Shown here one piece after another: positions 1 through 64,000 of a stretch of 64,000 nt of DNA (within the stretch, counting starts at the first letter, position 1; each line of letters starts with the position of its first letter). The notes under the pieces were generated by a model. It saw nothing but the letters and a program-made list of their open reading frames with translations, ran no database searches and was not told where the DNA came from. Source of the DNA: an uncultured Acidobacteriia bacterium (GTDB lineage Bacteria > Acidobacteriota > Terriglobia > Bryobacterales > Bryobacteraceae); assembly GCA_903825445.1 (NCBI GenBank), contig CAIKAS010000277.1, forward strand, positions 20,639 through 84,638. Reading direction: 5' to 3'. Both the position numbers and the translations under genes were made by a program.

Positions 1-1020
1 ACCGGCATCGCGCGTTTGCCACAACAGCACGCAATCAGCCGGATCGCTGTCTCGACCCGCTCGACCAGCCTCCTGGTAATACTGCTCAATCGATTTCGGC
101 AGCGCCAGATGGATGACGGCGCGCACACCGGGCTTGTTGATGCCGAGACCAAACGCGATGGTCCCCACCAACACACGGACCTCGTCTGACATCCAGCGTT
201 CCTGATTCTGGCTGCGGTCGGCCGCATCCATCTTGCCGTGATACGGCACGGCTGCAATTCCCTGCCCGCCGAGGAACGCGACCGTTTCTTCCACGCGGGC
301 GATGGTGGGCGCGTAGATGATCATCGTGGATCCGGAATAGGCCTCGACAGCCGCTGTCAGCAGCTGTTGCTGCAACGCCCCGTCGCAGGCGCGAACGAAG
401 TAGTTGAGATTTGGCCGGTGGAAACTCGCGATGTACTTGTGAGGATCGCGCAGGCTGAGTTGCCGCAGAATGTCGTGCCGGACACGCTGGGTTGCACTTG
501 CGGTGAACGCGGCGATGGGCTGATCGGGGAAAAGTTCGCGAAGGCGCCGCAGTTGACGGTACTCGGGGCGGAACTCGTGGCCCCATTCGGATATGCAGTG
601 GGCTTCATCGATGGCGAAGAAGGCCACCGGCACGCGGCTCAGGTAGTCGATGAATTCGTCGCGGAGCAGGCGCTCGGGGGAGACGTAGAGCAGGCGGTAC
701 TCGCCATTCACGGCGCGTCTCATGACGTTTTGCTGTTCCGACCAGGGGATCTGGCTGTTCAGTGCCGCAGCGGGAATGCCCATCTGCTCGAGTTGCGCCG
801 CCTGGTCCTGCATGAGGGCGATCAGCGGCGAGACGACTACGGCCGTGCGCCCGGAAACTACCGCCGGCAACTGGTAGCACAATGACTTTCCGCCGCCAGT
901 CGGCATGACGACGCAGACATCATTGCCGGCGATGAGACTTTCCACGATTCGGCCCTGCAAAGGCCGGAAGTGATCGTAGCCCCAATACTTCCTGAGGACG
1001 GCGTGAAGATCTGGTGTCAC
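1..1020 (-). CDS. recQ: ATP-dependent DNA helicase RecQ, N-terminal part (runs off left edge)
   Basis: Minus-strand reading from GTG at 1020 gives VTPDLHAVLRKYWGYDHFRPLQGRIVESLIAGNDVCVVMPTGGGKSLCYQ, a RecQ Walker A region; no stop before window start. Confidence 0.85.
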   Translation of the reverse strand, partial: MTPDLHAVLRKYWGYDHFRPLQGRIVESLIAGNDVCVVMPTGGGKSLCYQLPAVVSGRTAVVVSPLIALMQDQAAQLEQMGIPAAALNSQIPWSEQQNVMRRAVNGEYRLLYVSPERLLRDEFIDYLSRVPVAFFAIDEAHCISEWGHEFRPEYRQLRRLRELFPDQPIAAFTASATQRVRHDILRQLSLRDPHKYIASFHRPNLNYFVRACDGALQQQLLTAAVEAYSGSTMIIYAPTIARVEETVAFLGGQGIAAVPYHGKMDAADRSQNQERWMSDEVRVLVGTIAFGLGINKPGVRAVIHLALPKSIEQYYQEAGRAGRDSDPADCVLLWQTRDAG

Positions 1021-1028
1021 TCGCGGGG

Positions 1029-1658
1029 TTATCGCTTCCCGGGCAAGGCGAGCCACAGGCCGAGGCCGGCGAAGACGCCCCCGGTCATCCAACGAAGAAC
1101 AGGCACTCCGGAGTCACGGGACTCCATGCGGCGGCGAAGAGCGCCGCCCACGGCACTGGCCGTAAAGGCCACCAGAATATTGAACAGGGTGCCGGAGACA
1201 TCGAAGATGAGACCGAGCCGGACGGTCTGCCCGAAGGCTCCGCCCTGAGGCGAGATGAACTGGGGGAGAAACGCGAGAAAGAAGAGGGCGACCTTCGGGT
1301 TGAGAATATTCGTGAGGGCGCCCTGCAGGAAGATGCGGGAAAGACTTGTCCGGGCCAGCGCCGGCTCGCGGGTTCCGGCACCGTGCGAAGTAATGGTGCG
1401 GTAACCGAGATAGATCAGGTAAACGGCGCCCGCATAGCGAACTGCGTTATATGCCGCCGGGACTGCACGGAGCAACTGGGCCAGGCCGAAGGCCACTGCG
1501 AAGATGTGAAAGAAGCAGCCGGCACCGATGCCTATAGCGGAGGCCAATCCTGCTGCCCTGCCCTGACCAATCGATCGGGCAATGATGTACAACATGTCAG
1601 GGCCAGGGGTAATGAACAGAAGAACCATTGCCGCGTAGAACACCGGCAGCGGAGTCAT
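1029..1658 (-). CDS. LysE/RhtB family translocator
   Basis: 209 aa; FITPGPDMLYIIARSIGQGRAAGLASAIGIGAG is typical of LysE family; multiple TM segments. Confidence 0.85.
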   Translation of the reverse strand: MTPLPVFYAAMVLLFITPGPDMLYIIARSIGQGRAAGLASAIGIGAGCFFHIFAVAFGLAQLLRAVPAAYNAVRYAGAVYLIYLGYRTITSHGAGTREPALARTSLSRIFLQGALTNILNPKVALFFLAFLPQFISPQGGAFGQTVRLGLIFDVSGTLFNILVAFTASAVGGALRRRMESRDSGVPVLRWMTGGVFAGLGLWLALPGKR

Positions 1659-2752
1659 TTCGCCGCAACCGGCAGGGGTCGCCGATGTACTTTGGACGGA
1701 TCTTCGGGGGCGGCCAACATGATGCGCAGACGCTCGACGGCGTCGAGAACTATTGGCGACATAATGCGGTAGCCACGGGCGTTAGGATTCACGCCATCGT
1801 CGGAGAACTCGGGCTTCATCATGCCTTTGTCGTCGGCCATGGCGGAGAAGTAATCGATGTAGATGAAGTTCTCGCGAATGCAGTAATCGCGGATCCAGGT
1901 GTTCACCTTCTTGATGGCCTCGGGGGTGCGGATCTTTGCGGCATCGCCGCCGACCGGCAGCAGGGAGGCAAACATCGGCTGGACGCCATGCGCCTTCGCA
2001 ACGTCGCCCATCATGACGAGGTTATCGGCGGTTGCCGACGGGGCGATGCCACGCGCGACGTCTTCCGACCCGGCGAGGACAACGACGGCGAGCGGGCGGA
2101 GAGCCACAACGTCAGCCAGAAACCGGGTCAGGATCTGATTGGTGGTTTGCCCGGCGATGCCGCGACCCACGAAGTCCTGCAGAGTGAAATACTCGTTGAG
2201 ACGCCAAAAGTCCGTCGCGGAATCGCCGAGGAATACGTAGCGGGACTTCGATGCTATGGGCGGGGGAAACTTCGAATTCACCGCGGCATAGCGCTTCAGG
2301 TTGTTGGGATCGGCTGCGGTGGCACGTATTTCCGCCTGCGCGGCGCCGAGCAGGACAGCGAAATGGCGATCCAGCCGCTGCAGGTTGTCGCGCAACTCGA
2401 GGAATTGTTGGGAGGCTGTGGGCGGAAAGAAGTCGGGGCGCGGCAAGGTATCTGCCAGCGCAAGATAGGCACGGATCTGATTACTGAACTGGAGGGTTAG
2501 GGAGGGGTCGCGTTGGGACTTGCCGAGGGCGGTCGCGGTGGCCTGCGCATTCTGCCGGAGCTGTTCGCTGGCGCGAACGAGGCCAGGCACCGCAACCGCA
2601 GTCGACTCCATCAACTGCATTACCCGCGTGGCCGTGAGCTGAGTTTCCGCGGGGCTGAGCAGAGCATTGGCCGGACTCTGCGCGAAAGCGGCGGTGGAAA
2701 AAAACTGCAGGAAAGCCACCGCTAAAACCGGAGCTACTCGGGTGCGTCGCAT
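1655..2752 (-). CDS. SGNH/GDSL-type hydrolase, secreted
   Basis: ORF extends to 3028 but MRRTRVAPVLAVAFLQFFSTAAFAQ (ATG at 2752) is a signal peptide start; FLGDSATDFWRLNEYF motif; 4-bp overlap with next gene. Confidence 0.75.
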   Translation of the reverse strand: MRRTRVAPVLAVAFLQFFSTAAFAQSPANALLSPAETQLTATRVMQLMESTAVAVPGLVRASEQLRQNAQATATALGKSQRDPSLTLQFSNQIRAYLALADTLPRPDFFPPTASQQFLELRDNLQRLDRHFAVLLGAAQAEIRATAADPNNLKRYAAVNSKFPPPIASKSRYVFLGDSATDFWRLNEYFTLQDFVGRGIAGQTTNQILTRFLADVVALRPLAVVVLAGSEDVARGIAPSATADNLVMMGDVAKAHGVQPMFASLLPVGGDAAKIRTPEAIKKVNTWIRDYCIRENFIYIDYFSAMADDKGMMKPEFSDDGVNPNARGYRIMSPIVLDAVERLRIMLAAPEDPSKVHRRPLPVAAK

Positions 2753-2756
2753 ATCT

Positions 2757-3572
2757 CTATTTTGCACCCGGAACGGGCACGGCGGAAGGGGGTTTTTCCA
2801 TGCGAAAGGTAATAGTGCCGATGGCGATCTGAAGGCGGACCTGGAGCTGAATGGGCAGGCGCTTGTCATCGTCGGTAATCCAGACGTGCAGATGACCGGA
2901 CCGCCGGAACAGCACGTTATCGAAAAGATAGATTTCGTAGAGGATGGTGTTGACGGTGCCGAAATCGGTCTTGAGGGCCTCGCGGCGCTGGGCCTCCACT
3001 TTGGCCATGACGAACTTCTTGCCGTCACTTACCGGAATCAGAGCGGACTTGCCGGGATCGAGGCGTAGATAGCGGAGGGAGATGAGGCCACCGATCAGAT
3101 CGTGAACGCAGCCGGGGATCGTCACTTCCTGAGTCACGGTGGAGTTCCTGGTCAGGTCCTTTTCGAGGTAGCTTGCTTTGTGGGCCGCCGAGTCATAGGT
3201 GATGCGGGTCTCCTTATGACGGCCACCTTCCTGCGCCTGAATCAGGGAACTTTGGGCGCAGAAACCAGGCGCGAGGGATGCGGTGTACTCGTCGTTGACC
3301 AGGTAGAGTCGCGAGACAAGACCGGCGGATTCGACGTGGAGGCGGACATCGCCCGCCTCAGGACCGGCTGAAGGGGAGGCGTTCCATTCGAGGTGAGCCT
3401 TTCCTGCTGTGATCAGACGCCATTCGATGGCGTAGTCGAACGCTTCGTGAGCGGGAGGAACGAGGGCAGGCGCGGCGTTAAAGGCTGCCTGCGGGGTGGC
3501 TAACGCTGGAAGGAAGATTGCGATGGCCAGCAGTGGCGCGACGCGGCGTGTAATCGGGGGCCATCTGGACAT
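2757..3572 (-). CDS. DUF3108-like secreted protein
   Basis: 271 aa; FDYAIEWRLITAGKAHLEWN resembles DUF3108 family; N-terminal signal segment. Confidence 0.65.
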   Translation of the reverse strand: MSRWPPITRRVAPLLAIAIFLPALATPQAAFNAAPALVPPAHEAFDYAIEWRLITAGKAHLEWNASPSAGPEAGDVRLHVESAGLVSRLYLVNDEYTASLAPGFCAQSSLIQAQEGGRHKETRITYDSAAHKASYLEKDLTRNSTVTQEVTIPGCVHDLIGGLISLRYLRLDPGKSALIPVSDGKKFVMAKVEAQRREALKTDFGTVNTILYEIYLFDNVLFRRSGHLHVWITDDDKRLPIQLQVRLQIAIGTITFRMEKPPSAVPVPGAK

Positions 3573-3588
3573 CCAATGGTTCAGTTTC

Positions 3589-4237
3589 TCATATTGCGAT
3601 CAGTTCACGGGGGTGAGTGATCCAGTAGTCGGGAGACCATTTTGCCATGTCCTCGCGGTTGCCGTAGCCGTAGAGGACGGCGCAAGTGCGCATTCCGGCG
3701 CGGCGACCGGCTTCCATGTCGGCGGCGGAGTCACCTACGAAGAGGCAGTCGTCGGGCTTCGCGCCCACTGCTTCCATGGAGCGCAAGAGGACGTCCGGTT
3801 CGGGCTTGCAGGGGAAACCGTCTGTGCCCTGGACGTGATCGAAATGGGGCAGGAGTCCAAACATTTCGAGGACAATGCGGGTGGTGGGAGTGCCTTTGGT
3901 GGTGGCGGTAGACTTGCGGCCGGGTAACGCCGCCAGCGTTTCCTTCACGCCGGGGTAGAGTTTCGTGGAGGCATGTCCGCGACCCGTATAGACTGCGCGG
4001 TATTGCTGGATGAGGTCGTTGAGCTGTTCGCGATTGAAATCCGGACGGACTTCCTGGAAGCAGACATCGAGGTGGTAGCCGATGAAGCTGCGCAGGTACT
4101 CGAATTCGAGTGGCTGCGGAGCGTGTGGAGAAAGCACCTGGTGGATTGCGCCGCAGATGTCCGCGGCGGAATCGAGCAGTGTCCCGTCCACATCGAAAAT
4201 GTAGACGGGGAAGGCAGGGATATTTGCGGTCGACAAG

Positions 4238-4260
<23 letters not shown>
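3589..4260 (-). CDS. HAD-family hydrolase, phosphoglycolate phosphatase-like
   Basis: [44 protein letters not shown] motifs. Confidence 0.85.
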
Positions 4261-6151
<1,891 letters not shown>

Positions 6152-6257
6152 AAAACCTCATTTACCGATCTCGTCTATTACGCCCGAACAGCTGTACGCC
6201 GAATAAGCCCTGCAATTTCAGCGCCGCTTGACATCAAAAAAGACCCGCGCTATTGGT

Positions 6258-7613
6258 TTAGACGTTTCGGCGGACCGATTCGATTCCAACTGAAGCCAAA
6301 TCCCGTACCAAAAGGATAGATTCGCTATCCGTCGTTGCAGCAAAATTCCTGTTTGCACCAAATCTTCGGGTCCAGACGATTGCGTCTCCCATCACAATGA
6401 CGGGCCATCTGCGCCGTTCCCAAAGTGGAATCCGGAAATCCTGAAACAAGGTCTTGATTTTGACCGCTCCAGGATGACCGTACCGTTCGAACTGGTCTCC
6501 GGGGCGCCAGTTGCGGAGGTGCAATGAACCAAGGCACTTTGCCTGGTCCAAAGCGTTCACGTCACTATTATATACGCCATCGGGGGTGACGAGTTCCATC
6601 TCAATGGTTAAGCGGCGGTCCGGGAGGCTGGTGAGGCCTGGAACGGACAGGGGAACTTCGAAATTTCGCTCTATCCGGGCGTCGAAACCCTGGGGGGCGA
6701 GGCGGAGCTGGTCGAAGGAGCGGTAGACGTCGAGATCCGGCAACTGGATGCGACCGCTGCCTTCGCGGGTGGCCATGAGGGCGCGGATACCCTCTATATG
6801 GTGGAAGCCGATGGCCCGGAGGTGGCCGCGGACGCGTTCGACGGCGCGGCGGAGCAGGCGGCGCTGGGCGGCGAGAGGAAGTTCGACGAAAGGCTCGATG
6901 TTGAGCAGGACGGTTTCGGGCGCGGTTTGGAGATACAGAGGTTCCAGCAGGTCGAGTTCGGTAGTCCAGTAGTCTTCTTCGGCGCGCGCCCATTCAGCAG
7001 TGGAGGCGAGGACTTCGGGAAGCGCGGGGTTCAGCTGCGTGAGTTCCGGTAAGATGTTGTGCCGGATACGGTTGCGCTGGTAGTCGGTATTGGCGTTGGA
7101 CGCGTCTTCGCGCCATTCGATATTACGGGTCTTTAGGTATTCGCGAATTTCGGCGCGGCGGATGGAGAGTAGCGGGCGGATGGTGCCGGTGGCGGTTTCG
7201 GGGCGAATGCCGCTGAGGCCGGCGGAACCGGAGCCGCGCAGGAAACGGAAGAGGACGGTTTCGGCCTGGTCGTCCAATGTGTGGCCGGTGGCGACGGTGT
7301 CGCAGATGCCCTGGCTAATGCAATCGGAAAAGAATTGGTAGCGCAGGCGGCGGGCTTCCTGTTCGGTGTTGCCCTCAGCGGGCGGGAGAGTGGCCACGTG
7401 GCAGGAGAGGTCTGCGGCGGCGGCGAGGGCGCGAACGAAGGCTTCATCGGCGTCGGATTCGGGGCCGCGAAGTTTGTGGTTGACGTGGAGGATAGCGGCG
7501 GCGACGTTGAGTTCGCGGAGGACGGTCAAGAGGAAGACAGAATCTGCACCACCAGACACAGCTACGCCGATGCGTTTGTGGTCGGCGACGGCAGTGGAGA
7601 TGCGGGTGAACAC
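6258..7613 (-). CDS. tilS: tRNA(Ile)-lysidine synthetase TilS
   Basis: 451 aa; VAVSGGADSVFLL PP-loop, ATGHTLDDQAETVLFRFLRGSG; next to ftsH. Confidence 0.93.
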   Translation of the reverse strand: MFTRISTAVADHKRIGVAVSGGADSVFLLTVLRELNVAAAILHVNHKLRGPESDADEAFVRALAAAADLSCHVATLPPAEGNTEQEARRLRYQFFSDCISQGICDTVATGHTLDDQAETVLFRFLRGSGSAGLSGIRPETATGTIRPLLSIRRAEIREYLKTRNIEWREDASNANTDYQRNRIRHNILPELTQLNPALPEVLASTAEWARAEEDYWTTELDLLEPLYLQTAPETVLLNIEPFVELPLAAQRRLLRRAVERVRGHLRAIGFHHIEGIRALMATREGSGRIQLPDLDVYRSFDQLRLAPQGFDARIERNFEVPLSVPGLTSLPDRRLTIEMELVTPDGVYNSDVNALDQAKCLGSLHLRNWRPGDQFERYGHPGAVKIKTLFQDFRIPLWERRRWPVIVMGDAIVWTRRFGANRNFAATTDSESILLVRDLASVGIESVRRNV

Positions 7614-7668
7614 AATCTGATCTTAATAGCCGTCGACAAACGCCGATGGACGCCGATAGCGCAAAAAG

Positions 7669-8364
7669 CTAGGCGGCATGCTGCATTGGGGCCGCGTTTT
7701 TTGCGTCGCGGGGCGTTTTACAAAACGAAGCCGATTCGCTGGATGACGGCAGTGGGGCGGCGAGCATGGCGTCGATTCGCAGCGTTTCCCGGAGCCCTTC
7801 GAGGCGGAATTCAGCTGCGGATTGTTGGGTGAGTTGCTTTTCGATGGATCGCCAGTCGCAGATGCCCATATAAGAGAGATCCGTGCCGTCTTCGGTGGAT
7901 TCGTTGCGGTAGAGGCGATCGGTCTGGAGTTTTCGGAGTTCGGCGGTGCATTTGTGCATGAGGCGGTGGGCCTGGGAGCGGGCGCGGTCGACGGAGATCT
8001 GGAGTTTGGCCTGGGATTCTACCTGCATGGGGTCGGGGATGTTGCCGGTATCGTCGCCTGTTTCGTGGTCGGTGGGGACCATGCTGGCTTCGACGAGACC
8101 GCAGCGGCGGAGACGCCACATGGCGCGGCGGATTTCGTTGACCAGTTCGTGTTCGAGCATGCCTTGCGGGGCTAGGTCGTGGTTAAGGGCCTTGTCGAGG
8201 TCGGCGTAGGCGGATTGCTCGGCGGGGCGGATGAAGTCGTGGTCGGTGAAGAGGCCGTGGGTGGTGGCGTTCTTCGAGGATGTTGTTTTGCCTTCTTCGG
8301 TGCGGGGTCCGGTGGAGGATCGGGCGTTGATCGCGTTGGCGATGCTTTGCGCGGGACTGGACAT
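7669..8364 (-). CDS. Conserved hypothetical protein (NARSSTGPRTEEGK family)
   Basis: From ATG at 8364: MSSPAQSIANAINARSSTGPRTEEGKTTSSKNATTHGLF; pattern I associate with a recurrent acidobacterial family of unknown function. Longer ORF start at 8631 looks unsupported. Confidence 0.6.
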   Translation of the reverse strand: MSSPAQSIANAINARSSTGPRTEEGKTTSSKNATTHGLFTDHDFIRPAEQSAYADLDKALNHDLAPQGMLEHELVNEIRRAMWRLRRCGLVEASMVPTDHETGDDTGNIPDPMQVESQAKLQISVDRARSQAHRLMHKCTAELRKLQTDRLYRNESTEDGTDLSYMGICDWRSIEKQLTQQSAAEFRLEGLRETLRIDAMLAAPLPSSSESASFCKTPRDAKNAAPMQHAA

Positions 8365-8600
8365 TTTCTGGTTCCTTTTTTCGGCGTGAATTGGGGAGCG
8401 AATGCGGCGGCTCTCCTGGAGACAGAGTTGCATGCTGGAAGGGGGTCGAAAGGCGGGAGGGCGGTAAGGTGATGAAAACAGGGTGACGATATATTTTGAA
8501 ATCTGTGACTCACCCACGACCGGGCTTCGCTCCGGCCACAACGAGGGCTGACATGGGGATGAGAGGACGCAGCTATGGAGTGCGTAAAGGGTAGTTCCGC

Positions 8601-8636
8601 CTAACGTGTCTTGACCAAAGCTTATGGACACTAACG
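8601..8636. repeat. CTAACG direct repeats flanking a TGTC...GACA segment
   Basis: CTAACG|TGTCTTGACCAAAGCTTATGGACA|CTAACG immediately downstream of the RT-nuclease operon. Confidence 0.6.
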
Positions 8637-8639
8637 CAG

Positions 8640-9359
8640 TCAGCCAGTTCTGTATCTACTGAAGGGCTCGGCGATATAATTAACAATCTCAGATAGCACA
8701 ACCGCCGCCGTCATACCTGCCGTCGTCATGCATAACGTTTCGAGATCATCCTCAAGGTAAATTCCAGACCGAGGGTTAACCAAACAGACTGTTTTAATAT
8801 CGTATTTCTTTATGCTGAAATTAAGAGCACAGTAGCAAAGCAACTGTCTGATATCAGCGCCGCGAAATTGCCGTTCACCGGCCTTCACCTCGAAGAGTGT
8901 GTAATCTCCGAGCACATCGCCTACCGCTTCGTCGAGCCACCCACATCCGGGAAAAGACGGCTTAGCAAGAAGGTTTCTTATAGGGCGGCCAGAAAAAAAT
9001 GCGCTTAGACTCTTTGCAACCGTTGCTGCCTCGCGTAATCCATATTTACCCATCGGCTGCGGAGGCAGTCCAGAAGAGTGCGGCATTTTGGCAATGTAGG
9101 CCAAGGCTTCGCTCGCACACTGGGAGATAAGATTCTCGGGAAGATCTGGCACTGGGACTGATAGCCGCAGTGATGCAGCGAATAATAGAAAAGCACATTC
9201 GTTAACCAAACCCCTCTGGTCAGGCGGAACCAGCGAGTACAGGGGAGCGGCAAATCGGCATAACCTCACGTTGCGCGTCCGAATGTAAGGCTCCTCCATG
9301 GGTAACAGGGAGTTCCAGAAGGCAGAATGGGAAAGAGAGAAGCGCTTTTCGCTTATCAT
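8640..9359 (-). CDS. Putative PD-(D/E)xK-nuclease-like protein, RT-associated
   Basis: 239 aa; WLDEAVGDVLGDYTLFEVKAGERQFRGADIRQLLCYCALNF fits a D-x(n)-ExK core followed by a Q-rich helix; ATGA overlap with upstream RT gene. Confidence 0.65.
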   Translation of the reverse strand: MISEKRFSLSHSAFWNSLLPMEEPYIRTRNVRLCRFAAPLYSLVPPDQRGLVNECAFLLFAASLRLSVPVPDLPENLISQCASEALAYIAKMPHSSGLPPQPMGKYGLREAATVAKSLSAFFSGRPIRNLLAKPSFPGCGWLDEAVGDVLGDYTLFEVKAGERQFRGADIRQLLCYCALNFSIKKYDIKTVCLVNPRSGIYLEDDLETLCMTTAGMTAAVVLSEIVNYIAEPFSRYRTG

Positions 9360-11152
9360 AATGGCAAATCCCAGGTACGCCCATTGTTCTTCTCACCCAC
9401 CCACTTCATGAACTCCGAATCGGTTTCGCTGAATTCATCCCGAAACCTATGCCTCCAGTGTCTTCCCTCATCCCCTAAGATGTACGACGCTACGATTAGT
9501 GCCCGCTTTTCCCAAGGCGTCAGGATCGCAAAACGTTTCAGCTGTTCCGAAAGCCAATAGTCCACGCGTCGGCGAGTCATCGCGAGTAATACATCCCGTT
9601 TCACCATCATGTCGGTCTTTGGCCGGTGGTAGACGTCGATGAGCAATGCGTCTGTTTCCTCCGCGCGATCAAACGCCAAAATGTGAATTGCAAAACTGAG
9701 GTTCGCGGGAACCAAAAAAATATGCGAATTCTGGACGATAAGGTTACGAATCGTTTCAAACACTTCGAGCCTGATCTCCTCTGATAGCTCGTCTAACAGA
9801 CGGTGCAACACGATCGCGACGCTCGGGAAAATAGGATACAGTATCCGGAGGTTTCGTACTACTGAACGCGCTGCCGCATCACGAAGCAGTGGAGGAAGGA
9901 AGCGAATTGACTTCACGAGTTGGCGTGTGAGGCCTTCATCAATCCTGCTTTTGTTTAGCTCCCGCGACAGCATGCCCGTAATATCAAAGCGTGCAAGCTC
10001 CTCTCGGAGTTGCTCGTATTGCGCGTCTGCGGTAGGTGAATACGGATCGTACGCCAAGCGAAGGCCTAGGAACTCTTTTGCCGTTGCCTCATCTACAGAA
10101 TCGGCCGCTACTGGTTCTGCCATCGGCGATGATCGGGTGAATTCAGCCTTGGACATGAGCCGTGTCTTAGCCCGTGCGAGCGTGAGACCCTCATTGGCCA
10201 AGAGAACCTCACTAAGCTGTACGAGCGCGCTCTGTGCGGATGTGGCAGAATCAGCAAAGATCAGATAGTCATCAACAAACCTGCAAAAGCGAATGCCCGC
10301 GGCAAGTAGTAACCGATCTGTTCTGTTGAGCAGGAGTTCCGCGAGCAGACGAGCCGCGTTACCGCCTACGGGCAGACCGTAAGACGGGCCACCGGACAAA
10401 CGCTTCAGGATTTCCATGACTCGTTTGACCGCCTCAGTCTCCGTCGTAGCCTGCTTGAGCGCGTTCTCTAGTCGATGATGATAAATGCGCGGATAGAAGT
10501 CTGATATGTCGGTCGATATAACGAACTCAGCTGAATTGACGTATTCGAGAGCCGTGCGATGGAACATCGCCCAGCCGATTTCAGGATTGAAAAGTGTGTT
10601 GCGTTCATTAGAGAGATTGAATCGGTACGAGAAAATGATCTTTTTTTCGACTGGAAGTCGAGCTTTCTCAATATCGCTCCCAATTTCAATGAGTAACGCC
10701 AGAAGATATGCATTCCATATTGGGTCAATTTGAGACGCGGCACGAAATCCGTGGTAGCCGACACTCGCCAGGCCTGTGGAAAAATTTACGGGATACGTTC
10801 TTAGCCAGCGGTCAAAGTCCGCATCCAGAGACATCAGGAGCCGGGTAACAGCCTCTTCATCATCGTGAAACCAATGGTTCTCAAGCGGAAAGGGAAATAC
10901 GTCCGTGTCGCCGTGGTGGGCAACGTTACGAACGGCAAAAAGGGCGCTCTCTTTGCTTATAGCCATCAGGTCGAGTTCCTTCGGTTCGAACAACTGGGCC
11001 CCGTATTTGCAAGCTGCTCCAAACTGGCGGGACCGCGACGCTTTTGCTAGTTCATCTAACCGATCATAGCGACGTATTCGGCGGTCATGTCTCCTATCCC
11101 ATTGAACTTTCAGGAAACGGGACGACTGCGTCGCCGGGAACGGTTTCGACAA
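9356..11152 (-). CDS. Reverse transcriptase (RNA-directed DNA polymerase), UG/Abi defence-type candidate
   Basis: 598 aa; FVISTDISDFYPRIYHH (motif A), GGPSYGLPVGGNAARLLAEL (motif B), FCRFVDDYLIFAD (motif C); C-terminal about 230 aa helical, repeat-like. TTG start at 11152 uncertain. Confidence 0.88.
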   Translation of the reverse strand: MSKPFPATQSSRFLKVQWDRRHDRRIRRYDRLDELAKASRSRQFGAACKYGAQLFEPKELDLMAISKESALFAVRNVAHHGDTDVFPFPLENHWFHDDEEAVTRLLMSLDADFDRWLRTYPVNFSTGLASVGYHGFRAASQIDPIWNAYLLALLIEIGSDIEKARLPVEKKIIFSYRFNLSNERNTLFNPEIGWAMFHRTALEYVNSAEFVISTDISDFYPRIYHHRLENALKQATTETEAVKRVMEILKRLSGGPSYGLPVGGNAARLLAELLLNRTDRLLLAAGIRFCRFVDDYLIFADSATSAQSALVQLSEVLLANEGLTLARAKTRLMSKAEFTRSSPMAEPVAADSVDEATAKEFLGLRLAYDPYSPTADAQYEQLREELARFDITGMLSRELNKSRIDEGLTRQLVKSIRFLPPLLRDAAARSVVRNLRILYPIFPSVAIVLHRLLDELSEEIRLEVFETIRNLIVQNSHIFLVPANLSFAIHILAFDRAEETDALLIDVYHRPKTDMMVKRDVLLAMTRRRVDYWLSEQLKRFAILTPWEKRALIVASYILGDEGRHWRHRFRDEFSETDSEFMKWVGEKNNGRTWDLPL

Positions 11153-11180
11153 GCGGACAGCCCGACCAGTTCACATCCAT
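11094..11180 (-). pseudogene. Truncated DUF433 antitoxin-like N-terminus
   Basis: ATG at 11180 preceded by AGGAG: MDVNWSGCPLVETVPGDAVVPFPESSMG*; the WSGCPLVETVPG block matches the start of DUF433 proteins, then family similarity stops. Confidence 0.5.
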
Positions 11181-11301
11181 GTGGCTCCTATTCTGCGCGA
11201 CGGCGGCGACATCGATCCATGGCGGGTGATTCGTTCAAATCGACGGTATTGGGGGTACATGGGGATTTGAAGACGCTCTGGACTATCGAGTGTAACGTTA
11301 A

Positions 11302-11366
11302 CTATGTCCCCGGCTATACATGACGCGTACCGACCGGACAAAAAGTGGTACCGAACGGGGACATAG
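11302..11366. repeat. Perfect 11-bp inverted repeat CTATGTCCCCG ... CGGGGACATAG
   Basis: Arms 11302-11312 and 11356-11366, 43-bp spacer; adjacent 8-bp palindrome TAACGTTA at 11293-11300. Confidence 0.8.
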
Positions 11367-11457
11367 GTGAGAGGTAGTTCCGAAGCGGGCCTCAGACTGG
11401 CAGTGCCGACCCCGGCATGGGTCACGGGCTGCTGGACGGTTAAATTATCATGAGACA

Positions 11458-12078
11458 GTGAAACTTTTGATTTTTTCGGATCTCCATGGCGACACTCTGG
11501 CGCTGAAGCGACTGATGGCGACGGAGGCCGACTATTACTTCTGCGCGGGGGATTTGGTGAATTTCGCGCGCGGGCTGGATGCGATGGGCGAGATTATGCA
11601 GGCCCGGGCGGATCACGTGTATGTGCTGCCAGGCAATCACGAATCGGCTGCGAACGTCTCGGAGCTCTGCGAGAAGTTCGGATTTCACGATTTCCATGGC
11701 GGGCGGATGCAGATCGATGGTTTCGAGGTGGTCGGGCTGGGGTATTCGAATCCAACACCGTTCGACACGCCAGGAGAGTATTCCGAAGAGGAACTCGAAA
11801 CGCGCCTGCATGCGTTCGACGGGCTGAAACCGATGATCGCGATCTGCCATGCGCCGCCGTTCGGGACGTCGCTCGACCGGATTACGAATCTGAAGCATGC
11901 GGGAAGCCGCGCCGTGCGCGAGTTTCTGAAGCGTGAACAGCCACGGTACTTTTTTTGCGGGCACATTCACGAAGCAGCGGGGGCACAGGACAAGCTGGGG
12001 GACACCTCCGCGATGAATGTTGGGAAGAAGGGCTATCTGCTGGATCTGAATCAACAAGCGGAATGGGGGCAAATCTGA
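11458..12078 (+). CDS. Metallophosphoesterase
   Basis: GTG start; LLIFSDLHGDTLALKRL, YFCAGDLVN, VLPGNHES, FFCGHIHEAAG motifs. Confidence 0.85.
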   Translation: MKLLIFSDLHGDTLALKRLMATEADYYFCAGDLVNFARGLDAMGEIMQARADHVYVLPGNHESAANVSELCEKFGFHDFHGGRMQIDGFEVVGLGYSNPTPFDTPGEYSEEELETRLHAFDGLKPMIAICHAPPFGTSLDRITNLKHAGSRAVREFLKREQPRYFFCGHIHEAAGAQDKLGDTSAMNVGKKGYLLDLNQQAEWGQI

Positions 12079-12079
12079 C

Positions 12080-12502
12080 ATGGCGACGCTGGGACTGGTG
12101 GAATATGCGGATGCGGGACCGGAGGTGCGCGCGGTTTACGACGACATCATGGCGACACGGAAGGTGGATTGGATCAATAATTTCTGGAAGGCGCTGGCGA
12201 ATGATCCAGTGACGCTGCGGCGGACGTGGGAGAGTATCAAGCAGATTATGGGGCCGGGTGCGCTGGATCCACTGACGAAAGAGCTGATTTACGTCGCAGT
12301 GAGCGCGACGAATCAGTGCGGGTACTGCATTGCGTCGCACACGGCGGGGGCGCGGAAGGCGGGGATGACGGACGCGATGTTCGCGGAACTGATGGCGGTG
12401 ACGGGGATGGCAAACGAGACGAACCGGCTGGCGAGCGGGTATCAGGTGGAGATCGACGAGAGGTTTCTAACGATTGGGTCGGCCGCTGGGGGGCGGCCTT
12501 AG
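12080..12502 (+). CDS. Carboxymuconolactone decarboxylase / AhpD-like protein
   Basis: 140 aa; ELIYVAVSATNQCGYCIASHTAGARKAG with CxxC. Confidence 0.85.
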   Translation: MATLGLVEYADAGPEVRAVYDDIMATRKVDWINNFWKALANDPVTLRRTWESIKQIMGPGALDPLTKELIYVAVSATNQCGYCIASHTAGARKAGMTDAMFAELMAVTGMANETNRLASGYQVEIDERFLTIGSAAGGRP

Positions 12503-12506
12503 GTAA

Positions 12507-12824
12507 GTGAAAGACGGCATGTTTTCGGAGATGCTGGCGCAGGTTCGGCGCATTCCGAAAGGACGAGTTTCCACGTACGGCGAAGTGGCCGCGGCTAGCG
12601 GGCATCCCGGCGCGGCGCGGCAGGTGGTGTGGGCGTTGCGTGCTGCAGATAATGCTCCGTGGCATCGCGTGGTGGGCGCTGGCGGGCGCATACGGCTCAC
12701 GGGCGAGAGTGGATTTGAACAACGACTGCGACTGCGCGCGGAGGGTGTTGCGATCGCGGGCGACAAGATCGACCTGCGGAGCTACGGCCATCAGTTTAAA
12801 CTAAAAAAGCTTGGAAAATCGTGA
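12507..12824 (+). CDS. Alkyltransferase-like (ATL) MGMT DNA-binding-domain protein
   Basis: 105 aa; IPKGRVSTYGEVAAASGHPGAARQVVWALR...PWHRVV; active-site Cys of PCHRVV replaced by Trp. Confidence 0.85.
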   Translation: MKDGMFSEMLAQVRRIPKGRVSTYGEVAAASGHPGAARQVVWALRAADNAPWHRVVGAGGRIRLTGESGFEQRLRLRAEGVAIAGDKIDLRSYGHQFKLKKLGKS

Positions 12825-14538
12825 CTTTGCACGCGTCCTCTATGAAACCGCCGATCTGATGGAGATCGCCGGCGATGACAGCTTTCGTATTCGCAGCTAT
12901 CGCAACGGCGCTTCGACTATTGAAGGTTATCCCGAACGCATCGCGGATATTCTGGCGAATCCAGAGGCGAAGATTACCGATGTGCCGGGCATTGGCAAGG
13001 GCCTGGCTGTGGTGCTGGCCGAAATCGAAAAGACTGGTAGTTGCGAGCGCCGCGACGAACTGCTGAAGAAGTTTACCCCCGCCGCGCTCGACTTCCTGAA
13101 GATCCAGGGGCTTGGGCCGAAGACCATCGCGACGCTGATCGAACATTTCCAAATCACCACCATCGACCAGTTGGAACAGCTTTGCAAAGATCAGAAGCTG
13201 CGTGAACTGCCGCGCATGGGCGCGAAGCTGGAGGAGAAGGTGCTTCGGGGGATCGCTCAACTGCGCGAGCACAGCGGACGCTTCCTGTTGAACTTCGCGG
13301 ACAATGCGGCGCGCGAAATCATGGAGCATCTGCGCGCGCTGGAAGGATTGGAGCAGATTGCGGTTGCCGGAAGCCTGCGGCGAGGGAAGGAAACCATCGG
13401 CGATGTGGATCTGCTGGTGACGGGTCCAAATGCGGTGGCTGCGCTGGAGCGCGTGGCGACTTATCCGCGCGTGCATGAGGTGCTGGGCCGGGGCGCGAAT
13501 AAGACGAGCGTGAAACTGGGCCGTGAAGGGCTGCAGGTGGATGTGCGCGCGCTGGAGCACGAGAGTTTTGGCGCGGCGATGCAGTATTTCACGGGCAGCA
13601 AGGAGCACAACATCGCGCTACGGCAGCGCGCGTTGCGGTTGGGGCTGACGCTCAACGAGTACGGTCTCTTCCGGCTCGATGACAACACGCGTGTGGCCGG
13701 TGAGACCGAAGAAGGCGTCTACAAGGCGCTCGGACTCGACTGGATTCCGCCGGAGCTGCGCGAGAACCAGGGGGAAATCGAACTGGCGGAGGCGCATCAG
13801 TTGCCGGTGCTGGTGGAGCAGCGCGACATTCGCGGCGATCTTCACATGCACACGACGGCGACGGACGGTCGCGCGACTCTTGAAGAGATGGCGGAGGCGG
13901 CGCGGGCGCTCGGATACGAGTACGTCGCGATTACGGACCACTCGAAGGCGCTCTCCATGGCTTTTGGACTGGACGAGAAGCGCGTGACGGATTTCGCGGG
14001 CACGGTGCGGAAGATCAACGAACGGGGCGAGCTGGGGATTCGGATCTTCTCGGGACTTGAGTGCGACATCCTTAAAGATGGAACGATGGACATCGAATGG
14101 GATGCACTGGCCGAGCTGGATCTGGTGATTGCGAGCGTCCACAGCCATATGAATCTGGAACCAGCTGCAATGACGGACCGGCTGCTCCGCACGCTTGAAT
14201 GCCCCCAGATCACGGCGCTGGGGCATCCGACGGGACGACTGCTGCTGCATCGCGACCCGTTTCCGTTCGATTTCGACAAAGTGGTGGATGAGGCGGTGAA
14301 ACGCGGGGTCGCGATGGAGATCAATGGCAGCCCGGAGCGATTGGATCTGAGCGCGACGCATGTGCGGGCGGCGAAGGCGAAGGGCGCGAAGTTCATCGTG
14401 TCGACGGATGCGCATCATCCAAAGCACCTGGACAACATGCGTTATGGAATCCTGACGGCGCGACGCGGAGGACTTGTGGCTGCCGATATTTTGAATACTT
14501 ACGCGACGGATCGATTCGCAAAGTCGCTTCGCGCGTAG
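12811..14538 (+). CDS. polX: DNA polymerase X family protein with C-terminal PHP domain
   Basis: 575 aa; HhH (DVPGIGKGLAVVLAEIEKTG), VAGSLRRGKETIGDVDLLV, RGDLHMHTTATDG PHP motif. TTG start. Confidence 0.9.
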   Translation: MENRDFARVLYETADLMEIAGDDSFRIRSYRNGASTIEGYPERIADILANPEAKITDVPGIGKGLAVVLAEIEKTGSCERRDELLKKFTPAALDFLKIQGLGPKTIATLIEHFQITTIDQLEQLCKDQKLRELPRMGAKLEEKVLRGIAQLREHSGRFLLNFADNAAREIMEHLRALEGLEQIAVAGSLRRGKETIGDVDLLVTGPNAVAALERVATYPRVHEVLGRGANKTSVKLGREGLQVDVRALEHESFGAAMQYFTGSKEHNIALRQRALRLGLTLNEYGLFRLDDNTRVAGETEEGVYKALGLDWIPPELRENQGEIELAEAHQLPVLVEQRDIRGDLHMHTTATDGRATLEEMAEAARALGYEYVAITDHSKALSMAFGLDEKRVTDFAGTVRKINERGELGIRIFSGLECDILKDGTMDIEWDALAELDLVIASVHSHMNLEPAAMTDRLLRTLECPQITALGHPTGRLLLHRDPFPFDFDKVVDEAVKRGVAMEINGSPERLDLSATHVRAAKAKGAKFIVSTDAHHPKHLDNMRYGILTARRGGLVAADILNTYATDRFAKSLRA

Positions 14539-14552
14539 ACGAGAAACGGAGA

Positions 14553-15077
14553 TTGTTCCCTATGAAGATTGTGTCGTCCAAAGAAGTGTTCGCGTGTAGC
14601 CTGTTCCGCGTCACTGAAAACGAAGCTACGGATAAGACCGGCTTTAAGATTCGGCGGTTCGTGGTGCGCCACAACGGATCGGCTGTGATTATGCCGGTGG
14701 ATGCGAAGAACCGCGTGCTGCTGGTGAGGCAGTATCGATTGCCGGCGGACAAATACTTGTGGGAGCTTCCCGCAGGCAAGATCGACGACGGAGAGACGGC
14801 GCTGCAGGCATCGAAGCGCGAACTGGTGGAGGAAACGGGGTTACGGGCGAAGAAATGGAAAAAACTGGCGATGTTCTATCCGAGCCCGGGCTTCCTGGAA
14901 GAAGCCATGACGATCTACCTGGCCACTGAACTCACGGTGGGAGCAGCGCAACCGATGGAAGATGAACGCATTGAAACGCGATGGTTCGGGAAGAAGGAAC
15001 TGCGGGAAATGATCCGGACGAATGCGATTGCGGATGCCAAGACGATGATTGGATTTCTACACTGGGACAGGCTCTGA
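14553..15077 (+). CDS. NUDIX hydrolase, ADP-ribose pyrophosphatase-like
   Basis: ELPAGKIDDGETALQASKRELVEETGL NUDIX box. Confidence 0.9.
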   Translation: MFPMKIVSSKEVFACSLFRVTENEATDKTGFKIRRFVVRHNGSAVIMPVDAKNRVLLVRQYRLPADKYLWELPAGKIDDGETALQASKRELVEETGLRAKKWKKLAMFYPSPGFLEEAMTIYLATELTVGAAQPMEDERIETRWFGKKELREMIRTNAIADAKTMIGFLHWDRL

Positions 15078-15120
15078 AGGCCTGATTGGCGGGCCTGAAA
15101 CGCATATCCGAGGATGGCCT

Positions 15121-15153
15121 TAAAAGCAAAAACGCAGATCCGAAGATCTGCGT
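15121..15153 (-). terminator. Rho-independent terminator (distal of two)
   Basis: Minus strand ACGCAGATC-TTCG-GATCTGCGT (15153-15132) followed by TTTTGCTTTTA. Confidence 0.8.
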
Positions 15154-15159
15154 CATGAA

Positions 15160-15196
15160 CATCAAAAAGAAAAAGGGCAGATCCGAAGACCTGCCC
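15160..15196 (-). terminator. Rho-independent terminator (proximal of two)
   Basis: Minus strand GGGCAGGTC-TTCG-GATCTGCCC (15196-15175, one mismatch) followed by TTTTTCTTTTT. Confidence 0.85.
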
Positions 15197-15202
15197 TGGA
15201 GG

Positions 15203-15280
15203 CTACTTTTTCTTTGCAGCCTTTTTCTTTGCGACTGCCTTCTTAGGGGCGGCCTTCTTTGCGGCTTTCTTTGTTGCCAT
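15203..15280 (-). CDS. 25-aa Lys/Ala-rich basic peptide, histone H1-tail-like
   Basis: ATG at 15280: MATKKAAKKAAPKKAVAKKKAAKKK*; GGGAG upstream; tandem terminators downstream. Absent from ORF track because of length. Confidence 0.75.
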   Translation of the reverse strand: MATKKAAKKAAPKKAVAKKKAAKKK

Positions 15281-15302
15281 GTTGTTAATTCTCCCGTCCT
15301 CT

Positions 15303-15330
15303 ATTATGTAACATCTTTGGCAAAAGTAAA
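15303..15330 (-). promoter_or_regulatory. Sigma-70-like promoter for the Lys-rich peptide
   Basis: Minus strand TTTACT-N16-CATAAT (15330-15303), about 23 nt before the start codon. Confidence 0.45.
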
Positions 15331-15402
15331 ACAAAAAAATGCAAAAATGTTTTGGGGGTGGTACCATGCGCCGCGGGTGGCCGGATGGTACAAGGGTACT
15401 CA

Positions 15403-15846
15403 GTGAAGAAAATTCAACTCATAACGGATGGTGCGTGCCTCGGAAACCCGGGACCTGGAGGATGGGCAGCCATCCTTTTGCATGGCGAACATCGCAAGGA
15501 ATTATTCGGCTGCGAAGCGCACACAACAAACAATCGAATGGAGCTCACGGCTGCGATTGAAGGGCTGCGCGCGCTGCGCGAACGCTGCGACGTGGAAGTG
15601 GTGACGGATTCCGAGTACATGAAGAACGGCATCACACTTTGGATCACGAACTGGAAGAAGCGCGGGTGGATGACGTCGCAGAAGAAGCCAGTGGTCAACC
15701 GCGATCTGTGGGAATTGCTGGATCACGAGACGACGCGCCACGCGACGCGATGGAGTTGGACGAAGGGGCATGCGTCGCACGCGGACAACAATCGCGCGGA
15801 TGTACTGGCATCGCTCGCCGCGAAGGAACAGCGTTCGTCGGAGTGA
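15403..15846 (+). CDS. rnhA: Ribonuclease HI
   Basis: GTG start; KKIQLITDGACLGNPGPGGWAAIL, TNNRMELTAAIEGL, WTKGHASHADNNRAD. Confidence 0.95.
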   Translation: MKKIQLITDGACLGNPGPGGWAAILLHGEHRKELFGCEAHTTNNRMELTAAIEGLRALRERCDVEVVTDSEYMKNGITLWITNWKKRGWMTSQKKPVVNRDLWELLDHETTRHATRWSWTKGHASHADNNRADVLASLAAKEQRSSE

Positions 15847-15856
15847 GTTCGGCAGA

Positions 15857-16960
15857 TTACGCCGCGAGACGCGCTACTGCTGCTTCATTCCAATCCACGC
15901 CTCCGCCAATTGCGCCGTCGACGCTGGCCATCCCGTTTGCGACCTGCAGCGGTTCGGCGACGATCGGGTTCCACCAATCGGCGTACTCGAGATAATGAGC
16001 GGTTGGGGTGGCGCACATCAACTGCGCGCTCAGTTCCGGCCACAAATGGTTTGAGACGGGGATGGAGTGCGCTTCAGCCAGTGCGGTGGCACGAAGCCAA
16101 CCGGTCACTCCGCCGATCTTCATCACATCAGGCATGACGTAGTCCGAGGCGCGTGCTTCAATTGCCTGTCGCATATCCTGCGGCCCCCACCAGTTTTCTC
16201 CGCATTGAATGGGAGTGCGGATGGCCTGCGCAACGGTTGCATGCCCGGAGTAATCGTGCGCGAGGACGGGTTCTTCGATCCATGTGAGGCCTTCGTCGTC
16301 GAGTTTGCGCAGTCGCTCAATGGCGGTGGGCGGAGTGAGCGACTGGTTGTAATCGACCATGATGGCCAGTTCACCGCCAGTTGCCGTGCGAACGGCGCGC
16401 ACCACGGCCAGGTCTTCGTCGGCGGCAGGATAGCCGATCTTGATCTTGACTCCTTTGAAGCCGCGCTTTGCCCATTGCTCCGCGACTCTGGCGGAACCGG
16501 CAACTCCGTCATAACCTACAGCTCCGTAGGCGAGAACCGGTTTTGGGGCACTCCCGACCAGGCGCACAATCGACGTCTGGTGAATCCGGGCGAGTGCATC
16601 CCACAGCGCCATGTCAATGCCGGCTATCGCCATGCCGAGGAGCCCTTTGGTGCCGAGAAGCCTGAAGCGTGAGGCGAACCTGTCGAAGATATCGGCGGGG
16701 GCGAGCGGTTCCCCCTGAATTGAGAGCAGCAAACTACTGATCAGATCGGCGGTTGGCTTCAGAGCGATGGCTGTGTAGGTAAAAGTGATGCTGTGACCGA
16801 CGACACCCTCGCTGGTGACGATATCGGTGAGAACGAGGGGCGATTCGGTGACGGAGCCACTGGCGGTCCGGTGCGGTTCTGACATGGGGACGCGGACTGC
16901 GCGGACATTGAAACCGGTGATTGTTGCGGGCAGACGGTGTGTGCGGGAAGGATCACTCAT
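15857..16960 (-). CDS. Mandelate racemase/muconate lactonizing enzyme family (enolase superfamily)
   Basis: 367 aa; GFKGVKIKIGYPAADEDLAVVRAVR, IMVDYNQSL, WIEEPVLAHDYSGHATV. Confidence 0.88.
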   Translation of the reverse strand: MSDPSRTHRLPATITGFNVRAVRVPMSEPHRTASGSVTESPLVLTDIVTSEGVVGHSITFTYTAIALKPTADLISSLLLSIQGEPLAPADIFDRFASRFRLLGTKGLLGMAIAGIDMALWDALARIHQTSIVRLVGSAPKPVLAYGAVGYDGVAGSARVAEQWAKRGFKGVKIKIGYPAADEDLAVVRAVRTATGGELAIMVDYNQSLTPPTAIERLRKLDDEGLTWIEEPVLAHDYSGHATVAQAIRTPIQCGENWWGPQDMRQAIEARASDYVMPDVMKIGGVTGWLRATALAEAHSIPVSNHLWPELSAQLMCATPTAHYLEYADWWNPIVAEPLQVANGMASVDGAIGGGVDWNEAAVARLAA

Positions 16961-16990
16961 GTGGCGATGATCGTATGCCGGAGGACCTTT

Positions 16991-17012
16991 GTAAACTCAC
17001 TTGTGGGTATAC
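16991..17012. promoter_or_regulatory. Candidate TetR-type operator, 22-bp imperfect palindrome
   Basis: GTAAACTCAC-TT-GTGGGTATAC, 8/10 arm matches, in divergent intergenic region upstream of tetR. Confidence 0.45.
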
Positions 17013-17621
17013 ATGCCCAGACAAAACAAAAATATGCGGGCAGTGATCGTGGACGCGGCCTATCGTGTGTTCTATAAGGAAGGCTTCGGACGCGCCCGGC
17101 TGGACGTTATTGCCGAAGCTGCGGGTGTGTCAAAGCGGACCCTGTACTATCACTTCGACAGCAAGGATGAGTTGCTTGCCGCAGTGCTGGAAGCGCAGCA
17201 TGAACTTGTATTTGCAAGCGTGCGGGGCTGGGCCGATGGTCCCGATGTGGCGCCGGAGGATCTGGTGCGCCGTTTGTTTGACAAGTATGGCGCCTGGAGT
17301 CGTCAGCCAGGGTGGCAAGGATCAGGATTCACGCGGTCGGTGATGGAACTGGCGGATTTGCCGGGTCATCCGGCGAGGGCTGTCGCGCGTCGGCATAAAA
17401 CGGCGATTGAAGACTGGCTGACACACCAACTGACCGGTTACGGCGCAATGCGACCCGAACAGGTCGCACGACAGATTATGTTGCTCATTGAAGGATGCCA
17501 CTCGCTGATCCTGATTCATGGCGATTCGGACTACGCAGAAGCGGCGTCGGATGCCGCGGTGCTTCTGGTACGACAGACATGTCTGAGGAAAGACGGCGCT
17601 CAGACTCCACCCGCACGCTAA
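17013..17621 (+). CDS. TetR/AcrR family transcriptional regulator
   Basis: NMRAVIVDAAYRVFYKEGFGRARLDVIAEAAGVSKRTLYYHFDSKDELL; ATG at 17013 preferred over TTG at 17001. Confidence 0.9.
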   Translation: MPRQNKNMRAVIVDAAYRVFYKEGFGRARLDVIAEAAGVSKRTLYYHFDSKDELLAAVLEAQHELVFASVRGWADGPDVAPEDLVRRLFDKYGAWSRQPGWQGSGFTRSVMELADLPGHPARAVARRHKTAIEDWLTHQLTGYGAMRPEQVARQIMLLIEGCHSLILIHGDSDYAEAASDAAVLLVRQTCLRKDGAQTPPAR

Positions 17622-17630
17622 AATTGCTTT

Positions 17631-18119
17631 ATGGCAACTGAAACGTACGCGGTGTTCGACACAACTGAAGGCCGCTTCAAAATTAAGCTTTTCGACGACA
17701 AAGCGCCCAACACCGTGAAGAACTTCACCGATCTGGCTGAAGGCATCAAGACGGGTAAGCCTTTTTACGATGGACTCGTCTTCCATCGCGTGATTCCGGA
17801 CTTCATGATTCAGGGCGGCTGCCCTCAGGGCACAGGCCGCGGCGGACCCGGCTACAACTTTGCGGACGAGTTCCACCCTTCGCTGAAGCATTCGAAGCCG
17901 GGGCTGCTCTCTATGGCTAATGCCGGCCCCAACACGAATGGCAGCCAGTTCTTCGTCACCGTTGCGGCGACGCCCTGGCTCGACAACCGGCATACTATTT
18001 TCGGTGAAGTCATCGAAGGCTACGATGTGGCAGAGAAGATCTCCAAAGTCCCGAAGGATTCGTCTGACCGTCCGAAGAAAGAAGTCCGGATCAACACCGT
18101 GACCATCGAACGGGTTTGA
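17631..18119 (+). CDS. ppiB: Peptidyl-prolyl cis-trans isomerase, cyclophilin type
   Basis: [44 protein letters not shown]. Confidence 0.95.
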
Positions 18120-18811
18120 TTCCAGCTGCAACAATGCCGGAAGCCGACTCCGGCAGCGCGCGACCTGACTGCGGGAAGCAACCGGGCGCTGTTGCCGAGA
18201 AGCTTGACGCCGCAGGACCCACCGTCCGCGCGCTGAAGGCACATACCGCGCTGTTTGGCGGCACGTTCGATCCGATTCACAACGCACACCTGGCGATGGC
18301 ACGCGCCGCGCGCGATCAATTCGCGTTGCGGCGCGTGCTGTTTGTGCCGGCGGCAAATCCTCCGCACAAGAGGGGCAGTTCGATGGCCGCTTACGAAGAT
18401 CGCGTGCGCATGGTGGAACTGGCGTGCGCGGGGGAACCGTCGTTTGAAGTTTCGCGAATCGAGCAGGATGCGGTACCCAGCTATTCGATCCTGACGATCG
18501 AACGTCTGCTGGCATCCGGGGCAGGTCCGCTGGCATTCCTGATCGGCGCCGACGCATTCGCCGAAATACGAACGTGGCATCGATGGAAGGACGTGGTGCG
18601 ACTGGTGGAGTTCATTGTTGTTACGAGGCCCGGGTCGGAATACGAGATTCCGGAAGGTGCGCGGGCTTATCAACTGGAAGGGCTGGAACTTCCGGTATCG
18701 TCGTCTGAAGTGCGGGAACAGATTGCGGGCGGTGACAGCCAGGTGGCGGTCCCGGAAGCTGTGTTTCGCTACATTCGCGAGAACCGACTCTATCAGTCAC
18801 AACTTTCGTAG
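18116..18811 (+). CDS. nadD: Nicotinate-nucleotide adenylyltransferase
   Basis: [34 protein letters not shown]; start codon uncertain (N-terminal about 40 aa extension). Confidence 0.88.
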
Positions 18812-18914
18812 AAAAATCTTACGCCTAACCATTGCATTGAGTTAGCGGCAAACCAGCCAAATTTGCGCGCCGGATTTGCGGCGCGGGGATGGTACTGCTG
18901 TTGCCAGGAGCAGC

Positions 18915-21779
18915 ATGCGATCTCAAAGAAAAAAACTCACATTGCTGGGCCCGGCCATCATTCTTGCGTCGGTGCTCTGCGGAACAATCTGGGGCCAGAG
19001 CGCCCTCACTACAATTCAGGACACTCTGTTCGATGCGGACGGCCAGCGGTACTATGGCTCGCTCACTATCCAATGGAGTACATTCGACACGAACAATCCG
19101 GGCACTATCGTGCAGCAGAGCCGAACTGTTCAGGTGGTCAACGGCAATCTGCTGGTTCAACTGGCGCCGAACAGCGCAGCCACGCCACCGGCAAACGTCT
19201 ACTCAGTCCTTTATCAAAGCGACGGAGATCAGCAGTACACCGAGACGTGGACGGTTCCGGTGAGCGCGACGCCACTACGAGTGGCGCAGGTGAGAACGGG
19301 AGCGGGCGTAGCGGGCTCGGGATCAGCAGGCGGGCTAACGGGCGGGAGTACAGGAACGGTGACGGAAGCGTCAGTAACCAACCTTGTATCCGACCTGAAT
19401 GCGCGGCCGATTAAGGGACCGGGTTACGGCACGAATGCTGTAGCGGTGGTCGACCAGAACGGACTCCTGGAAACAGCGGTGGGCAATCTGGGTGACTGTC
19501 TATTCGTCGATGGGACGACAGGACCGTGTACCTCCGGGCTCATACTGCCAACGTTCATTAACGGTGAGGTGCCTGGCGGCCTGGTGAATGGATTGAACGC
19601 CACGTTTACGCTGGCGAACACTCCTAGCGGAACCAGTCTTCTGCTGTTTCGCAATGGCATCCTGTTGCAGGCAGGAACAGACTATGCACTCACAGGCTCA
19701 ACTGTTCAGTTTGCGAGTGGCGCGATTCCACAGCCACAGGATACGCTGATGGCAACTTATCGACTCGACTCCGGTTCGAGTGGCAGTTCCGGGAGCCCGG
19801 CAACAGGGCCGAGCGGCGTGCCTGGCATCAACGGATGCGGCGCGGTGGGGACGGCGAGCAAGAGCGCAGCGTACCAGATACAGGCGTCGGACAACGGCTA
19901 TCTGCTCATTCAGACTACGAGCGCCGGTTTCGCGCTTCCCGTGACAGTTCCGGCTGTCGGCTGGTGCGCGGTGTTGCTAAACACGAACTCCGGCAGCATT
20001 GCGGTTAGCAACAATGGCAATGCGATCAACGGAGTGGTTGGAGCGTACGCGCTTGCGTCCACGAACGCGGTCGCTATGATTTCGGACGGGACGCGCTATT
20101 GGACGTCGGGCGCGAATGGACAGCAGGGTCCAACGGGCGCCACAGGCATACAAGGTGTGGCGGGGGCAACGGGGCCAAGTGGCGCGCAGGGTATTGCTGG
20201 TCCGACTGGCACTGCGGGTGCAGCTGGGGTTGCCGGCGCCACCGGACCACAGGGTGCGGTGGGAGCTACAGGGCTGAGTGGCGCGCAGGGTATCGCTGGT
20301 CCCACCGGCACAGCAGGGACCGCCGGTGTTGCCGGTGTTGCCGGTGCAACCGGACCACAAGGCGTAGCGGGAGCTACGGGATCAACGGGCGCGCAGGGAA
20401 TCGCTGGTCCTGCTGGCACCGGGGGTGCGACCGGTGCGGCAGGTCCCACCGGATCAGTGGGCGCAACCGGCGCTTCGCTTGTTTCACCAACTGCCAATCT
20501 GTTTACGGAAGTGACTCCGACGGTCCGCTACGTTGCATCGTCACTCACGTACGCCAATGGCTCAACCGTGAGTACATGGTCGGATTCCAGCGGTCATGGA
20601 AACAACGCTTCGCTTACAAGCGGTGCACCGGTGATGAATCGCCAGACCACCAGCGGGGTTCCGGCGGTACATTTCGGTGGGTCCGACTGGATGGGGATTC
20701 CCGGCAGCGCGAGTTTCAATCAGCAGTCCGCAACGGTGTGTACGGTTATCGAGAACATCAATCCGAGCAGCGCGACGATGGTCTACCTGAACCTTGGGTC
20801 GGGCGGCTCGGGTCCGGCGGACTGGTACCTGCAATCGGAGTCCAGCGGGCTTTACACAATTTCCGACGAGTATATGGCCGGAGAGAACACGGTGGCTTCC
20901 CTCGGCGTGCATCCGGCAGCGATGAGCGCGAGTTGCACGGCCATGAGTTCCAGCGCGGTAACTGCATACCGGCCGGACGGTTCGGTATACACTGGATCCG
21001 CTCTTGCCTCTGGCAGCGTAACGGGCGGGCAGATCGCCTCATGGACGACGGGCGGCAGCTATCAGTATGCGGGCAACATGTACGAGATCGACGTCTTTCC
21101 TTCAGCGTTGACCTTAAATCAGATTCAGGAGTGGTTCGCTTATTCGCGCGCCACTTACGGAACACCGCAGTACGGCGGACAAGTCGTAAGGATAACTAAA
21201 ACCGGCGACTCCATCACGGCTGGCGTCAACAGCACACTGGAGCTGAATATTCAGAATCAATCCTACCCGAACTGGAAATCAGGCCAGTTTATTCCTGTGG
21301 AACTAAACTATGGCCAGGGCGGCCAGACGCTTCAGGCGGTATCGGCTGGCACGGTGGCTGCGATCACTGCTGCATACAATTCCGGCTATGCGCTGAATGT
21401 TCTGGAGATCAGCTACGGATTCAACGATATTGTGCTGAACGCCGCCACTGCGGCAAGCGTGGAAGGTTACCTGAATACGTACATCTCGTCCATTCATACA
21501 GCCCAGCCCGGATGGATGATCCTGGTTGACACGGTGACGCCGTACAACGTGGCCGGGTGTGCTACCGATTCGATTCGAAATACGTTCAATTCGTGGCTTT
21601 TGGCCTCCCTGCCTGCGAACGTGAACGGGATCGTTAATTACACGGTGGATTCAGTAATGAATACATGTCAGGCGACGAACTCCATGTACTACACCGGCTA
21701 TCATCCGACGAATTCCGGGTACGAAAGACTGGCGAGGATCAGGCGTAATTATTTGGATCTGTTTATTGCCACGCACTAA
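18915..21779 (+). CDS. Secreted protein with collagen-like Gly-X-Y region, lectin/LamG-like segment and C-terminal SGNH hydrolase-like domain
   Basis: [25 protein letters not shown]... run; C-terminal [40 protein letters not shown]. Start ATG 18915 after AGGAG. Confidence 0.8.
20108..20476 (+). repeat. Imperfect tandem coding repeats (99 and 108 bp) encoding collagen-like triplets
   Basis: GGCGCGCAGGG landmark recurs at 20181, 20280 and 20388. Confidence 0.8.
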
Positions 21780-21804
21780 GGTTGCGTGTGGAACGAATAG
21801 CTCA

Positions 21805-21840
21805 CCGTTCGGATGGTTCCGCGGGGGGACCATCCGACGG
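21805..21840 (+). other. Stem-loop downstream of collagen-like gene
   Basis: CCGTTCGGATGGTTCC / GGACCATCCGACGG with two bulged T; no following T-run. Confidence 0.5.
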
Positions 21841-21888
21841 GGCTTCCTACTCGCTTCCGCGCACAACAACGTAAAAGGAGGAGACAAC

Positions 21889-22182
21889 GTGGATAACACA
21901 CCTGGGTGGAACGGTTTTGGATACTGGATTTTAGTTCATCTGAGGGCTGCAGTGGCTACCGTGGGATTAACCGGGTGCGGGGTTGGTTTCGTCAAGTTCC
22001 TGCGCCACGCGCCGGCACCCCGAAAAGGCTCAGTCTGGGCGGGTTGCCTTTTCGACACGTTTCAGGATCTGGCGAGCAATGATTCACGCATCGGCGAGCG
22101 CCGCGATGAGAGCGGACGGGCAGCGGCGTCCGAACCGACCCCACAGTATTCTTCAGGGCCAGCGCCGCCTCCACGGCAATAG
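21889..22182 (+). CDS. Small hypothetical protein (97 aa)
   Basis: GTG preceded by AAAGGAGGAGACAAC; VDNTPGWNGFGYWILVHLRAAVATVGLTGCGVGF... Confidence 0.45.
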   Translation: MDNTPGWNGFGYWILVHLRAAVATVGLTGCGVGFVKFLRHAPAPRKGSVWAGCLFDTFQDLASNDSRIGERRDESGRAAASEPTPQYSSGPAPPPRQ

Positions 22183-22223
22183 ACCGTCAGGGACCGTTTA
22201 TATTGGTCGAAGGAGAAAATGCG

Positions 22224-22625
22224 ATGGCTGGCGGTTTCAAACAGTTCTTGTTACGCGGGAATGTAGTGGATTTAGCAGTCGGCGTTGTGGTGGGGGCAGC
22301 ATTTGGCGCCGTCGTGACGGAGTTCACGAAAGACCTGCTGACACCGCTGATCGCGGCGGTAGTTGGTAAGCCGGACTTTTCCAACATTCACTTCGAAGTG
22401 AATGGCAGCAAGTTCTTGGTGGGGAGCTTTTTCAATGCGATTATCTCATTTTTACTGATATCGACAGCGGTCTATTTCTTTGTAGTGCTGCCGGTTAATG
22501 CGCTGATGACGCGCGCTAAAAATGAACCGCCCCCGCCCGACCCCACGACTAAGAAATGCCCGGAGTGTCTCAGCGAGATTCCCATCGCCGCGAAACGCTG
22601 CGCTTTCTGCACCTCGCAGATATAG
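22224..22625 (+). CDS. mscL: Large-conductance mechanosensitive channel with C-terminal zinc ribbon
   Basis: GGFKQFLLRGNVVDLAVGVVVGAAFGAVV; C-terminus KKCPECLSEIPIAAKRCAFCTSQI. Confidence 0.93.
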   Translation: MAGGFKQFLLRGNVVDLAVGVVVGAAFGAVVTEFTKDLLTPLIAAVVGKPDFSNIHFEVNGSKFLVGSFFNAIISFLLISTAVYFFVVLPVNALMTRAKNEPPPPDPTTKKCPECLSEIPIAAKRCAFCTSQI

Positions 22626-22711
22626 AAACAGTGTGGCAATGAGTGCGCGCGTGCCCGAAATTTCGCGCGACTGCCTGCACGGTGTGTTACGGTAGTGGTT
22701 TCCACCCGGCC

Positions 22712-23425
22712 ATGAATTTCGACCGCAGTATCGCGCGTCTTATCGACCACACTATTCTCAAACCGGAAGCACTCCGGAACGATGTGAAAACCGTCTGCGA
22801 TGAGGCTCTGCGGTTCGGTTTCGCGAGCGTTTGCGTAAACCCGTTCTGGGTGCCGCTGGTAGCGGCGCAACTCAAGGGTTCTGTAGTTCGCGTTTGTACG
22901 GTTTCTGGATTTCCGCTCGGCGCGACGAGCACTGCTGCCAAGACTGCCGAGACGATAGCCGCGTTATCGGATGGCGCGGAGGAAATCGACATGGTCATCA
23001 ACGTGGGTGCGCTCCTGGGGGGCGAAACCGCCGTGGTGGATTCGGACATCCGGGCCGTGGCGGAGGCCAGTCACGCACGCGGCGCCATCCTCAAAGTAAT
23101 TATCGAGACCGCGCTGCTCACCGACGAAGCGAAGGTCCTCGCGTGTCGGATTGCGCAGAGCGCAGGGGCAGATTTTGTGAAGACCTCGACTGGTTTCAGC
23201 AAGTCCGGCGCCACGGTTGAAGATATTGCCCTGATGCGCAGGACTGTTGGACCATCAATGGGCGTGAAAGCCTCGGGCGGAATCAGAACGCTTGAGGATC
23301 TGAAGGCGATGGTGGCAGCAGGCGCCACCCGCGTGGGAGCGAGCGCGAGCGTTCGGATCGTCGAGTCCACCGCGGTTTCCGGCGGCGCCAAAGCCGCAGA
23401 CGGCGGAGCGCCGTCCTCTTACTAG
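22712..23425 (+). CDS. deoC: Deoxyribose-phosphate aldolase
   Basis: [52 protein letters not shown]. Confidence 0.93.
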
Positions 23426-23426
23426 C

Positions 23427-25202
23427 ATGCGTTCGCCCAGCGCCAGAACCCAGTTCCGCGAACGCACGGATCTGCTTGATTTCCTTCTGGAAGTTTCCAC
23501 CGTTATGGCAGAGACGCTGGACCTGGACGAATTGCTGGCCAGCGTGGCGGGCATCGTCCAGCGCGTCATACCGTACGATCTGTTCGCCATTCTGCTTTAC
23601 AACGATAAACGTCAGGACCTTCGAATCCGGCGCGCAGTTGGCCATCGCGAGGACGTGGTTCGAAATCTTTCGCTGCGACTCGGTGAAGGAATTGTGGGAA
23701 CGGCCGCGCAAACACGCGAACCGATTTTGGCGACAGACACTTCTCTGGATCCACGATATCTGCCAACATCCGACGTCGTGCGATGCGAACTCAGCGTGCC
23801 TATGATCGCGCGGAAGCGACTAGTGGGCGTAATCGACGTTCAATCGGCGCGGCCGGGCGCATATTCCGATTACGACAGAGCGCTCTTGCGGCTGATTGGT
23901 AGTCGTGTTGGCGCCGCTATCGACAATGCGCAGTTATATCGTCGGGCCGAACGGCAGTACAGAACCATCCGGGCGCTCTCACGCATTTCTCATGAATTCT
24001 CTTCAATCCTTGATCTGGACGAACTTCTTGGCAAGATCGCGTCGAGCGTGCGCACGCTGATCGATTACAGTGCGTTCAGCATACTGCTGGTGGATGAAGA
24101 GCGTAAATTCCTGCGCCATCGGTTCAGCCTGCGCTACGACGAGCGAGTGAGCATCGACAATATTCCGATGGGAAAAGGCATCACCGGTGCAGCGGCGGTG
24201 GGGCGGGAGATTGTACGGGTTCACGATACCGCCGTGGACCCGCGTTACATCGCGACGGATTCCGGTATCCACAGTGAGCTTGCCGTGCCGCTGATGGTGC
24301 ATGACGTTGTGATCGGCGTGATGAATCTGGAAAGTGAACGCATTGGATTCTTCACCGAAGACCATGCACGCACGATGAGCCTGCTGGCACCGTCGGTTGC
24401 TATTGCGGTCGAAAATGCACGACTCTATCAGGAAATTGGCGAGCGCGAGCGGCTGATGCAGGAGGATCTGCGCGCCGCCTTCGACTTGCAGACTGTGCTT
24501 CTGCCGCAGGAGGCACCGGAAGTTGAGGGACTGGAGATAGCGATCGGCCTGCGGCCGGCCCGCGAAATCAGCGGAGATCTTTACGACTTTTTCGGACACA
24601 ACGACGGGCAAATGCAAATCGCGTTCGGCGATTCCAGCGGTAAGGGAGCCGCTGCTGCGCTGTTCGGCGCCATGGTCAGTGGACTCATGCGCACATTGGC
24701 GCCCCGCCGCCGTAAGCCGGCGGAACTGATGAAGTCCCTGAACGAAGCGCTGGTCAACCGCAAGGTGGATGGCCGCTATCTGACGCTGCTCATGATGTTA
24801 TGGGATCCCAAAACGATGGCGTTCACGATGGCGAATGCGGGTGGTTCACCGCCGATGATTTGCCGGGGCGGCGAGATCATCAACCCGCACCTTGAGGGCG
24901 TACCGCTCGGCCTGTTGCCAGATCGCGATTACGAAGAGCAATCCTTCGACACCCGGCCCGGGGATCTGGTGGTTTTGTTCTCCGACGGCGTTTCCGATCA
25001 CATATCAGGAGCCGGCGAAGACTACGGGTCGGTGCGACTCGGCCGGATCCTGCAACGTTACAACAAGCTCACGCCGCGGCAACTGGTAAAAAAAATCTTC
25101 GCGGATCTGGACGCGTTTAACACGGTGCGGTTCGACGACCAAACCCTGATCGTGATGCGCGTGAAGCCGCCGACAAGCCCCGAAGCAATAAGGATCAGGT
25201 AA
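23427..25202 (+). CDS. GAF-GAF-PP2C (SpoIIE-like) serine phosphatase
   Basis: 591 aa; two GAF regions; GDLYDFFGHNDGQMQIAFGDSSGKGAAAALFGAMV, LVVLFSDGVSDH. Confidence 0.88.
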   Translation: MRSPSARTQFRERTDLLDFLLEVSTVMAETLDLDELLASVAGIVQRVIPYDLFAILLYNDKRQDLRIRRAVGHREDVVRNLSLRLGEGIVGTAAQTREPILATDTSLDPRYLPTSDVVRCELSVPMIARKRLVGVIDVQSARPGAYSDYDRALLRLIGSRVGAAIDNAQLYRRAERQYRTIRALSRISHEFSSILDLDELLGKIASSVRTLIDYSAFSILLVDEERKFLRHRFSLRYDERVSIDNIPMGKGITGAAAVGREIVRVHDTAVDPRYIATDSGIHSELAVPLMVHDVVIGVMNLESERIGFFTEDHARTMSLLAPSVAIAVENARLYQEIGERERLMQEDLRAAFDLQTVLLPQEAPEVEGLEIAIGLRPAREISGDLYDFFGHNDGQMQIAFGDSSGKGAAAALFGAMVSGLMRTLAPRRRKPAELMKSLNEALVNRKVDGRYLTLLMMLWDPKTMAFTMANAGGSPPMICRGGEIINPHLEGVPLGLLPDRDYEEQSFDTRPGDLVVLFSDGVSDHISGAGEDYGSVRLGRILQRYNKLTPRQLVKKIFADLDAFNTVRFDDQTLIVMRVKPPTSPEAIRIR

Positions 25203-26441
25203 ATGTATCGGTACGACAATGGCAGTTTGTTTTGCGAACAGGTGAATCTTGAGGAGATTGCCCGCAGTGTGGGCACGCCCTGTTACGTTTACTCTTCGCG
25301 TTCGATATTGAATGCCTGGCGGGCTTATGACGAAGCATTCGGCGACATTCCTCACGTGGTTTGCTATGCAGTCAAAGCTAACTCATCGCTGGCGGTTTTG
25401 TCGATGCTTGCCAAAGCAGGCTCAGGCTTTGATATCGTTTCGGGCGGCGAGTTATTTCGTGTGCTGAAGGCAGGAGGAGATCCCGCGCGCGTCGTGTTCT
25501 CCGGGGTCGGTAAGACCGCGACCGAAATCGAAGCAGCGCTGCGGTCCGGTATTCGGAACTTCAACTGTGAATCCGAAGGCGAACTGAATGAGATCGATTC
25601 GGTAGCCGGGAAGCTCGGCGTAACCGCGCAATTCTCTTTGCGCGTGAACCCGGATGTGGATGCCGTCACCCATCCTTACATCAGTACGGGGCTGAGGGAC
25701 CACAAGTTCGGTATCGACATTGCCGCCGCATCCGACGTGTACCGCCGGACCCGCAGCCTTAGCAATGTTCGCGCATCCGGAGTTAGTTGCCACATCGGCT
25801 CGCAGATACTGGATTATTCTCCTATTTTGGAGGCAGCCGGCAAGGTACTTAACCTGATCGAATCGCTGCAGGCAGAGGGCCTCCCGATCGATCACGTGGA
25901 CCTCGGCGGAGGACTCGGCATTGCGTATCAACCGGGCGACGAAGCGCCGGGAATACGGGATTTCATCACGGACATGCGCGAGCGGATCGGCCGCGCCCGG
26001 TTGACGGTGATGATCGAACCCGGACGGTCTATCGCGGGACCGGCTGGCGTTCTGTTGACGCGTGTGTTGTATCGCAAGAAAAGCCCGGCAAAAGAATTTA
26101 TCGTGGTGGATGCCGCCATGAACGATTTGATTCGCCCGGCACTCTACAAAGCGCACCATGAAATCAGGCCCCTCCGGCAAACCGAAGGCAAGACTGTCAT
26201 TGCCGATGTGGTGGGTCCAGTCTGCGAAACAGGCGACTTCCTTGCCCGTGATCGCGAAATGGCCGACGTACAACCGGACGACTGGCTCGCAGTCTCTTCG
26301 GCCGGAGCATATGGATTCGTGCAGGCGTCCAACTACAATTCGCGCCCACGCGGCGCCGAGGTATTAGTGGAAGACGACAAGTGGCGGGTAATCCGCACGC
26401 GTGAGACGTACGAAGACCTCATCCACGGAGAAACGATGTGA
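25203..26441 (+). CDS. lysA: Diaminopimelate decarboxylase
   Basis: YAVKANSSLAVLSMLAKAGSGFDIVSGGEL, HIGSQI, DLGGGLGI, EPGRSI. Confidence 0.93.
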   Translation: MYRYDNGSLFCEQVNLEEIARSVGTPCYVYSSRSILNAWRAYDEAFGDIPHVVCYAVKANSSLAVLSMLAKAGSGFDIVSGGELFRVLKAGGDPARVVFSGVGKTATEIEAALRSGIRNFNCESEGELNEIDSVAGKLGVTAQFSLRVNPDVDAVTHPYISTGLRDHKFGIDIAAASDVYRRTRSLSNVRASGVSCHIGSQILDYSPILEAAGKVLNLIESLQAEGLPIDHVDLGGGLGIAYQPGDEAPGIRDFITDMRERIGRARLTVMIEPGRSIAGPAGVLLTRVLYRKKSPAKEFIVVDAAMNDLIRPALYKAHHEIRPLRQTEGKTVIADVVGPVCETGDFLARDREMADVQPDDWLAVSSAGAYGFVQASNYNSRPRGAEVLVEDDKWRVIRTRETYEDLIHGETM

Positions 26442-26974
26442 GTTCGGCTACGAAGCGGCGCCCTGGCGGCGATCCGCGATATCCGATCGGATGCTTTCAG
26501 TTCCCGCAATCGGTATCGGCGACTGAACGGGAAGACTTTCTGCTGCGTCTCGTGGGGGCGCCGGCGCGGCTACGGGTTGCCGTCACAGGACTTTCGGAAA
26601 AACAACTCGAAACACCGTACCGGGAAGGTGGCTGGACCGTGAGGCAAGTGATCCATCATGTTCCGGACAGTCACATGAATAGTTACGTACGCTTCAAGCT
26701 GGCGTTGACAGAAAACGAGCCGACGATCAAGCCTTACGACGAGGCGGCGTGGGCATCGCTCAAGGACAGCGCGGAGACTCCCGTGGAAACGTCGCTGCTC
26801 CTGCTGGAATCGCTGCACGAGCGCTGGGTGACGTTATTGCGCGGCCTTACGGAAGAGCAGTGGGCGCGGACGATGCGTCACCCTGAAATCGGCCTTCTTC
26901 GGCTCGACCAGGTATTAGCCCTCTACGCGTGGCATGGCGATCACCACACCGCTCACATCCGGAACGCCTTTTAG
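26438..26974 (+). CDS. YfiT/BstA-like DinB-superfamily metal-dependent protein
   Basis: REGGWTVRQVIHHVPDSHMNSYVRFK, WHGDHHTAHI. Confidence 0.85.
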   Translation: MSSATKRRPGGDPRYPIGCFQFPQSVSATEREDFLLRLVGAPARLRVAVTGLSEKQLETPYREGGWTVRQVIHHVPDSHMNSYVRFKLALTENEPTIKPYDEAAWASLKDSAETPVETSLLLLESLHERWVTLLRGLTEEQWARTMRHPEIGLLRLDQVLALYAWHGDHHTAHIRNAF

Positions 26975-26975
26975 C

Positions 26976-28700
26976 TCAGGGAAGGATTTCAAAAGACGCC
27001 TGTGTGCGGCGCCATTCGCCGTCACAGAGGCGTATGCGGCGCACCTGTACGACACCGCGTTCAGCGTCCTGCGTGATCGTTGGGTGGCACCTTCCATCGG
27101 CATCGAGCGTGCACCAGTTTTTCCATATTCCGGAACGCGCTAATTCGTCATCCGGAAGTCTGTACTCAACGTCCAGACGGCAAGAAGGAAACCCCGGCAC
27201 TTCAACTGAGACCTGTCGGCTACGATTGACGCTTTGCGGAGTAATAGCGATTCTCGTCCAGGGATTCCGGGATATTGGTACTCCTGGCAAGACGCGTATC
27301 GGAACCGCCCCGGCGTGAATGACGACGGCATATTCGGAGAGATCCGTGGTGTCAAACGAGCCGCCTAACTGGGACGGACGATCCACCCAGAGCGTGGCAT
27401 CACGCCACGCAAGGCGTATCAGAAACAATTGGGTCCATTCAACAGAAGGCAATTGGTCGTCGGCAACCAAGACCCGGCTCCCGGACTGAAGGTTCGGATT
27501 GGCGCGCGTCAGCGCATCTGCAAGAGCACGCAGCCCGTGTTGCTGTGGAAGCAGTGAGTCGCCCATATGGGCTGCGGCGTCACGTTGCCCGGCATAGAGA
27601 CCGACAACAAGGACGACGAAACACCAGGATGCCGCGGTTTCCCGCCGTCGGCAAACTGAGATGTCACCTCCGCCGAATCTCTGCGCGCTCAAGTCGATAA
27701 CTCGAGCAAGAAAGGCACCCGCATAGAGCGACCAGCCCAGCCAGGGTATGTACCAGACGAAACCGAATCGACCGGGGATGACTAATAGCGGCAGCAGTGC
27801 GATATTCGCAAACAGGATTCCGAAGACCATCGGCCGGCTGCGTAGCAGGATTCCGACCAACAATAAGAAGGCAAGACAGACCAAGAGATACCCCGTATCG
27901 ATCACCATGTTTCTCAAGAGGATCGAATAGTAGTGGTTGAGTTGCTGACCAGCGTAGGCCAGTGACATTCGCGGGACATAATCCGGAGTAATGCTCATCT
28001 GGTTCGGCACCTGCGTCTTCACAAGGCCGTAGAGGATTGCGATCACGGCCGCGACGGCGATGGGGATCGATCGGGCTCGCCACCGATTCAGATGGCAGTG
28101 GAAGACGATCTCGTAAGCCGCAAGCAACGCGGGCCATGCGACCGCCATTTCCTTACTATCGAGTGCGAGGCAATAAAGTGCGAGGAAGACCGCGAGGTGG
28201 CGGCCGTTGAGGTCTGCGTCATGACTACGTACTCGGACGTAGACAATCAGCGCGGATATGCCGCACGTAAAACAAAGAATGTCATAAAGAGTCCCTGTGT
28301 TGAAATAGAGTCCGCCCATGCACGCGTTGACAGCACAAATCAGCGCCGACAGGGTCGCGGTGGTGGCGGATCTTGCCACGTTCCTGACCAACAGCCAGGC
28401 CAGAGAAAGATTCAGCAACAGGCAAAGATAGCAAAACACGCGGAAGGGAACGGGGTCGAGCCCGAACGTGGCGAATAGAATCCGATAAACAACACCGCCG
28501 AACGGGCGATACTCCGGAGTGACCACCACGGCGGTGTGTACCAGCAGCATCGCCAGAGAACGCTGTCCAAAACCGTGAAGAAACTGAATATTTGTGAGGT
28601 CGTCGCCAGTGAAATACGCGGTAAGACCCCGCCATGTCAGCGCCAGAAAGTAGGTCGCGATCAGAGCAGTTGCACCTATGAGCTTTTGAACGCGCGTCAT
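26976..28700 (-). CDS. Polytopic membrane protein, glycosyltransferase-like
   Basis: 574 aa; many TM segments; extracytoplasmic C-terminal region. Confidence 0.5.
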   Translation of the reverse strand: MTRVQKLIGATALIATYFLALTWRGLTAYFTGDDLTNIQFLHGFGQRSLAMLLVHTAVVVTPEYRPFGGVVYRILFATFGLDPVPFRVFCYLCLLLNLSLAWLLVRNVARSATTATLSALICAVNACMGGLYFNTGTLYDILCFTCGISALIVYVRVRSHDADLNGRHLAVFLALYCLALDSKEMAVAWPALLAAYEIVFHCHLNRWRARSIPIAVAAVIAILYGLVKTQVPNQMSITPDYVPRMSLAYAGQQLNHYYSILLRNMVIDTGYLLVCLAFLLLVGILLRSRPMVFGILFANIALLPLLVIPGRFGFVWYIPWLGWSLYAGAFLARVIDLSAQRFGGGDISVCRRRETAASWCFVVLVVGLYAGQRDAAAHMGDSLLPQQHGLRALADALTRANPNLQSGSRVLVADDQLPSVEWTQLFLIRLAWRDATLWVDRPSQLGGSFDTTDLSEYAVVIHAGAVPIRVLPGVPISRNPWTRIAITPQSVNRSRQVSVEVPGFPSCRLDVEYRLPDDELARSGIWKNWCTLDADGRCHPTITQDAERGVVQVRRIRLCDGEWRRTQASFEILP

Positions 28701-28792
28701 GGCCTGATCTATGTTAGTCGCTCGCGTCGCGTTACGAGATCAGCACTAAGTATGACAGCCGTCTCCGGCAGTTCAGGAGGGACCGTCCCGGT

Positions 28793-30100
28793 CTAGTTCC
28801 AGCCGTCGTCATCGTCGTTATCGCCATCTGATACAACGGGCTTGGCTTTCACCTTTTCCGGTTTGGCTTTTGGCGGCTTGTCTTTCGATTTAAAGCGCGA
28901 GAAGAAACCACCCTTGGGTTTTGCAGGTTGTTCGCCCGCCTCCGCAGCAACGAAACCGTCACTCCTGCTACTCGGCCCGCGCGGCGGCGCATCGGTAGCT
29001 TCTTCGCCTGTCGCAATTTTCGGAAACTGCTGAGCTCTCTCGTCATCATCGGATTCGCCGGCAATCTCAGGTTGGGCTTCGGCGTCGACGGACTCAACTC
29101 CAGCACGCTCTTCGGCCTCACCAGCGTCGTCCGTTTCCTCGCGCCCATCGTCGTCTTCGTCTTCGGCAGGCACATCGTCAACGTTCTCGGACTTCGTGTA
29201 ATAGTACGTGTACTTGCTATAAAGTTCGCCGGCACGAGCGCCGTTCGCGACGATTCCCAACACGTTGTTTTCGCAAAGTGTCTGAATGGCGCGCACAACA
29301 CTGTCGTAAGTGGTGGAGCCGATGCGCACTACCAAAATGATGCCGTCCGTGATGGTTGCGAGCAGATTCGCGTCCGCCGAAAACAGCAGGGGAGGCGTAT
29401 CCAGAATCACCCAGTTAAAAACCTTCCGGAACGAATCGAGCGTGTAACGCACCGGTCGCATGTTCAGAAGTTCCAGGGGATTTCGGACGGCCGAACCGGC
29501 GGGCAGAATGTAGAGGTTGGTACCCTCGACGTGTCGAATACACTCTTCGAGCGATTTCTCACCGAGCAGGAAGTCCGAAAAACCCGGTGTTCGCTCACAC
29601 TGGAACTGCTGATGCACAACGGGGCGACGAAGATCGAGATCGGCCAGCAACACCGGAAGTTCCAGTTGAGCCTGCGCCAGCGCCAGATTACACGCGGTGA
29701 AAGTCTTACCCTCGGCGGGAGAGGCACTGGTACAGACCACTACGCGTAGATCCTGCTGCGCCTGCATATGATTGAGCCTGGTGCGCAGGCTGCGGAACTC
29801 TTCGGACGCCCCGTCGTGCGGTTCATCCGGATTAATGAGGTGAGCTTCTGGTGCGGGACGGAACGGAATTGTCTTGCAGCGGGCGAGGAAGGCGCGCGCG
29901 TCGATCTGGAGGCCGCCAGTCTCCGGACGCATGAGTCCTCGAGATGGTGCGGAGGGCGGCACTTCAACCGAATCGGCACCTGCGAGTCCACCTTCTTCTT
30001 TGACGACAAGCGCACGCCCGTCACCTTCAGTCGACGGCGCGTCAAGCGTCCCTTCCAGCATTTGCTCCGCACGGCGAAGCGCATCATGTACGCGGCTCAT
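28793..30100 (-). CDS. CpsD/CapB-type BY-kinase with acidic C-terminal tail
   Basis: SASPAEGKTFTACNLALAQAQ (Walker A), LLADLDLRRP (A'), VILDTPPLL (B), YSKYTYYY cluster. Confidence 0.85.
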   Translation of the reverse strand: MSRVHDALRRAEQMLEGTLDAPSTEGDGRALVVKEEGGLAGADSVEVPPSAPSRGLMRPETGGLQIDARAFLARCKTIPFRPAPEAHLINPDEPHDGASEEFRSLRTRLNHMQAQQDLRVVVCTSASPAEGKTFTACNLALAQAQLELPVLLADLDLRRPVVHQQFQCERTPGFSDFLLGEKSLEECIRHVEGTNLYILPAGSAVRNPLELLNMRPVRYTLDSFRKVFNWVILDTPPLLFSADANLLATITDGIILVVRIGSTTYDSVVRAIQTLCENNVLGIVANGARAGELYSKYTYYYTKSENVDDVPAEDEDDDGREETDDAGEAEERAGVESVDAEAQPEIAGESDDDERAQQFPKIATGEEATDAPPRGPSSRSDGFVAAEAGEQPAKPKGGFFSRFKSKDKPPKAKPEKVKAKPVVSDGDNDDDDGWN

Positions 30101-30107
30101 ATTTTCC

Positions 30108-31802
30108 TTAGGTCTTCAGCGTGACCGAGTAGTAATAAACAACCGCCCCGGTGACGGCCGCCGCACCGACAATCACGGCTGCCGACCATGCAAGGTAAGT
30201 CAGACGCCGCTTTCGCTTGACCAACATCGTGTTTTCGAGAAGAGGAATGCTACAGAGAACGGGAAGGTTGGTGTAGGCACGTACATCTTTCAGGTTCTTC
30301 AGCGACGTATCCTTGGCTTCCTGCAATCCTGCCATACCGGCGCCCAGAATCAACGAAAGTGCAAATCCCGCGCCAATGATCATGTAGCGGTTCGGCTTAG
30401 TGGGCTGCATCGGCAGGGATGCGTTATCGAGGACATCCAGGTTTTCTCCGGCTTTCCGTTGCAGCAATTGGCTGTTGGCATCCGCGATGTCCTGCTTATG
30501 CAGCAAATCCTGGTAGTTCGTGTCTTTCATTTTCTGCGTCTGCAGCAGGTCCTGGTATGGCGCCTCCAGGCCCGTGCTGTCTTTCAGCATCTGGTTGAGC
30601 GCGTCGCTTTCCTTCTTGTAGTCCGCGACTTCCTTTTCGTTGCGTTCGATGTCGGCCAGGATCTGCTTCTCCGCGGTATCGATCCGCGCCAGGTCCATAT
30701 TGATCTCCTGACGCTTACTCTCCAGCGCAAGATTCGGCTGTTTCTTGGGAGCGTCCTTCGGCTTGGCTGCTTCTGCCTCGGCCTTAGCTCGCAACTGCTC
30801 TGCCAATTGGTCCCGTTTGGCTTTATAGAGGTCCAGTTGATTCTTGAGGTTTTTCACCTCCGGGTGTATATCCGAATATTGCTTGCGGGCTTGCTGGAGA
30901 TTGAACTCTAACGCATCGACGTCTCTGTTGAGCTTTAGCAACTCGTCGTTCTGTTTGGCCGCGGGGCTTCCGGGCATCGCGGCTTCCACTTCACTATCCG
31001 ACTGATCGAAAAAATCGAGCCGGGCTTTCGCAGCAGTCCGATTAGAGGCAAGTGTGCTGAGGGCATTCTTATCTGCGAAAATTCTGTCCGAGTCGGCCGA
31101 GATCTTGGTCGTCAGCGCGGCCTCGCGCGCGATATTTAGCTGTGTTGACTCCGGCAATTTGCCGACATTGGCTTCTTTGAACGCGGTCAGCGCGTCGTTC
31201 GCAGCGCCGAGATCGGCCTTTGCTTTGTTCAACTCGTCGCCCACAAAACCTTTGACCGCATCCTGCTGTGTCTTCTGAGTGCTGAGGTTCACTTCGTCGA
31301 ACTTATTCATCAGGATCCCGACGGTCTGTTGAGCCTTAAAACGATCCGAATAAGTAAAGGAGATATCGAACGCCGATGCTCGTTTGCCCATAGCGCCAGG
31401 CAGGGCCACAATATCAATTCTGATTGCTTTCTTCATGTCCTCGATAACGTCTTCGAGGGGTTTGGTTTTGAGATCCTCTTTATAAAGCAACAGACGCGGG
31501 TCGTTAATGATAGAAGAAAGTTCCGTACGGCTCAGAATCTGCGTCTGCATTTGCATGACACGCTCGTTGAGCGCTGTACTGACTGTCGACTGAACCATAG
31601 CTTCAGAGATCTGCGCCGGCGTGATCTGCATCGTCGCTTTCGATGTGTACTCGTTCGGCAGCAAAAAGGCGACGCAAATTGACACGATGATGCCGAAAAA
31701 CGTAGGGCCTGCGATCCAGCCCGCGTGTCTCCGGCCGATATCGATGTAGTCTTCGACATCCAGAGTGCGTCTTGAAATGCTGAAAGATTGTGTCGGTACC
31801 AT
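30108..31802 (-). CDS. Wzz/GNVR chain-length determinant, polysaccharide co-polymerase
   Basis: 564 aa; N- and C-terminal TM with long coiled coil; adjacent to BY-kinase and Wza-like gene. Confidence 0.85.
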   Translation of the reverse strand: MVPTQSFSISRRTLDVEDYIDIGRRHAGWIAGPTFFGIIVSICVAFLLPNEYTSKATMQITPAQISEAMVQSTVSTALNERVMQMQTQILSRTELSSIINDPRLLLYKEDLKTKPLEDVIEDMKKAIRIDIVALPGAMGKRASAFDISFTYSDRFKAQQTVGILMNKFDEVNLSTQKTQQDAVKGFVGDELNKAKADLGAANDALTAFKEANVGKLPESTQLNIAREAALTTKISADSDRIFADKNALSTLASNRTAAKARLDFFDQSDSEVEAAMPGSPAAKQNDELLKLNRDVDALEFNLQQARKQYSDIHPEVKNLKNQLDLYKAKRDQLAEQLRAKAEAEAAKPKDAPKKQPNLALESKRQEINMDLARIDTAEKQILADIERNEKEVADYKKESDALNQMLKDSTGLEAPYQDLLQTQKMKDTNYQDLLHKQDIADANSQLLQRKAGENLDVLDNASLPMQPTKPNRYMIIGAGFALSLILGAGMAGLQEAKDTSLKNLKDVRAYTNLPVLCSIPLLENTMLVKRKRRLTYLAWSAAVIVGAAAVTGAVVYYYSVTLKT

Positions 31803-31813
31803 CGCTTACTCCG

Positions 31814-32752
31814 CTACTCTCCGGGCACGAAGATGATATCCCCGTCTTCGAGGGTGATGTTCTGTTCCATGTGCTGGCCCTTCATGACCTCTTTGTTGTT
31901 GAACATGAATGTTTTCTTGCCGCGCATGATCTTCACTTTCGTCTGCTTCGCGAAATCTCTAAATCCACCTGCCATAGCTATCGCGTCGAGCATCGTGGTT
32001 TCCTGCAAAAGGGGATAAGGTCCTGGCTTATTCACGGCTCCCACGAGGGTATATTTTTTGCTGTTGTTGCGCAGCAACTGAACGTTGACGATCGGCTCGT
32101 TGTAAAAGTCCTTGAGCTTCGCTGTGATCAGATCTTCGAGTTGGGGTATCGTGTACCCGGTGGCCTTGAAATCGCGTATCAGCGACATGGACATCCTGCC
32201 ATCGGGCCCGATAGTATAAGTACCGGTAAGGTTCTTGTCACCCCAGACACTAACGCTCACCACATCGTTCGCGCCCAGTATGTATCTGGCTGAGTCTCCC
32301 TTGGCTGCCGCGGGCTTTGCCGACCCGGCACTTGTCGCGCCCGGCGTGCTTTTCTCTTTCTTCTCATCGGTAACATCCGTGGATTTTGCAGTTGTTGCAA
32401 CAGGTGCGGCCGTTTGCGGTGCGGGGCGCACCGGATCCGGGACGAGAGCCTCCGGCACTTCCGGCGTGGTGAGCGCCAACCCGCTTGGCTTCACATCGAC
32501 CGGCGCGACCGGCGCAGTGGCAGGGGTTTGCGCAGCCGCCGGTTGTGCAGATGGTTGCACGGCAGTTTGGCCGGCGGGTTGCGCCGGCGGTGAAGAAGGA
32601 GCCAATGGGGAAGCCGGCTGCGCAGCGGCAGACTCACCAGCAGCGACTGGCACCTGGATAGCTGGCGGATTATTCGATGGCGGCGCGGTCTGAGCGACGC
32701 TAAGGCGCACCACCACCACGAGCGCGGTGGCAAGCCTGGACCACAAATTCAT
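31814..32752 (-). CDS. Polysaccharide export (Wza-like) protein
   Basis: YILGANDVVSVSVWGDKNLTGTYTIGPDGRMSM (poly_export), SLBB-like VNVQLLRNNSKKYTLVGAVNKPGPYPL; signal-like start ATG at 32752. Confidence 0.88.
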   Translation of the reverse strand: MNLWSRLATALVVVVRLSVAQTAPPSNNPPAIQVPVAAGESAAAQPASPLAPSSPPAQPAGQTAVQPSAQPAAAQTPATAPVAPVDVKPSGLALTTPEVPEALVPDPVRPAPQTAAPVATTAKSTDVTDEKKEKSTPGATSAGSAKPAAAKGDSARYILGANDVVSVSVWGDKNLTGTYTIGPDGRMSMSLIRDFKATGYTIPQLEDLITAKLKDFYNEPIVNVQLLRNNSKKYTLVGAVNKPGPYPLLQETTMLDAIAMAGGFRDFAKQTKVKIMRGKKTFMFNNKEVMKGQHMEQNITLEDGDIIFVPGE

Positions 32753-32808
32753 ACCCACTTTATCAATCGTAGCAAGACCATAACCACTCAGATAATATAC
32801 TTCGGTAA

Positions 32809-33243
32809 ATGAGACATGGTACTCTACCCAGACGTTCTTGGTTCCTCGCAAAAACCGACCCGGAAACGTACTCAATCGAACAGTTCGCAAAAGAGCGACG
32901 AACGGTGTGGGATGGCGTTCGCAATCCGCAGGCGTTGCGGGCGATTCGGGAGATGCGGTCAGGCGACGGGGTATTCATTTACCACAGCATGGGTGATTCG
33001 GCTGTAGTCGGGCTCGCGGAAGTCATCGGCGATGGCTGCCCCGACCCGTCGAATCCGAAATTGGCCGTTGCGGAGTTTCGATTTGTTTGCCGCATCGAGC
33101 CGCCGGTCACGCTGCGCGAAATCAAGGAGAGCGGGGAGTTTGCGGACTGGTCCCTGGTTCGGCAAAGCCGATTGTCGACAATGACGGCTCCTGCGGAATT
33201 CGTCGAGTGGATCCGCCGGAAACGCCCTGAAGTTGAGTTCTAA
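32809..33243 (+). CDS. EVE domain-containing protein
   Basis: RSWFLAKTDPETYSIEQFAKERRTVWDGVRNPQALRAIREMRSGDGVFIYHS. Confidence 0.88.
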   Translation: MRHGTLPRRSWFLAKTDPETYSIEQFAKERRTVWDGVRNPQALRAIREMRSGDGVFIYHSMGDSAVVGLAEVIGDGCPDPSNPKLAVAEFRFVCRIEPPVTLREIKESGEFADWSLVRQSRLSTMTAPAEFVEWIRRKRPEVEF

Positions 33244-33271
33244 ACATAGTACTTGTGGGTCGCGCCCCTGA

Positions 33272-33297
33272 CAAATATTCCAAAAATGGAATATTTG
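33272..33297. repeat. Perfect 10-bp inverted repeat CAAATATTCC-aaaaat-GGAATATTTG
   Basis: AT-rich palindrome in intergenic region between EVE gene and sensor kinase. Confidence 0.8.
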
Positions 33298-33361
33298 ATA
33301 AATGCTCGCATCCTAACATCCTTGTTTTCAGTGGTTCTTCCTCATCGGATATACCGTCCTC

Positions 33362-33377
33362 TGGCATCTGAACTGCA
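33362..33377 (+). promoter_or_regulatory. Candidate sigma-54 (-24/-12) promoter
   Basis: TGGCATCTGAACTGCA versus TGGCACG-N4-TTGCA, exact spacing; 55 nt before kinase ATG. Confidence 0.45.
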
Positions 33378-33431
33378 CGTAGAATAATAATGTGCCAGTG
33401 TCTCTGAAGTTCTGGCGCAAACGGCACTGCC

Positions 33432-36338
33432 ATGCTTCAGGAACTGAGATTCCAGCTTTCGACTGCTCTTCTGACGGTCATCACCATCGCGGCGGCGATC
33501 GCTGCCGGGGTGAACTATGAGCTGAATCATAAGTTCAGATTGCCGGATGACGGCGTCGTATGGGCTGATCGCGCCGACGGAGTGGTGGCGGCAAAGGTGG
33601 TGCCCGACGGTCCCGCTGACCGGGCGGGCATTAGGACCGGCGACGTTCTCGTATCGATTCAAAGCGGTTCAATTCTCCATGCCGACGACGTTCCGCGCAC
33701 GCTGGCGGCGATCGGAGCGTGGGGGAAAGCGGTTTACGACCTTGGACGCAGCGGAGTGGATATAACCGCGACCGTCTACATCGGAGAAGTGGCGCGTGGC
33801 GTTCCGCTTTCGTACCAGTACCTGGTGGGCGCAGCTTATCTGGCCATAGGACTTTTTATTTATTTCCGGCGCGGCAGCGCTCCGAAAGCGCGGCACTTCT
33901 ACATTTTTTGCCTCGCCTCTTTTGTTTTTTCATGCTTCCACTACACCGGCAAGCTGAACGCATTCGACCAGGTGATGTACTGGGGCAATGTCGTAGCGAA
34001 CTGGCTTGCTCCAGCGCTGTTTCTGCATTTTTGTCTAGGCTTCCCGGAGCCGCGTCCGTGGCAGCGCCGGTGGATGCTGGCAGCGATCTACTCTCCGGGA
34101 GCCGTGCTGACGCTGATTACCGCGGGATTCGCATCCGGTGTTCTTTCCGCGCCCGGTTTTGCCGCGGTGGAGGTGAGATACACACTGGATCGATGCTGGA
34201 TGAGTCTGCTGACGTTCGCCTACATCGTGAGCGGCGTGATTCTGCAGAGCGGCTATATGAAGGCCGAGGATACCGTAGTCCGCCAGCAGATCAAGTGGCT
34301 GCGCAACGGAGTGCTGTTCGGATTCGCTCCCTTCGCGGTGCTTTATGCTATCCCGTGGATACTCGACATGCCGTTCAGCCCGTACCAGAATTATGCGGTA
34401 CTCACGCTGCCACTGATGCCGCTGACCATTGCGTATGCGATCGTCCGCTACCGACTGATGGACGTGGACGTAATTTTCCGTCGCGGCTACGCCTACACGC
34501 TGGCCACCTTGTGCGTGCTGGCGGCATTTTACGCAATCGTGCTGGGCGTGAGCCAACTGGTGCGAGTCAGCATCAAGGACGTGAGCAGCACCAACCTTGT
34601 CATCGTGATGCTCATTGCGACGTTCTTATTTCAGCCGATCCGCACCTGGATACAGGAACGGCTGGACCGCTACTTTTATCGCGACCGCTACGATTATCGG
34701 CGAACACTTATTGAATTCGCCCGGGAACTTAATTCGGAATCCGACCTTGCCCCGATGCTGCAATCCGTCGCGGACCGGCTAATGCAAACTCTCTCAATCC
34801 GCCATGCGGCGTTTTTTTTGGCAGAGGAGACGGCGATCACCACGGGCATTGGCGAGGGCAACCGAGACAACAGCGGCGATACTGCCCCGGCAGAACCGGA
34901 GACTCGCTGGCAACTTCGAATGGCCATGGGCTCCGGCGCACGGGCCATGGAGTCCGGCGAGCCGTTTGACCTGAGCTTTCTTAGCTGGCCCCAAAAAGGC
35001 CCGTACCTGTTTTTTGAAAGAACCCGCTACCATCTCGACGTCATTGCGAGCGGCTGGCCTGCTTCGGTTCGTAAAACCATCGCAGATCTGGATCTGAATT
35101 ATTACCTTCCGTGCTCGGTGCGTGGCAGGACTATCGCCTATATGGGTGTGAGCCGCACCGAGACCGGAGAGTTCCTTTCGAGCGATGACGTGGAACTGCT
35201 GCTGACCCTTGCCAATTACGTCGGCATAGCCATCGAGAATACCAATCTCTACAGGTCGCTGAAAGAGAAGGCCGATGAGTACGAACGACTCAAGGAGTTC
35301 AGCGAGAACATTGTCGAATCGATCAATGTTGGCGTACTCGCAGCCGATCTGGAGGACCGCGTGGAAAGCTGGAACACGCAGATGGAGCGGCTGAGCGGTA
35401 TTGGACGTGCGGATGCGCTGGGACGGCGGCTCTCGGAACTGTTTCCCACCGCGCTGGTGGAGCAACTCGACCGGACACGGGGAGAAATACGCATTCAGCA
35501 CCTCGATAAGTTCACGCTGGATTCCACGCATGGCGAGGCGACGGTGAACATCGCCATCGCACCGCTGGTCTCGCGCGATTTGGAACAAATTGGCCGTTTG
35601 GTAATTTTCGACGACATTACCGCGCGCGCCGAACTGGAGCGCAGACTGGTTCAGGCGGATAAACTCTCGAGCATCGGCCTGCTGGCAGCGGGCGTAGCGC
35701 ACGAAGTGAATACGCCTCTCGCCGTGATTTCCAATTACGCTCAGATGCTGACCAAGCAGGTAGCGGGCGATGAGCAGAAGTCGCGGATGCTCGAAAAGAT
35801 CTCGCGCCAGACGTTCCGAGCCAGTGAAATCGTGAATTCACTCCTGAATTTCTCGCGCACGTGGACGACGGAGCTGGCTGAAGTCCAGGTGAATGCCGTG
35901 ATTCAGGAAACGCTGGCACTGCTGGAACACCAGTTGCGCAAGGCCGGTGTGGAGGTGCGGACGGATCTGGACCGCACACTGGAACCGATCAAAGGCAATC
36001 AGGGAAAGCTCCAACAGGTATTTCTGAATCTGTTCCTCAATGCGCGCGACGCTATGGAGCCATCAGGCGTTCTCCATGTGATCACCCGCCGGAACGATAA
36101 GGGCATCGAAGTAGACGTGATCGACACGGGGCACGGGATCGCGCCAGAGCATATGGGCAGGATCTACGACCCCTTCTTCACGACCAAAGGGGTCAAGAAG
36201 GGCACCGGCCTCGGCCTGTCCGTGACATATGGCATCATTCAGGAGCATGGTGGCGCCATTGAGGCAGTTTCAAAACCGGGCGAAGGAACCTGCTTCCATT
36301 TGGAGTTTCCCGTTGTCCGGAAGGCGGTGAATGCATGA
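33432..36338 (+). CDS. PDZ/multi-TM/GAF/PAS sensor histidine kinase
   Basis: 968 aa; PDZ (VPDGPADRAGIRTGDVLVSIQ), TM block, GAF, PAS, LAAGVAHEVNTPLAVISNYAQ H-box, HATPase motifs. Confidence 0.9.
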   Translation: MLQELRFQLSTALLTVITIAAAIAAGVNYELNHKFRLPDDGVVWADRADGVVAAKVVPDGPADRAGIRTGDVLVSIQSGSILHADDVPRTLAAIGAWGKAVYDLGRSGVDITATVYIGEVARGVPLSYQYLVGAAYLAIGLFIYFRRGSAPKARHFYIFCLASFVFSCFHYTGKLNAFDQVMYWGNVVANWLAPALFLHFCLGFPEPRPWQRRWMLAAIYSPGAVLTLITAGFASGVLSAPGFAAVEVRYTLDRCWMSLLTFAYIVSGVILQSGYMKAEDTVVRQQIKWLRNGVLFGFAPFAVLYAIPWILDMPFSPYQNYAVLTLPLMPLTIAYAIVRYRLMDVDVIFRRGYAYTLATLCVLAAFYAIVLGVSQLVRVSIKDVSSTNLVIVMLIATFLFQPIRTWIQERLDRYFYRDRYDYRRTLIEFARELNSESDLAPMLQSVADRLMQTLSIRHAAFFLAEETAITTGIGEGNRDNSGDTAPAEPETRWQLRMAMGSGARAMESGEPFDLSFLSWPQKGPYLFFERTRYHLDVIASGWPASVRKTIADLDLNYYLPCSVRGRTIAYMGVSRTETGEFLSSDDVELLLTLANYVGIAIENTNLYRSLKEKADEYERLKEFSENIVESINVGVLAADLEDRVESWNTQMERLSGIGRADALGRRLSELFPTALVEQLDRTRGEIRIQHLDKFTLDSTHGEATVNIAIAPLVSRDLEQIGRLVIFDDITARAELERRLVQADKLSSIGLLAAGVAHEVNTPLAVISNYAQMLTKQVAGDEQKSRMLEKISRQTFRASEIVNSLLNFSRTWTTELAEVQVNAVIQETLALLEHQLRKAGVEVRTDLDRTLEPIKGNQGKLQQVFLNLFLNARDAMEPSGVLHVITRRNDKGIEVDVIDTGHGIAPEHMGRIYDPFFTTKGVKKGTGLGLSVTYGIIQEHGGAIEAVSKPGEGTCFHLEFPVVRKAVNA

Positions 36339-37846
36339 CGCCTGGGCATGAGATTGACGAAACACCGGATGCGGGCAGCGCCGCAGGGGGCAATACGCAG
36401 ATTCGACAAGGTGGTCCCGCAAAGGGCCGAATTCTTATCATTGACGACGAACTCGAGATCAGGGAGAGTCTGGAAGCGCTGCTGACATCGGAAGGCTATG
36501 AGGTTGTACTCGCCCCCAATGCTACCGAAGGCGAACGTGAACTTGAATCGCGGGCCTGGGATCTGGTGTTGCTGGATCTGATGATGCCGGACAAATCCGG
36601 TATGGAAGTATTGCGCGACGTCCGCGAGCGCGACCGCCATACGCCGATCTTCATGATCACGGCCTGGGGCAGCGTGGAAGCGGCGGTACAGGCAGTTAAG
36701 CTCGGCGCTAACGATTATGTGTCGAAGCCGTGGGATAACGACAAGCTCGTAATCGAAATAGACCGCGCCATATCCGGCCAGCGGCTGATCGATGAAAACA
36801 CGCAACTCAAGCGCACTCTGAAACAGCGCTACAGTTTTCCCAACATCGTCGGCAAGAGTGACCGCATGCTGAAGGTGCTGGATCTTGTCTCGCAGGTGGC
36901 GTCGAGCCGTTCCACTATTTTGATCACGGGCGACACAGGCACAGGGAAGGAACTCATAGCTAAGGCAATTCATTCCAATTCGCCCCGCGTGGACTACGCT
37001 TTTGTGGCGGTTAACAGCGGTTCGCTGCCCACCGATCTGCTGGAGTCAACTTTGTTCGGACACGTGAAGGGTGCGTTTACCTCGGCGATCCAGAACAAGA
37101 AGGGCGCGTTTGAGGTTGCGAACAAGGGCACCATCTTCTTCGACGAGGTGGGAACGATCGGGCCGGAGACGCAGGCCAAGCTGTTGCGCGTAATTCAGGA
37201 AAAGGAATTCACACCACTCGGATCGAACGAAGTAATGAAGGTTGACGTCAGGATTCTGGCTGCGACCAACGCCGATCTTCGCAAGATGGTGGAAGAGAAA
37301 AAATTCCGCGAAGATCTTTACTATCGGCTCAACGTCATCAACATCAATTTGCCGCCCCTGCGGGAGCGCCGCGAGGATATTCCGGCGCTGATCCACCACT
37401 TCCTGGAACGGTTCTGCAAAGAGAATGAGAAGTATCTCGACGATGATGGCCGAACATTACTGCGCTTTGAACCGGAAGCGATGCAGTTGCTGCTCGACCA
37501 CAGCTGGCCAGGGAATGTTCGCGAACTGGAAAATGTGGTGGAACGTGCGGTGGTACTCGCGTCGGTGCCCTTGATTACCGTGGACGTTCTGCCCGACTAT
37601 CTGGTGCAGGCCTCCGGCATCCGCACGCGTCCAAGCGAGAACGGCGCGATGCCGGCAGACGCATCGTTGTTTGAGATCGTGGCTGAATTCGAACGTCGCA
37701 CGATCACGGAGTATCTGGACCGTTTCAATGGCAGCCAGACAGAGGCGGCAGAGGCGCTGCGCGTACCGCTTTCCACCTTGAACCAGAAGATCAAACGCCT
37801 GAATATCGACGTAAAAAAGCGCGGCGATAAAGCGCCAGCTGCGTAA
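36335..37846 (+). CDS. Sigma-54-dependent response regulator (NtrC family)
   Basis: RILIIDDELEIRESL receiver, GDTGTGKELIAKAIH, HVKGAFTSA (variant of GAFTGA), C-terminal Fis-like HTH. Confidence 0.93.
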   Translation: MTPGHEIDETPDAGSAAGGNTQIRQGGPAKGRILIIDDELEIRESLEALLTSEGYEVVLAPNATEGERELESRAWDLVLLDLMMPDKSGMEVLRDVRERDRHTPIFMITAWGSVEAAVQAVKLGANDYVSKPWDNDKLVIEIDRAISGQRLIDENTQLKRTLKQRYSFPNIVGKSDRMLKVLDLVSQVASSRSTILITGDTGTGKELIAKAIHSNSPRVDYAFVAVNSGSLPTDLLESTLFGHVKGAFTSAIQNKKGAFEVANKGTIFFDEVGTIGPETQAKLLRVIQEKEFTPLGSNEVMKVDVRILAATNADLRKMVEEKKFREDLYYRLNVININLPPLRERREDIPALIHHFLERFCKENEKYLDDDGRTLLRFEPEAMQLLLDHSWPGNVRELENVVERAVVLASVPLITVDVLPDYLVQASGIRTRPSENGAMPADASLFEIVAEFERRTITEYLDRFNGSQTEAAEALRVPLSTLNQKIKRLNIDVKKRGDKAPAA

Positions 37847-37887
37847 ATGCTACAGCCGGTGTTCGGGCTCTCGCTACAGTAGTAATA

Positions 37888-39048
37888 GTGGCTTCACCGA
37901 GGGAATTTGGCTCACGATTCTGGGCTCTGATAGGCGCGACATTTCTGGGGTTTGTGGGAATGGGTACCGTGTTGCCCGCGTTAGCGCCGCACGTCCGCTA
38001 CGACCTGGGCGGCACCGATCGCACGGTCGGTTTTGTGATCGGCATCTTTTCCGTTGTGGCGCTGGCCGGGCGTTTGTTTTCAGGGCCGCTGGCCGATGGT
38101 CGCGGCCGCAAGGTCGCTTTTCTCACAGGTCTCGGCAGTTGCACACTGGCGGGAGCGATTTATTTGCTGCCCCTCGGTCTGACCGGCATCTGGATCGGGC
38201 GCTGCTTCCAGGGTCTGGGCGAGGCATGCCTGTACACGGGTGCGGCAGCATGGGCAGTGGAACTCGCGGGCACGCACCGCAGCGCGCAGGCGCTGGGTTA
38301 TCTGAGCAGCGGCATCTGGGGAGGCTTGTCCGCCGGACCCGCCCTAGGCCAGTGGCTCGTGACCTTTCAACACGCGGCAATGTTCCAGTTGTTGGCGGGT
38401 GCAGCGGGATTCGCGATGCTCTGGCGAATACCAGAGCACTTCACTCCGCACAAGGACGGAGGTAACTTCAAGTGGCCGTCGCGTTCCCTCATCATGCCTG
38501 GACTCGCCGTAGGCTTTGTCAACGTGCACTATCCGGTGGTCGTCGGCTTTCTGGTATTGCATCTGGCGCACTATGGAAATTCAGGTAAAGCTGCGCTGAG
38601 CGCGTACGCCGGCGCCATGCTGTGTTCGCGATTCTTCCTGGGAGGCCTGCCGGATCGCGTGCATCCGCGCATCACCTATTACTTTGGGTTAACCGCAATG
38701 GCATCGGGCCTGTTGACGCTGGCCTCTGGACCGCGACCCGCTATTGCCATCGCAAGCGCGGCGCTGCTCGGTCTCGGATTCTCGTTTCCGTTTTCCTCCA
38801 TCGCGTCGACCGTCATGCGGCGGGCGCCGGATCATGAGCGAGGTTACACAGTAGGAATTCTGAGCGCGTTTTACGATTTCTTCGTGGGAAGCGGCTCGTT
38901 TGCGGCTGGCGCGATATCCCATCGATTTGGGTATCCGGCGGCATTCGTGATGGCGGCCGCAGCGCTCGTGGCATCTGCGGGTTTTGCATGGTTCGTGCTG
39001 CCTGCTACGAACGAGAGTAGCCTGCTTCAGCCCAGCAATGCGGTGTAG
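37888..39048 (+). CDS. MFS transporter
   Basis: 386 aa; FSGPLADGRGRKVAFLTG loop motif; 12 TM-like pattern. Confidence 0.85.
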   Translation: MASPREFGSRFWALIGATFLGFVGMGTVLPALAPHVRYDLGGTDRTVGFVIGIFSVVALAGRLFSGPLADGRGRKVAFLTGLGSCTLAGAIYLLPLGLTGIWIGRCFQGLGEACLYTGAAAWAVELAGTHRSAQALGYLSSGIWGGLSAGPALGQWLVTFQHAAMFQLLAGAAGFAMLWRIPEHFTPHKDGGNFKWPSRSLIMPGLAVGFVNVHYPVVVGFLVLHLAHYGNSGKAALSAYAGAMLCSRFFLGGLPDRVHPRITYYFGLTAMASGLLTLASGPRPAIAIASAALLGLGFSFPFSSIASTVMRRAPDHERGYTVGILSAFYDFFVGSGSFAAGAISHRFGYPAAFVMAAAALVASAGFAWFVLPATNESSLLQPSNAV

Positions 39049-40151
39049 ACACGATGAAAGTAGCCATCGGTCATGCCTGCTATGTAATCGCAGACGGCCC
39101 GATGCCGGGGCGTTGTCTCTGCGCCCGACTCTGACTCCACGCCATCGCCGTGTGGCACGAGTTCCGGATGCGCCATCAGATGTGCGAATAAGAGAGCAAG
39201 CCTTTCAATCGAGTGCCTGCGATCCTCCGCCAGGGCGTGAGAGGAGTACACATGCCGGAGGAGGAAGCTCTTGAGTTCGCGGCTGGTCGCGGCCGCAACT
39301 TCGGTAAACCGAACGACGCGCGCGGGTAGCCGGCGGACTGCTTCCACGTCCTTAGCACCCGAGGCACGGGCACAACTCACGGTGCCTTCGATCAGGCCGG
39401 AAACCAGGCCATCGATCAAATGGCGAACCGATTCCTGGAAACGCTCGCGTTCTGTTGCACCCGGAAAGCTGGTTTCCACTCCATCGAGGATCTCGGCGTA
39501 GACGGGCACGGCATCCGCAATTTGTCCGGGGCGCAGCAAGCCAGCTTCGTACGCATCATCCAGGTCTGCGGCGTTGTATGCAATTTCATCGGCAAGATCG
39601 ATGAGCTGTGCTTCCACTGGCGGACGGAGGCCGGGGAGGTATTGATCGAGCGTGGAGGATTCACCCGGGATGAGGTCGCGCGAATGCTTAACGATGCCTT
39701 CGCGGACTTCAAAGGTCAGATTGAGCCCCGGAAAACGCGGATAGCGTCGCTCGAGTGAATCGACCAGACGCAGCGACTGCACGTTGTGATTAAAGCGCTC
39801 GCCATACTTCCTCATCTCGTGATCGAGTGCGTCCTCGCCTGCATGGGCGAATGGTGGATGACCGACATCGTGCACAAGGGCGAGAGCCTCGGTGAGATCT
39901 TCGTTCAATCCAAGTACGTTTGCTACTGTGCGCGCGATCTGGGAGACTTCGATCGTGTGGGTCAGACGATTGCGGAAGTGATCGGACAGGCCTGGCGCGA
40001 AGACCTGGGTCTTGTTCTCAAGACGGCGGAACGCGCGGGCATGGATTATGCGGTCGCGGTCGCGCTGAAAGGGATTGCGATAGGAGTGCTCAGGCTCAGG
40101 ATAGCGGCGGCCTCGTGAACGTTCGCTCGAAAACCGGAGGTGGCTGAGCAT
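39027..40151 (-). CDS. dgt: Deoxyguanosinetriphosphate triphosphohydrolase-like (HD domain)
   Basis: RNPFQRDRDRIIHARAFRRLENKTQVF, RLTHTIEVSQIART, ALVHDVGHPPFAHAGE. Confidence 0.93.
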   Translation of the reverse strand: MLSHLRFSSERSRGRRYPEPEHSYRNPFQRDRDRIIHARAFRRLENKTQVFAPGLSDHFRNRLTHTIEVSQIARTVANVLGLNEDLTEALALVHDVGHPPFAHAGEDALDHEMRKYGERFNHNVQSLRLVDSLERRYPRFPGLNLTFEVREGIVKHSRDLIPGESSTLDQYLPGLRPPVEAQLIDLADEIAYNAADLDDAYEAGLLRPGQIADAVPVYAEILDGVETSFPGATERERFQESVRHLIDGLVSGLIEGTVSCARASGAKDVEAVRRLPARVVRFTEVAAATSRELKSFLLRHVYSSHALAEDRRHSIERLALLFAHLMAHPELVPHGDGVESESGAETTPRHRAVCDYIAGMTDGYFHRVYTALLG

Positions 40152-40188
40152 ATTCTGTGGCGCCGCGCGGCGTCGAAAGGGATCCGGA

Positions 40189-40905
40189 CTACTTTGCCTG
40201 AGGCAACTGCGCCATCAAGGTCACTGCTATCTGGCTCACATCGCTTGACTGGGCACCCTGCGCCGCTATGGGTATCAGGAGCTTACGCGCTTCTTCCGGC
40301 TGCTTGTCGGCAATGCCTTTAGCAAGAACAATGGCGGCCTGGTCTTTGGAAACCATCGCCGTCGGATTGGCCATCAGGTCTTTCAGTAGCGCGCTCGCGC
40401 CATCGGGGTTGCCAAGGGAGAACTGCAGTTGGGCCTTGGCGAGCTTGGCCAGCGACGCATAGTCCGCGCCAGCGTTGGCTGCAACGTCGTCGTACTTCTT
40501 CGAGCCATCGTCGAGCTTGCCATCGGCCACGTCCATGCCGGCCAAATAGTACTCAGCTGCGTAAGCTTCGTTCGATCCGCCGTTCTGGCTGACAATCGTA
40601 TTGAATGCCTTACGGACGGCCTCTTCTTTGGCGGTGTCCGTAGTAAAGCTGGGGCCGCCGGTCGGGTTGTCAGCGCCGACTGGGGCGCTCTGAAGCGTGA
40701 TAGCGGACGCCAGGGCCTGCTCGCGCGCGTCACGACGGGAACTGATGAAGAACCACGAACCGAGACCGATGACGAGCACAGCAAGGACCGCGATCCCGCC
40801 GCGAATCGCCTGCGTGCGGTGGGTCACGAGAAAATGCGCCGTCTCTTCGACTTTAAGCGCAACATTATCCTGCTTTAACTCTTTACGGCTCAGATGATCG
40901 GACAC
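40189..40905 (-). CDS. YfgM-like TPR membrane protein
   Basis: 238 aa; single TM then tetratricopeptide-like region. Confidence 0.7.
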   Translation of the reverse strand: MSDHLSRKELKQDNVALKVEETAHFLVTHRTQAIRGGIAVLAVLVIGLGSWFFISSRRDAREQALASAITLQSAPVGADNPTGGPSFTTDTAKEEAVRKAFNTIVSQNGGSNEAYAAEYYLAGMDVADGKLDDGSKKYDDVAANAGADYASLAKLAKAQLQFSLGNPDGASALLKDLMANPTAMVSKDQAAIVLAKGIADKQPEEARKLLIPIAAQGAQSSDVSQIAVTLMAQLPQAK

Positions 40906-40955
40906 GGAAACCTCTGGATGGACTTACCTCATGATATTAACATGTGGGTTAGGCC

Positions 40956-42242
40956 ATGCCCCACGTTCTGCTGACCACATTCGGCTCCCTTGGCGATCTG
41001 CACCCCTATATCGCAGTCGGTCTGGGCCTGCGGAATCGGGGCCATCGGGTGACCATCGCGACCTCCGAGGGGTACCGCGCGAAGGTGGAGGGCGAAGGCC
41101 TGGGTTTCCGTGCGGTGCGGCCCGACATTGGCACGCTAATCGCCGATCCCGAGGTAATGGCCCGGGCTTTTCACCCGCGCACGGGTACCGAGTATGTGAT
41201 CCGGCGCATGTTTCTGCCGTATCTCGAACAATCTTATAGGGATCTTCTGACGATCGCGCGGGAAGCCGACCTCCTTGTCGGGCATCCGATCGCCTTCGCC
41301 ACACCGATTGTTGCCGAACAATTAGGGAAGCCATGGGTTTCAGTAGCATTACAACCGTCGGTGATGCTCTCAGCTTTCGATCCCCCTTCGATCTCAGGCC
41401 TGCCGTGGCTGGAATCGTTTCGCGGCTGCGGACCCGGCTTTTGGCGTCTGTTCTTCGGACTTGGGAGGCGAGTGGCGAGGGAATGGGGTACGCCGATCAA
41501 TGAGTTGCGTCGGAAGCTGGGGCTGCCAGATTCGCGCGATCCAGTACTTGACGGCATGTTCTCGCCTTTTGGGACGCAGGCCTGGTTTTCCCGCGTCATG
41601 GCCCGGCCCCAGGCCGATTGGCCGATGAAAACCGCAATCACTGGATTTCCGTTCTACGACAAGCTCACGCCGGGACAAGGGCTATCCGCCGATCTGGCCG
41701 GGTTCCTCGACGCCGGACCACCACCTGTGGTCTTCACGCTGGGATCAGCGGCCGTGCGCCATGCAGGGAAGTTCTACACAGAGAGCGCGGAGGCCGCGCG
41801 CACGCTGGGTTGCCGGGCTGTGTTGCTGATTGGCAGAGATGCCAGAAATGCGCCAAATGTCGCGCTGCCGGATGGAGTGATCGCGGCGGAGTATGCGCCG
41901 TATTCCGAGCTGTTTCCACGGGCAGCCGCCATCGTGCATCAGGGTGGCGCCGGGACTACGGCACAGGCATTAAGGGCCGGCGTGCCAATGTGCATGGTGC
42001 CCTTCAGCCACGATCAGCCGGATAACGCTCGTCGCTGCGCCGGACTGGGCGTGGCCAGGATCATCCCTCGAAAAAAGTACCGGAGCGCCCGGGCAGCGAA
42101 TGAGCTGGGGCGGTTGCTATCGGATGGGAACTACCGGACGGCGGCCCAAAACGTTGCCCTGGGATTGGCAAGAGAGGATGGTATTTCGGCGGCTTGCGAT
42201 GGAATGGACCGGACGCTGGGTGATTTCTTCGGGCAGGCATAG
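40956..42242 (+). CDS. UGT-like glycosyltransferase (GT1)
   Basis: HVLLTTFGSLGDLHPYIAVGLGLRNRGH; AAIVHQGGAGTTAQALRAGVP. Confidence 0.88.
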   Translation: MPHVLLTTFGSLGDLHPYIAVGLGLRNRGHRVTIATSEGYRAKVEGEGLGFRAVRPDIGTLIADPEVMARAFHPRTGTEYVIRRMFLPYLEQSYRDLLTIAREADLLVGHPIAFATPIVAEQLGKPWVSVALQPSVMLSAFDPPSISGLPWLESFRGCGPGFWRLFFGLGRRVAREWGTPINELRRKLGLPDSRDPVLDGMFSPFGTQAWFSRVMARPQADWPMKTAITGFPFYDKLTPGQGLSADLAGFLDAGPPPVVFTLGSAAVRHAGKFYTESAEAARTLGCRAVLLIGRDARNAPNVALPDGVIAAEYAPYSELFPRAAAIVHQGGAGTTAQALRAGVPMCMVPFSHDQPDNARRCAGLGVARIIPRKKYRSARAANELGRLLSDGNYRTAAQNVALGLAREDGISAACDGMDRTLGDFFGQA

Positions 42243-42256
42243 CTTAGAGTAATGAC

Positions 42257-44173
42257 GTGGGCCGCATCCGCGTTCTTTCCGACAACGTCGCTAACAAGAT
42301 TGCCGCCGGTGAGGTGGTAGAGCGCCCGGCGTCTGTCGTCAAGGAACTGCTGGAAAATTCACTCGATGCTGGTTCTACGAATATCCGGGTAGAGATCGAG
42401 AACGGAGGGCGGCGGCTGATCCGCGTCGCTGACGATGGCTGTGGCATGCTGCGCGATGATGCGCTGCTCGCCTTCGAACGCCACGCGACCAGCAAGCTCC
42501 ACGATGTGAGGGATCTGCTTACCATCGCTACGCTGGGGTTTCGCGGCGAAGCGTTGCCCTCGATTGCTTCCGTCTCACGACTGCTGCTGGAAACACGGTC
42601 GCCGGATGAGCAGACCGGCACCCGGGTCGAAATCGCTGGCGGCAAGATTCTGAGCTGCGAGGAAATCGCGCGCGGCAACGGGACTGCGATCACGATCCGG
42701 GATTTGTTCTTCAATGTACCCGCTCGCAAGAAGTTCCTGCGATCGGAGCAGACCGAGATGGCGCATATTGCGTCGCTTGTGACGCATTACAGCCTAGCGC
42801 ATCCGGACAAGACTTTTGAACTATGGAACGGCGGCATGAACCTGCTGCAGGCGACGCCGGTGGCGACACTGCGAGAACGCGTTTTTCAGGTATTTGGCAG
42901 TCAGATTCTGGAAGATCTAATCGATCTCGGCGAGCGAGAGAAGATTGTGCAGGCCGAGGACCCAAACGAGAATCCGAAGCGGTTCGCTGTACGCGGATTT
43001 GTGTCACGGCCGCAGGTGCAGAAGAACAACCGCAATTCGATCTTTATCTTCGTGAACGGTCGACTGATACGCGACCGGCTCATTCTGCATGCGCTTTCAG
43101 CCGCGTATCACAACCTGATGCCTTCCTCATGCTTTCCCTTCGCGCTTCTGTTCATCGAATGCGATTGCGAGGAGGTGGACGTGAACGTACATCCTTCGAA
43201 GACGGAGGTTCGGTTTCGACATCAATCGTGGGTGCACGATTTTGTGCGGGATTCAGTACGCGATCAATTGATGATGTCCCGGCCAGCACCTAGTTTCAGT
43301 CCGAATCCACAGGCTGCGGCTGCGCTGCCCTATTCGGATTTCTCGCAGATGATGCAGAACGACGCGGCCGCGCCGGAGTTTACATTGCATACGGTCCCGC
43401 CGCCGAACGCCCGCTTCGATTTTGGCGATGCTACCGTACCGACCACGATGCAGGCGCCGCCGCCCGTGGCGCGCTTGATTGAAACTTCGACATCGGCGCC
43501 TTCTTCGACTGGCTCGACGCTTAAGCTGCGCGTGCCGGATACACACGGAGGATTTCCACTGAACGCGGGGCCACTTGAAAACTCGATGGCGAACATCGGC
43601 GACCTGCGGCCATTGGGGCAGTTGCACAACAGCTTCATCATTGCGGCCGGGCGCGACGGGCTCTGGATCATCGACCAGCATGTGGCGCACGAACGCATAC
43701 TGTTCGAGCAGGTTTTGACGCAACAAGCCGCGGGGCGCGTGGAAACCCAACAATTGTTAATGCCCGCGATTCTGCAACTGACACCCGAGCAACAGATCGA
43801 GTATGCGCGGATTGAGGATGAGTTGCGGGCTTCAGGCTTCGACACGGAGCCGTTCGGCAACCGGACCATTGCCGTGAAGGGCGTGCCGGCGGCGCTGGGA
43901 CACGGCGACATCGAGCGGGTAATCTTCGAGATTCTGGAGATCGCGGAAGTAGAGTTGCGCGGAGTGTCGGTGTCGGATCTGCGGCGAGGAATTGCGGCGT
44001 CGCTGGCGTGCCGGGCGGCAATCAAGATCAATACACCGCTCGACCGCACGAAAATGGAGTGGATGCTGCGGGCGCTGGCGGCGACGGAGTATCCGATGGC
44101 TTGCCCGCACGGCAGGCCGGTGGCGCTGCAATACGGGATGCGCGAGATTTTACGGGCATTTCATCGGATCTAG
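42257..44173 (+). CDS. mutL: DNA mismatch repair protein MutL
   Basis: IRVLSDNVANKIAAGEVVERPASVVKELLENSLDAGS; GFRGEALPSIASVS. Confidence 0.96.
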   Translation: MGRIRVLSDNVANKIAAGEVVERPASVVKELLENSLDAGSTNIRVEIENGGRRLIRVADDGCGMLRDDALLAFERHATSKLHDVRDLLTIATLGFRGEALPSIASVSRLLLETRSPDEQTGTRVEIAGGKILSCEEIARGNGTAITIRDLFFNVPARKKFLRSEQTEMAHIASLVTHYSLAHPDKTFELWNGGMNLLQATPVATLRERVFQVFGSQILEDLIDLGEREKIVQAEDPNENPKRFAVRGFVSRPQVQKNNRNSIFIFVNGRLIRDRLILHALSAAYHNLMPSSCFPFALLFIECDCEEVDVNVHPSKTEVRFRHQSWVHDFVRDSVRDQLMMSRPAPSFSPNPQAAAALPYSDFSQMMQNDAAAPEFTLHTVPPPNARFDFGDATVPTTMQAPPPVARLIETSTSAPSSTGSTLKLRVPDTHGGFPLNAGPLENSMANIGDLRPLGQLHNSFIIAAGRDGLWIIDQHVAHERILFEQVLTQQAAGRVETQQLLMPAILQLTPEQQIEYARIEDELRASGFDTEPFGNRTIAVKGVPAALGHGDIERVIFEILEIAEVELRGVSVSDLRRGIAASLACRAAIKINTPLDRTKMEWMLRALAATEYPMACPHGRPVALQYGMREILRAFHRI

Positions 44174-44206
44174 AAAACTCTGGACAGCGCGTGTTAAAAA
44201 GGTCTG

Positions 44207-44761
44207 TTGATGCCAATCACCGACGAAGTGCGCGGACGCGCAGCCAAAATCAAGATACTGCTGATGGACGTGGACGGCGTCCTGTGCGACAAGATGTACT
44301 TCATGCCGGATGCCTCCGGCAAAGTGATCGAGTTCAAAGGCTTCGATGCGCAGGACGGCATTGCGCTGCAGTGGTGTCAGTGGAAGGGCATGCGGACCGG
44401 CGTCATCAGTGGGCGCGACTCCCCATCAGTAGTCGAGCGCGCGCGGCAGTGCAGGATGGATTACGTTTATCAGGGCCACATCGAGAAAATTCCGATTCTC
44501 GAAGAGATCATGGCCGATGCGAGGGTGACGCCGGAAGAAGTTGCGTTCGTCGGCGACGATTTGACGGACATCGTGGTGATGCATCGCGTGGGGCTGGGAA
44601 TTGCAGTTGCAAATGCACGCGCCGAAGTGAAGGGCGAGGCGCATTACGTGACGGAAGCGCGCGGCGGACAGGGAGCGATCCGTGAAGTGATCGAGATGAT
44701 ACTCGAAGCCCGCGGGCAGTGGCGAGAGATTCTGGATAAGTACGAAGTGGGCCGCGGATAA
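44207..44761 (+). CDS. kdsC: 3-deoxy-D-manno-octulosonate 8-phosphate phosphatase-like HAD
   Basis: KILLMDVDGVLCDKMYF, VISGRDSPSVVERA, FVGDDLTDIVVM. Confidence 0.88.
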   Translation: MMPITDEVRGRAAKIKILLMDVDGVLCDKMYFMPDASGKVIEFKGFDAQDGIALQWCQWKGMRTGVISGRDSPSVVERARQCRMDYVYQGHIEKIPILEEIMADARVTPEEVAFVGDDLTDIVVMHRVGLGIAVANARAEVKGEAHYVTEARGGQGAIREVIEMILEARGQWREILDKYEVGRG

Positions 44762-44786
44762 AGGTACCGATCCGGCCAGAGCGGAA

Positions 44787-46487
44787 CTATATTTCTTCGT
44801 CGGTGACGCAGCCGTTACTGGCGCTTTTCACCAGCCGGATGTATTTGGCCAGCGTGCCTCGGGTCGCCTTATAGGGCGGCATCTTCCAGGCCGCGCGTCG
44901 AGCTTTCATTTCCGCTTCAGGAACATCGACATCGAGAATATTCTTCGTCGCGTCAATGGTAATGATTTCGCCATCGCGCACGAGGGCGATCGGCCCACCT
45001 TCCTGCGCTTCAGGTGTGATGTGTCCAACGATGAAGCCGTGCGAACCGCCGGAGAAACGACCGTCAGTAATGAGTGCGACATCTTTGCCGAGACCCGCAC
45101 CCATAATGGCGGATGTTGGAGTAAGCATTTCGGGCATGCCGGGCCCGCCCTTGGGGCCTTCGTAACGGATGACGAGCACGTCGCCCTTCTTGATTTCGCC
45201 ACGTTCGAGCGAGGCGAGCATGTGCTCCTCGGAATCGTAAACGCGGGCTGGGCCGGAGAAGCGGAGACCTTCTTTGCCGGTAATCTTGGCAACGGCGCCT
45301 TCCGGCGCCAATGTGCCATGCAGAATCTGAATGTGGCTGGTGGCCTTCAACGGGGCCGAGAGGGGATGCACGATCTGCTGGCCCGGGGTGAGGCCCGGGA
45401 GATCCTTCACGTTTTCGGCGTGGGTTTTGCCGGTTACGGTCATGCAGCTGCCATCGAACATTCCGGCCTCGATCAGCATCTTGATCACGGCGGGCGTACC
45501 ACCGACAGCGTGGAGATCCTCCATCACATACTTGCCGGAAGGCTTGAAATCCGCAAGGAACGGCGTGCGATCACTGACGCTCTGGAAGTCCTGAAGTGTC
45601 AGGTTCAGACCTACGGACCGCGCCATTGCGATGAGGTGCAGCACGGCGTTCGTGGAACCGCCGAGCACGCTCACGATGACCATCGCGTTTTCAAAAGCAG
45701 CGCGGGTCATAATGTCGCGGGGTTTGAGATCGAGTTCAAGCAGGTTTCGCATGGCGGCTCCGGCGGCGAAACATTCTTCGAGCTTCTGAGGATCCACGGC
45801 GGGGGTCGATGCGCTATACGGCAGCGACATGCCGAGAGCTTCAATCGCAGAGGCCATGGTGTTCGCGGTGTACATGCCGCCGCAGGCGCCCGCGCCCGGG
45901 CATGCGTGGCGGACGACGTCGCAACGGTCTTCTTCAGTCATGTTCCCGGCAATGAATTCGCCATAGCTCTGGAAGGCGCTGACGATATCCAGCGTTTTGC
46001 CCGGATTTGAACCAGCGTGCGAGTGGCCGGCGCGGATGGTGCCGCCGTAGACCATGATCGACGGACGGTTTTGCCGGCCCATCGCGATCACGCAACCAGG
46101 CATGTTCTTATCGCAGCCGGGCAGCGAGATGCAGCCGTCATACCACTGCCCGCCCATGATGGTTTCGATGGAATCAGCGATGAGGTCGCGGGACTGGAGC
46201 GAGAAGCTCATACCGTCCGTACCCATGGAGATTCCATCGGAAACACCGATAGTGTTGAAGCGCATGCCGACCATACCGGCGGCCTGGACGCCTTCACGAA
46301 CCTTGGCGCCGAGGTCGAGGAGGTGCATGTTGCAGGGGTTGCCTTCGTACCAGACGCTGGCGATGCCGACCTGCGCCTTGTTCATGTCTTCGGGGGTGAG
46401 GCCGGTGGCGTAAAGCATGGCCTGCGAAGCGCCCTGCGACTTAGGCTGCGTGATACGGGAAGAAATCTTATTAAGTTGGCTGGACAT
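44787..46487 (-). CDS. ilvD: Dihydroxy-acid dehydratase
   Basis: 566 aa; [41 protein letters not shown]. Confidence 0.96.
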
Positions 46488-46588
46488 GGGAATTCTCTAG
46501 TATATTGCGGGGGCTGAATTCTCGATTGTGCCCCGTCTTCACCGTATCTGGAATAGGATCGGCGCGAGACGGTAGGATAGATAAAACG

Positions 46589-47368
46589 ATGAGCCGGTTC
46601 GTGGTGGTTTTGGTTTGCGCCGTTGTTGCGCTGACTGGTTGCGGGAAGAAGAGGGCCAGGGTGCCTCCGCCTCCGCCCGCTCCGGCAGGAAGCCCGTCCA
46701 CTAACCCCACGGCCACTCCATCGACGAGCCCCACAAGTCCAGCGGGTCCGGCGCCTTCGCCTCCCACAACATCTCGTTCGCGCACGCCCGCGGCTCCGGC
46801 CATTCCGGCACCTGCTGCAGGAGCCACGGAGCGCGGGGTTGCCAGCTGGTACGGACATCCGTATCACGGCCGCCCAGCAGCCGATGGCGAGATTTACGAC
46901 ATGGAACAAATGGTCGCGGCCCATCGTACGCTGCCGTTTCAGACGATGGTGCGGGTGCGCAATCTCTCAAACGATAAGACCGTGGACGTGCGGATAATCG
47001 ACCGCGGCCCGTTTGTGGGAAACCGGATTATCGATTTGTCGCACGCGGCGGCGAAGGAAATCGAAATGATTGGGCCGGGCGTGGCGAATGTGGAACTGAC
47101 GATTCTGTCGTCTCCCGCGGGAATGGCACCAGCGGTATTTGCCGTACAGGTCGGGGCCTTCCGGGAGAAGGCGAATGCGGACCGGATGCAGCAGCGAATG
47201 ACGACGGAGTATGGGTCGGCGAAGCTGGTACTGCGACAGGGGGATCCCCCTCTCTGGCGGGTACTCGCGGGGAGGGAGGCGACGCAGGAGGCGGCTGAAA
47301 CGCTGGCGCGCCGAATCCGCCAGGAACAGGGTGTGGGTGCGGCGTTTGTGGTGCGGCTGGACCCATAG
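46589..47368 (+). CDS. rlpA: RlpA-like lipoprotein with SPOR domain
   Basis: Lipobox MSRFVVVLVCAVVALTGC; ERGVASWYGHPYHGRPAADGEIYD; SPOR AVQVGAFREKANADRM. Confidence 0.9.
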   Translation: MSRFVVVLVCAVVALTGCGKKRARVPPPPPAPAGSPSTNPTATPSTSPTSPAGPAPSPPTTSRSRTPAAPAIPAPAAGATERGVASWYGHPYHGRPAADGEIYDMEQMVAAHRTLPFQTMVRVRNLSNDKTVDVRIIDRGPFVGNRIIDLSHAAAKEIEMIGPGVANVELTILSSPAGMAPAVFAVQVGAFREKANADRMQQRMTTEYGSAKLVLRQGDPPLWRVLAGREATQEAAETLARRIRQEQGVGAAFVVRLDP

Positions 47369-47403
47369 CGGGGTCGCCCCCGCAGGCGTTCGCCACATTT
47401 AAG

Positions 47404-48516
47404 TTGAGAAGATTTTCCCGTTTTGGCACTACTTGGCCAGCTATGGGACTTCTCGGTCGTTCGCAGCGCATTGTACAGATTCGTTCCCAACTGGAAAGGC
47501 TGGGGCCGAGCCGCACTCCTGTCCTGATTCAGGGCGAGAGTGGAACGGGGAAGGAAGTAGCGGCTCGGGAGTTATTCGACTCCGCTCCACGGGGCCACTT
47601 TGTGCCGATCGATTGCGGATCGCTGGTAGGTCCGCTGATGGAGAGTGAGCTTTTCGGGCATACCCGCGGTGCGTTCACGGGTGCGGGCGAGGCGAAACGC
47701 GGGCTGATTGAATTGGCGAACGGAGGTACGGCATTCTTCGACGAAGTGGGCGATCTGCCGATTGACCTTCAGGTAAAACTGCTCCGGGTGCTGCAGGAAA
47801 GGGAGTTCCGGCCGGTTGGGTCGCTTCAACGAATCCAGGTCGACATACGGATTGTGGCGGCGACGCACAGGGACTTGCAGCGCGAGGTAAGGGCGGGCCG
47901 ATTCCGGGAAGATTTGTTCCATCGCCTTAACGTGATCCGGCTCACGCTGCCGCCCCTGCGGGAGCATAAAGAAGATATTCCGCAGCTTGCAGAACGTTTT
48001 CTGGATGCCACCGGACAACGCTACGTGATTGCGCCACCTGCAATGGACGCGATAATGGACTATGACTGGCCGGGAAATGTGCGGGAGCTGAAGAACTGCG
48101 TTGACCGGATGGTGGCGTTCAATTCGGGGCCTTTGCTGCACTTCGCCGACCTGCCGACCGCAGTGGTAAACAGCGTACAGGTACAGCAAAGAGGAGGACT
48201 GGCCATGGCAGCGGTAGCATCTGGCAGTTCGGGAGTCCGGTCGGTCACGGGCATCCGCTCGTTTCAGGCAATATCGTCGCAAACGGGAGTGTTGACACTG
48301 CACCAGGTGGAGAAGCGCGCGATTGAACAGGCGTTGAATTTCACTCGGGGCGACCGGACCACCGCCGCGCACATGCTGGGGATCGGCCGTACGACGCTCT
48401 ACCGAAAGCTGAAGGAATACGGGTATCCGCCGGGAGGGCATGGTTCGGCGGACGGAATGGCGACCGCATTACAGGGAGTCGGCGAGCGGCCTTCTGATAT
48501 TCCGCCAGCGGCCTGA
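47404..48516 (+). CDS. Sigma-54 activator lacking an N-terminal sensory/receiver domain
   Basis: AAA+ starts within about 15 aa of N-terminus; [26 protein letters not shown]-terminal [25 protein letters not shown]. Confidence 0.88.
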
Positions 48517-48547
48517 CTGCGACTGAATGACCTGATACGCTCGGTAC

Positions 48548-49576
48548 TTGAGAATCGCTCTTGATGCCACCTATAGTTCGGGCGACGGACTTTCAGGCGT
48601 TGGAGTCTATTCACGCGAACTGATGAACGGCCTTGCCGCCAGCGGCTTCGCGGAAGGTTGGGATTGGTTCTACCGGTCACAACGGTATTGGCGGGCGCCT
48701 CGTCTTTCACTGCCGCCCAACGTGCGGATTCGTTTGCTTTCTGACGGCAGGGGTGATCGGTCGGCGGGACTTTTTCACGGCCTCAATCAGCGACTGCCGG
48801 AGCTGCGGTTCCGGAAACAAATTGCAACTTTTCACGATCTCTTCGTACTTTCCGGCGACTACAGCACCAGGGATTTTCGCGACAGGTTCGCGGCACAGGC
48901 GCGTGAGGCAGCGGCGGCGGCCGATCTAATTATTGCGGTGTCCGCGTTCACGGCATCCCAGGTGGAAAATTATCTCAATGTGCCTGCATCGCGCATCCGC
49001 GTGATTCATCACGGTGTTTTGCCGAGGCGTATTCCGGACCTGCCACGGGAGAATGTGATCCTGTGCGTGGGCGCTATTCAAAAGAGGAAGAACCAAGCCG
49101 CTTTGGTGCGGGCGTTTCGGGCCGCGCCAAAGGACTGGACATTGGTCCTGGCAGGTTCGCGCGAGGGTTACGAGGCAGAGGTGCAGCTGCAAGAAGTGGC
49201 CAACAGCCCGATAAACGACCGGATTCAGATTACAGGCTACATTTCGGACGACGAAATTGCCAGGTGGTACGCGCGGGCCAGCATTTTTGCATTTCCGTCG
49301 CTGGACGAAGGCTTTGGGATGCCTGCGTTGGAGGCGATGGCTGCGGGGGTACCTGTGATTGCTGGGAACAAGGCGGCATTGCCGGAAGTTTGCGGGGATG
49401 CGGCGCTATTGACAGACCCGAGAAGTGACGAAGAATTGACGGGCGCCATTAAATTGTTGACGGAAAATCGCGATTTGCGGCTACGGATGGCAGAATCGGG
49501 CAAGCGCCATGCGGATGGATTCCGATGGGAGCATGCGGTGACTGAGACGATTCAGGCTTACAAAGAGCTAGTCTGA
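48548..49576 (+). CDS. GT4-family glycosyltransferase
   Basis: TTG start; FAFPSLDEGFGMPALEAMAAGVPVIAGNKAALPEVCGDAALL. Confidence 0.88.
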   Translation: MRIALDATYSSGDGLSGVGVYSRELMNGLAASGFAEGWDWFYRSQRYWRAPRLSLPPNVRIRLLSDGRGDRSAGLFHGLNQRLPELRFRKQIATFHDLFVLSGDYSTRDFRDRFAAQAREAAAAADLIIAVSAFTASQVENYLNVPASRIRVIHHGVLPRRIPDLPRENVILCVGAIQKRKNQAALVRAFRAAPKDWTLVLAGSREGYEAEVQLQEVANSPINDRIQITGYISDDEIARWYARASIFAFPSLDEGFGMPALEAMAAGVPVIAGNKAALPEVCGDAALLTDPRSDEELTGAIKLLTENRDLRLRMAESGKRHADGFRWEHAVTETIQAYKELV

Positions 49577-49581
49577 GGCGA

Positions 49582-49884
49582 TTAAGCCTCTTCTTCGACA
49601 GTGATACGAAGCGCCTTCAGGAAACGCTGGTCCTGCGTTGTGAACCGGGCCTTACCAACCGACGTAAGTGGTGCAGCAGAAACGTTTGACGCCTCTTCGG
49701 AGGCCTCACCGTTCTCGAGTTCGTTCCGTTTGTTAAAGCCAATGGTCGCTTCCAGAACGAGGAAAATATCGTACCCGGCCTCTCTGATCTCGCCGATCGC
49801 TTCGGCAATGCGCTCGGAATCAGACAGCGACTCGTTGATCGCGTTCCCCAGATCCTGCATCAAGCCCTTCAGGCGTTCTTCCAA
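49582..49884 (-). CDS. Hypothetical protein (100 aa)
   Basis: RBS-like AAAGGGGG upstream; FTTQDQRFLKALRITVEEE C-terminus. Confidence 0.6.
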   Translation of the reverse strand: MEERLKGLMQDLGNAINESLSDSERIAEAIGEIREAGYDIFLVLEATIGFNKRNELENGEASEEASNVSAAPLTSVGKARFTTQDQRFLKALRITVEEEA

Positions 49885-50069
49885 ATGGGACCCCCTTTCA
49901 CTCTGGCGATTCCTTCCTTAACAGTTAAGATGCAACTTCGGGGCCAAACGTTCCCGACTTAGCCCAAATTTTACGTTCCGGTTTTACTGATTGTACAAGC
50001 GGACGATCCCGGAGACAACAGTCCACCGACGAATTCCCAACGGTCAGTGCGCTTGGTAGGATTAAATCT

Positions 50070-50408
50070 GTGGATAACGAACAACTTCGGGCGGCCGGGC
50101 GGGTTGCCGGAAAAATGGCGCGCCAGGCCGGGAAGGACTGGGCGCCTGCCGTCCGAAACTCCGGCAAATTCGTCAAACACGTGGTGCCGGCAGCGGTCAA
50201 ACCATTACATGCGCTGTGGCACGAAATACTGGGCTTCGTGTTCCTGTCGGGGGCAATCATGGTGGCCTTTAAGATGTGGCAGGAACGCGCCGATACTACG
50301 CCATTGATGATGGGACTGGCCGGATTCTTCGCGCTGATATTGACGGGGTACGGCGTTTCGTCGATTTTGAAGGCCAAGAGAATTACACGGTCGATTTCAC
50401 GGTCCTAG
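50070..50408 (+). CDS. Hypothetical membrane protein (112 aa)
   Basis: Two TM-like segments; GTG start. Confidence 0.55.
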   Translation: MDNEQLRAAGRVAGKMARQAGKDWAPAVRNSGKFVKHVVPAAVKPLHALWHEILGFVFLSGAIMVAFKMWQERADTTPLMMGLAGFFALILTGYGVSSILKAKRITRSISRS

Positions 50409-50435
50409 CAGCACTGTGCGTGTCCGCAGCCACTA

Positions 50436-51935
50436 ATGGATATCCCCCTCAAACCCGGTGAATTTCCTTTCACCCGGGGAATCTACGCCGGCATGTATCG
50501 TGACCGTCTGTGGACGATGCGGCAGTATGCCGGATTTGGATCGGCAGAGGAGAGCAACGCCCGCTATCGCTATCTGCTGCGCCAGGGAACTACAGGACTT
50601 TCCGTCGCCTTCGATCTGCCAACGCAGATAGGAATGGACCCGGACCATCCGCTGGCGGCGGGCGAGGTTGGCCGCGTGGGAGTTTCAATCGCGTCATTAG
50701 ACGACATGCGGCGATTGTTCGACGGCATATTGCTCGATAAGGTCTCCACGTCGATGACGATCAACTCGACGGCAGCGATCCTCCTCGCGTTCTACTTTCG
50801 TATCGCGAAGGAGCAGGGGGCTGATCCCCGCAGGATCAAGGGTACGATTCAGAACGACATTCTCAAGGAATATATCGCGCGCGGGACATACATATACCCG
50901 CCGCGGGCGGCGCTGCGGATCGTGACAGACGTCTTTAGTTGGGCGGTTCGCGAGGTTCCGGAATGGAACACAATTTCGATCAGCGGGTATCATATTCGCG
51001 AGGCGGGGTCGACGGCGGTGCAGGAGGTCGCCTTCGCCTTTGCGAATGCGATCGCTTACATCGACGCCGCGATAGCTGCGGGATTAGCGGTGGACGATTT
51101 CGCGCCGCGTCTTTCGTTCTTTTTCAACGCTCAGATGGACTTCCTGACGGAGATCGCGAAGTTCCGGGCAGCGCGGCGGATCTATGCGCGATTGATGAGG
51201 GACCGGTTCGGAGCAAAAAACGAGCGGTCCTGCATGTTGCGGTTTCATACGCAAACGGCGGGAGCGAGTCTGACGGCCCAGCAGCCTGATGTGAACATAG
51301 TCCGCACAACCGTTGAGGCGTTAGCTGCAGTACTTGGAGGGACGCAGTCACTTCATACCAACAGCCGCGATGAGGCGCTGGGGTTGCCGACTGAAGAATC
51401 GGCGCTGCTGGCGCTGCGGACGCAGCAGGTGATTGCGTATGAGAGCGGTGTGACGGCGGTGCCGGATCCTTTTGGCGGAAGCTACTATATCGAAGAACTG
51501 ACGGACCAGATCGAGCGTGAGGCGAATGAGTATATCGAACGCATCGATGGCATGGGCGGGGCACTGACGGCGATAGAGATGGGGTATCCACAGGCGCAGA
51601 TTCAGAATGCGGCTTACGAGTTTCAGCGGAGCGTGGAATCTGGTGCGCGGGTGGTGGTAGGGGTGAATCGGTTCCAATCGGAAGGGGGCGCGGACGTGCC
51701 GGTGTTCCGGGTGAACCCGGAAATTGAACGAACGCAGATCGCTCGGGTGATTGCACTGCGCTCAGCTCGGGATACCGGGGCCTGGCGGGCCAGTCTGGAA
51801 GCGCTGGAAGCTGCGGCGCGCGGAACGGAGAATTTAATGCCCCGAATTGTAGCGGCAGCGGAAGCCCTGGCTACAGTGGGGGAAATCTCGGATGCGTTGC
51901 GGCGCGTGTTTGGGGAATACCGGGAGGGGGGCTGA
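50436..51935 (+). CDS. Acyl-CoA mutase large subunit (methylmalonyl/isobutyryl-CoA mutase family), no B12 domain
   Basis: 499 aa; [50 protein letters not shown]; ends before any DxHxxG domain. Confidence 0.9.
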
Positions 51936-51943
51936 CGGGCAGG

Positions 51944-53638
51944 TTACTGTGCCGGAGTTCTGCCTGCAAGCCATGTTTGCGCGACAGAGTCGGTGGGGAA
52001 TTGCGCGAGTAAGTCCTGCGCGGTGCGCTGCAAGCCGGCGTTGTCGCCCAGATCGTGATAGATCCACATGAGCAGGTAGCGTGCATCGAGATACGCGGGA
52101 TTGTTCTCGATGTTGACGTTCAGATTCTGGATGGCCTCACTGTAACGGCCACGATCGCGTAACCAGGACGCGTAGAAATAGAGGGCCTGAGCGTCCTGAG
52201 GAGCGAGTTCAAGTGAACGAGCAAAGTGGCGCTCAGCTTCCCCATCGTTGTTCAACGCGCCGTTGGCAATACCTAGATTGATTTCCAACACGTAGTAGTC
52301 GGGGCTGTACTCCAGAGCGCGGGTGAAGTAGCTGAGCGCGCGAACGTAGTCGCCCTTTTCCATTTGCGTAAGCCCGTAGTTCATCAGGCCACGGCCGTTC
52401 CTGGGGCTCTTGATGGTGACGTCGTACCAGAGCGTCTCTTCGTTGTGCCAGACAATATTGCGCAGCCATGTCCCGTGTGCCGCCACTGCCAGAATTAGTG
52501 TGCAGACGGTAACCGTGGCGAAACGTCGCTTAGTGGAGCCGAAGGGTCGAACCAGAAGAGCTGCCGCGTAGACCAAACTGAGGACAAGGCCCACAAAGGG
52601 GAAGAACATGCGGTGGTCGTTCTCGATTTCGGCGAGAGGGAAAATCGAGGTGGGCAGGAGCGCGAGGAAGTACCAATAGATGCCGAAAGCGATGGGGCGC
52701 AACTGCCGACGGCGTCCGCAGGCGATGGCGATTGCGAGCAGCGCGATCACGAAGAGGACGCCCAGCCAGGCGTAGCCGTGGAAAACACTGGATTCGGCAA
52801 TGTGGTCGGTGTCGGCGGAGAGTTCAAGCGGCAGGAAGAAGTTGCGAAAATAACGCAGAGCGACGAGGGGTTGGGTGATCCGGTAGTCGTAAGCCGGCCA
52901 TGCGCCAGGATCGTAGCTCTTGGGAGTCATGGCGCCAGAGAGCGCTCCGAGCCCGATCGAAAGCAGCAGGGCCGGCATGGATCGGGCCAGCGCGCGTCCG
53001 GGCCGCAGGTCTTCGAACAGGACGAGATACGTGAACAGGATCACTGGAAAAACCAGGGCCGGTGGCTTACTGAGCAGGCCGAGCGCGACGGGAATCAGAT
53101 ACAACCCCTGGTGACGTCGGTCTGGCCACCGGATGTAGATGAGCAGGCCTGCTATAACTGCGAGCGTGGAGTAGATGTCACCACGCTGGATGATGTAGTT
53201 CACGGTTTCGGCGATCGCGGGATGGACGCCGTAAAGCGCGGTGGCGAATAGGGCGACGAATCGGTTCTGCGGACCGGGACCGGCGAAATCCAGAAGGTGG
53301 CGGAACAACGCGTACATCAGGCATAACTGCACCAGAAACCAGAAGAAATCGGAGGCCTGAAAATAGCCGGGCTTAAGGCCTTTCGCAATGAAATAGTCGA
53401 TGGCGAGCGAGGTGGTGACCAGTGGGCGCCAGCCGCGATTGGCGGGCAGGGTACTGAAGGTATCGGCATCTTTAAAAATGAGCGGGATGTTGCGGAGGTC
53501 GCGAATGTAGGGATTGGTAGTGACCGTGTGAAAATCGTCGAAATGGAAATCGTTGTGGAAATGATTGGCGTAGGTCAACGTGACCAGCACGAGGACGGCG
53601 AACAGAGGCAGGAGGACTTTGCGGCTGGGAATCGGCAT
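51944..53638 (-). CDS. Polytopic membrane protein with C-terminal TPRs (PMT/GT-C-like)
   Basis: 564 aa; NDFHFDDFHTVTTNPYI loop; TPR pattern near C-terminus. Confidence 0.75.
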   Translation of the reverse strand: MPIPSRKVLLPLFAVLVLVTLTYANHFHNDFHFDDFHTVTTNPYIRDLRNIPLIFKDADTFSTLPANRGWRPLVTTSLAIDYFIAKGLKPGYFQASDFFWFLVQLCLMYALFRHLLDFAGPGPQNRFVALFATALYGVHPAIAETVNYIIQRGDIYSTLAVIAGLLIYIRWPDRRHQGLYLIPVALGLLSKPPALVFPVILFTYLVLFEDLRPGRALARSMPALLLSIGLGALSGAMTPKSYDPGAWPAYDYRITQPLVALRYFRNFFLPLELSADTDHIAESSVFHGYAWLGVLFVIALLAIAIACGRRRQLRPIAFGIYWYFLALLPTSIFPLAEIENDHRMFFPFVGLVLSLVYAAALLVRPFGSTKRRFATVTVCTLILAVAAHGTWLRNIVWHNEETLWYDVTIKSPRNGRGLMNYGLTQMEKGDYVRALSYFTRALEYSPDYYVLEINLGIANGALNNDGEAERHFARSLELAPQDAQALYFYASWLRDRGRYSEAIQNLNVNIENNPAYLDARYLLMWIYHDLGDNAGLQRTAQDLLAQFPTDSVAQTWLAGRTPAQ

Positions 53639-53643
53639 GCTGG

Positions 53644-54108
53644 TCAGAGTGCGGGCTGCGTGCGGTGCTTGAAGACGAAGGCGCGCTGAACCGCAAAATT
53701 AGCGGCGAAGAGCAGAGTTTCGGCGGTGATTTTGGAAGCGAACACATTCAGAGGCGTGTAGGCGGTGAGCACACGAATCCCGGCGTACGAAAGGGCGGCG
53801 TTCACTGCTACCACAAGGAGATAGCGTGGCAGCGCGATCTTGTGGTGCTGTTCCGATATGAACACGGCTCGGTGGACGAGGAAGTAGTTGAACCCAACGG
53901 AAATAGTACGCGCCACGATCTGCGCCTCCGCGATGCTTCTTGTGGCGCGAAAAACGAAGTAGAAAATCAGGTTATCGACTGCCGCTGAAAGCAACGAAAT
54001 TGTACTGAAGCGTAGCAGCACGTGGTGAATACGCATGGAATCGCGCAGACCGTGGAAACGGGCGTGTGGATTGCCGACGGTTTGTAAAGGCCTCGCCGCT
54101 GAATTCAT
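53644..54108 (-). CDS. GtrA-family membrane protein
   Basis: LLRFSTISLLSAAVDNLIFYFVF...VGFNYFLVHRAVF...NFAVQRAFVFKH; start at 54108 or 54036. Confidence 0.75.
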   Translation of the reverse strand: MNSAARPLQTVGNPHARFHGLRDSMRIHHVLLRFSTISLLSAAVDNLIFYFVFRATRSIAEAQIVARTISVGFNYFLVHRAVFISEQHHKIALPRYLLVVAVNAALSYAGIRVLTAYTPLNVFASKITAETLLFAANFAVQRAFVFKHRTQPAL

Positions 54109-54181
54109 CTCGTCTGCACCATTGTCCATCCTGGATTTGTGCGGCGAAAGGATGGGATGCGCGCTTGTATTCTGGTAGGGC

Positions 54182-55390
54182 ATGTCAGGCCAGCGGATTC
54201 TCTTGATAGCGGTTGTTTTCGTGGCTTCGATGCTGCGCGTAATCAACCTGGGCAATGTAGTATCGCGTACACCAGATGAGAAGGTTTACACGTACCAGGC
54301 GCAAACATGGCTACAGTCGGGGCAAACGGGAATCCGGTCGCTGGTGGCGGAATACAAGAGCGATGCGGAAACGCGGCTTTATCCGCCACCAACGCGAGTG
54401 GGAATGATCCAACTGGTGGGGGATTTGATTCGGTGGACAAGCCGGAATGATGAGAGCGCAGGGGCGAGGATTTCGTGCGCGGCGAGTATCGGATCGCTGG
54501 TGGTGCTGGCGGTGATCGGGATTCGTATTCTGCCGCCGTGGGCGGCGCTGGCCGGAATGATGTTCTATGCCGTGCTCCCGGCGGAACTAGCGATTGCGCG
54601 GCGCACCTGGACAGATGCGCTCGTGGAGTTGGCTGGCCTACTGCTGATCTGGATGGCGTGCGAGATCACGCGGGGATCAAAGAGCTGGATTTGGTTTGCG
54701 CTGTTCGCGCTGACCGGGAGCGTGGGACTGCTTTTTAAAGAATCAATGCCGGTACCCTACGGGCTTTGTGCAGTCTGGATTCTCTGGGAACTGGCGCGGC
54801 GGCGCGAGTGGTCGAGTGCCGCGATTCTGATTGGGTCGACGGCGGTCGGGATGGGGATGAGTTTGCTCTGGCTCGGAGTGCAGGTCGGCAGTTTGGGCGA
54901 TTACGTGTCGATTGTGCTGGCGATTCCGAAAGTGAACGCGGCGAATCCGTATGCTCTGGAGTACGCGTCCGGGCCGCGATATTTGATGTTGCTGGCGTTC
55001 TGGATCATTGCCCCGGTGACCTCGCTATCGGCTGTGGCAGGACTGTTGTCGTTTTGGCGACGGCATGGGGAACGTGCCATGGCGTGGATGGCGGGTTTCA
55101 CCGTGGCATACATCGGGATTGCAATGGCAATGCCGCACTGGATCAATTTGCGATACGTCGGAAACACTTTCGGGCCCGTGTGCCTGCTTGCCGGACTGGG
55201 GTGCTGGTGGTTGATTACCGCAGTCGGCGGTTGGCTGGACGCGGCGGATCGCAGGCCGTTTGCCGTGGTTGCGATTGCAATCGTGCTGGGCAGTGCGGTG
55301 GCTGATTACCTGCGGTTCCAACGATACTTCGTGCGCGATGAAATGGTGGATTTGTCGATCAAGATGTTGATGGACGAGCGGGGAAGCTGA
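54182..55390 (+). CDS. ArnT/PMT-like glycosyltransferase
   Basis: 402 aa; DEKVYTYQAQTWLQSG; many TM segments. Confidence 0.75.
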   Translation: MSGQRILLIAVVFVASMLRVINLGNVVSRTPDEKVYTYQAQTWLQSGQTGIRSLVAEYKSDAETRLYPPPTRVGMIQLVGDLIRWTSRNDESAGARISCAASIGSLVVLAVIGIRILPPWAALAGMMFYAVLPAELAIARRTWTDALVELAGLLLIWMACEITRGSKSWIWFALFALTGSVGLLFKESMPVPYGLCAVWILWELARRREWSSAAILIGSTAVGMGMSLLWLGVQVGSLGDYVSIVLAIPKVNAANPYALEYASGPRYLMLLAFWIIAPVTSLSAVAGLLSFWRRHGERAMAWMAGFTVAYIGIAMAMPHWINLRYVGNTFGPVCLLAGLGCWWLITAVGGWLDAADRRPFAVVAIAIVLGSAVADYLRFQRYFVRDEMVDLSIKMLMDERGS

Positions 55391-55391
55391 G

Positions 55392-56936
55392 CTACCTTCG
55401 GCTGAAGAGTTCGGCGAGGCTCGCGTTGGCTGTGGCATCATCCGGGGCTATGCGAACGGCGTTATGCGCCGCATTCAGCGCTTCGTCCCACCGTTCGAGC
55501 TTGATGCAGGCCCGTGCGAGATTGTTCCATGCATCAAGCAGAGATGGATCAAGCGCCACTCCGGTTCGCGCAGCTACGACAGCGTCGGTATAGCGACCTA
55601 GTTTGTAATAGGCCTGCGAGAGCATCGCGTATTCGCTGGCGTCGATCGACCGAAGCGCCGCGTGGTCGTTAGCTGGCGGATAGGTCCGGGCATCAGTGCG
55701 GGTGGCTTGCAACCATGCGGGGTAGATGATCAGAGGGATCGCGACGATCCCCAGCAGGATCTGCGTCCGCAGCGTCGGAAATGCCGCTTCCCTGCTCTTC
55801 CATCCCGTCCATGCCAGCACGATGACGGAGATCCAGCACAAGGTCAGCGGGTAATCGAGGTGCCCTGCGAAATCACCCACATAGTTGCTGTCGGCAAGAT
55901 ACCAGGGGAAACCGCCCGACCACCAGTTATAAACGACGAACAAGAACGCTCCGCTTGCCAAAGTGAAGAAGGCGACCGGTATGATGCCAAGGCCGATGGT
56001 CCACGGAACCAGCCATGCCAGGTACTGCACTCCGAAGCCGTTCGCGACAGCGAGGAAGAAGAAGAACGCGGCGCCGGTTTGGGCATAGAGAGTTGGCTTA
56101 TCGGAACGGCGATTGATGAGAAACGCCGCGACGGTGATGGTGGCGAGAACTACATACGCGCCGTAGTGCTGGAATGCATCGTGCCAGGAATCGCGGAAAA
56201 AAGGCAACTGGCAGACGAGCCATGTGAGACCCCAATGGCCGTAAATGCTTTGGTAGCCAATTACCTGGTGGAAGATCGGAAGCGGGTCGCGGAAGAGGTA
56301 TGGCGACCAACAGACGATCATCACGGCGGCCGCAGAGGCGAGAAAGACGACTCGACGGCGAAGACCGGAAAGATAGAAGAAGAACACCGGGAGGACGATT
56401 AGCGGCAGAATCTTGATACACATCGCAGCACCAACGGCTGCGCCCGGGGCCCAATCCGGAGACCTCTGCTGGATGCAATAGACGGCGAGCAGCAGGAAGA
56501 AGATGACAACTGGATCGGTATTCCCGTGGAAGCCTGAGACCAAGATCAGCGTCGGCGAGACTGCCAGTAATAGCAGCGCCCATCTCACGCTTACTTCATT
56601 GAGACGCGCCGCAAAGAGTCGATAGACGACCCAGAGGCTGGCAGTATCGGCGAGGATGGCGGGCAGACGCAGCCAGAAGGGAAAGGAGATGCCGGTTGTC
56701 TTTGCGAACCATGTCATGGCTGCCAGGACATGAATCATGGACGGGGGGTGGTTGAAGGCCAGGTCGATACTGTAGAGACCCGAGCCAAACAGGGCGGACC
56801 AGTGAGCGAAACGCTCCCAAGCATAGACGTCGTTGGTGCCGTAGGTATCGAGTGCCAGGAGGATTTTAACAATGAACGCGAAAGCCGCCGCCGAAACGAT
56901 GGCTATGCGCCAGCGACGCGGCAGGGCAGGCGTCAT
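55392..56936 (-). CDS. GT-C-type glycosyltransferase with C-terminal TPR
   Basis: 514 aa; YGTNDVYAWERFAHWS; LDAWNNLARACIKLERWDEALNAAHNAVRIAPDDATA. Confidence 0.75.
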   Translation of the reverse strand: MTPALPRRWRIAIVSAAAFAFIVKILLALDTYGTNDVYAWERFAHWSALFGSGLYSIDLAFNHPPSMIHVLAAMTWFAKTTGISFPFWLRLPAILADTASLWVVYRLFAARLNEVSVRWALLLLAVSPTLILVSGFHGNTDPVVIFFLLLAVYCIQQRSPDWAPGAAVGAAMCIKILPLIVLPVFFFYLSGLRRRVVFLASAAAVMIVCWSPYLFRDPLPIFHQVIGYQSIYGHWGLTWLVCQLPFFRDSWHDAFQHYGAYVVLATITVAAFLINRRSDKPTLYAQTGAAFFFFLAVANGFGVQYLAWLVPWTIGLGIIPVAFFTLASGAFLFVVYNWWSGGFPWYLADSNYVGDFAGHLDYPLTLCWISVIVLAWTGWKSREAAFPTLRTQILLGIVAIPLIIYPAWLQATRTDARTYPPANDHAALRSIDASEYAMLSQAYYKLGRYTDAVVAARTGVALDPSLLDAWNNLARACIKLERWDEALNAAHNAVRIAPDDATANASLAELFSRR

Positions 56937-56939
56937 GAC

Positions 56940-58460
56940 TTACGACACGGATTGCAGTTCGCGAACCTTACGGTCGGATTCCGCGTGTGCGGCGTCCAGC
57001 AGGTACGCCACCGTGGGACGAGGTTTGATGCGCGCGAAAATCTGGTAGCCGAACAGGCCGCGAGATACCTTCATCAGCACCTGATTGATGCCCAGCAACA
57101 GGCGGCTCAGCCAGGTATCGCCGAGCGCCAGCGGGAATGGCCCGGGAACGGCTTTCATCTCCACCACGTCGAAGCCGCACTGTTCAAGCGAGCGGCGGAA
57201 CGACGCAAAGGTAAACAAGCGCGTGTGCGTCACGTCGAGAATGCCGCGCTTACCGTAGTTGAACTGCCCGATGAGCAACATGAGCCGCGGAATAATGAAG
57301 CCGATATTGGCTGTGCTGATGATGATCTGGATGTTCGGATTATGCGAAAGGCTCTCGTGCAACTGATCGAGGAAACGCTCAGGCGATGCCAGATGCTCAA
57401 TCACGTCGAGCATCAGAATAATGTCCTGCTCAGCGACGGGAAGCCCGTCGAGGCCTTCGTTGAGATCGCGGAGATAGAACTCGTCCAGCCGGACGCCTTC
57501 GAGCGGCCACGCATCGACGCCGGTCACGTAACAGCCCTTGCGTTCTTTCAATGCTGCCGCCATGTAACCACCGGCGCAGCCAAGATCGAGCACCCGGGAA
57601 TGTTCGGGTACAAGGTTAAAAGCGAATGAATGCGTGCTGGGGTATTCGAACTTCGGGGTATAGTGTTCCAGCGCGGCGGGCGCGCAATCGTAGCGGCGGT
57701 CGTAGAAAATACCTAGCTCCTGGAAGCGGGCCTTCAGGGTAGACAGAACCACATTGAGCGCATAACTCATGCCGTTGACACGACAGATCTCATCGCCGTA
57801 ATAAGTCGGGATAGGCAGTTCGCGTATTTCCCGCTTCGCGAAGAACATCAACTGGATGATGATCTCAGTATCAAAATGGAAATCGTTGGAATTGCGTTCG
57901 AATGGCACTGTCTTCAGTGCATCGACGGAATAGAGCCGGTACCCGGAGTGAAATTCGCTCAGGTGGGAGCGCAGCAGGCGGTTCTGCGTCCAGGTGAGAA
58001 TTTTGTTGCCAACGAACTTATAGAGCGGCATGCCTCCGCGCAGCGCCCCTGTCGGGGTGAGCATGCGTGAGCCGTAAACGGCAGCCGGATTGCCTTCGTT
58101 GAAGGCGGCAAGAAGGTCGGGCAGGCACTCGGGTGCGTATTGACCGTCACCGTGAAGCAGCGCCACGTAGTCATAGCCGCGTTCGATGGCGTAGCGATAA
58201 CCGATTTTCTGATTGCCTCCGTAACCCTGATTGACCGGATTAAAGAGCACACGCACATCGAACGGAATTCCGGCCTGTTGGGCGGCTTCGTGGCTTTTCG
58301 CAAACGTCAGGTCGCGGGACGAATCGTCGATGATGAGAACGTCGACGTCGTACGTGTCCTGCAGGCTGGCCGGAATCCGGCGGAGCACGCTGGCGATCGT
58401 CGTCTCAGCGTGGTACGCAGGGATGAAGATCAGGACCCGTTTTTTCAAGGATGCAGCCAC
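56940..58460 (-). CDS. Fused GT2 glycosyltransferase / class I SAM methyltransferase
   Basis: VLIFIPAYHAETTIASVLRRIP...GDGQYAPE (GT2); VLDLGCAGGYMAAALKERKGCYVTGVD (SAM). Confidence 0.88.
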   Translation of the reverse strand: MAASLKKRVLIFIPAYHAETTIASVLRRIPASLQDTYDVDVLIIDDSSRDLTFAKSHEAAQQAGIPFDVRVLFNPVNQGYGGNQKIGYRYAIERGYDYVALLHGDGQYAPECLPDLLAAFNEGNPAAVYGSRMLTPTGALRGGMPLYKFVGNKILTWTQNRLLRSHLSEFHSGYRLYSVDALKTVPFERNSNDFHFDTEIIIQLMFFAKREIRELPIPTYYGDEICRVNGMSYALNVVLSTLKARFQELGIFYDRRYDCAPAALEHYTPKFEYPSTHSFAFNLVPEHSRVLDLGCAGGYMAAALKERKGCYVTGVDAWPLEGVRLDEFYLRDLNEGLDGLPVAEQDIILMLDVIEHLASPERFLDQLHESLSHNPNIQIIISTANIGFIIPRLMLLIGQFNYGKRGILDVTHTRLFTFASFRRSLEQCGFDVVEMKAVPGPFPLALGDTWLSRLLLGINQVLMKVSRGLFGYQIFARIKPRPTVAYLLDAAHAESDRKVRELQSVS

Positions 58461-58501
58461 GTTTACCTAATTTATGATAGCGTTTTGTAACCCGCCGCAC
58501 T

Positions 58502-60658
58502 CTATCTGATGCTTGCCAGGCGCAGGGCGTTGCGCATGAGCTTTAAACCTGTGTCGTCATGCGCGGTCAGAATCGACTCCGGATGGAATTGCACGGCTTC
58601 GATGGGGAGTTCGCGATGGCGCACACCCATAATCACGCCGTCCTCTGTTTTGGCTGTCACTTCCAGACACTCAGGAAGATGCTCAGGGATGGCGTAAAGC
58701 GAGTGATATCGACCAACCTCGATCTCTTCGGGAAGGCCTTCGAAGACGCCCAAGCCATAATTCCGGACCAGCGACGGCTTGCCGTGGACGGGATAAGGCA
58801 ACACACCGAGTGCGCCGCCAAATGCCTCGACAATCCCCTGTAAACCAAGACACACACCGAAAACCGGAATGCCTGCCGCCGCCGCATGTTGCACCAGCGC
58901 CGGAACGCCGAAATCGACAGGCCGACCAGGGCCGGGTGAGATCAGGATCAGATCGGGTTTGACCTGATCCAGAACCTCGAACGGCACGCCAGCCCGATAG
59001 GTCACGACTTCAGCTCCGGCCTGACGCGCATAGTTCGCCAGCGTATGGATGAAGCAATCGTCGTTGTCGACGAGCAGCAGTCTCCGCTTCAGTTGTTCCA
59101 CCGCAGGTGCCGGGGCCGGAACCGCGGGCTTGGCACCGAGCAACCGGAAGAAACCTGTCGCCTTGAGACGAGTTTCCGCTTCTTCGGAAGCCGGATCGGA
59201 GTCGTATAGCAGGGTCGCTCCGGCCGGGTAGGTCGCGTAGCCATCGCGCAGATAGGTCGTCCGGATCAGGATGCCTGTGTTAATGTCGCCATTCAAAGAG
59301 AGCATCCCGACAGCGCCGCCATACCAGCCGCGCGCGGTCTTCTCGGCGTTCTCGATAGCGACCGCGGCGGCTTTCTTGGGTGCGCCAATCAGCGTAACCG
59401 CCCACATGTGCGTGAGGAAAGCATCGATCGAATCGAAACCTGCCGCGAGACGTCCCGTGACGTGATCGACGGTATGGAACAAGCCCGCATAGGATTCGAT
59501 GAGGCGGCGGCCGACTACCTGCACGGTGCCCGGGCGACAAACGCGGCTCTTGTCGTTACGGTCGACGTCGGTGCACATCGTCAGCTCGGATTCTTCCTTC
59601 GTGGAGTTGAGCAGGGCGCGGATGTTCTTTTCGTCCTGAAGAGGGTCACCGGAGCGGCGAGCGGTGCCGGCAATGGGGCAGGTTTCCACCAGATCGCCCT
59701 CGACGCGCACGAACATTTCCGGGGAGGCGCCGATGAGTTGCTCCTCGCCGAACTGTATGAGGAACTCGTAGGGGCTGGGATTCGCCTGCTGCATGAGGCC
59801 AAACAGGTCCGAAGCCTTGCCGGAGTAAGGCGTGCGGAAGGTCTGACGCAGCACAACTTCGTAGTAATCGCCCTTGCGCATACCTTCGCGCACGGTTTCG
59901 ACGTTGGCCATGTACTCGGCCTGAGTATGATCTGACGTGATAGGCCCGGGCTTGCGCTTTGGTGCGCGCGGAACGGCTTCGCTGGTACGCGGAAGGCCCC
60001 GTGTGGTCAACGCACCGGCGAGGTGTCCCGGGTCAGCGTCGAGGTCAAACTCCCACGAGTAGCGCTCAATCTGTTCGCGCTTCCGATCCATATAGATGAT
60101 GTCGTCGAACAGAAATAGCTGTAGATCCTTGCGCGCGTTACGGGGCAGGCGAAGGGGGATCGGCTCGAACTGAAACAGCAGATCGTAGCCGAATGCGCCG
60201 GCGAAGGCCAGCTTGTCGTCGGCGGCATTGCGAAACTCCTGGGTGAGGGCACGCAGGATGGAAAAAACCGAGGGCTGTTTGCTGCGTTCTTCCTCCGGGA
60301 AGATCGTGGGCATGGGCTTCAAAGTGCCGTGCAGTGTCCCGTTTTCTTCGCGGAAATCAGCCCAGTGCGGATGATCGCGCAGCACCGTGGCCAACATGCG
60401 GTTGATAGCGACACCGCGGTCGTTCAGAGGGCGGAACGTGACCTCGCGTTGAAAACTAACGAGTTCCAGTGGCGGACGGACGGCGACGATGTCCCAGCGC
60501 GAATAGCGCCCCGGATATTCGTAGCCGGAAGAAAGGTAGATGCCGCGATGCCGGTCGAGATCCCGGCGAAAACGGTCAAGTCCCTTCGCGAAGGGTAGTT
60601 TAGTGGTGGCGCGCGACACGCGAATGCCGCGCGGCGTCTGATACTGGACTTCCCGCAT
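58502..60658 (-). CDS. trpE(G): Anthranilate synthase, TrpE-TrpG fusion
   Basis: 718 aa; N-terminal chorismate-binding motifs (IAGTARRSGDPLQDEKN), C-terminal glutaminase GVCLGLQGI...VQFHPESI. Confidence 0.93.
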   Translation of the reverse strand: MREVQYQTPRGIRVSRATTKLPFAKGLDRFRRDLDRHRGIYLSSGYEYPGRYSRWDIVAVRPPLELVSFQREVTFRPLNDRGVAINRMLATVLRDHPHWADFREENGTLHGTLKPMPTIFPEEERSKQPSVFSILRALTQEFRNAADDKLAFAGAFGYDLLFQFEPIPLRLPRNARKDLQLFLFDDIIYMDRKREQIERYSWEFDLDADPGHLAGALTTRGLPRTSEAVPRAPKRKPGPITSDHTQAEYMANVETVREGMRKGDYYEVVLRQTFRTPYSGKASDLFGLMQQANPSPYEFLIQFGEEQLIGASPEMFVRVEGDLVETCPIAGTARRSGDPLQDEKNIRALLNSTKEESELTMCTDVDRNDKSRVCRPGTVQVVGRRLIESYAGLFHTVDHVTGRLAAGFDSIDAFLTHMWAVTLIGAPKKAAAVAIENAEKTARGWYGGAVGMLSLNGDINTGILIRTTYLRDGYATYPAGATLLYDSDPASEEAETRLKATGFFRLLGAKPAVPAPAPAVEQLKRRLLLVDNDDCFIHTLANYARQAGAEVVTYRAGVPFEVLDQVKPDLILISPGPGRPVDFGVPALVQHAAAAGIPVFGVCLGLQGIVEAFGGALGVLPYPVHGKPSLVRNYGLGVFEGLPEEIEVGRYHSLYAIPEHLPECLEVTAKTEDGVIMGVRHRELPIEAVQFHPESILTAHDDTGLKLMRNALRLASIR

Positions 60659-60719
60659 GATGTGTAGGGGTTAAGTACCAGTATCGCCGATGAGGCGTTT
60701 TGGACGGGATTTAGGTATC

Positions 60720-61946
60720 TCAGCGACCGGGACCAGCGGGACCGCCGACACCGGAAGCGCCAAAGCCACCACGGCCAAATCCGCCCGACCCGCCGCGTCC
60801 ACCACGACCAGATCCACCGAACGCAGCGCGCGGCGGCGTTGCCAGATAAGTCTCGATGTCGTGGGCAGCCTTAGTTGGCACACCGGGCTTTTGCAGGAAG
60901 CCGAGATCACGCATCCAGTCCACCATGCGGTTTTGCCAGGTACCGTAAGGGATGTTGTTGCGATCTGTCAAACCACCGCTCATACTGCTGCCGTCTTCCA
61001 GTTTGTCGCCGGGATGTTTACCTTGCGCGTAGAGATGGATTTCGATGTTCGGAATGCTCATCGCTATCATGGCGTTGAAGTAATCCAGCGCCCAAACAGC
61101 ATGGCCCTGATCGCCCGATGCCGCCCCCGCGATGAAAGCCGGTGGCGTGTTGCGGGGAATCGGCGGAGCAGTGCGTCCGCGTGCGAAGGGCGACGGCCCC
61201 GGATAGATGATACCCACGAAATCGGGCCGTGAACTAATTCCGGCCAAAGGGTCGCTGGGATCGTTGTTCTTCTTATCGAAGTCTTCGAAAAGCACAGCGG
61301 CCGGCGCGGAGAGTTCGGCGCCAGCCGAAAAGCCCATGATGCCGATCTTGTTCGGGTCGATGTTCCAGTCTTTCGCGTGCGCGCGGACCAGACGGATTGC
61401 CTGCTGCGCGTCGTTGACGGCGTCAACCTGAGGATTATAACCGCTGGTTCGGAGGCGATTCCGCAGAATCACGGTGTTCACACCGTAGTTGTAAAAAAAC
61501 GGAACGAAGTCACAGGCCTCAGAGCCGACGTTGAGCGTGTTGTGCCCGCCGCCCGCTGCGAGGATCATGACCGCACCGGTGTTGATTCCACGTTCCACCG
61601 CGTGGAATTCGATTGAGGGGTTATGGATATTGACCACGCTGCCAACCCGGCCGGGCACGGCGCCGCTCATGTTGTAAACCTCCGGCTCCTTTATGCGCGC
61701 CATATTCAGAAATAGCGAACCGGGCTGATAGAGCGGAATAACTACTCCACCAGGAAGAAGCGCCAGTGGGGCGTAAGGCTGGTCGGTTGCCGGACCCGGC
61801 TTGGGTACGGATTGCGGTGCGGGCAGTGGCGGCAGCGGCGCGCGATTGCCGACGGGCGCCGGCGCGTTCTGCGCAAGTGCAATGCTCAAAGCAATAGCGG
61901 CCAAAGGTACAACGGTAGCTGCTAAACGAAATGCGTTCTTCTTCAT
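60720..61946 (-). CDS. Secreted alpha/beta hydrolase with Gly/Arg-rich tail
   Basis: IGIMGFSAGAELSAPAAV nucleophile elbow; tail GGSGRGGRGGSGGFGRGGFG; signal peptide. Confidence 0.85.
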   Translation of the reverse strand: MKKNAFRLAATVVPLAAIALSIALAQNAPAPVGNRAPLPPLPAPQSVPKPGPATDQPYAPLALLPGGVVIPLYQPGSLFLNMARIKEPEVYNMSGAVPGRVGSVVNIHNPSIEFHAVERGINTGAVMILAAGGGHNTLNVGSEACDFVPFFYNYGVNTVILRNRLRTSGYNPQVDAVNDAQQAIRLVRAHAKDWNIDPNKIGIMGFSAGAELSAPAAVLFEDFDKKNNDPSDPLAGISSRPDFVGIIYPGPSPFARGRTAPPIPRNTPPAFIAGAASGDQGHAVWALDYFNAMIAMSIPNIEIHLYAQGKHPGDKLEDGSSMSGGLTDRNNIPYGTWQNRMVDWMRDLGFLQKPGVPTKAAHDIETYLATPPRAAFGGSGRGGRGGSGGFGRGGFGASGVGGPAGPGR

Positions 61947-62063
61947 ATGAAGTGACGACTCCCCTCGGGCCAGAAAACGGAATTCGGACAGTTTCTGGCG
62001 ACGATCGAACTAGATTCTATCACTGCAGACCGTTCCCGATGTCATCGGTCCGACCAAATGAGA

Positions 62064-63701
62064 TTAACGGCCAGAAGGGGATCTTGTCGCGATGATTTTT
62101 TCGAGGCGCGCATCTTCCTGGTAAATATCGTCGAGGAAATGCACTTCACCGCTGGCCAGGACGACCGCTGTGGAGTAAACAATCAGCACCGGAATCGGAG
62201 AGGAGAGTGTGACCTGGAACGTATCGTTGCCGTTCATGGCGTCGTGGATGCGTTCCGGTGTCCATTCTGGCTTTTCCGCCTGCAGAACCCACGCCGCCAG
62301 CCCCTCTGGATCTTCCACACGTATACATCCGTGACTGAAGTCGCGGCGGGTCTTCGCAAATAACTCCGTTGCCGGAGTCGAATGCAAATACACGTTGTGT
62401 TCATTCGGGAAGAGGAATTTAATAAGCCCGAGCGCATTTTCGGGTCCCGGCACTTGTCGAACACGCAATATTCCGCTGCGCAGTTGCGCGACAGTAGCGT
62501 CTGTCTGGCCCACCACCCCACCAGCGGCGCTCACAAGTTCATACCGGTTCTTTGCCAGATAGGCCCGGTCTTTCTCTATTTTTGGCGCGATTTCCGCCCG
62601 CGCGATGCTGAAAGGGACGTCCCAATAGGGGCGAAACACTACATATTTCATGTCCGCGGAAAACACGGGCGTCTTGTGGCCGCCGTAGGCGCTGCCCACG
62701 ACCACGTTCATTTCCAGGTCCGTCTGATAGGCCGAATTCAGGGTGCGCAAGCGAAACTCCGGAATGTTCACAACTACCGGAGGGCGCGGAAAGCTATGCG
62801 GAACCCAGCGCCAACGTTCCATGCTCAACTGCAATTGGAGGATGCGCCGGCTAATCGGAATATTGAGTTGTGCCAACGTCGTTTTCCCCAGACGACCGTC
62901 CGGCTCCAGACCATGACGTAACTGAAACTGCTTCACAGCGTCGACTAGCGGACTATCGTAAACGGCGGAACCGTTGGACAGCGTGGTGTTGGCTGGCAGG
63001 TCACCAAACCGGAGCAAAATAGCAGCAAGTTGCGCCGCCGCAGGATACGGCGCACCCGGCTCAACGGGTTTGGCGGTGCCTGGCAAGACCGGAAGTACGC
63101 CCAGATTCGCGAGCGCAAGATATTTCTCCAAAGCTTGTTGCGTCCGCCGATAGCCGGGAAACGGTGGTTCCAACCCTTCGAGCGCTGCCTTCACATCACT
63201 CCCTTCCGCCAGACGCTGACGCAGAAATGTCGGAAGGTCAGCAATTGCTTCGTCGCTATCCGTCGGCTTGTGAAACAATCCGGGATTCGCTCTGCCAAAA
63301 TGCAGATCGGAAACGTATCGCATGGCGGAAACGGTCAGCGCCAAATCGAAATCTGCAAGAGTGCCGTCGGAAAGACCGTAGAGGCGACCGTCCCAACGCG
63401 GGGCATCGTAGTCTTCGGAACGCAGGCCCTTGGCATCGGCACGCCGGAACGCCGCGATCATTGCCTTAGCCTGTTCCGTCGCAGCGCCGTCGCGGGTCCA
63501 CGCAAACGCATACGAGGAGGGCTCATAGAACTTACGGATTCGTTCGGTGTAATCGGAAAAGTCGGGCCACGCAAGGCTGGCCTGTCGACCGGACGTCACC
63601 AAACGGCACAGAGCCGTCTCGCAATTGCCGTTATCAGACGCCGCGGATGCAGGCGTTGCCCATGAAATACCCAATAACATCAAGAGAAATCCGCGATTCA
63701 C
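62064..63701 (-). CDS. L,D-transpeptidase (YcbB-like)
   Basis: 545 aa; YLHSTPATELFAKTRRDFSHGCIRVEDP; peptidoglycan-binding-like region; signal peptide. Confidence 0.9.
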   Translation of the reverse strand: MNRGFLLMLLGISWATPASAASDNGNCETALCRLVTSGRQASLAWPDFSDYTERIRKFYEPSSYAFAWTRDGAATEQAKAMIAAFRRADAKGLRSEDYDAPRWDGRLYGLSDGTLADFDLALTVSAMRYVSDLHFGRANPGLFHKPTDSDEAIADLPTFLRQRLAEGSDVKAALEGLEPPFPGYRRTQQALEKYLALANLGVLPVLPGTAKPVEPGAPYPAAAQLAAILLRFGDLPANTTLSNGSAVYDSPLVDAVKQFQLRHGLEPDGRLGKTTLAQLNIPISRRILQLQLSMERWRWVPHSFPRPPVVVNIPEFRLRTLNSAYQTDLEMNVVVGSAYGGHKTPVFSADMKYVVFRPYWDVPFSIARAEIAPKIEKDRAYLAKNRYELVSAAGGVVGQTDATVAQLRSGILRVRQVPGPENALGLIKFLFPNEHNVYLHSTPATELFAKTRRDFSHGCIRVEDPEGLAAWVLQAEKPEWTPERIHDAMNGNDTFQVTLSSPIPVLIVYSTAVVLASGEVHFLDDIYQEDARLEKIIATRSPSGR

Positions 63702-64000
63702 TCATTCGCCTCGTTCAGGCTGGGAGCATTCGGAGATCCAATCGGAAAGCCGCAGCACTCGCTTCTCGATGCCTCAGACGCCAGCGCCCTTGCGCGAAAT
63801 AACGCAATTTCCCACACAGCGCACCCCAGAATGAGCGCCGCGTGAGCAATATCATGAGGCGCAGCGCACAGGAACATCCGTTCGCCTTTGGCTGTGAACC
63901 TGCTAATCCAACCGTAGTATGTTGCCTTTTCAAAAGATACTTTTTCCAGTCGACTACTCCGATCCATGCCGTGCTGTGGTGCCTTACGTCAAGGAACTAC

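Follow-up and report, generated by a model that had tools for sequence, protein, structure and literature searches.

A reverse transcriptase-nuclease cassette assigned to DRT type 8 in an uncultured acidobacterial genome

A reverse transcriptase (RT) gene and a gene for a small nuclease-like protein lie together on the minus strand of a 64,000-nucleotide stretch of DNA from an uncultured Acidobacteriia bacterium, which we call the window. The locus raises two questions: whether this pairing is a defence system of a new kind, as a preliminary description had suggested, and how a polymerase and a nuclease encoded side by side might act against phage. Here we examine the identity of the pair, its relatives and surroundings, the predicted folds of its products and the readings that these leave for its mechanism.

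Identity and limits of the two genes

Both open reading frames (ORFs) of the preliminary description are present, joined by an ATGA overlap at 9356-9359 in which the nuclease start sits within the RT stop, and their profile matches lie far beyond chance. The RT matched the PADLOC Drt8 model at 509 bits (E 5.1e-153; the runner-up, RT_UG21, reached 112 bits), and its partner matched RTasPDDEXK, the PADLOC model for the RT-associated PD-(D/E)XK nuclease, at 186.8 bits (E 1.1e-55), with each model covering nearly the full length of its protein. Pfam placed RVT_1 on the RT and had no match for the nuclease; in NCBIfam neither protein reached the cut-off of any model. The features of the pair are as follows.

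8640..9359, minus strand: RT-associated PD-(D/E)XK nuclease, 239 aa (PADLOC, alignment, AlphaFold, fold matches)
9356..10966, minus strand: Drt8 RT, which we take to be UG7-type, 536 aa from ATG 10966 (PADLOC, alignments, AlphaFold, PDB fold matches)
10967..11152, minus strand: 5' part of the longest RT ORF, in frame with the RT but probably leader sequence (alignment starts of relatives, start-codon survey)

We regard the pair as almost certainly an intact DRT type 8 system with its named partner. The RT-nuclease pairing, put forward earlier as potentially new, is therefore already known: a characterised DRT class has this exact partner, both members have PADLOC models, and by its sequence the window locus is a divergent new example with no difference in kind. 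Gene order and coupling are like those of the relatives found. With none of these does the window RT share more than 52% identity, and the 52% match spans just a partial locus. Mestre et al. 2022 reportedly defined DRT8 as the UG7 group, and the two names presumably correspond. According to reviews, DRT8 confers phage resistance by a mechanism that they report as unresolved (PMC13314766, PMC13213688).

The preliminary description was right to call an RT and wrong about its length. Its 598 aa are those of the mechanical longest ORF, which begins at TTG 11152. Alignment with relatives begins at about residues 50-73 of that ORF, with none before about residue 50, so we place the likely RT start at ATG 10966, which yields a 536-aa protein matching the family length in the start-codon survey and alignment; 10967-11152 is probably leader rather than coding sequence.

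Other RT types were considered and rejected: a retron (no msr-msd-type match in Rfam; retron NCBIfam models far below their cut-offs), a group II intron (no intron RNA in Rfam; group II NCBIfam models likewise far below cut-offs) and a DGR (no template and variable repeats; no long direct repeats).

Relatives, co-inheritance and genomic setting

A genome scan recovered 11 RTs at 38-52% identity to the window RT, and the nuclease adjoined the RT in 11/11. Together with a prophage contig (L053) and a locus from a complete genome of the window's own phylum (L062, the same as G079), these make 13 distinct relative loci (RT identity 36-52%) spread across phyla, with the nuclease directly downstream in 13/13; L054 is a near-identical second copy of the L053 prophage. 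Across the window and these 13 loci, the junction is a 4-nt overlap in 11 of 14, a 1-nt overlap in 2 and a gap of a few bases in 1 (L062). The nuclease-linked RTs, the window RT among them, group as a single clade in a maximum-likelihood tree (support 100/99), which a wider quick tree recovered again (support 96). Among the clade's members are loci of the window's own phylum and of Pseudomonadota, Thermodesulfobacteriota, Cyanobacteriota, Bacillota, Verrucomicrobiota, Bacteroidota and Bdellovibrionota.

Comparisons across these loci show that RT and nuclease are co-inherited. Their identity matrices correlate at r 0.90, a value matched in 0 of 2000 permutations, and at r 0.48 in the 87 pairs whose RTs are less than 60% identical; the nuclease diverges faster than the RT in 91/91 pairs. 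The earlier term defence operon holds: the RT operon is of a defence type, and its PD-(D/E)XK partner is genuine and kept across phyla. Viral contigs contained no relative when searched with the window RT as query and two near-identical prophage copies when searched with the RT alignment; plasmids gave matches only at 27-36% identity and phages one weak match. In the prophage, the DRT8 pair (L053:3929-6318) is a compact two-gene cassette with a DUF1367 gene on one side and a DnaB-type helicase gene on the other. A contig labelled Euryarchaeota (L015) carries an RT-nuclease pair close to that of Bacteroidales L017 (86% DNA identity) and is possibly misbinned.

Outside the nuclease-linked clade lie 20 more distant RTs of the main tree and 3 from the window's phylum, none with an RTasPDDEXK-type nuclease within reach. 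All of those scored (8 of the 20 and 3 of the 3) reach about 400-525 bits against Drt8, so the Drt8 model is broader than the nuclease-linked system. Most of these Drt8-scoring RTs without the nuclease look solo. A SIR2 gene adjoins the RT in L029, an OLD-type AAA/TOPRIM gene stands beside it in L030 and L043, and an AAA gene does so in L036; in L030/L031 a truncated SIR2 gene is followed by the OLD gene. L079 has a deoxyribosyltransferase-8xMP membrane protein beside its RT, both Pfam matches being below cut-offs.

In the window, the cassette has tilS on one side and a metallophosphoesterase gene on the other, and congeners possess both of these genes. The cassette looks acquired, as the preliminary description had it, and it is indeed less GC-rich than its surroundings: GC is 51.2% over 8640-10966 vs 58.7% in the window outside 8640-11457, only 3 of 1,234 windows of that length being as low, and third-position GC is 0.52-0.56 vs roughly 0.65-0.73 in most neighbouring genes. 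A search of 12 congeners with the RT gave a close match in none, and within the window's phylum a Drt8-scoring RT occurs in 5/396 genomes and the full nuclease in 2/297. The interval from tilS to the metallophosphoesterase gene (7613-11458) varies within the genus. G007 (L059) has only a small glyoxalase-like gene there and G001 (L060) a different insert, about 6 kb of other genes; clean insertion boundaries are not readable among the congeners compared, since the interval differs among them. Repeats flank the cassette in the window.

7711..8509, minus strand: dispersed multi-copy repeat in the downstream flank, within ORF 7669-8631 (67-91% matches on several contigs of the same genome)
11353..11400, strand unassigned: short repeat or mobile-element relic in the upstream flank (88% match over 48 nt on a second contig of this genome)

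The repeat family of ORF 7669-8631 has no match in Pfam or NCBIfam, and its protein contains NARSSTGPRTEEGK... Mobile-element relics on either side, and neighbours that by eye look like housekeeping genes rather than a defence island, would suit a decayed or non-defensive insertion at an unstable intergenic site. We consider that very improbable: neither ORF is broken, every invariant catalytic residue is present and the junction is the conserved one.

Active sites, folds and the template RNA question

The RT palm motifs are intact in the alignment, DISDFY with D153 and FVDD with D232-D233. AlphaFold, a check proposed in the preliminary description, gave confident models of both proteins (mean pLDDT 91.4 for the RT and 93.2 for the nuclease). 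In the RT model the palm gives way to an all-helical region from about residue 313 to 528, the C-terminal alpha-helical repeat that is a Class 1 feature. The closest solved folds in a PDB fold search were DRT4/UG15, DRT6, Abi-P2, AbiK and AbiA, and the best solved relative by sequence was Abi-P2 (E 8e-20); model and sequence place the RT with these Class 1 alpha-repeat polymerases. Class 1 RTs are described as alpha-repeat enzymes whose DNA synthesis needs no nucleic-acid template (PMC13174585), and AbiK and Abi-P2 carry out protein-primed untemplated synthesis (PMC9508834). The Class 1 Abi/UG polymerases share with the window RT the palm followed by a helical repeat domain and show no sign of a cis RNA, but they are single-gene systems, whereas the window RT has a coupled nuclease. 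The position of the priming tyrosine (AbiK Tyr44, Abi-P2 Tyr61) is not conserved, with no obvious counterpart in the window RT; this RT has no Tyr before residue 58, so its protein priming is putative. Y309, invariant in 35/35 aligned RTs and at the edge of a lower-confidence stretch of the model, is only a candidate primer, as is the near-invariant T21.

In the nuclease, D148 and E157-x-K159 are invariant in all 14 aligned sequences and Q172/Y176 (QxxxY) near-invariant. A sequence search of solved structures gave chance matches only, so a fold search was needed; the nearest folds to the model are of the ACE1 (Cas4 family), Dna2, AddAB, Cas4 and MGME1 type, and PADLOC reported a weak sequence similarity to Cas4 (Cas4a2, E 0.014). 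TM-scores of the fold matches are modest (about 0.4-0.6). The models place the protein among the RecB/Cas4-clan PD-(D/E)XK nucleases, Cas4/Dna2/AddAB-like and with its catalytic residues intact. It shares the core fold and the D-ExK and QxxxY motifs of the Cas4/AddB/Dna2/ACE1 clan but differs in its weak sequence similarity, its own helical N-terminal half and the missing Fe-S cysteine set, a Cas4-family feature (Cys139 is the single near-invariant cysteine and the others vary). The PD-(D/E)XK assignment, previously only inferred, now has behind it the profile match, these residues and a confident model. Proteins of about 350-415 aa in L049, L050 and L051 share only the RTasPDDEXK nuclease core, with no RT adjoining within the sequence examined.

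Class 2 UG RTs of the DRT2/DRT9 type differ in having a conserved cis noncoding RNA, of which none was found at the window or other DRT8 loci. The RT might nonetheless copy such an RNA, in a Class 2 or retron-like manner, with the nuclease acting on the cDNA or controlled by it: DRT2, DRT3a and DRT9 operate so (PMC13213688), and about 490 nt of non-coding space lie upstream of ATG 10966. We find this improbable. When the flanks of DRT8 loci (300 nt upstream, 250 nt downstream) were compared by blastn, no conservation appeared past the coding start, and Rfam gave no match up to E 5 except one by chance. DNA homology stops at or near the ORF ends in L009/L010 (RT 71.5% identical), L013/L015 and L015/L017, as it also does in the non-nuclease RT pairs L020/L022, L033/L035 and L038/L039, and even at 71-73% RT identity (L009/L010, L013/L015) the flanks share no DNA. 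Little room is left for an RNA in the prophage copy L053 (126 nt upstream, 48 nt downstream) or in L014 (22 nt upstream), and the RT fold is Class 1. Because homology ends at the ORFs in the related loci compared, we think it unlikely that the template is an RNA encoded in cis; one that lies within the coding sequence, or comes from elsewhere, is a separate possibility. The earlier proposal that the RT templates is likewise unlikely, fold and sequence pointing to the template-free Class 1 alpha-repeat type and the flanks showing no conserved RNA.

Nuclease as effector or as brake

We lean, by a little, towards reading the locus as a horizontally acquired, complete DRT8 anti-phage cassette that works through untemplated DNA and a nuclease effector, an account taken here as a whole. 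The RT would form an oligomer and make protein-primed, untemplated DNA without a cis RNA, and the DNA product, or the DNA-bearing RT, would restrain or license the nuclease. Phage infection would disturb the product and free the nuclease, which would then destroy DNA and halt infection, probably sacrificing the cell. Like the preliminary description, we favour an effector role for the nuclease, since other effector-like genes adjoin related RTs and Cap17 phosphorylase is given as found with DRT8 (PMC10952713). Many Drt8-scoring RTs without the nuclease look solo, however, so the RT product might protect by itself, as in DRT4 or AbiK.

The nearest folds of the nuclease model include enzymes that process single-stranded DNA, which would suit trimming of the RT product as well and counts against the effector view. 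The main alternative builds on this: the nuclease would continuously trim a toxic single-stranded product of the RT, infection would inhibit or distract it, and the DNA that builds up would itself be the effector. Besides the ACE1/Cas4, Dna2, AddAB and MGME1-type folds and the QxxxY motif, precedents speak for it: RecBCD restrains DRT3, losing ExoI is synthetically lethal in combination with DRT9 (PMC13174585), and the DRT4 product is toxic only if shielded from exonuclease (PMC13213688). Strict translational coupling would also keep RT and nuclease in step. Against it stand the related solo RTs, which have no linked nuclease, and the effector-like look of other Drt8-type partners; the faster change of the nuclease decides neither way. 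We think this alternative rather unlikely, though it deserves serious weight. A specific form of it would make DRT8 an RNA-free Class 1 polymerase with its own nuclease in self-contained balance, triggered when phage interferes with trimming, and we offer that idea tentatively, as doubtful. If true, the balance of polymerase and nuclease would build into the system itself the kind of restraint that host nucleases are reported to exert on DRT3 and DRT9.

Few named DRT types still lack a mechanism in 2026 reviews, and DRT8 is one of them. The single nuclease-linked clade, the Class 1 fold, the end of homology at the ORFs and the varied effector-like genes beside related RTs together lead to clear predictions: the RT should need no RNA partner and should make DNA without a template, and the nuclease should serve either as effector or as brake. 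To this the window adds one divergent, intact DRT8 copy in a genus whose sampled relatives are without DRT8.

Trypsin-like protease genes stand near the DRT8 operon at L009:4290-5802 and L062:12213-13028, the L062 call being made by eye. Activation by protease, which these genes suggested, was rejected, as neither the window nor most of the loci have the protease. L009 also carries a CAP12-type TIR gene near its DRT8 operon.

Follow-up and report, generated by a model that had tools for sequence, protein, structure and literature searches.

Two overlapping genes and their protein families

The locus consists of two genes on the minus strand of the window, by which we mean the whole stretch of 64,000 nucleotides that was analyzed (Table 1). 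The first gene encodes a reverse transcriptase (RT) and the second, which begins within the end of the first, a PD-(D/E)XK nuclease. A TTG at 11152, first listed as the RT start (598 amino acids), was rejected in favor of the ATG at 10966, which has a ribosome-binding site upstream and fits both the homologs and the Drt8 profile: the homologs start just before GDTDxFPxP, and the profile alignment begins at residue 4 of the ATG-started protein. The ATG is thus the likely start, and the reading frame that follows contains no break.

Table 1. Genes, motifs and domains of the RT-nuclease locus, with positions in the window
Feature	Position	Strand	Basis
Drt8 (UG7-type) reverse transcriptase, 536 aa, ATG start	9356..10966	-	PADLOC Drt8, Pfam RVT_1, AlphaFold2
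RT domain	about residues 1-300 of the 536-aa RT	-	part of Drt8 RT
RT motif A, TDISDFYPRI	10484..10513	-	
RT motif B, GLPVGGNAARLLAE	10337..10378	-	alignment of relatives
RT motif C, FCRFVDDYLIFAD	10250..10288	-	alignment of relatives
Helical C-terminal domain, residues 313-527 (alphaRep/HEAT-like)	9386..10030	-	AlphaFold2 and alignment
Conserved block WEKRALIVASYILGDEGRHWR in the RT helical domain	9452-9514	-	alignment of relatives
Shine-Dalgarno-like AAGGAA, 9 nt 5' of the RT ATG	10976..10981	-	
RT-associated PD-(D/E)XK nuclease, 239 aa; start overlaps RT stop	8640..9359	-	PADLOC RTasPDDEXK, alignment, AlphaFold2
Nuclease catalytic block	8832..8954	-	alignment of relatives
Nuclease GxG...GD	8916-8954	-	
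Nuclease ExK	8877-8894	-	
Nuclease D..Q...Y	8832-8855	-	

In profile searches the RT matched the PADLOC family Drt8 at 3.5e-153 over residues 4-526, with RT_UG21 (4.6e-33) as the runner-up, and RVT_1 (3.9e-15) was the sole Pfam family found. The second protein matched PADLOC RTasPDDEXK at 1.1e-55 and nothing in Pfam. An alignment with 14 relatives revealed that motif B and both aspartates of motif C are invariant in the RT. The same holds for G138, G140, D148, E157, K159, D169, Q172 and Y176 of the nuclease across the 14 aligned loci, and the order D...ExK...Q...Y is that of RecB-family PD-(D/E)XK nucleases. No invariant cysteines able to hold an iron-sulphur cluster were found among the 14 aligned nucleases. 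A full-length UG7/Drt8 match that is clearly the best among UG families, a neighboring gene of the RT-associated PD-(D/E)XK family, and intact catalytic residues in both the RT (motif A aspartate, motif C DD) and the nuclease (D148/E157/K159/Q172) identify the pair as a DRT type 8 (DRT8) antiphage unit, with a probability of about 0.93. The two genes appear to form an operon, which combines a UG7 reverse transcriptase of class-1-like type with a PD-(D/E)XK nuclease of the RecB/Cas4 family.

Structure prediction points in the same direction. The AlphaFold2 model of the RT (mean pLDDT 87.5) shows an RT domain followed by almost only helices in residues 313-527, and its best solved matches in Foldseek were DRT4, UG15, DRT6, AbiA, Abi-P2 and AbiK, with group II intron RTs intermixed lower down. 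The matches span about 430-630 columns, and the first ones extend over both the RT and the helical domains, as is characteristic of class 1 UG/Abi RTs with their C-terminal alphaRep (HEAT-like) domain. Compared with solved class-1 enzymes, the RT reaches moderate TM-scores of 0.35-0.62 at 10-18% sequence identity, so that a chemistry shared with them is something we infer. The nuclease model (pLDDT 93) gave moderate matches as well, the closest folds being ACE1, Dna2, Cas4, AddAB and MGME1.

The similarity of the palm domain to group II RTs could also suggest that the RT comes from a group II intron, a DGR or a retron, whether intact or decayed, but we give this reading next to no weight. The Pfam search returned neither a maturase (GIIM) nor an HNH domain, and the Rfam search of the 64-kb window no intron RNA; a TR/VR-like repeat pair was not found in window bases 1-40,000, nor an msr-msd element next to the RT; and the intact frame and full-length Drt8 match speak against decay as well as against these families. 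Three 99-nt direct repeats at window positions 20136-20441 look like a collagen-like glycine-rich coding repeat.

These results confirm the observation behind the original prediction, which had recognized RT motifs A, B and C and a helical, HEAT-like C-terminus, had noted no maturase or HNH region and no intron or DGR hallmarks, and had proposed a structural comparison with Abi and DRT enzymes, whose folds the model does match. Its view of an Abi/DRT-like enzyme distinct from intron, DGR and retron RTs stands but was incomplete: the RT can be assigned to DRT type 8, the interval 10254-10535 holds motifs A to C only, and the partner nuclease gene was overlooked. The VDD in motif C, singled out as unusual, is indeed present; as an oddity it does not hold up, since the residue preceding DD varies among relatives (V in most, A in two) and VDD is an ordinary feature of the family, not distinctive in itself.

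Relatives, selection and acquisition

Relatives were collected from a one-genome-per-species scan, which gave nine close loci, and supplemented with two from the window's order, one from its phylum and two apparently equivalent ones from viral contigs. The sources of the nine scan loci include Geomonas, Syntrophus, Desulfosporosinus, an Akkermansia MAG, Bacteroidetes, a gammaproteobacterium and an archaeal MAG. Drt8 was matched by 14 of 14 RTs and RTasPDDEXK by 14 of 14 partners. The nuclease gene lies directly 3' of the RT in all DRT8 loci examined, and in nearly all of them its start overlaps the RT stop. Estimates of dN/dS were about 0.05 for both genes between E. coli forms and 0.06 and 0.09 between two Bacteroidales loci, values that are approximate as some dS are near saturation. 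Both proteins are under purifying selection and kept functional in these relatives.

Some neighboring genes were noted in passing. A trypsin-like protein is encoded upstream of DRT8 in locus L002 (5080-5802), and L061 (5213-6028) encodes one with weak similarity to it (26%), again upstream; no such protein was seen in the other DRT8 loci. This arrangement differs from the nuclease-protease pairs that occur in rare DRT variants (PMC12799240). In a genome of the window's family, an exonuclease-like gene of the RNase_T family overlaps the DRT8 RT start (L038, 2874-3551, minus strand).

The pair in the window has a GC content of 0.51 and a GC3 of 0.52-0.56, compared to 0.68-0.78 in neighbor genes, and none of 18 further genomes of the same genus has it. 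In the same-genus genome G009, some 0.5 kb separates the flanking tilS and metallophosphoesterase genes, and this space holds no RT. In the order, a threshold of 1e-40 gave matches in 4 of 257 genomes; one of the four matches, at 29% identity and without a partner gene, belongs to another UG family. The atypical GC3, the absence from the 18 same-genus genomes and the housekeeping-gene surroundings argue that the pair was horizontally acquired. The window copy is a rare acquired DRT8: only about 1% of the sampled relatives in its order or phylum carry one.

In E. coli the whole pair region is present in 105 of 5,426 complete genomes. In the three of these that were read, the pair is located 3' of the integrase gene within a P4-type satellite at tRNA-Thr. 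In locus L052, which belongs to a predicted virus, DRT8 is flanked by a DUF1367 gene and a DnaB gene. Phage collections contained no full DRT8 match, and matches in plasmid collections were at 27-36% identity, the range of other UG families.

Two further observations concern the immediate surroundings. An ORF with a IANAINARSSTGPRTEEGK stretch (window 7669-8631, minus strand) adjoins the pair and is likely to belong to a repetitive family, with 23 matches in the genome, many of them partial or broken. The gap upstream of the RT holds a long imperfect inverted repeat at about 11299-11371 (CTATGTCCCCG...CGGGGACATAG), which recurs once elsewhere in the genome as a short partial copy and has no copy in the 18 same-genus genomes. 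It was considered as a mobile-element end and rejected, given the single short partial copy and no transposase recognized there.

The question of a flanking RNA

DRT2, DRT9 and DRT10, which are class 2 UG RTs, depend on a cis-encoded template ncRNA, and DRT8 might use a noncoding RNA as they do. The window would offer room for it, with no supported coding sequence in the roughly 490 bp that separate the RT ATG from the next gene. We nevertheless consider this improbable. Pieces of this upstream region fold no better than shuffled sequences (z +1.3, +2.3 and -0.7), the Rfam search of the 64-kb window matched no RNA, and a blast comparison of the 900-bp flanks of all loci found no stretch in common.

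The E. coli loci are particularly informative. One strain carries a DRT8 variant 84% identical to the common form. The two become alike 13 bp ahead of the RT ATG, and their similarity ends 40 bp past the nuclease stop; this last stretch of 40 bp contains a stable hairpin. What the two variants have in common is only a ribosome-binding site, RT, nuclease and terminator. Upstream, the integrase gene overlaps the RT start in the common form and 316 bp of unrelated sequence are found in the variant. The weaker similarity further 3' belongs to sequence that 1,074 E. coli genomes contain, roughly tenfold more than have DRT8. In L052 just 125 and 48 bp flank the pair. The lack of a common flank in E. 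coli, the tight flanks in L052 and the gene overlap in L038 make a conserved flanking ncRNA as in DRT2, DRT9 and DRT10 unlikely; an RNA inside the coding sequence or encoded elsewhere would still be compatible with these results.

Possible mechanism and comparison with known systems

DRT8, a UG7 RT with a PD-(D/E)XK nuclease, was reportedly classified in the 2022 survey by Mestre et al., whose scheme PADLOC carries. Papers from 2025-2026 describe it as RT plus PD-(D/E)XK (PMC12596737), and phage protection has been reported for the family (PMC13314766, PMC13213688), to which the window copy is assigned by sequence. The pair is an ordinary member of this known, little-understood defense family. 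In the literature consulted, DRT8 is one of a small number of named DRT types for which no mechanism has been published, and papers from 2026 give its mechanism as unresolved (PMC13314766, PMC13213688).

Class 1 UG RTs carry a helical repeat domain and, where studied, make DNA without a nucleic-acid template, sometimes protein-primed (PMC13174585, PMC9508834). As the RT has the class 1 architecture by model and fold match, untemplated synthesis is what we would best infer for it. By analogy to DRT4, AbiK and Abi-P2, it seems reasonably likely that the enzyme works as an oligomer in this way, probably primed on a hydroxyl residue of its own. The loop between helices 2 and 3, the site of the priming tyrosine in AbiK and Abi-P2 (PMC9508834), has no conserved tyrosine in the model and alignment of DRT8 RTs. 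This tyrosine is a feature of AbiK and Abi-P2 and not class-wide; primer sites differ within the class, as with Y666 in DRT3b (PMC13174585), and therefore it is not a strict class requirement.

The nearest folds of the nuclease act on single-stranded DNA and DNA ends. That the system brings its own nuclease of such a family suggests a balance of synthesis and clearing. The nuclease may trim or clear what the RT makes as long as the cell is healthy, and a phage that interferes with this clearing would let DNA accumulate and make the infected cell stop growing, a proposal that we hold tentatively and at somewhat less than even odds. A precedent for toxic DNA is DRT4, whose random ssDNA turns toxic once its 3' end is shielded by a phage protein (PMC13213688). 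Nearly as likely as the balance is that RT-made DNA, free or RT-bound, activates or targets the nuclease to cut phage or host DNA, with the nuclease as toxin and the RT as sensor. That the two proteins work as one unit is implied by how strictly they are paired and by the overlap of their genes. The catalytic residues of the nuclease are invariant, and many antiphage systems have effectors of the PD-(D/E)XK type; the nearest folds, however, are end-processing and ssDNA nucleases and not sequence-unspecific dsDNA effectors, which is not decisive.

Taken one step further, the balance of synthesis and clearing could make DRT8 an RNA-free synthesis-degradation pair, in which one operon provides both a DNA polymerase that works untemplated and an ssDNA nuclease to go with it, and the trigger would be a phage that blocks the nuclease or protects the DNA. 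We regard this general formulation as rather doubtful. In the literature we found no DRT described with such a two-protein logic of RNA-free polymerase and own nuclease. The cassette of ribosome-binding site, RT, nuclease and terminator in the two E. coli variants and the invariance of nuclease residues across distant phyla simplify the question to two proteins, apparently with no flanking RNA: which DNA the RT makes, and whether the nuclease cuts it.

Among known systems, the pair in the window agrees with DRT type 8 in the order and overlap of the genes and in matching over the full length of both RT and nuclease. It differs by sequence divergence only, with 37% identity to the E. coli form for the RT and 35% for the nuclease. 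DRT4 (UG15) and DRT6 are the best solved-fold matches over the RT and helical domains and likewise have no flanking ncRNA seen; they are single-gene systems by description (PMC13213688), without the dedicated nuclease partner that DRT8 has. The AbiK, Abi-P2 and AbiA polymerases resemble the DRT8 RT in the palm, the unique helical domain and their fold, whereas the equivalent priming loop in DRT8 lacks the conserved tyrosine and a partner nuclease is present. With the RecB-family nucleases Cas4, Dna2, AddAB and ACE1, the DRT8 nuclease has the D...ExK...Q...Y order and the fold in common, but it does without invariant iron-sulphur cysteines and has an N-terminal helical part of its own.
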